Origin: a virus
Reading direction: 5' to 3' (one strand)
Length of the DNA: 23,564 nt
Virus record (IMG/VR): IMGVR_UViG_3300000101_000116
Location: 3,941-27,504 of that record
In this document: one piece after another, positions 1 to 23,564 of the stretch
Numbering within the stretch: position 1 is the stretch's first letter
Layout: each line of letters starts with the position of its first letter
Notes under the pieces: model-generated
Told to the model about the DNA's origin: nothing
The model's input: the letters and a program-made list of their open reading frames with translations, nothing else
Database searches by the model: none
Made by a program: the position numbers and the translations under genes

Positions 1-344
1 ACAAGAACAGGCGAATAGTATCGCTTTCGAGCGAACAGTTTTTTGGCTTCGTTTTTAAGGTTCTGATCATCAGATTGAGTTCCTTCTCGCCAAAGTTTTG
101 ATGCGAAGTCACAGATGGCACATTCACCGCCATCATTTCGCTTGTTGCAGTAAATTCCAGGGTTCTTTCCTACGTTGTAGTGAAAGTGGAACTCACGGAA
201 CGGATCTCCATCCGCTGTAGGTAAAATACGAATGTTTTGGTCACCAGCGCTTGGCTTCCACATGGTAGAGTTTCTACCAGTTCCTTTTTTACCGTTTTTT
301 GATTGATCGAGCTTCGCTCGCATTGCTTCTATATTAATAGCCAT
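1..344 (-). CDS. 32: gp32-like single-stranded DNA-binding protein (N-terminal part, runs off window)
   Basis: Translation from the ATG at 344 gives about 114 residues, open at the window edge. It starts MAINIEAMRAKL and contains a pattern close to the T4 gp32 zinc site: H53, C66, C75 and C78, i.e. H-X12-C-X8-C-X2-C (T4 gp32 is H-X12-C-X9-C-X2-C). The flanking residues WKPSAGDQNIRILP and DPFREFHFHYNVG also match the gp32 core as I know it. In this family the protein coats ssDNA during replication, recombination and repair. The start has an AGGAG Shine-Dalgarno six bases upstream. A sigma70-type promoter lies about 100 bp upstream and the leader can fold a hairpin, which recalls the autoregulated T4 gene 32 leader (inference). 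The C-terminal part and the acidic tail are outside the window. Confidence 0.9.
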   Translation of the reverse strand, partial: MAINIEAMRAKLDQSKNGKKGTGRNSTMWKPSAGDQNIRILPTADGDPFREFHFHYNVGKNPGIYCNKRNDGGECAICDFASKLWREGTQSDDQNLKNEAKKLFARKRYYSPVL

Positions 345-440
345 AATTTACTCCTAAGTTTGGTTATTTTATTGTGTTTTATCACTAAGGTAGACAGGCT
401 ATTTTTTCATCCCGTCCCCATTTGTAATTCGTTTTTGTTA
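345..440 (-). promoter_or_regulatory. 5' leader of the gp32-like gene with AU-looped hairpin
   Basis: Between the predicted transcription start (near 440) and the ATG at 344 there are about 95 transcribed bases. They contain a six-pair stem (GACGGG/CCTGTC on the minus strand, 393-398 with 411-416) closing a 12-base A-rich loop, followed by an A/U-rich, unstructured stretch up to AGGAG. T4 gene 32 is translationally autoregulated through a folded leader followed by unstructured A/U-rich RNA. The same role here is inference from gene identity and layout. Confidence 0.35.
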
Positions 441-446
441 TACTAT

Positions 447-475
447 ATTATAACATATTTAAAAAGGTTTGTCAA
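447..475 (-). promoter_or_regulatory. Sigma70-type promoter upstream of the gp32-like gene
   Basis: On the minus strand TTGACA (475-470) is followed after exactly 17 bases by TATAAT (452-447), with TG one base before the -10 (extended -10, ATGT-TATAAT). Both hexamers are perfect consensus. It drives the ssDNA-binding protein gene. Three further promoters in this window share its layout. Confidence 0.85.
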
Positions 476-555
476 GTAAAAAGTTAAAGTTTTTTTCGTA
501 ATCTCAAAAAAGTGTCGGAAAAAAATTTTGACGATTTTCGGTTTTTGTAATTTTA

Positions 556-640
556 TGCTCGAGTAGGGATTTGAACCCCACAATTCTAACGTTATAGAAC
601 GCCTGCCCCCGTTAGTTATCTGCAACCGTACAGTCGAGCA
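556..640 (-). tRNA. tRNA-like gene with non-canonical D/anticodon region (identity unresolved)
   Basis: The minus strand shows a tRNA-like 3' half. A GG-TTCAAAT-CC T-loop sits in a T-stem, and the ends TGCTCGA and TCGAGCA pair perfectly over seven bases. The 85-base length would suit a class II tRNA. The middle does not fold conventionally: I find a short D-like hairpin (CTGT/GCAG with an ACGGTT loop) and a TTCTA/TAGAA stem with a six-base loop, but no seven-base anticodon loop with U33. Near-repeats TACGGTTGCAG and AACGGGGGCAG suggest an internal duplication. CCA is not encoded. It may be a degenerate tRNA, a tRNA with an insertion, or a tRNA mimic. No amino acid is assigned. Confidence 0.5.
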
Positions 641-645
641 AAAGT

Positions 646-671
646 GATTCGTGCCATCAACGGCACGAATC
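646..671 (-). terminator. Strong hairpin after the 89-aa gene
   Basis: A perfect 10-bp stem (GATTCGTGCC/GGCACGAATC, loop of six bases) starts just past the stop of the 89-aa gene. On the minus strand ACTTTTG follows, a weak U-tract. It abuts the 5' end of the tRNA-like sequence, so it could be a terminator or a processing hairpin that separates the mRNA from the tRNA. Confidence 0.55.
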
Positions 672-679
672 GTAAAAGC

Positions 680-949
680 TTAAATGCTTAATTTTCTCCA
701 ATGGTTCATACCAATATGCCCATTCGCCAAACAGTAATCAACATATTCATAATGCTCATCGTCTGATCCTTTCTCATATACTTCTCCATTCGTTTGATCG
801 ACAGGGAGTTGCTTGTACGAATTGGCAAATTCATTTAATTTACGAACTTCGTTTTCAATGAGTGTGTCGGCTGCATTTAGCTCGACTAGTTTACTAATAC
901 GTTGACAACGGTTAATAAGTTTTGCGCGATTTTCTTCTTGATAAGTCAT
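680..949 (-). CDS. Hypothetical protein, 89 aa, acidic
   Basis: The ATG at 949 is preceded by GGAGG (ATGGAGGTCAGAAATG), a convincing Shine-Dalgarno site. The product is soluble-looking and acidic, with a helical N-terminal half rich in Glu, Arg and Asn (about residues 1-45) and a C-terminal stretch with several Tyr and His (DDEHYEYVDYCL). I see no membrane segment, signal peptide or catalytic motif and do not recognise the family. It is followed at once by a strong hairpin (646-671). No clear promoter lies directly upstream. It may be read from further up, through the tRNA-Arg region. Confidence 0.7.
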   Translation of the reverse strand: MTYQEENRAKLINRCQRISKLVELNAADTLIENEVRKLNEFANSYKQLPVDQTNGEVYEKGSDDEHYEYVDYCLANGHIGMNHWRKLSI

Positions 950-1084
950 TTCTGACCTCCATAATTTTTATTATATTTACGATATTTCAAAGGATTTTAG
1001 ACAGCTATTGTTTCCTCACGACTACAACCCTTACTTATTTTTCTACAAAGATTTTACTTCCTTTATAGTGAGTGATAAGCGGCC

Positions 1085-1180
1085 TCAATAAGGTGAAGAA
1101 AGAGGAGGTGGTTTGATTTCGCTCTCGATGACTTGAGGATCCTCATACGAAACCAACAAAGTTATTATAAAAATAAGCAC
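1085..1180 (-). CDS. Possible 31-aa hydrophobic peptide (GTG start)
   Basis: An open frame starts with GTG at 1180 behind a perfect AGGAGG placed four bases upstream, and ends at TGA (1085-1087). The peptide has a hydrophobic N-terminus (MLIFIITLLVSY), then an acidic and proline-rich tail (EIKPPPLSSPY). This looks like a single membrane anchor or export signal followed by a short exposed segment. Support comes only from the ribosome site and composition. It occupies most of an otherwise gene-free stretch between the tRNA-Arg (1254) and the 89-aa gene (949). The remaining bases there, 950-1084 and 1181-1253, show nothing else I can defend. Confidence 0.4.
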   Translation of the reverse strand: MLIFIITLLVSYEDPQVIESEIKPPPLSSPY

Positions 1181-1253
1181 ACAGCCTCCTAATTCAAATC
1201 TCACGAATTCATCTTCCAAGGTTCTCTTATGGAGATTACTAGTCGTAAGAAAG

Positions 1254-1339
1254 TGGTACGCCAGGTAGGATTCGAACCTACGATGGGTGTTACCCGTCGC
1301 CTTAGAAGGGCGATACCATATCCACTAGGTGACTGACGC
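1254..1339 (-). tRNA. tRNA-Arg(UCU) with long class II-type variable arm
   Basis: On the minus strand the cloverleaf is complete. The acceptor stem GCGTCAG pairs with CTGGCGT (two G-U pairs), the D-stem is ACC/GGT, the anticodon stem TCGCC/GGCGA holds loop CTTCTAA (anticodon TCT), and the T-arm is GTAGG-TTCGAAT-CCTAC. Discriminator A is followed by encoded CCA (1256-1254). The region between the anticodon and T stems is 15 bases and forms a GGGT/ACCC hairpin. Known arginine identity elements, A20 in the D-loop and C35, appear to be present. UCU reads AGA/AGG codons. Typical bacterial tRNA-Arg has a short variable loop, so the long arm is odd. Confidence 0.9.
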
Positions 1340-1348
1340 GTAAAAAAG

Positions 1349-1371
1349 GTGGTCTTTTGAAAGGAGACCAC
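1349..1371 (-). terminator. Rho-independent terminator just upstream of tRNA-Arg
   Basis: On the minus strand GTGGTCT and AGACCAC form a 7-bp stem with a nine-base loop, followed by CTTTTTT (1348-1342). It should end transcripts from the 88-aa gene. It lies nine bases before the tRNA-Arg 5' end, so tRNA transcription would depend on read-through or processing. Confidence 0.75.
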
Positions 1372-1374
1372 AGA

Positions 1375-1433
1375 ACCTTTTATCAGCCTTGGAGGTTCGA
1401 TAAAAACAGGCCGCCTTTTGATAGGTAGCGGCA
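1375..1433 (-). ncRNA. Structured 3' region with possible H-type pseudoknot and a GC hairpin
   Basis: Downstream of the 88-aa gene the minus strand holds TTTTATC and GATAAAA (7-bp stem), with AACC inside the loop and GGTT directly after the stem, the arrangement of an H-type pseudoknot. Before it is a GCCGC/GCGGC hairpin (about 1412-1433). With the terminator at 1349-1371 this makes three stacked structures in about 90 bases and no open frame. It may be a stable 3' UTR or a small RNA. Function is unknown. Confidence 0.35.
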
Positions 1434-1452
1434 AACCCTAACCAACGGAGTA

Positions 1453-1719
1453 TTAAAACAATCTAATGCTTACATCTCGAGACGAACTCGAGATAGTTCC
1501 AACTTGAGTGTTGGAGTTAAATGTGCGGTATTGTTGACGATCAATGTCCCACACGGTTTCATAGCCAGCTTTTAAGTTTCGTTCACGCAAGGTCATTGGG
1601 AAAACACCATCTGGTGCTTCTGAGATGCGAACAAAGTTCATTGTTCGTTCAAATCCGGTTTGCGTTACGAAAGTGCCGGTGTATACGGTCATAGTGTTTG
1701 TGTTGTTTGTATTTGTCAT
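1453..1719 (-). CDS. Hypothetical protein, 88 aa
   Basis: The ATG at 1719 follows a good AGGAGG site (CTAGGAGGAATTATG) and the gene has its own strong promoter at 1751-1779. The N-terminus is Asn/Thr-rich (MTNTNNTNTM) and may be disordered. From about residue 11 the sequence looks like a small beta-rich domain, with VYTGTFVTQTGFERTMNFVR, then MTLRERNLKAGYETVW. I do not recognise the family, and a small barrel-type fold is only an impression. The last codons (SSSSRD) are encoded by a perfect 8-bp inverted repeat (1474-1494), so the mRNA end is also folded. The strong promoter suggests early, abundant expression. Confidence 0.75.
   Translation of the reverse strand: MTNTNNTNTMTVYTGTFVTQTGFERTMNFVRISEAPDGVFPMTLRERNLKAGYETVWDIDRQQYRTFNSNTQVGTISSSSRDVSIRLF
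1474..1494 (-). repeat. Perfect 8-bp inverted repeat inside the 3' end of the 88-aa gene
   Basis: ATCTCGAG and CTCGAGAT flank a five-base loop within the last codons of the gene. There is no U-tract after it, so it is not a simple terminator. It may protect the mRNA 3' end together with the structures that follow. Confidence 0.55.
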
Positions 1720-1750
1720 AATTCCTCCTAGAATATTGTTTGACTATTAT

Positions 1751-1779
1751 AATATAACATAGTTTTGATACCTTGTCAA
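1751..1779 (-). promoter_or_regulatory. Sigma70-type promoter upstream of the 88-aa gene
   Basis: On the minus strand TTGACA (1779-1774), a 17-base spacer and TATATT (1756-1751), with ATGT directly before the -10 (extended -10). A TATAAT overlaps three bases further on. It lies between the 25-aa gene and the 88-aa gene. Confidence 0.8.
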
Positions 1780-1798
1780 GTATTTTTTTAAAGTTTTT

Positions 1799-1876
1799 CT
1801 ACTCTCTATCATCTATCCATCGCCAGAATAAAGTAAAGGCAAGGAAGAATAGGAAAGCTGTTATTATGAATTCCAT
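1799..1876 (-). CDS. Small membrane peptide, 25 aa
   Basis: An ATG at 1876 with a GAGGA Shine-Dalgarno site opens a 26-codon frame ending in TAG (1799-1801). The product begins with a hydrophobic segment (MEFIITAFLFFLAFTLFW, residues 1-18) and ends with a charged tail (RWIDDRE). This is the pattern of a single-span membrane micropeptide with its C-terminus in the cytoplasm or at the membrane face. A dedicated strong promoter (1904-1932) sits about 28 bases upstream and another promoter follows, so the transcription unit seems built around this peptide alone. Phages use such peptides in lysis control, superinfection exclusion or host takeover. Which one applies here is unknown. Confidence 0.65.
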   Translation of the reverse strand: MEFIITAFLFFLAFTLFWRWIDDRE

Positions 1877-1903
1877 TTTGTTTTCCTCATTTGTTATACT
1901 TAT

Positions 1904-1932
1904 AATATAACATGTTTAAGATGCCTTGTCAA
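1904..1932 (-). promoter_or_regulatory. Sigma70-type promoter for the 25-aa membrane peptide
   Basis: On the minus strand TTGACA (1932-1927), a 17-base spacer and TATATT (1909-1904), preceded by ATGT. The -35 hexamer overlaps the TGA stop of the upstream 164-aa gene (1929-1931). Confidence 0.8.
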
Positions 1933-2423
1933 GTAAAAAGGCAAACTTTTTTTATAAAAGATTCATTTTCCCTAATTGAGTCCATCTTTACGGTGAACCA
2001 ATCATCGTTTGTCTCGCCACCGTCTCTGACTCTCTCTGCCCACTCTATTTGAGTTGCGATGTATTGCTGTAATTCTTCCTTAGTATTAAACAAGTAGGTT
2101 GAGTAATCCATTCCATCCCTAATTGCCTTCTCATACTGAGGAAAGAGTTTGATTGCTGTCTGATAAACACGTCTGTAGTGTCTTGCATCTTGTAGGTGTG
2201 TCTCCTCATTAAACGAGACATAAACTCTAGGTGAGCCAAACTTTTCTTTTGTCTGTAGTACTGCTATGTTTGTTAGCGGCATTATCTCTGTTGTGTAAGG
2301 TCTGTGTCTTGGTCCTATCAATGCATAACCAATCCAGTTCGCAATCGTTCCTATTGTGTAGAAGTAGTCCTTGTGCTCTTCGCTTTGGCTACCCCACATG
2401 TTGTAATAAATTTGTTCAACCAT
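1929..2423 (-). CDS. Hypothetical protein, 164 aa
   Basis: The ATG at 2423 is preceded by GGAGG (TTGGAGGATAAATG) and overlaps the stop of the 56-aa gene, so translation is coupled. The N-terminal third is rich in aromatics (MVEQIYYNMWG; DYFYTIGTIANWIGYAL). The middle is strand-like (SPRVYVSFNEETH), and the C-terminal half looks helical and charged (KEELQQYIATQIEWAERV). There is no signal peptide, although one segment (TIANWIGYALIG, about residues 26-37) is mildly hydrophobic. I do not recognise the family. It is the last gene of the operon that begins at the polymerase, and its stop codon lies inside the -35 of the next promoter. Confidence 0.75.
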   Translation of the reverse strand: MVEQIYYNMWGSQSEEHKDYFYTIGTIANWIGYALIGPRHRPYTTEIMPLTNIAVLQTKEKFGSPRVYVSFNEETHLQDARHYRRVYQTAIKLFPQYEKAIRDGMDYSTYLFNTKEELQQYIATQIEWAERVRDGGETNDDWFTVKMDSIRENESFIKKVCLFT

Positions 2424-2586
2424 TTATCCTCCAATGATCTTCTTCCCATATTATCTTATCCAAATCTGTTGAGATTCTATCTCCAATCACAAACAACAGT
2501 AAAACTCCATTGTTTCTAATTCTGTGTACTTGTCCTTTTTGTTTTCTTTTCGGACAAAATATCAAGTCTGTAATCTTAAGTTTCAT
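2416..2586 (-). CDS. Hypothetical protein, 56 aa
   Basis: The frame opens at ATG 2586, 11 bases inside the 3' end of the coiled-coil gene, and closes with TGA at 2416-2418, eight bases inside the 164-aa gene. This exact fit between two genes supports it as real. A GGAGG lies about 12 bases upstream of the start. The protein starts MKLKITDLIFCPKRKQKG, is basic in the first half, has a hydrophobic strand (GVLLLFVIGDRI), and ends in an acidic and Trp-containing tail (WEEDHWRING). It could be a small beta-barrel-like domain, but I do not recognise it. Confidence 0.7.
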   Translation of the reverse strand: MKLKITDLIFCPKRKQKGQVHRIRNNGVLLLFVIGDRISTDLDKIIWEEDHWRING

Positions 2587-2773
2587 TCTTTCGTATTTCC
2601 TCCAATGTTCTTTCGAGCCTCAATATTAAGTTGCTCATTTCAAAAATCTTCTTCACAACATAATTCAACTCTTCCATATTCGCACCTTTATCAATTGCTA
2701 ATCTATACAGTACGTCTTGTTCAGATTGTAAAAGTCTTCTCAGTTGTTTCTTTATTTCCTGTTTTTTGGTCAT
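2576..2773 (-). CDS. Small coiled-coil protein, 65 aa
   Basis: I place the start at the ATG at 2773 (MTKKQEIKKQL) because GGAGGA lies directly upstream. The ATG at 2785 would consume that site and has none of its own. The whole protein is predicted helical, with heptad-like spacing of Leu/Ile (QLRRLLQSEQDVLYRLA; EMSNLILRLERTLEEIRK) and many charged residues, consistent with a coiled-coil dimer. It sits directly downstream of the FtsZ/tubulin-like gene and overlaps the 56-aa gene by 11 bases. In known phage and plasmid tubulin systems small adaptor or coiled-coil proteins accompany the filament protein. A similar partnership here is only a positional guess. Confidence 0.75.
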   Translation of the reverse strand: MTKKQEIKKQLRRLLQSEQDVLYRLAIDKGANMEELNYVVKKIFEMSNLILRLERTLEEIRKNET

Positions 2774-2797
2774 AATTTCCTCCATTAATGTTGAACA

Positions 2798-3607
2798 TTA
2801 AGCCTCCTGAATAAAGTGAGTGTAGTGTTTAGCGTAAAGATGACTCTCTTCAGAGGATCTCCAGATAGCAAACGATGTTTCTCTACCTTTAGAATTGTTT
2901 TCTCGAACAATCTGTTGACATTTCGGTATGACTGATTCATCACCATTCAAGTCTTCTTCCTCTATATTAATATAATAACACGTCTCAGTAATGTTGTCAA
3001 GTGAATAAAGCTTTTTTTCATCTTCAGCGTCAAATGATCCAAAAGATATCGTAGAAATTCTAGAAACTTCTTTTTTAGAGTGCAACCTGTTGAAGTCTGC
3101 AGGGATATGCTCACAATACATCAAATTTTGAAGTGTTGAGTAGATAAAGTAATTTACTTTCTCGTAGTAGTTGGTAACCGTTCCTGGGCCTGCGATATTT
3201 AACAATGTCTTGTTGTCCAGAATCATGACCTCATCAATCATACCTGATCGTGTATACTCTTGAATAACATTGAAGTGAACCCTGTGTCTCAGCCTTTCTT
3301 TCTTTGAGCAGAACTCGAGGTCAGGTACAATATAGCAAACAGTTGTTTTAAAGGGCTTCAGAGCCTCTAGGACGCGTAGTGTTGCTCCGGCAACCTTACC
3401 ACTACCACAAACAAACAGAATGGCTTCATCGTGAGATTTGAGCCCTCTCTGTTTAAGTTTAATTGGCTGTTCGTCGTATTCCTCAACAGTACTCTTCTTT
3501 TCGATACCGTCGTTTTCATCTAAAATAATTATTTTATAGTTACTGGTGTGTGGTTTGAATAATTTCGCAATGTTTTTACCTGCTTCCCCTAATCCTACTA
3601 AGATCAT
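2798..3607 (-). CDS. Divergent compact FtsZ/tubulin-like protein, 269 aa
   Basis: The start at 3607 has AGGAG upstream and overlaps the stop of the preceding frame (ATGA). Several landmarks line up in order with the FtsZ/tubulin GTPase fold. They are an N-terminal Rossmann-type VGLGEAGKNIAK (residues 4-15), an AILFVCGSGKVAGATLRVLE segment at 62-81 where FtsZ has its GGGTGTG loop, a CYIVPDLEF strand then a charged helix (91-118) like the FtsZ VVTxPFxFE region, LDNKTLL (130-136) like IPNDKLL, and HIPADFNRL where FtsZ has NVDFAD. The glycine loop and the second acidic residue of the catalytic loop are altered. If the fold is right it may polymerise and organise or segregate phage DNA. GTP use is doubtful. 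Other Rossmann folds cannot be excluded. Confidence 0.55.
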   Translation of the reverse strand: MILVGLGEAGKNIAKLFKPHTSNYKIIILDENDGIEKKSTVEEYDEQPIKLKQRGLKSHDEAILFVCGSGKVAGATLRVLEALKPFKTTVCYIVPDLEFCSKKERLRHRVHFNVIQEYTRSGMIDEVMILDNKTLLNIAGPGTVTNYYEKVNYFIYSTLQNLMYCEHIPADFNRLHSKKEVSRISTISFGSFDAEDEKKLYSLDNITETCYYINIEEEDLNGDESVIPKCQQIVRENNSKGRETSFAIWRSSEESHLYAKHYTHFIQEA

Positions 3608-3990
3608 TTTACTCTCCTGTTTGTTATATGTATAATATTGGTATTGTGACTATTTTTTCCGAGGCGAAGACAAAAACTTTTATCGATGGTAGACTGATGT
3701 CGTGAGGATATGGAAAGATTCCTAGAACCATCGCAAGGTCTCCGTTCTTGTATCCGAAGAGCGAGCGGTGGTCCCACGGGCTTTTTGAAATTGTAACAAG
3801 ATCTCCTACTTCCATTGAATACCTCAAGCTCAGTGTCCCACATTGGAACTTCTACACCGTCACTCATAAATACCCAATACAACTTAAATAATTGCCCAAC
3901 TTGTTCTATTTTGGTCACTATTCCAATCTCACCGTTGTTGTATCCTGTTGTTTGACACTCAGTGAGAACCACCAAGTCTCCGACTACCAT
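3604..3990 (-). CDS. Small beta-barrel (SH3/KOW-like) protein; 128-aa frame with doubtful C-terminal half
   Basis: The ATG at 3990 overlaps the end of the polymerase gene by seven bases. The first 57 residues form a plausible small beta-barrel domain, with MVVGDLVVLTE, GYNNGEIGIVTKI, FKLYWVFMSDGVEVPMW, a pattern common in KOW/SH3-type domains. After about residue 58 the frame continues for 70 residues of shadow-like composition (Ser, Arg, Cys, His), because the same DNA encodes a clear paralogue of the first domain in another frame (3624-3815). The frame ends in an ATGA overlap with the tubulin-like gene. It may have lost its original stop, or the long tail may be expressed. The function is unknown. 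Confidence 0.65.
   Translation of the reverse strand: MVVGDLVVLTECQTTGYNNGEIGIVTKIEQVGQLFKLYWVFMSDGVEVPMWDTELEVFNGSRRSCYNFKKPVGPPLALRIQERRPCDGSRNLSISSRHQSTIDKSFCLRLGKNSHNTNIIHITNRRVK
3624..3815 (-). CDS. Second small beta-barrel (SH3/KOW-like) protein, 63 aa, nested in another frame
   Basis: The ATG at 3815 has GAGG seven bases upstream. The protein aligns with the first domain of the preceding gene over its whole length: MEVGDLVTIS with MVVGDLVVLT, GYKNGDLAMVLGI with GYNNGEIGIVTKI, and IKVFVFASEKIVTIPI with FKLYWVFMSDGVEVPM. That makes it a tandem paralogue and shows this frame is the coding one here, although it lies entirely inside the +1-shifted extension of its neighbour. Its stop leaves room for the AGGAG of the tubulin-like gene. 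Such domains often bind nucleic acid or proteins, but no role can be assigned. Confidence 0.75.
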   Translation of the reverse strand: MEVGDLVTISKSPWDHRSLFGYKNGDLAMVLGIFPYPHDISLPSIKVFVFASEKIVTIPILYI

Positions 3991-5177
3991 GAAAACTTCT
4001 TTAGTTTACCCAAACTCTTGCCTATCGAACAGTTTACTTTGAACTTGCCCAATCGAGTGTCTCCGAACATCTCTTTTAATTCAGGAATCAGTCGTCTGTC
4101 GTCGGCATGAAGGTCAATGACAACGCTATCGTGAACAATCGCAGCAACATGGGATCGTGTTGCCCTAAGAAAACCAGAAATTTTGATAAATCGTTCGAGT
4201 GTGTTATCAGAGGAACTTGATTGTAGAAGGTAGTTGAGTGCTTTGCTAGGGGTAGTAGCAATTGACCGTCCAAAAGGGGTTCTGACCATTTCACTTTCGG
4301 AGTCATAATATCTTTCCAAGAGCACGTCTCTATCGTAATAATCGGATTTAATAATTCTGGACTCAGGGTTGTAGAGCCAAGCGAATATTTTTGTTTTTGC
4401 TTCGTCTCGGCTAAGATCTTGTCCAAAAACGTTTTTGATGTTCCACTCATGAATATCCTCCTCTGGTTGTTCATGTTCTTGCAATGCTAACATTGTTCTA
4501 ATCTCGGAAGCATTAAAATCAAGCTCCAAGAACACGTCATTCGTTGGGTAGACGTGATTTTTAAGTTCGCTCTTTAGATTTAAGATTGGAAAAGAGTCTT
4601 TCTTGGTCGTCAATCTTCCTGTGATCGTTCCGAACAAGTTGTAATCAATGTATGGAGTTGTTTCTCCAAATTGACTGTAGAGATGTTTGGCTTTCATATC
4701 ATCTGCTGCAGCACAATACAGTGCGAATGAGTTAAGTTTGATTGGGTGGTGCTTGAGTTCCTTTATGGCCGCCTGTGCGTTTTTTAATAAAGTGTAGTGT
4801 TCTGGTCTCTCGTGGTTGTCGAAAATCCATTTGGTGATTTCGTTCTTGGTATCAAAATAGTGAATCAAGTGCTTCTGAGGTACAACATCATAAAAACAAA
4901 CATCATTAAGATCAATCTTCGCAGTGATAAAACTCTTGAAGTGTGACTTCATCAGGTTACTAACTGAAGACCATCGTTCTCTTAAGAATTCTGGACATAC
5001 ATCATCAATCGACCTGCCCTGTACAAGCAAATTCGCATAATCGACATCCATGCCGAATAGATGGTCAGAGTAAGACCATGTTTTTGTTATCCCTTGTGGG
5101 ATTCTTTGCCAAACGAACTGACCGTCTAGGTAAGTTCCAGCACAATCTATTTTGTTGTCTAAAAGTTGAAAAAACAT
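3984..5177 (-). CDS. Short family A DNA polymerase (palm/fingers), 397 aa, no exonuclease domain
   Basis: Start chosen at ATG 5177 because it follows CGGAGG and lies downstream of a promoter. The upstream ATG at 5234 sits inside the -10 box. Family A signatures occur in order: TGRLTTKKDSFPILNL (186-201), motif A LELDFNASEIR with D220, motif B R257-X3-K261-X3-F265-X3-Y269, TPFGRS (300-305), NYLLQSSSSD (315-324), and motif C VHDSVV with H349-D350. The two catalytic aspartates (D220, D350) are present. The N-terminal 150 residues carry no recognisable 3'-5' exonuclease motifs, and there is no room for a complete one. T4 itself uses a family B polymerase. Split or exonuclease-less family A enzymes are known in some distant T4 relatives (from memory, Rhodothermus phage RM378). 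It heads the operon of small unknown genes. Confidence 0.88.
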   Translation of the reverse strand: MFFQLLDNKIDCAGTYLDGQFVWQRIPQGITKTWSYSDHLFGMDVDYANLLVQGRSIDDVCPEFLRERWSSVSNLMKSHFKSFITAKIDLNDVCFYDVVPQKHLIHYFDTKNEITKWIFDNHERPEHYTLLKNAQAAIKELKHHPIKLNSFALYCAAADDMKAKHLYSQFGETTPYIDYNLFGTITGRLTTKKDSFPILNLKSELKNHVYPTNDVFLELDFNASEIRTMLALQEHEQPEEDIHEWNIKNVFGQDLSRDEAKTKIFAWLYNPESRIIKSDYYDRDVLLERYYDSESEMVRTPFGRSIATTPSKALNYLLQSSSSDNTLERFIKISGFLRATRSHVAAIVHDSVVIDLHADDRRLIPELKEMFGDTRLGKFKVNCSIGKSLGKLKKFSW

Positions 5178-5224
5178 TTGCAGTGTCCTCCGAAATGTGT
5201 TATAATAAGTGTGACGGTTATAAT

Positions 5225-5253
5225 AAGATAACATATTTGAATGGACTTGTCAA
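5225..5253 (-). promoter_or_regulatory. Sigma70-type promoter for the polymerase operon
   Basis: On the minus strand TTGACA (5253-5248), a 17-base spacer and TATCTT (5230-5225), preceded by ATGT (extended -10). It lies just beyond the TGA stop of the last virion gene (5255-5257) and marks the junction between the structural and replication blocks. Confidence 0.75.
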
Positions 5254-5254
5254 A

Positions 5255-6406
5255 TCATTTCTGTAACTTTTTTTGGTAATAGGTTAGCGACCCTTCCTTG
5301 GTGTTGTATCTACTTCGAAATTGAGATTCGATGAATTGCATTGCTTGTTCTGGTGTTATCGCAAACAATCTTGTGGAGGTGTTGTGGATAGATCTAATTT
5401 CAGAATCAGAAAACGGAAAAAGTTCTTCCATATTTCTTATTTTAATATATAATAATAATAATATAATATAATCTATACTATTAATATTGTTTCTTTTAGA
5501 TATATTAGATTTAGTTTTATTATTACATACATATACTTCCTTTAAATTCGGCTTTAGATAAACAAATGAATTGTAAGTGTCAAGTAGGTATTGTGATAAT
5601 AAGTCAAAATCAAAGTTGTTTGTTTTATAGTATTGCTTTTCGAATACTGAAGCGACAGTTAATAATGTATATCTTTCTCGAAACTTTGTTGTAGTTGGGT
5701 GAGCTAAGTCAGACACCAGCACGCTGGGATTTTGGAGATTGACGGAAAATCCAAACTGTTTGGCCATATTCATAAAGAATGCATAGTTCGGTGAGTTTAG
5801 AATCGCACTTTCTTTATTAGCATCATTTGCGAAACCAACAGGAGCTAACTGTAAAGCTAGGCCTGTGTTGAAGGCGGAGCTTTGTTTGGACTTCATGAAG
5901 CCTGAGAAGGTTATCTTTGAACCAATATCTTCAGTGAGAACATGTGCTTCGAAAAATTTCAAGAAAGTTTCGAATGAATCGATCTTCCTATCAATAGGGA
6001 TCATTTTTTTCACGAGGAAATCATCCATGAATGAGCTCATGAAACCGGAATATCCTTTTATTGGGTTTTCCCAACCGCGAATAACCTTCAATTTTGATAG
6101 GTTAGCATCTTCATTATTTATCAGTCTTAAATTTAAAGCGTTCTGATAGCGTATATACATCTCTTTGAATTGGTCACCAACAAAGTTCATGATTTGAAAG
6201 TCTTGGTTGTGAAAGGTTCTCAAGAAAGACTCGTTTACAATGACTGGGTCAAGCTGTCGATTGACTCTTCCATAGAATGACTTCTCGGCAAAATTAAAAT
6301 CCACAACTTGAATCTCACTTGGGGAGAATGCATTGAGTTTGTAATTTGCTCTGTCAAAAGCTGTCTTGAGTGCTTTCGAATTATTGTTTCCTTTAAAATT
6401 GCTCAT
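5255..6406 (-). CDS. Unknown protein, probably virion-associated, 383 aa
   Basis: The ATG at 6406 lies three bases after the stop of the giant hub-like gene and has only a weak G-rich ribosome site, so it is probably translated by coupling. This puts it at the end of the virion transcription unit. Residues 1-290 look like an ordinary soluble mixed fold, with many aromatic residues. Residues about 291-322 are encoded by an extremely AT-rich stretch (5441-5533, including ATA/ATAT repeats) and give SKRNNINSIDYIILLLLYIK, quite unlike the rest. The last 56 residues, starting MEELFPFSDSEIR, look like normal protein again. This could be a fusion of two genes through a former spacer. I do not recognise the family. 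Confidence 0.75.
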   Translation of the reverse strand: MSNFKGNNNSKALKTAFDRANYKLNAFSPSEIQVVDFNFAEKSFYGRVNRQLDPVIVNESFLRTFHNQDFQIMNFVGDQFKEMYIRYQNALNLRLINNEDANLSKLKVIRGWENPIKGYSGFMSSFMDDFLVKKMIPIDRKIDSFETFLKFFEAHVLTEDIGSKITFSGFMKSKQSSAFNTGLALQLAPVGFANDANKESAILNSPNYAFFMNMAKQFGFSVNLQNPSVLVSDLAHPTTTKFRERYTLLTVASVFEKQYYKTNNFDFDLLSQYLLDTYNSFVYLKPNLKEVYVCNNKTKSNISKRNNINSIDYIILLLLYIKIRNMEELFPFSDSEIRSIHNTSTRLFAITPEQAMQFIESQFRSRYNTKEGSLTYYQKKLQK

Positions 6407-6409
6407 AGT

Positions 6410-9400
6410 TTACCCCGCATTTGGTATTGTTTGTGGAATTCCCGCAGCATCGGTATAGTCAAAAGACATTGACCCATCAGTCTCCAGTACAAAATCTCCG
6501 CTGAACTCAACACCATTAACGTCGTATATCCCTGGGCCTGGTGTAGCAGACGAATTTGAAGAATTCGGTGCAGGCGCTGCTGCTGGTGCACTTGGTGCAG
6601 GTGCAGATGTTTGTGCTTCTATTTCTTCTTGTGGAATGTATGCTCGAGGCTGCAGTTCTCCTACAACAGCACCACGCCCAACATCTTGAAGGTGAACGAT
6701 CTCTCGCTTACAGTCAATAAGATTTGTTCCTGTCTGGCTTTCTTCTGGGATCCCCATCTCAATCAATTGTTCATCGAGTCCTTTCGGGACCGATGTTTTT
6801 GGTTGAATGGAGCCAACTTCACCATCTCCAGAATAGTAGTGCTGAGCCTTAATGCTTGTCGTAAATGAGTTGGGAGTGAGCGTTGTAGACACGCTAGTGA
6901 TGGTATGATACCCACCTATACCTAAAGCATTGGCAAGAGATCTCTTACCATCTGCTGTTCTCGTGGAGGGGTGCCCCAATGCTGTGCCTCCAAAACCATA
7001 AGGATTTAGCCACAGATCCATTCCCGGATAGAATAATGTATTTCCAAACATTTCAATTGAAACACTGTAAACTGAGGATAATTGTAGCAACCCATCAACA
7101 CCATTCCGCATAAATCTAGCCTCTCGAATATATTGCAAGTCTGTTTTTGAAAACTGAACTGTTTTTACCAATCCCCTATTTGATCCGATCTCAACATGAA
7201 ATACTCCACTACCAATGTCTAGTGCATAATCTCCAACGCCTTTGTGGCTTCTTGTGGAGCCATTGGGATTTAAGATGATGTAATGAAAGAAGTTTTCAAT
7301 TTTTGAATCACCAGCTGGGCTGCCTTCTAAGGGCAATGGTGCTGGTTGGGCAGTTTCACCCCCTTCGACAGTTGGGGGGCTTCTGCTTTCGTCTGTGTCT
7401 AGAATGGCATTCTTCATATTCAAATCAATAAGTTGTCCAATTTTATCTTTCGCATCTCCAGAATATGAAGAAAATTGACCAGTTTGAAATATGAGTCGCT
7501 GTTCAATATCTCGATTAACACAGGCTTCTAGCATCGCATTTGAAACCAGTGCGTTTGAAAGAGATCTGATAAAATTTAGGATCGGAAATGACTTCCGTGT
7601 CGATTTTTTATTTAGAACATTGTCGACAAACCATCTAGAGAAGAACTCAACAGATATGGGTATGTGTGAAATGTTAAATGATTTTAGGTTTCCACTTCCC
7701 TGTTCTTTTTGAAACACTTCAAAGTCGAAAGATCCTAAAACAATCATGGTGTTCGCTAAGCCTCGTGCTTTGCCTTTGTTGTCTTCTACATATAAGGAAT
7801 CCAAGATTGTATAAAGTAGATCGCCAAAGAAGAAATATTGAACAATGGTATCGTTCTTATCTGCATCATTAAAGTCGAAATCATCACTACTTTCCGGTAG
7901 CCTTGTGTTGAGAACCACGCCAAGGTCACCACTGTTCGCATTCGCTGTATTGTTGTTGAGATTGCTAACATCCGATATAATATCGCATTTACGAAAATAC
8001 CCATTATCCAAGAATTGTCTACGGTGATTATTATCAATCAAACAGGTAAATATTTTATCATTTTTTTGCAATCGAGTCATGATTGAATTTAAAGACTTTT
8101 GTAATATCTCTGTTTCAATCGCAGCAGTCAGAGCTTTTACATCAGCCAATTGATCGATTGTGCACTTTTCAGACATAGCTAGTTCAAATAGTTTCGTCTT
8201 ATTGATGATTCTTTGTTTAGCCAGCTCTGGTGTTACCAAAGCATCATACCTCAGACTCTTAAGTGCGGTTTCAACATAAGCTCTATATGTTAGACTAACT
8301 TCGACGGTCCCGTCGTTTTTAATGTTGAAACTGTGGTCGATCATACACAAGTAGAATGACTTGTTCATGTTCTTAATTGCTGCTCGTAGATTGCTTAGGT
8401 CTGCGCCTATCCCTTCAACCTTGTCTGGGACGTTATACCCAGTCTCTACCATAATCCTATAGAAAGATGGGTCGTATTGTCTCAAGCTTTGAGTAGTTTG
8501 GCCTTGTATTTTATTATCATCATCTGGCTTTGGTTGGACGATCAAGTCTACATAACTAAAAGTGTCTCCATTGTAAGACACTCTTTCTCTAACGAAGTCT
8601 GCGAAGCTTTGAAAAAACAGGGTCATTGTGCCCTTGACATCATTTCTAGCTTCTGCTGGATTTGTTCCGTTGAACTCGAGAGTAAAACTTTTAAGACCAA
8701 CACCGTCGCCTTTGTCGAACTCTGCTTCTAAGAAAGACGGGACTGTTGGCTCAACAATCGTTCCACTTCTACTCGCTTGAGTTTTTGTAAAGTTTTTACT
8801 TCTTGACAAGTCAGTATGCATCGGAAATATAAACTCAGTTCTTTGCAGTTTCCCGTTCGAGTCGTTGAGTACCTTGTATAGTCTAAACTTGGGTACAAGT
8901 TGGGTCATGATGTGTGGAGGGACCTCAAATAGATATTGAGATTTTTCTGAGGAAAAAATATTGGTAATTAATTGCTCTTTGTTCTCTGATGTGGCTCGCC
9001 AAAATCTACCACCAAAAGGCTTGGTTCTATCTGGTCCGTCGAATAAGATAGAACCTTGTCTTCCGATTATGTGGTTTTCATATGGTATTGCTAACTTGGA
9101 TAAGTTCATCATCAAGGCACATTGTTTATAGAATTTTTGACGATCTTGAATTTGCTCATCTGTAAGTTTAGTTATTTCAGGTAGAGGTATGTCCGCGAAG
9201 GCCTTTCCAGTCGCATCATCTACAGCAGCCATTGCAGCATCTAGATTGCTGAAATCAAGAAAATTTTCATCTCTACCTAATTCAAAAGAAAATCTATTCC
9301 ACAACCTCACTCTTCTCTCAACATCTTTATCTAGAGCAAAGATTGCTAATACTTTTTTTAAAAACTCGTCGTCCATTGCGTCTCGAAATTTTTGACCAAC

Positions 9401-11089
9401 CCATCCTCCACCTGCGAGTGCGACTACAGCGTCACTGAAGAATTGTTGATATTTTTCCAAGACAAGCGTCTCTAGTCTAGCTGACTGTGATTGTTCTACC
9501 GATGCCTGATAAAGAGAGTAGCCAAAAGACCCATATATCGCAAGATTAAGTGCGATCAGTGCACCCTTTATGCTCCCTGTAAATCTCACGGCTTTCGTGG
9601 CGTTGTTTAATAACGTAGTATATCTCCCGACTTTACCTGCTTTGGTTAACAGTCCGAACGCTCTAACGGCTCTAGGGCCCTGTGTCCACCTAAATGTAGA
9701 CCCAGCTGGGATATTGTTGTTTAAAACCTGCAGCATCCGCCAAGCATTTATTTTGGTCACTCCCCACTTTACCGCAGCGGCAGTGGCCCCTAGGGCTAAA
9801 GTATTAGTGTTGATATCTGGAAATTCTACAGGCGTCTCATCAATGGCGTCAAAGTCCTCCAGGAGGCTTCCTGTCCATATTGGTGTTTGTTTTACGCCTT
9901 CGTAGTCACCCGTCGGTTCAGCACCATCTTCGAAAACGAAAAGAGATTTGGCGACATCCCACGCCAACCCATTAGTTTCTCCGACCTGATCAGCGAATGC
10001 TGTCCAATAATCACTATCAAAAATAATTCCCCATGAGTCATAAAATTCACCCGTGTAGAAATTAAAAGGGTTTTTGGTGATGTCTTTCCCTCTTAACGCA
10101 TCAGCAAACTTGTCGATTTGCTCATCTGTATAATATATTGCAACATCTGGGTCTTGACTATCATCCGAAGTGTCTTTTTGTTTTCCAAATATTGATGCTT
10201 TGGTATCCCATTGAGTCAATGTTTTGAATTTGCTCAATTTGTCAACAGGTATGGTTGTGCTGTGGTTAACACCTTCGGAATCATATTCTTTACTCAAGTA
10301 GGCATTGGCTCCATCTTTTTTTATCGATAGTGGGCCTTCACCATCTCCAATTAAATCAAATGCTGCAAAAGCAGCCGTAACCGTCGGCAAGGCTGAGAAT
10401 GCGGCGGTGGTAACAGTCTTGAGAGCTTCTACTGGTGTGGTATCCTTCGTTTCTCCTAAAAACTCAGGAGACAAACTAGTCTGTACTTGAAACCCAGTAT
10501 CTCTAGACGAGATAAGTTTGTCGGATATTTTTTCAGACAATTTTAACTTAAAGTCATCAAGAGTATAGCTCTGACTTATAAGTGTTCCCAAGAAGGTGTC
10601 GGCGAACAAATCTCCGACTGTACCATCTTTCACAGCTTCGGATATGGCTTTGTTTAGAATATTTCCTGCAACTTTGCTTTGGATTGGATCGATTTTTTTT
10701 AAAATTATGTTATTATCGTCATCATAGGTAATATAATTTATTTTATTTTCTGAATATGTCGCGACCAACAATAACTCAAACAACCCCTTGTTGACTGGGT
10801 TTGAAATATCTATATCCTTTGATTTAATAATCCAATGAGAAACAGCTTTTGAATAATCGTCTTGATTTTCAAAAGCTGGGCCCAAGATCATTACTGCTTT
10901 TCTAGCTAAGTAATCATCAAATGCCTTTTCTAATTCTGTAGTCATGTACTCATCAACAAAAAACGGACTCAATAGCATGTTCTTTATGTCCGTATTGACC
11001 AAGTTAGACGGACCAGATGATATAATTTGTGGAGAAAATTTTCCTCTTAAGAGCTCTTTTACTCTTGTTCTTAGATCCTCGACGGTCAT
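6410..11089 (-). CDS. Giant baseplate hub-like structural protein, 1559 aa
   Basis: The start at 11089 overlaps the LysM gene stop (ATGA) and has GAGG upstream. The N-terminal 400 residues are of unknown type. Hydrophobic alanine-rich segments lie near residues 430-450 and 505-527 (GALIALNLAIYGSFGYSLY), followed by a helical region. Residues about 1296-1420 resemble the domain that closes many tail hub proteins: SVYSVSIEMFGNTLFYPGMDLWL, then GIGGYHTITSVSTTLTPNSF. An Ala/Pro/Ser linker (about 1496-1516) joins a 45-residue acidic tail. Position after tape measure, tube-type protein and LysM protein also fits the hub (T4 gp27 role, gpD in P2). T4 gp27 is only about 390 residues, so other activities may be fused. 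No lysozyme motif is evident to me. Confidence 0.65.
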   Translation of the reverse strand: MTVEDLRTRVKELLRGKFSPQIISSGPSNLVNTDIKNMLLSPFFVDEYMTTELEKAFDDYLARKAVMILGPAFENQDDYSKAVSHWIIKSKDIDISNPVNKGLFELLLVATYSENKINYITYDDDNNIILKKIDPIQSKVAGNILNKAISEAVKDGTVGDLFADTFLGTLISQSYTLDDFKLKLSEKISDKLISSRDTGFQVQTSLSPEFLGETKDTTPVEALKTVTTAAFSALPTVTAAFAAFDLIGDGEGPLSIKKDGANAYLSKEYDSEGVNHSTTIPVDKLSKFKTLTQWDTKASIFGKQKDTSDDSQDPDVAIYYTDEQIDKFADALRGKDITKNPFNFYTGEFYDSWGIIFDSDYWTAFADQVGETNGLAWDVAKSLFVFEDGAEPTGDYEGVKQTPIWTGSLLEDFDAIDETPVEFPDINTNTLALGATAAAVKWGVTKINAWRMLQVLNNNIPAGSTFRWTQGPRAVRAFGLLTKAGKVGRYTTLLNNATKAVRFTGSIKGALIALNLAIYGSFGYSLYQASVEQSQSARLETLVLEKYQQFFSDAVVALAGGGWVGQKFRDAMDDEFLKKVLAIFALDKDVERRVRLWNRFSFELGRDENFLDFSNLDAAMAAVDDATGKAFADIPLPEITKLTDEQIQDRQKFYKQCALMMNLSKLAIPYENHIIGRQGSILFDGPDRTKPFGGRFWRATSENKEQLITNIFSSEKSQYLFEVPPHIMTQLVPKFRLYKVLNDSNGKLQRTEFIFPMHTDLSRSKNFTKTQASRSGTIVEPTVPSFLEAEFDKGDGVGLKSFTLEFNGTNPAEARNDVKGTMTLFFQSFADFVRERVSYNGDTFSYVDLIVQPKPDDDNKIQGQTTQSLRQYDPSFYRIMVETGYNVPDKVEGIGADLSNLRAAIKNMNKSFYLCMIDHSFNIKNDGTVEVSLTYRAYVETALKSLRYDALVTPELAKQRIINKTKLFELAMSEKCTIDQLADVKALTAAIETEILQKSLNSIMTRLQKNDKIFTCLIDNNHRRQFLDNGYFRKCDIISDVSNLNNNTANANSGDLGVVLNTRLPESSDDFDFNDADKNDTIVQYFFFGDLLYTILDSLYVEDNKGKARGLANTMIVLGSFDFEVFQKEQGSGNLKSFNISHIPISVEFFSRWFVDNVLNKKSTRKSFPILNFIRSLSNALVSNAMLEACVNRDIEQRLIFQTGQFSSYSGDAKDKIGQLIDLNMKNAILDTDESRSPPTVEGGETAQPAPLPLEGSPAGDSKIENFFHYIILNPNGSTRSHKGVGDYALDIGSGVFHVEIGSNRGLVKTVQFSKTDLQYIREARFMRNGVDGLLQLSSVYSVSIEMFGNTLFYPGMDLWLNPYGFGGTALGHPSTRTADGKRSLANALGIGGYHTITSVSTTLTPNSFTTSIKAQHYYSGDGEVGSIQPKTSVPKGLDEQLIEMGIPEESQTGTNLIDCKREIVHLQDVGRGAVVGELQPRAYIPQEEIEAQTSAPAPSAPAAAPAPNSSNSSATPGPGIYDVNGVEFSGDFVLETDGSMSFDYTDAAGIPQTIPNAG

Positions 11090-11418
11090 CCTAACACCTC
11101 AAGTGCAACCGCAACATTCGTGGGAATCTTGATCTCGTCTCCTTCTGTGAGATGAGCCTCGGTGGGCGCATTGTTTAATTTCGCAATGATCCACCATAGA
11201 GATTGATCTCCCATATATTTGGAAGCTAAATACCAAAATCTGTCTCCGTTGGACCAATAGTATTCAACCGTTGGTATCCTATCCATATCTTCTTGGGATG
11301 GATTTCGCATTACAGGCGTTGCATATTGCTCTATCTCTTTCACTCCTCGATCTTCAAAGATTTTTTCATACATTTCATTTCTATTTTTAGCTATTCTTCT
11401 TGAGTTAAGTCTTGACAT
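11086..11418 (-). CDS. LysM-domain baseplate protein, 110 aa (gp53/gpX-like)
   Basis: The ATG at 11418 has GGAGG upstream, inside the end of the previous gene. The first 50 residues are charged and helical. Residues about 50-105 form a LysM-like module: VEYYWSNGDRFWYLASKYMG, then WWIIAKLNN and GDEIKIPTN. Small LysM proteins between tape measure and hub are standard in contractile tails (gpX of P2, and the LysM-like part of T4 gp53 in the baseplate). They bind hub or wedge proteins, not peptidoglycan, in assembled tails. The last bases overlap the giant hub gene start, so synthesis of the two is coupled. Confidence 0.8.
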   Translation of the reverse strand: MSRLNSRRIAKNRNEMYEKIFEDRGVKEIEQYATPVMRNPSQEDMDRIPTVEYYWSNGDRFWYLASKYMGDQSLWWIIAKLNNAPTEAHLTEGDEIKIPTNVAVALEVLG

Positions 11419-11420
11419 GA

Positions 11421-12071
11421 TTAAGATCCTCCGTCATATGGAAACTTGGTGAACTTATCATCCACAGGCTTCCCACCAGTTGAATTCCACCCTAAGTCAT
11501 ATTCGTGCTGCGGTGTAAAGTCCAGAGATACATTGTATACTTTTGGAAAGAACTTTCCATCCTTCTCCTTTCCTTCATTAAACATTCCCATGTCTATAAT
11601 TGGCGTCGCGCTAAATGACCCAATCCAACCTAAGAGACCAGCTCCATCACCGTTTAAAACGGTACCGTTTTGTATTAAGTTAGCAAACTTTAATCGAACC
11701 AAAGGTGACTTGGCAAGAGATAGAGCGTTTCTAGTTATAGTCGCCGTGGATTCCGATGGTGGCGTGATACTTGTGTGATATGCAGGATACATGAACTGCT
11801 TTACTTTGTTTACTTTGGTCAAATTCCCTTTGGCCTCTGCGAGATTTGCCGCAGGCAAATCAAAACTCAAAGATATCTTCCTTGAGGTATTTTGAAATGT
11901 TCCAATTGGATCTTGTCTACCATAAACTTGTTCTTCCGTCCAGTTCGAAGACAAACTGTCGTTGAAAGATGTAATGAACGCGTAAAAATCAACACTCGCG
12001 TTTGGGATCACCCCTGAGATTTCAATCATTGCGCCTGATTTCTTCGCATAATTATCAATATAACTTGTCAT
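11421..12071 (-). CDS. Tail/baseplate structural protein, 216 aa (possible tube-baseplate adaptor)
   Basis: The ATG at 12071 has AAGGAG upstream and lies directly after the tape measure gene. The protein contains WTEEQVYGRQDPIGTFQNTS followed by RKISLSFDLPA, a combination I associate with tail structural proteins of T4-like marine phages, though I cannot name the family with certainty. It looks beta-rich, with no membrane segments. Between tape measure and LysM/hub genes, contractile-tail clusters usually encode the tube initiator or tube-to-hub adaptor (roles played by gp48/gp54 in T4). That role is inferred from position only. Confidence 0.65.
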   Translation of the reverse strand: MTSYIDNYAKKSGAMIEISGVIPNASVDFYAFITSFNDSLSSNWTEEQVYGRQDPIGTFQNTSRKISLSFDLPAANLAEAKGNLTKVNKVKQFMYPAYHTSITPPSESTATITRNALSLAKSPLVRLKFANLIQNGTVLNGDGAGLLGWIGSFSATPIIDMGMFNEGKEKDGKFFPKVYNVSLDFTPQHEYDLGWNSTGGKPVDDKFTKFPYDGGS

Positions 12072-12081
12072 TTATTTCTCC

Positions 12082-14337
12082 TTAGGACATTGCTGTTGTT
12101 GCTGCAACGTCTTTAATGTAAGCTTCGAATTGTTGACCACCAGCTTCCAAAGTCAACTTCATTCCATCAAACACGTTAGACACGTTTGCTGTTACGTTTG
12201 TTGATGATGCTGCGATCTTCGCACCAGTCATATCGAAAGCAGTGCTAGAGCCTATTAACGCGAGGTTTTGCAATGTTGATGTGACTTTCACATCGGAACC
12301 CATTGAGTTTAATTCCTGCATGACTCCTCTGAATTTTGTTGCGATTCCTGAGAAGTCTGCATTCCCGACGTCAGCCATAGCCTTGATTGTATCAGAACCT
12401 TCGCTGACCATCTTCGCATTTGATTCCGCCATTTTTGCCTTACTATTCGCCATGCTAGCTAAGGTCATCGCGATACCACCACCAGCCAACACAAGAGCGC
12501 CCAAGACACCTGCTCCGAGACCAGTTGCGGCTACGGCGGTTACAGCAGCAGTTGCTGTAGCAATCCCCGCTCCAATGCCTGCGATGGCCGGTCCGATAGC
12601 TGCTAAACCAGCCATAAATCCACCACCAACAGCGAAGAGCGGTGCAATCACCAAGATACCAGAGATAGCCAATGCTGCGGTCCCAAGAGCTTCTTTTGTT
12701 TCTTTGCTCATACTTTGGAATGCCTCTGTTAGATAATCGGCAATCTCTCCAAGTTTTTCTAGAGCCGGTTGAACCATAACAATTAATTCTGTTGCGAGGT
12801 TTTGAAACTTTTTCATTGTTGGAACAGTAGCTTGAACTGCATCGTCAAACTTTTTTTGAGCCTCTGCATTGTTTGCTAGCTCTTTAGAGTTTGCTTCATA
12901 ATCCGCTAAGGACATTGAAAATATTCTATTCGCCTCATTCATATCCGTGATACCGGCAGCGGCAGCAATTGATTTTTGAGTGAACCTGTCCATATCTCCA
13001 AATGCTACACCTTGTGCCTGAACTTGTTGAACAAGAGTTTTCATTCTCTCATCTTCCGTCATCATTAGCATTTGAGTTGTAGACAATTGGGTCCCAAGCA
13101 ATGCATTGAAGTGAGCTGCACCCTCTGCTGCTCCTGAGAACGTGTCAAACTTTTGAACAATTCCGAGCAAAGTTCCAACCTCGACATTAGCAGCCTTTGC
13201 TTGTGCTGCTAAGTTTTTGAATATCTTCATCGATCCCTTTCCATAGACAGCAAGCGTCTTTGATGCTGCAGTGAAATCCTTAACAATCTTATCTGCACCA
13301 ATACCCAGTTGAACACCAGCCATTGCGAGGTCAGTTTGGGCTTCAATTGCTTCGGTAGCGCCCATCCCCATTATTTTAAATGCGTTCTCCATGAAATCTG
13401 CTGTATCTGAGGCGCTTATTCCAAGTCTTTCCATTTGTGAAGTGGAAATTGCTAAGTCTGTCTGAGTCTGCTTTGATAGTTTGGCAAATTGTGATGTTCC
13501 AGCATTTAAAGCAATGATCGCATTGGCTGCACCTTCCATCGATACACCCAGCAGGTTTCCTGCTCTTTGTGTATCATAGAGTACATCATTGAATTTACCA
13601 ACGGTACCCGTCTTTCCTGCTAATGTCGCAAGACCTTGATCAAATGCGTTTAAAACTTTCATTGATTCTTTGAGGATTTTGTTAAAAACAGCTAATCCAA
13701 TAGCTTTTGGAGAAAAAGCTTCTGCAAGCTGCTCGCCTAGGATTCTCGCCTGACCTTGTGCTGCTTCTGACCCGTCCGCCATTGATGCGAAAAGATCAGT
13801 AACTTTGCCTATCGCTGAGTTTGAATAGTTCTTAAGTCCAACCATTCCGGCTATACCTTCAGCAGCAGACTTTGCTTGCACATCTCTGCCTTCTTTAACT
13901 GCGGCATTTCGCAGCTCTTCAACATCTTTCATTTCAGCTATTTTGTCGAGTACTTCGTCCAATTCGGCTACATTGAACCTCGTGGATGCTAAATCCTGAC
14001 CAGACTCTAGTGCTGCTATCATGTCCTCGGCTGCCTGTCTATCGGCTTCTAAAATGTCTCCATTTTCTTCCAATAATTGCGCAATCTCGAGTACTCTTGT
14101 TTTCTCAGCTTTGTATTCGAGGTCTTTCATCTTGCTAATTTGAGAAGTAAGTTGTGCGCGTTTGGCTAGCATATCCAAGGCTTTCGCATCTAACTCCGAG
14201 GTATCCCTAGAAGTCGATGTTGTTTCAGATACTCCAAGGGCATCTTTGAACGCTTTGATGTTCTCCGTTGAGGCATTTTTGATTGCCTCAAGGATCTGCG
14301 CCATTGTTGGTGCTGTTGGATCTGTTGGTTCTGCCAT
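12082..14337 (-). CDS. Tail tape measure protein, 751 aa
   Basis: The ATG at 14337 has GAGGG upstream. The protein is almost entirely helical and Ala/Gly/Ser-rich, with a charged coiled-coil start (residues about 60-160), a long repetitive helical middle, and a strongly hydrophobic segment near residues 565-630 (ALAAIGPAIAGIGAGIATAT; GLGAGVLGALVLAGGGIAMT). This is the usual tape measure layout, and the position between the small chaperone-type gene and baseplate genes agrees. The protein fills the tail tube and sets its length. At roughly 0.15 nm per residue a tail near 110 nm would be expected, similar to T4. The T4 counterpart is gp29 (590 aa). Confidence 0.88.
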   Translation of the reverse strand: MAEPTDPTAPTMAQILEAIKNASTENIKAFKDALGVSETTSTSRDTSELDAKALDMLAKRAQLTSQISKMKDLEYKAEKTRVLEIAQLLEENGDILEADRQAAEDMIAALESGQDLASTRFNVAELDEVLDKIAEMKDVEELRNAAVKEGRDVQAKSAAEGIAGMVGLKNYSNSAIGKVTDLFASMADGSEAAQGQARILGEQLAEAFSPKAIGLAVFNKILKESMKVLNAFDQGLATLAGKTGTVGKFNDVLYDTQRAGNLLGVSMEGAANAIIALNAGTSQFAKLSKQTQTDLAISTSQMERLGISASDTADFMENAFKIMGMGATEAIEAQTDLAMAGVQLGIGADKIVKDFTAASKTLAVYGKGSMKIFKNLAAQAKAANVEVGTLLGIVQKFDTFSGAAEGAAHFNALLGTQLSTTQMLMMTEDERMKTLVQQVQAQGVAFGDMDRFTQKSIAAAAGITDMNEANRIFSMSLADYEANSKELANNAEAQKKFDDAVQATVPTMKKFQNLATELIVMVQPALEKLGEIADYLTEAFQSMSKETKEALGTAALAISGILVIAPLFAVGGGFMAGLAAIGPAIAGIGAGIATATAAVTAVAATGLGAGVLGALVLAGGGIAMTLASMANSKAKMAESNAKMVSEGSDTIKAMADVGNADFSGIATKFRGVMQELNSMGSDVKVTSTLQNLALIGSSTAFDMTGAKIAASSTNVTANVSNVFDGMKLTLEAGGQQFEAYIKDVAATTAMS

Positions 14338-14381
14338 TGTGTTGTCCCTCGTTATTCCCTAATTAGCTTCGAAAACAAAAA

Positions 14382-14409
14382 CCCAAAGGACGTTACCGTC
14401 TCTTTTGGG
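14382..14409 (-). terminator. Terminator between the small chaperone-position gene and tape measure
   Basis: On the minus strand CCCAAA/TTTGGG encloses an inner GAC/GTC stem, followed by TTTTTGTTTT. The stop codon of the small upstream gene lies in the hairpin loop. It would reduce transcription into the tape measure gene, in line with the low copy number that protein needs. Confidence 0.75.
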
Positions 14410-14560
14410 CTTTCTTTATTTCCTTGGCTTCTTCTTCGAACTGTTTTTTCATTCTTTCAACAAACCAACTCCTCAAACCGATTGGAAGGTTATAAGCTTC
14501 AGTCAATGACCAGCCTCCAAAATGTTTTAAAATGAAGAACTGTTCATAGACTCCTTCCAT
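14393..14560 (-). CDS. Small protein in tail-chaperone position, 55 aa
   Basis: An ATG at 14560 lies four bases after the stop of the gp26-like gene, without an obvious Shine-Dalgarno site, so it depends on termination-reinitiation or on frameshifting. The open frame extends upstream to about 14596, in the +1 frame of the preceding gene across a T7 run. The protein has aromatic helices (EGVYEQFFILKHFGGWSLTE) and a highly charged helical tail (MKKQFEEEAKEIKKAQKRR). Immediately upstream of the tape measure, many phages encode tail assembly chaperones, often as frameshift fusions. That role is inferred from position. A gp51/gp26-type assembly factor is the alternative. Confidence 0.65.
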   Translation of the reverse strand: MEGVYEQFFILKHFGGWSLTEAYNLPIGLRSWFVERMKKQFEEEAKEIKKAQKRR

Positions 14561-14564
14561 GAAC

Positions 14565-15398
14565 TTAGATGTTAGGCCAAAAAAAGTCCGTTCCAAATGG
14601 AACGTCGACCTCCTGCTCGTTAGAGCAACTCTTGCAAGTAAGAGTCTGTGCGATTCTGACGCTTGTAGTACAACTTCTCAAACATTTCTTAAAGTGTGAA
14701 GCATCTGATACGATCATGTTGTCAACGTAAGAGTGGATCACTTCTTCTTCTGTGAAATTCTCAACTGACTTGATCATCTTCTTGTATTGCTCCACTGCGC
14801 CATATTCAACTGTTTTGCCTTGAATGGCCATTTCCATGATTCTATTTTCGTCTTCACCATTTGCGAGTCTAAACTTAACCGTGAACTTTGTGCCGGGCAT
14901 TGTTGTTTGATATAAACCATCACCAGCATATTGAACAATGTTCATTCCTTCTTCGTCAAGACCACCTTCGATCTTTGGTGACATCAAATCAAACGTCATC
15001 ATGTTCTTGGTCCCACACTTAGGGCAGTTAACTATGGCGTCGTAATTCGCCCCGTAAGCCGTCGCACGAGCTTTGATGAGTATTGCGTTGCGGTCACACA
15101 CAAGAAGGCTTAGAGGGTCAATTTCGGCGTCTACAATGATGTTTTGAAGCACTCTCTCTAGTGCGATCCCTTTTCTTATAAGAGATTGGTTTGAAAGTGT
15201 GTCTTCATCTTTTGCGGTCATGAATTTAATCTCAACAAAGTCAATCCCGTTTAGAGGATGGTCTTCTGGATATCCCTGACCTTTTGATGGGAGATCAACG
15301 ACCTCCGTCGGAGCCACAAAATTTAGTGGACTCATTGGTGGAGCATCTGAATGCTCTGGTTTACTGTCTGTTCCCAGACGATTGGAATTTCTTCCCAT
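14565..15398 (-). CDS. T4 gp26/gp51-type baseplate protein with zinc-finger cysteines, 277 aa
   Basis: The ATG at 15398 has GGAG upstream. The core resembles the T4 baseplate family of gp26: VVDLPSKGQGYP (33-44), IKFMTAKDEDTLSNQSLIRK (57-76), then LLVCDRNAILIKARATAYG. Two CxxC pairs, C125/C128 (CPKCG) and C255/C258 (CKSC), probably form a zinc site. In T4 these proteins act in assembly of the central baseplate hub. The gene is in a different place from T4: between tube and tape measure, where most phages have tail chaperones. Its 3' end carries a T7 run (14579-14585) followed by TGG, from which a +1 slip would fuse it to the next small protein. Confidence 0.8.
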   Translation of the reverse strand: MGRNSNRLGTDSKPEHSDAPPMSPLNFVAPTEVVDLPSKGQGYPEDHPLNGIDFVEIKFMTAKDEDTLSNQSLIRKGIALERVLQNIIVDAEIDPLSLLVCDRNAILIKARATAYGANYDAIVNCPKCGTKNMMTFDLMSPKIEGGLDEEGMNIVQYAGDGLYQTTMPGTKFTVKFRLANGEDENRIMEMAIQGKTVEYGAVEQYKKMIKSVENFTEEEVIHSYVDNMIVSDASHFKKCLRSCTTSVRIAQTLTCKSCSNEQEVDVPFGTDFFWPNI

Positions 15399-15409
15399 TA
15401 TATCTCCAA

Positions 15410-15901
15410 TTAATTTAAGTCAAAAGTAGCATAGTCATAGGCCACTTCGATTGTTATTTCTGTTATGTCGTCACTTCCATAATCAAGTCTAGAGAAGGCT
15501 AGCGAAGTCATGAAGGCTCCTTTGACTGTCCAAGTCTCAAGCGGCTGACCATCAGCATTCAATTGTTGAATCGAAAGCCCTTCAATGAATCCCTTGTTAT
15601 CTTTTGCCAAACCTTCCATGGGTACTTTACTATTGGGGTCTATATATCCTAGTTCTCCCAGCTCGTCCATTAGTAGGTTGATAACATCTCCAACATCTGC
15701 TACGATTAGTGAGATTGGCTTCCATGTAGCAATACCGGGATACTTGAATTTGTGATTAATAAGTTGATATTCGTTGTTAGAAATGTCGAAAGATGGCTTA
15801 TCAACCGACTTAGCCCACCACCAAGTTGCCTGATCGCCATCTAACAATTTAAATCTAAAGTTTCTTTTAGGTTCAAGACTTGCTTCCGTCCAAAAGGTCA
15901 T
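15410..15901 (-). CDS. 19: Tail tube protein (gp19-like), second copy, 163 aa
   Basis: The ATG at 15901 follows GAGG. The protein begins MTFWTEASLEPKRNFRFKL, nearly identical at the start to its upstream neighbour, and contains WWWAKSVDKPSFDISNNEY and a closing beta strand EITIEVAYDYATF. These are the hallmarks of the T4 gp19-type tube protein, which stacks as hexamers to form the inner tube. The length matches T4 gp19 (163 aa). One of the two copies may form the bulk tube and the other a cap or initiator. The sequence alone does not say which. Confidence 0.85.
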   Translation of the reverse strand: MTFWTEASLEPKRNFRFKLLDGDQATWWWAKSVDKPSFDISNNEYQLINHKFKYPGIATWKPISLIVADVGDVINLLMDELGELGYIDPNSKVPMEGLAKDNKGFIEGLSIQQLNADGQPLETWTVKGAFMTSLAFSRLDYGSDDITEITIEVAYDYATFDLN

Positions 15902-15913
15902 GTATAGCCTCTA

Positions 15914-16468
15914 TTAGTTGTTAGTCGTAAATTGTGATGCGTTTCCGTCGCCGTGAGCACATTCAGCCCAGTCATATCGCCAAGTCAAGTCGATTGTTCT
16001 CAAGTCGTCATTATCATAAGATAAGTCAGAAAACGAAGCCCCTTTCAACCAAGCATTGCGAAGAGTCCATTCTTCAATCATTTTCCCGTCTGAATTTAAA
16101 ATTGTAACGATTATCGATTTTGTTCCATCAACGGAATTGTTTTTTGACATTGTAGTCAAAGAGTCGCTGGAAACATCAGTCGCAGTCTTTACTTTAAAAC
16201 CAGCATTTAATATAATGTTGTTAGTTAGTTGAGTCGCATTTGGAGAGACTGGGTCCACAAGAGACATGCTACAGTCAGTCCAAGTCAAACGACCAGGGAA
16301 GTAATACTTGTTATCCATGAAGTCGTGAGTCGCCTCTGCGATATCATATGATGGGGTCTTGAAATTCTTCGCCCACCAGATAACAGAGTTGTCCCCAAAT
16401 CCAACAATTTCTACTTTAAATCTAAAATTTCTTTTAGGCTCTATCGATGCTTCTGTCCAAAATGACAT
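15914..16468 (-). CDS. 19: Tail tube protein (gp19-like), first copy, 184 aa
   Basis: The ATG at 16468 has GGAG upstream and is the first gene after the sheath, as in T4. It starts MSFWTEASIEPKRNFRFKVE and shares WWAKNFKTPSYDI and TWRYDWAE with the gp19 family. It is 21 residues longer than the next gene, mostly from an insertion in the middle (about residues 95-120) and a short acidic/His tail. As a tube protein it assembles inside the sheath and passes DNA. Being next to the sheath gene, it may be the main tube subunit (inference). Confidence 0.85.
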   Translation of the reverse strand: MSFWTEASIEPKRNFRFKVEIVGFGDNSVIWWAKNFKTPSYDIAEATHDFMDNKYYFPGRLTWTDCSMSLVDPVSPNATQLTNNIILNAGFKVKTATDVSSDSLTTMSKNNSVDGTKSIIVTILNSDGKMIEEWTLRNAWLKGASFSDLSYDNDDLRTIDLTWRYDWAECAHGDGNASQFTTNN

Positions 16469-16504
16469 AATGTAATTCTCCTATTTATTAATAATTAGTG
16501 TTGA

Positions 16505-19500
16505 TTAGAATTCTACGCCACTTTGAGTGATAACAAAGTCAACAGCGATAAACTCGATTGCACGGGCAGGCTTAACAAAAACCTTTGCGTACAAAATGTT
16601 TCGATCTTGAAGATCTGGGGTAGTGGTTGTTTCATCAAGAACAAGCTTGTATTCGGTAACACCAAACTCAGCTTTTACTCCTGATAATACAACGTCAGCT
16701 TGTGCCTTAAAGCGATTCCAAGTTGCTTGAACGTTTTGGTCAAACAAGATAGTATCAGCGATATCTCCAATTTCTTTCTTGAGATAGTTCATCAAGCGAC
16801 GAACATTGATTCGGTCAAGAGCAGAAGCTGATTGTTGAAGAGTTTTCTGTCCAAAAATCACGGTGTCACCTGTTGCAGGGAATCGTGCGATTGGATTGAT
16901 GTTTACTTCATATAAGCTATCACGATCAGCTTTAGTTAAGTGTTCGATTGTTCCTAGTATCGCAGGACCTCCAGATCCACCAAGAGGGTTTAATCCACCT
17001 CTTTGGAACCCAGCAGGTGCGAACCATGGCTGAGAGTCAGCTTCTGATTTTGCGATTGCTCCAAGGGCCGCTACTGATGGAGGAGTTACAATAACAGTTC
17101 CGTTTCCATTTAAAGTATCAGCCAATCGGACATTTGGATAGTAAGTCGCAGCGTAAGAGCTGTCCAATCCGGCAGCATTTATTTCAGCAACAACACCAGA
17201 GATGGTTTGAGGAGTATCGTTTGCGGTACCATTATCAACTGCTGGTGAATAAATACCTTCAACATCGATAATTGCTAATGCATCCCCACGAGCCTCAGTT
17301 TGTGAAATCAAGTCTTGATTTACTGAACGGTTTGTAACGCCCGGTATAGAGATCAAGTCATAACGAATAACGTCTCTATCGGCTACCATGTTAAGTGCAG
17401 ATTCCATTGAGTATTGAGCGTATCCGCTTGCATCCAACTCAACTTTGTTGAATGGGTTTTGCAATTTAATGTTAAGTCCGTCAAATCCACCGAAGAATGG
17501 TGCGACAAATTGCTTAACACCATCAGTGTCGATAAGAGTAGCAAGCGCTACGGGACTTGAGGCTGCTGCCTTAAAGTAGTATTTACCACCTGTTGTCTCG
17601 ATTTCGTCCAAAGTGAACGTGTACGATGCTTCAGTCAGTGCATCACCTTCTGCTAAATGTGGTTGAAAGAGGGAGTCTGCTCTTAATTGACCTAAGTCTC
17701 CGAAGTTCTCATCGCCTTTTTGAGCATCGTAAGAGAGTCCAAGTAGTGCAGTGGATCCATAGTTTCCATTTCTAACGTTAGTGTTTTGCTCTGAAAGTCC
17801 GTATTTCGGATAAGAAACAGTTACTGTATCGCCAACTTTGAGTTCGTCAATTAGATTAGTTGCACCGTTTGGTAAAGTATCCTTACCGAAGATCCAATCT
17901 TTAGATGCAAGACTACTGCCTTCTGGGATTTCAGCATCCCCAACATAAGTTCTTGGTCCAACGAATCCAACTGGAAAGTCAGCTCCGATTGTGGCTGTAG
18001 CTGTAGGCATTTCAACTCTGACTAAGTTAGAATTGTTAGTGTATGTACCAGTGGTAATAACTTTTTTGCCATTCCATTCTTGATTGATGTTTCCAATTTT
18101 CTTTTCGATATAATTCGCATCAGCAGGATTTAAAGTTAAGTTTACAAACTTTTCAATGTATTGAGAAGCTTTCATTCCAACACCAGCGATCTCCAAAGAG
18201 AATGTAGCATTTGGACTAAGAGCAGTACCGCGACGAATATCTTTGATTCTCACGACGTGATTCTTGTGAAAGTCTGAGCCTTCTTCTAAAGCTACCAATC
18301 TAAACAATTTCTTTTGAGCAGGCTTCGCACCGATAAACCAACCAGACTTTGCTGCTGTGGCTTCGGATTGCCAATCAGTGAATTCACCATTTGATCCAGA
18401 ACGAATCGCTGCTGTGAAAGCAATGAGGTCATTGCTAGCATCTAGTCTATTAACTGCATGTTCAAAGGTCTCGCCTAAGAAGTAGTTCAAAGTATTAGCA
18501 CCTGTTCCATCTGCGAATTCTGTAGCATCTGTGTTAAAAACATTTCTGATAAAGTTTGGTGATGCTGAGTCGAAGTTGAAAGTAAACTCATCTTCATTTG
18601 TACCATCGCCGATAAAAGCATTCCAGCCATTTGTTCCTTTAACAATAGCGGTTGCTCCATCTTTGGAGATGGCTGTTCCAAAACGTCCGTTACCAGATAA
18701 TGTGATGTTACTTGCACTCATGTAAAGAACTGCAGCAAGTGTTCCGCTCAATGCAGCTGTCGTTGGAAGACCGCCTGCAAATGTTATGGCTCCAGAGGCA
18801 ACTGTGAATAGATTCTCTCCAGATGCACTTACATAAGCGATTGTTCGAGTATTACCAGTAGGGCCGGAGACCGCTTGAGTTATCGTAAGTTCGTCTGTTG
18901 ACCCAACTTGAACGGCTTGGAAATCAGCGTGAAGAGCGACTACTGAGGCAATATGAGCAGCAGCGGCTTCTTTTGTTACAGAAGCTACGCTTATGTCTAA
19001 TTCGTCAACTCCGGGACTACTAGCGACCCATGTAAATTGCTGGGCGACGCCTGATGCATTTTGAATGTCGATGGTGTCTCCGACTGTGAGGTTCGCGCGA
19101 CCCAAATCTCTGACTTGTATCGTCACAGAAGCAGCTTGAGTAGCAGGGTTTGTGTTTTCTGCGACAAAGATACCAACGGCAGATTCAACTTCGGGTACGG
19201 TACCGATTGCACTTGTGATATCCTTCTGAGGGACACTCCAACCAGCTTCATAAGATGCACCTGATTCTTTAATTCCAGCTAAGCGAAGGAATTTAACAGG
19301 GCCAACTCCGGCAGCCAAATAGGCTTGAGCAGCATAGCCAGCATACGAAGGAGCACCAGTGTTTCCTTCTCGCCATGGATCTTGGCTCTTAACCCCATCC
19401 ATTGGTCTTCCAAAAACTTCGATAAAGTTTTCCAAACTGTTAACCTTGACAGGTTTCATTGAGGGCCCTTTTCTAGATCTACCGATGAGAAGCAATCCAT

Positions 19501-19585
19501 CTTCTTCAGGTACTAGGGTTACTTGTGATTGGTCGATCTCTCTCAGCTCAATTCCGGGAGACGCAAAGTCAAACTTGGTAGGCAT
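16505..19585 (-). CDS. 18: Tail sheath protein (gp18-like), 1026 aa
   Basis: The ATG at 19585 follows TTAGGAG. The N-terminus (FASPGIELREIDQS, then GLLLIGRSRKGP) and the C-terminal part (PWFAPAGFQRGGL; SALDRINVRRLMNYLKKEI; YAKVFVKPARAIEFIAVDFV) are typical of contractile tail sheath proteins, which form the contracting outer tube of the tail. T4 gp18 has 659 residues, so about 370 extra residues are inserted. The extra material is in the first two thirds and is Ala/Ser/Thr/Gly-rich and beta-like (for example GNTRTIAYVSASGENLFTVA), probably surface domains on the sheath. Position between the tail terminator and tube genes agrees with T4-type order. Confidence 0.93.
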   Translation of the reverse strand: MPTKFDFASPGIELREIDQSQVTLVPEEDGLLLIGRSRKGPSMKPVKVNSLENFIEVFGRPMDGVKSQDPWREGNTGAPSYAGYAAQAYLAAGVGPVKFLRLAGIKESGASYEAGWSVPQKDITSAIGTVPEVESAVGIFVAENTNPATQAASVTIQVRDLGRANLTVGDTIDIQNASGVAQQFTWVASSPGVDELDISVASVTKEAAAAHIASVVALHADFQAVQVGSTDELTITQAVSGPTGNTRTIAYVSASGENLFTVASGAITFAGGLPTTAALSGTLAAVLYMSASNITLSGNGRFGTAISKDGATAIVKGTNGWNAFIGDGTNEDEFTFNFDSASPNFIRNVFNTDATEFADGTGANTLNYFLGETFEHAVNRLDASNDLIAFTAAIRSGSNGEFTDWQSEATAAKSGWFIGAKPAQKKLFRLVALEEGSDFHKNHVVRIKDIRRGTALSPNATFSLEIAGVGMKASQYIEKFVNLTLNPADANYIEKKIGNINQEWNGKKVITTGTYTNNSNLVRVEMPTATATIGADFPVGFVGPRTYVGDAEIPEGSSLASKDWIFGKDTLPNGATNLIDELKVGDTVTVSYPKYGLSEQNTNVRNGNYGSTALLGLSYDAQKGDENFGDLGQLRADSLFQPHLAEGDALTEASYTFTLDEIETTGGKYYFKAAASSPVALATLIDTDGVKQFVAPFFGGFDGLNIKLQNPFNKVELDASGYAQYSMESALNMVADRDVIRYDLISIPGVTNRSVNQDLISQTEARGDALAIIDVEGIYSPAVDNGTANDTPQTISGVVAEINAAGLDSSYAATYYPNVRLADTLNGNGTVIVTPPSVAALGAIAKSEADSQPWFAPAGFQRGGLNPLGGSGGPAILGTIEHLTKADRDSLYEVNINPIARFPATGDTVIFGQKTLQQSASALDRINVRRLMNYLKKEIGDIADTILFDQNVQATWNRFKAQADVVLSGVKAEFGVTEYKLVLDETTTTPDLQDRNILYAKVFVKPARAIEFIAVDFVITQSGVEF

Positions 19586-19643
19586 TAATTTACTCCTAAT
19601 AAAATTTTATTTTCCTAGTAAATAGTTAAATAAAAGCCCAAAG

Positions 19644-20450
19644 TCATAAATCTCTAAATTTCTCACCCGACTTATCCCAAGGTTTACTATCTCCAACAAT
19701 CACGCGCTCTCTGGAAATCTTGACCTCAACCACTGACTCCTTTCTTTGAATGAAAGGTTCGTCATCATTATGGTCGTTTCCTGTTAAGTAACCAAGGATC
19801 TTAATGGTTGCTTTTGCTGTGAATATTCTTTCTTCTTCCCCAAGGTTACCGGAGCTTGATGTACCAAAGTCCGAGTCAATAAACGCTTCATATTTGTATC
19901 CACCATTTTGAACAGTGAAGTTTCTTTTTCTCTCGGAAATAAGGAGAGGCAAGATCTGATTCATTTGTTGTTGATATTCTGTTCGGATAAATACTTCAAA
20001 TGTGCAAGCCACATATACGGGTCTTGGTATTGATATTGTTTCGTAGACAACTTTCTTTGAAGAAGTAGGTCCGGTATTGTCTCCGGTCTCTCTACGTCGG
20101 TCAGCGTTCTTAAAGTTTTGAGTCTTGTCTTGTTTGATGACTCTCTTTATCATAATCTTGTTATTGTCGAGCTCTTCCGATTGAACTGCGCCTTTAAAAG
20201 CGTCATCTTTTGAGACACCAGTTCGTGCGACGGTGATGATTGGAAGCCTTAGCTTGCCAACACTATCTCTCAAGTCTTTGTTGTTTTTTATCTGATAAGC
20301 TCTTTCTGATCCAAACCACAACACCTTAACCTTCTCGATGCCCTGATTTGTTCTTACATGCGCATTAAGTGTCTCATCTACAAACCTAAACACAGCAGTG
20401 TCTATGTTCTCTAATGTTGATGGTACTTCTGGAACTTGACTATCCTGCAT
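19644..20450 (-). CDS. 15: Tail terminator / sheath stabiliser (gp15-like), 268 aa
   Basis: The ATG at 20450 has GGAG upstream and overlaps the previous gene by 11 bases. The length is close to T4 gp15 (272 aa). Features I associate with that family are VKVLWFGSERAYQIKNNKDL, then LRLPIITVAR, and PVYVACTFEVFIRTEYQQQM, followed by a C-terminal strand region. In T4, gp15 caps the finished tube and sheath and connects the tail to the neck. The position directly before the sheath gene fits. Confidence 0.8.
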   Translation of the reverse strand: MQDSQVPEVPSTLENIDTAVFRFVDETLNAHVRTNQGIEKVKVLWFGSERAYQIKNNKDLRDSVGKLRLPIITVARTGVSKDDAFKGAVQSEELDNNKIMIKRVIKQDKTQNFKNADRRRETGDNTGPTSSKKVVYETISIPRPVYVACTFEVFIRTEYQQQMNQILPLLISERKRNFTVQNGGYKYEAFIDSDFGTSSSGNLGEEERIFTAKATIKILGYLTGNDHNDDEPFIQRKESVVEVKISRERVIVGDSKPWDKSGEKFRDL

Positions 20451-20925
20451 TGAATACTCCGTCTCTTGCTCTTATACAGTCAGCTGATATCTCAAACCGA
20501 CTCTCTGGTTGTCCAAAGAGAAGCTTGGGCTCGTTTAGCTTGACTATCTCATAGTAGATAGATCCAAACCTTACAAAGTCACCCTCTCGGACAAATAGGT
20601 TTTGATCTTCAGTCAATCTTCTCTTGTGGAAGTTGACGGTAATTTTTGTCGACTTGTCGAGTGCGATGTTTTCTAAGTCTGCTGTCTCAACACCATTGTA
20701 GGTAACCAAAGCGTAAACTCTTATTGGATGCAAAAAGGTCTTTTCTATTGCCTCTCCATATAATGGATGGAATTCTGTATTATCAACGTCGATGGGGAAG
20801 TACAGGACCTGTTGACCAACAACTCTCTCGATGATCTCATCGTTGATCTGTTTTACAAGGTTCTTCTCTTTCTCGCCTAAAAATAAAGGCGCAGGTGGTT
20901 GTGCTGGTCTTTCCCATTTGCCCAT
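20440..20925 (-). CDS. 14: Neck protein (gp14-like), 161 aa
   Basis: The ATG at 20925 lies five bases after the stop of the gp13-like gene, so it is probably coupled. By eye the order of motifs follows T4 gp14: a helix with INDEIIERVVGQQVLYFPID, HPLYGEAIEKTF, a beta region (ITVNFHKRRL), VREGDFVRFGSIYYEIVKLN, and LFGQPESRFEISADCI near the end. It is shorter than T4 gp14 (256 aa), lacking the N-terminal and C-terminal extensions. In T4, gp14 with gp13 completes the head and forms the neck collar to which the tail attaches. Confidence 0.7.
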   Translation of the reverse strand: MGKWERPAQPPAPLFLGEKEKNLVKQINDEIIERVVGQQVLYFPIDVDNTEFHPLYGEAIEKTFLHPIRVYALVTYNGVETADLENIALDKSTKITVNFHKRRLTEDQNLFVREGDFVRFGSIYYEIVKLNEPKLLFGQPESRFEISADCIRARDGVFNAG

Positions 20926-20930
20926 CTAGA

Positions 20931-22169
20931 TTACCCCACAAAAATCTTTAGCGGAGTCTTTGAGACGATTGCGTCCATGTTGTCCACCATTGCTTTATCT
21001 GTCTCGGCAATCTTAGCATAGAGCATTTCATCAAGTTGCTTGTTGAGCTCTTCTCTTAATGTCTGCTGTTCGCTAGAGGCTTGTCCTAGAAGGTCTGAGG
21101 CGTTCAAGGAGACCGTATCTCCGGGAATAGGTATGCTACCCCCAAACTTACCTCTAACTTGCCCCAGAGTCTCTTTAGAGAGCGCTAAGGAGAACCTTCT
21201 AATCCACTGTTGACCGATGGAGTTAATCTTATTAAAAGGAATGTTCTCCATAGGCATAGTGTTCATGTTGTTGACTCCATCAATACCAGAGTCATATGAA
21301 CCAGTAGTGAATGCTTCGTTACCAGTTTCAACAGTAAATCTAAACCAAAATTTTTCTGGTGAGACACTGTCTGGTGGTGGGTAGAGTATTAATTTGTTAT
21401 CAACCAACTCATATGAGTAATGAGATGTCCTTGTGTATAAGTGGTCTTCATATTGTATAGCTTGAAGCTTGTTTTGCCAAGGTGGTATTACTTGAAATGA
21501 TGAGTCATCGGCATACTGTCCGTAACTGTGCATATCACCAGTAACATTTAGGCCACCGTAATATCCATAGAATCTCCACATTTGTCTTGGAGATATGTAA
21601 TATACTTGTCTGATCTTGATTCTCTTGTTATCCATTCCGGCCCAAGGAGTTCCATCTTGAGAGCTGGATACGACATGTTGAAGGTCATAGTCTTGTCGAT
21701 CCACAACTCTATCAAAGGATGCTGAATAGATTGGCTGAGTACCACCGACCATTGCTTCTGTTGAAAACTTATCTGCACCTCTGAAGGCATAGTCGAATTG
21801 AAACTTGGGATACTTAAGAGATACGGAGTCTGATCCGGATACTTCACCCTTGTGATCAAAAGACCCTGTAGGGCCTCCTAGGGCGCTCCCTAAGGCGTTC
21901 CGTGCTTGATGTAGGTTCACGATATAGGAATACTCTAAACAGGCTTCCTCGTAGTGATTGTAGACGTTTTTGTTTGTGATCTCGATATCAAGAACGTCTC
22001 CACCAAGTCTCTTGTATGTGAATGCTACCTGTGCCGCAGCACCTGATAAAAAAGCATCTGATGTGTAAAAACCAATCGCTAATGACTCGACAACATCAGC
22101 CTCTGTTCCCTTTTCGGATAATACAATAGCTGATACTGTTGATGTTGGTGTAAGATCAGGAAATGACAT
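20931..22169 (-). CDS. 13: Neck/head completion protein (gp13-like), 412 aa
   Basis: The ATG at 22169 has GGAGGG upstream and follows a strong terminator. The segment YKRLGGDVLDIEITNKNVYN near the N-terminus and the C-terminal stretch WIRRFSLALSKETLGQVRGK, followed by IPIPGDTVSLNASDLL, match the gp13 neck family as I know it. It is about 100 residues longer than T4 gp13, with extra Tyr/Ser-rich sequence in the middle (about 110-260). The T4 protein forms the ring between portal and gp14. The neighbour order 13-14-15-18-19 supports the call. Confidence 0.72.
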   Translation of the reverse strand: MSFPDLTPTSTVSAIVLSEKGTEADVVESLAIGFYTSDAFLSGAAAQVAFTYKRLGGDVLDIEITNKNVYNHYEEACLEYSYIVNLHQARNALGSALGGPTGSFDHKGEVSGSDSVSLKYPKFQFDYAFRGADKFSTEAMVGGTQPIYSASFDRVVDRQDYDLQHVVSSSQDGTPWAGMDNKRIKIRQVYYISPRQMWRFYGYYGGLNVTGDMHSYGQYADDSSFQVIPPWQNKLQAIQYEDHLYTRTSHYSYELVDNKLILYPPPDSVSPEKFWFRFTVETGNEAFTTGSYDSGIDGVNNMNTMPMENIPFNKINSIGQQWIRRFSLALSKETLGQVRGKFGGSIPIPGDTVSLNASDLLGQASSEQQTLREELNKQLDEMLYAKIAETDKAMVDNMDAIVSKTPLKIFVG

Positions 22170-22211
22170 ATAAAACCCTCCGTCATTGTAAATAGTTTAA
22201 TTAAAAGTAAA

Positions 22212-22237
22212 CCTCCGAACACCAAGGTATTCAGAGG
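22212..22237 (-). terminator. Strong terminator after the 134-aa repetitive gene
   Basis: On the minus strand an 11-bp stem (CCTCTGAATAC/GTGTTCGGAGG, with G-U pairs) and CTTG tetraloop is followed by TTTACTTTTAATT. It separates the head-protein unit from the neck/tail unit. Confidence 0.85.
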
Positions 22238-22266
22238 AAAGGAGGTTAAAATGAAACTTAATTATT

Positions 22267-22671
22267 TTACTTTTTAGTAGATTTCCTAGAGCGTCTGCGA
22301 GTTGTCTTTTTTACTTTAACTTCTTCAACAGCCTCTTTGGCTTCTTCCACTATATCAGCAGCAGTTTCCATTGCTTCTTCAACAGCTTCCTCAACAACCT
22401 TTGCTACCTTCTTAGCGGTCTTCTTAGTCTTTTGTGCGACTTCCTTGACCTCTTCAACGGCTTCTTCAATTGTCTCTTCAACTGTCTCTGCAACCTCTTC
22501 GATTGTTTCAACAACTTCTTCGATTGCTTCTGCGACTTCTGCCTTAATTCTTTCTTGTTCGTCAATGATATGACCAAGCCCTACACGACGAGCCTCTTGG
22601 GGATCTAACTCAATCCCCAAAAGACGGTGTTTTCGTAATAGAAGCTTTTTTCTTTTTGATCTACGACCCAT
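22267..22671 (-). CDS. Repetitive Glu/Val/Ala-rich helical protein with basic ends, 134 aa
   Basis: The ATG at 22671 lies ten bases after the stop of the 149-aa gene, behind GAGGTAAC. The first 25 residues are very basic (GRRSKRKKLLLRKHRLLG). Residues about 40-115 are a long low-complexity amphipathic helix of E-E-V/A-x-E repeats (EAIEEVVETIEEVAETVEET), with a short Lys block (KKTKKTAKKVAKV) in the middle. The last 20 are again Lys/Arg-rich (TTRRRSRKSTKK). The layout suggests a coiled coil or surface-binding helix with two nucleic-acid-binding ends. I know no named homologue. The position between the capsid-associated protein and the neck protein suggests a head-related role. Confidence 0.7.
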   Translation of the reverse strand: MGRRSKRKKLLLRKHRLLGIELDPQEARRVGLGHIIDEQERIKAEVAEAIEEVVETIEEVAETVEETIEEAVEEVKEVAQKTKKTAKKVAKVVEEAVEEAMETAADIVEEAKEAVEEVKVKKTTRRRSRKSTKK

Positions 22672-22681
22672 TAGTTACCTC

Positions 22682-23131
22682 TTATGCGAATACGGCTGTT
22701 GCACCAGCGGTAGCAATCGCAACACCACTAACTTGCCAGTTTGTGCCATCACAATAAACATCTATGTAAGATCCAACGTGTGTTACATCAGTAAATTCAA
22801 CTTTGGTGTCGGTTCCATCATCTTTTCTTGTTCTGACTTCTGTATCGTTGGCTGCATGATATACAACATTCAGTATCGTACCTTTCATTGTAGCGGCGCC
22901 CGATGCTACGATATCAACTTGTGCGGCTCCATTGCTCATCTCAGACATAAATTGAAATCTGAAGTAAGCACCCTCTTGAGCAGCTGGTAGTGTGATGCTA
23001 ATACCAGCAGCAGCATTATAATTGATCAAATACAGTTCTCCAGTTTCGGCGCTTGCAATTGTCTTATTACCTGTGATAATTTCTGTTCTTTGACGACTTG
23101 CGACTCTTGCCGCTCTTCCAACTTTAGCCAT
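22682..23131 (-). CDS. Probable head decoration or capsid-associated protein, 149 aa
   Basis: The ATG at 23131 has AAGGAG upstream. After a short basic N-terminus (AKVGRAARVASRQRTE) the protein is beta-rich, with TGELYLINYNAAAGISITLP, GAYFRFQFMS, and a closing YIDVYCDGTNWQVSGVAIAT. This strand pattern occurs in phage surface proteins that decorate heads or form fibre shafts, and the gene is the first after the major capsid protein, the usual place for a decoration protein. I do not recognise a specific family, and the role is inferred from fold impression and position. Confidence 0.65.
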   Translation of the reverse strand: MAKVGRAARVASRQRTEIITGNKTIASAETGELYLINYNAAAGISITLPAAQEGAYFRFQFMSEMSNGAAQVDIVASGAATMKGTILNVVYHAANDTEVRTRKDDGTDTKVEFTDVTHVGSYIDVYCDGTNWQVSGVAIATAGATAVFA

Positions 23132-23160
23132 AATATAATCTCCTTAAAATATATGATCTT

Positions 23161-23174
23161 GGGCAAAGGTGCCC
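23161..23174 (-). promoter_or_regulatory. Small hairpin in the leader of the 149-aa gene
   Basis: GGGCA/TGCCC forms a 5-bp stem with a four-base loop, 30 bases before the start codon and just after the capsid terminator. It has no U-tract on the minus strand. It might stabilise the 5' end of the mRNA (inference). Confidence 0.3.
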
Positions 23175-23209
23175 TTGTTTCTTATTAAATAGTGTCTAGA
23201 AATAGAAAA

Positions 23210-23231
23210 CCCCCGAACCGAAGTCCGAGGG
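23210..23231 (-). terminator. Terminator after the major capsid gene
   Basis: On the minus strand CCCTCGGAC and GTTCGGGGG form nine pairs (some G-U) closed by a TTCG tetraloop, followed by TTTTCTATTT. On the plus strand two of the pairs become A-C mismatches, so it is built for minus-strand RNA. Confidence 0.88.
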
Positions 23232-23255
23232 TCTCTTTTTTTCAAGATCGTTAAA

Positions 23256-23564
23256 TTAGGATCCAGACTCGCCTGCTAATCCACGAACGATAACAAGACC
23301 GTACATGTCAGGACGAACCATTTTCTTACCGTAACGAGTCATAACACCTTTGCGAGGAACGAAGTCTTCAGGTCCAAAGATGGTAGGAGTTGTTTGCAAT
23401 GGTACATATGGAGCGTAAACATATCCACTTTCCAAGAAAGAAGAACCTTTACGACCAACCAAGATTGCGTTACGTGGGAAGTAAGGATCAACGATAACGT
23501 CGAACTTACGGTTCAAAGAACCAACCTTAACAGCACCGATGTCGCCTTTGTCAGCGTCAGCAGT
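23256..23564 (-). CDS. 23: Major capsid protein (gp23-like), C-terminal part
   Basis: The frame is open to the window edge (103 codons visible). The sequence matches the C-terminal part of T4 gp23: VDPYFPRNAILVGRKGSSFL, then VYAPYVPLQTTPTIFGPEDF and PRKGVMTRYGKKM, where T4 has VDPYF, GYKGSS, YYAPYTPL and QPRIGFKTRYG. The start codon and N-terminal domain lie outside the window. The protein forms the hexamers of the head shell. It ends in GLAGESGS and is followed by a strong terminator, as expected for the most abundant virion protein. Codon choice here looks more biased (AAC, GTT, CGT) than in neighbouring unknown genes. Confidence 0.93.
   Translation of the reverse strand, partial: TADADKGDIGAVKVGSLNRKFDVIVDPYFPRNAILVGRKGSSFLESGYVYAPYVPLQTTPTIFGPEDFVPRKGVMTRYGKKMVRPDMYGLVIVRGLAGESGS

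Follow-up and report, generated by a model that had tools for sequence, protein, structure and literature searches.

A compact, probably hydrolysis-dead member of the tubulin/FtsZ superfamily encoded near the DNA polymerase of marine T4-type phages

Phages of a widespread marine T4-type lineage carry a much reduced tubulin fold, without the catalytic loop, as a fixed and polymerase-linked gene. We describe this compact protein from the window, by which we mean the whole 23,564-nucleotide stretch of phage DNA that was analysed. By fold and by descent it is a member of the tubulin/FtsZ superfamily, and it falls outside the named ones among its families (FtsZ, CetZ, TubZ and PhuZ), since it fails their signature, T7 and tail features. 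Descriptions of phage tubulins come chiefly from jumbo phages that form a nucleus and from plasmid-like phages, in which they are dynamic GTPase filaments. The compact family shows how far the tubulin fold can shrink and, as a natural and probably hydrolysis-dead tubulin, allows assembly to be studied without turnover.

A conserved phage gene missed by profile libraries

A sequence-only reading of the window had proposed a divergent FtsZ/tubulin-like gene of 269 residues at 2798-3607 on the minus strand, and the open reading frame is present exactly there (Table 1). Repeated IMG/VR scans recovered full-length relatives in more than 100 virus contigs; the family set comprises 135 distinct near-full-length proteins, whose identity to the window protein ranges from 89% down to about 21%. 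For the compact gene, dN is 0.03-0.21 against a dS of 0.43 to saturation, a clear excess of synonymous change that shows purifying selection on the protein. Together with the full-length homologues and a fold match of Z 20-24 over residues 1-269, this establishes 2798-3607 as the gene of a conserved phage protein and not a chance open reading frame.

Searches of Pfam, PHROGs, NCBIfam and PDB with phmmer and hmmsearch, whether with the single sequence or with profiles of 28 and 105 sequences, returned nothing above chance. The window protein has no match to Pfam Tubulin, and its best relative reaches E 0.0064, under the gathering cut-off. No relative was found by tblastn of three compact and two long members against 50,697 phage records, and none in 84,980 bacterial and archaeal genomes. 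Searches of an open-licence literature library turned up no paper that describes a protein of this kind. BFVD holds no close relative: the best viral match is a 452-residue ‘FtsZ’ from an uncultured phage (TM 0.73, 10% identity), and the closest named viral entry to the compact model is A0A6J5RW92, ‘FtsZ Cell division GTPase’ of an uncultured Caudovirales phage. Because the compact family was missed by every profile library tried, phage tubulins are under-counted.

Table 1. Positions of the compact gene, its structural elements and its polymerase-side neighbours in the window.
Feature	Position	Strand	Basis
Compact tubulin/FtsZ-fold protein, 269 aa	2798..3607	-	ORF, ATG to TAA; AlphaFold2 model, Foldseek, structural alignment
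T1 loop GLGEAGKN, residues 5-12, start of nucleotide-binding domain	3572..3595	-	G5/G7/G10 in 132-133/135
T4 glycine loop CGSGKVAGA, residues 67-75, with a changed tubulin signature	3383..3409	-	G68 invariant, K71 in 68/135
T5 loop VPDLEF, residues 94-99	3311..3328	-	P95 in 130/135, D/E96 in 128/135
Helix H5 motif HFNVIQEYTRSG, residues 111-122	3242..3277	-	Q116 in 135/135, R120 in 134/135, S121 in 133/135
T6 loop LDNKT, residues 130-134, with N132	3206..3220	-	Asn in 120/135; aligns with DNE of long phage tubulin
Central helix H7, residues 149-167, with N152	3107..3163	-	DSSP of model; Asn in 122/135
T7/H8 position, residues 168-183	3059..3106	-	No column above 59% acidic; no helix in model
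Second (C-terminal) domain, residues 184-267	2807..3058	-	DSSP; alignment with FtsZ/CetZ reaches the last residue
Compact (416 aa) family A DNA polymerase	3984..5234	-	Pfam DNA_pol_A 1.9e-7, PHROG DNA polymerase 1.1e-13
SH3/KOW-like small gene(s) that separate the polymerase from the tubulin-like gene	3604..3990	-	Clusters c10/c11, at most 12 loci; window's clade only

The predicted structure is a complete two-domain tubulin fold

AlphaFold2 run on an alignment of 105 sequences gave a model with pLDDT 95.2, pTM 0.92 and no residue below 70, which replaced a first model built on 28 close relatives (pLDDT 74, second domain mediocre). A Foldseek search of PDB with the model placed FtsZ and TubZ from the top rows on (FtsZ E 4.6e-11, probability 1.0). 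In VIA-align the best structural match was CetZ (Z 24.2, rmsd 2.8 A, 248 residues), with FtsZ at Z 22.4 (2r6r, 259 residues), TubZ at Z 22.3 (261-266 residues) and tubulins at Z of about 20; residues 1-269 were spanned and 725 of 725 aligned chains scored Z of at least 8. Matches of Z 20-24 over the whole chain indicate that both domains and the central helix H7 are present, and the three parts expected of a superfamily member, an N-terminal nucleotide domain, helix H7 and a second alpha-beta domain, are all there in one chain of the model. The compact protein is thus predicted, with near certainty, to have the complete two-domain tubulin/FtsZ fold.

Prediction followed by a search of PDB folds was the check suggested by the sequence-only reading, which named as the opposing outcome a match to another Rossmann family without the second domain. 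That outcome was not seen: the model is confident, and the top matches (CetZ, FtsZ, TubZ and tubulin) are all tubulin-type and include the second domain. The top 50 structural matches contain no dehydrogenase, though this alone would not rule one out, and the sequence matches to dehydrogenases are partial and weak.

The five landmarks from which the protein had been recognised each occur, in order, at tubulin-fold positions of this model. GLGEAG (residues 5-10) lies between strand S1 and helix H1 as T1, GSGKVAG (68-74) between strand 61-67 and helix 71-82 as T4, VPDLEF (94-99) after strand 87-94 as T5, and LDNKTLL (130-136) at the end of strand 126-131 as T6; ADFNRL (170-175) takes the T7 position just past the long central helix.

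A sequence path to recognised tubulins

One related phage record (G002) also encodes a longer protein with a Pfam Tubulin domain over the cut-off (40 bits, E 4.9e-11). Profile-profile alignment of the compact family (A4) with this long phage tubulin gave E 1.5e-7 to 2.5e-7, runs from T1 to T7 and sets T1, T4, T6 and H7 in register. In a control with 40 targets, the top ranks went to two long phage tubulins (E 1.6e-7 and 8e-4); among the 38 E. coli proteins, several Rossmann enzymes included, no unrelated one did better than 0.024. E. coli FtsZ alone could not be told apart from unrelated proteins with hhalign. Among PDB sequences the long phage tubulin matches CetZ (1.5e-8) and TubZ (1.3e-6); for its divergent form, L312, the matches are CetZ (6e-10) and FtsZ (3e-5). 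The homology of the compact protein to recognised superfamily members is indirect, via the long phage tubulin; taken together, the two sets of matches add a sequence-based evolutionary path to the link given by the fold.

Each of the known families differs from the compact protein in size and loops or in setting. Archaeal CetZ (3zid, 4b45), with the closest fold and a T1 loop of the same GxGQAG type, is only 13% identical, has canonical T2, T3, T4 and T7 loops in about 340-390 residues, and is cellular rather than phage-encoded. TubZ of plasmids and phages (4ei7, 2xka) is likewise a mobile-element tubulin that aligns over most of the chain, but it is an active GTPase of 380-490 residues with a long C-terminal helix and tail, at 15% identity. 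FtsZ shares the order T1, T4, T5, T6, H7; compared with it, the compact protein is about 40 residues under the FtsZ core and lacks H8 and H9 (in the model), NxDxxD, the signature and the C-terminal peptide. PhuZ of nucleus-forming jumbo phages is also a phage-encoded tubulin fold, and our first model matched Goslar PhuZ in Foldseek. PhuZ carries the T4 signature and builds dynamic spindles in Chimalliviridae (PMC10299810, PMC12908238), whereas the compact protein has no signature, T7 or tail and comes from a T4-type myovirus, a setting evident in its tail genes, in the replication genes of relatives (SSB, UvsX and DnaB-like helicase) and in related genomes of 178-190 kb. The long phage tubulin, alike from T1 to T7, differs in passing the Pfam Tubulin cut-off, in having a T2 NTA and a T7 pattern, and in lying in the head-gene region away from the polymerase.

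Catalytic elements are missing and the base pocket looks kept

The compact size is explained by the missing T2-T3 part, helices H8 and H9 and C-terminal tail. In the secondary structure of the model the S2-S3 segment is short, so that the T2/T3 region is cut down, and helices are lacking between H7 and S7 (H8) and between S7 and S8 (H9). The chain ends after the last strand, with a median of 4 residues past Q267; the long C-terminal helix and tail with which PhuZ- and TubZ-type proteins assemble filaments are absent. The tubulin signature [SAG]GGTG[SA]G occurs in none of the 135 compact proteins, and the window protein reads GSGKVAG in its place. A search of residues 164-183 across the family for a conserved acidic column found none, the maximum being 59% acidic, and we therefore regard the T7 catalytic residues as not conserved. 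Canonical catalysis has very probably been lost.

The part of the pocket that faces the base has fared differently. N132 in T6 and N152 in H7 are presumably the positions that contact the guanine base in tubulin and FtsZ, an assignment made by profile alignment and DSSP and not by a superposed ligand. Both Asn are present in the window protein and in most relatives (Table 1), and judged from these residues the base pocket looks kept where the phosphate and hydrolysis loops are changed. The earlier statement that the GTP-binding and hydrolysis loops are altered thus holds for the phosphate and hydrolysis loops and not for the guanine-contacting Asn. Its suggestion of a non-hydrolysing protein agrees with the unconserved T7 acidic residues, and its alternative of a non-GTP protein finds no support in the window's clade, where these Asn are retained.

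The gene lies in the replication module of a T4-type phage

The T4-type setting and the polymerase neighbourhood noted in the sequence-only reading are both borne out. Tail genes in the window are T4-type (sheath, tube, gp53-like wedge and hub), related genomes are 178-190 kb, and the compact gene lies near PolA in the window and in related loci. Direct measurement of gene order covered 33 of 34 loci, all with the compact gene downstream of PolA on the same strand; the remaining locus (L292) was read from the other strand and has polymerase and SSB neighbours alike. Beyond the compact gene the relatives carry SSB, UvsX, a 5'-exonuclease and a DnaB-like helicase, and some a ribonucleotide reductase (exonuclease and reductase named from sequence). 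In several loci the polymerase stop and the tubulin-like start overlap or abut (TAATG, ATGA); elsewhere 0.2-2 kb of other genes separate them, the gap in the window being 376 bp.

The PolA beside the compact gene has 391-462 residues across relatives. It is the one family A polymerase and the sole recognisable polymerase of the large related records, in which no family B polymerase was found. The window polymerase is very small for the sole recognisable polymerase of 120-190 kb phages, has HDS and not HDE as motif C, and has no evident exonuclease domain. Between it and the compact gene lie two SH3/KOW-like genes, at 3604-3990 and 3624-3827 on the minus strand, which encode 62 and 69 residues in relatives and overlap out of frame in the window, where the first runs on to 128 residues and so exceeds its relatives.

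Sister phages carry a second, long tubulin

The long phage tubulin (L113, L312 and relatives; 377-402 residues) occurs in marine sister phages. At 1399-2535 (+) of L113, and also in G002, it is a canonical phage tubulin of about 378 residues, for which INPHARED holds no relative. Its sequences are 88-100% identical among the 80 contigs fetched, the T7 pattern FDxTD(Y/F)D is present in 68 of 70 distinct sequences, and the gene is sited in the head-gene region. A divergent form of 402 residues, with an AGGGGGTGSS loop and CetZ as its best PDB sequence match, is encoded at 937-2145 (-) of L312 and in G007; its gene immediately precedes that of a T4-like prohead protease, and G007 carries the compact gene as well.

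Ten records of at least 50 kb with an A6-type long tubulin were checked. In eight of them the compact gene is present too, at a distance of about 31-32 kb, and one of these eight (G023) has identical 98-bp ends and therefore closes at 178.6 kb. Both guanine-contacting Asn are lost in the compact proteins of the sub-clade with the A6-type long tubulin, to which 12 of the 13 compact sequences without both Asn belong. The pattern could point to a live/dead division of labour where the base pocket has been lost and a canonical long tubulin is present. Since the loss was probably one evolutionary event, the pattern is suggestive and not independent evidence. In G005, a 184 kb relative from the window's clade, the flanking head genes are present and the syntenic site, read directly, holds no tubulin; the ends of G005 do not overlap, and absence of the long gene rests on that site.

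Possible functions of the compact protein

We interpret the compact protein as a shortened superfamily member that retains both domains of the fold and the part of the pocket that contacts guanine, and that has lost the phosphate-sensing T2/T3 region, the T4 tubulin signature and the catalytic T7-H8 segment. A guanine nucleotide would then serve as a structural ligand that is not hydrolysed (with none in one sub-clade), and the protein, in place of a dynamic cytomotive filament, may form a stable oligomer or scaffold by which the replication machinery of the phage is held or positioned. A GTPase-dead tubulin scaffolding phage replication is our leading explanation, held tentatively at a little under even chances. 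Of its parts, nucleotide binding is slightly favoured on the residues retained; from residues and gene order, a role in replication is evenly balanced and self-assembly somewhat doubtful. The scaffold reading is weakened because gene neighbourhood bears on a replication role indirectly, because T2/T3 loss could abolish nucleotide binding altogether, because polymerisation is common in the superfamily and a static or non-canonical filament is possible, and because small genes lie between the polymerase and the tubulin-like gene in the window. The fullest version, a core hydrolysis-dead tubulin family of marine T4-type phages with a fixed guanine ligand, acting as a static replisome scaffold and encoded with the sole polymerase, is unlikely to hold in every part. 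If true, a tubulin would have turned into a replication factor. The compact family also makes it testable whether a tubulin-like scaffold organises replication in T4-type phages.

Instead of assembling, the protein could be a monomer in which the tubulin fold has been reused to bind GTP/dGTP and regulate the small PolA, as a polymerase accessory or nucleotide sensor. Such a role would suit the tight linkage to the PolA gene, whose stop codon can overlap the start of the compact gene, as well as the loss of assembly elements in the model. The family's most conserved segment is helix H5, with the motif FNxLQEYARSG, which suggests a protein contact (R183 is also conserved, in 135/135). In the window's clade, however, other genes intervene between polymerase and tubulin-like gene, and we judge this regulator rather unlikely.

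A cytomotive tubulin like PhuZ or TubZ, whose GTP-driven filaments centre or move phage DNA with catalysis by other residues, is distinctly improbable. Phage and plasmid tubulins do drive GTP-dependent filaments that centre or move DNA (PMC4244570, PMC12908238), and the compact protein has the same fold with the guanine Asn kept. Yet the signature and conserved T7 acidic residues are absent from all relatives, and H8 and the C-terminal tail are missing. These are needed for hydrolysis and dynamics in FtsZ, TubZ and PhuZ.

There is a slim chance that the protein blocks host cell division as a decoy, capping host FtsZ or co-assembling with it and so poisoning it: phage inhibitors of FtsZ are known (PMC3961180, PMC10714956), and a hydrolysis-dead FtsZ relative could cap filaments. 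An identity to FtsZ of only about 10-16% makes mimicry of the interface unlikely. The gene is also fixed in the replication module, and host-takeover genes are usually variable.

Equally slim is the prospect of a partner or regulator of the second, canonical tubulin (~378 residues), as in an unequal tubulin pair. Co-occurrence in most of the checked A6-type records, one of them closed, fits this, but relatives of the window lack the long gene at the syntenic site in G005, so partnership cannot be the general function and was rejected as such.

That the protein is an NAD(P)-binding Rossmann enzyme with a superficial likeness to tubulin has a negligible chance, as the weak Pfam and PDB sequence matches to saccharopine dehydrogenase and to the TrkA and KtrA N-terminal domains are partial and below cut-off, the whole two-domain model has only tubulins at the top, and the profile link leads to canonical tubulin.

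Other features of the window

The tail sheath at 16505-19585 (-) is unusually long, with 1026 residues of which only the last ~580 match known sheaths. A 134-residue low-complexity protein with Glu/Val/Ala/Lys-rich repeats (EEVVETIEEVAETVEE...KKTAKK) is encoded at 22267-22671 (-), and a tRNA-Arg (anticodon tct) lies at 1254-1339 (-), downstream of the replication-side small genes.
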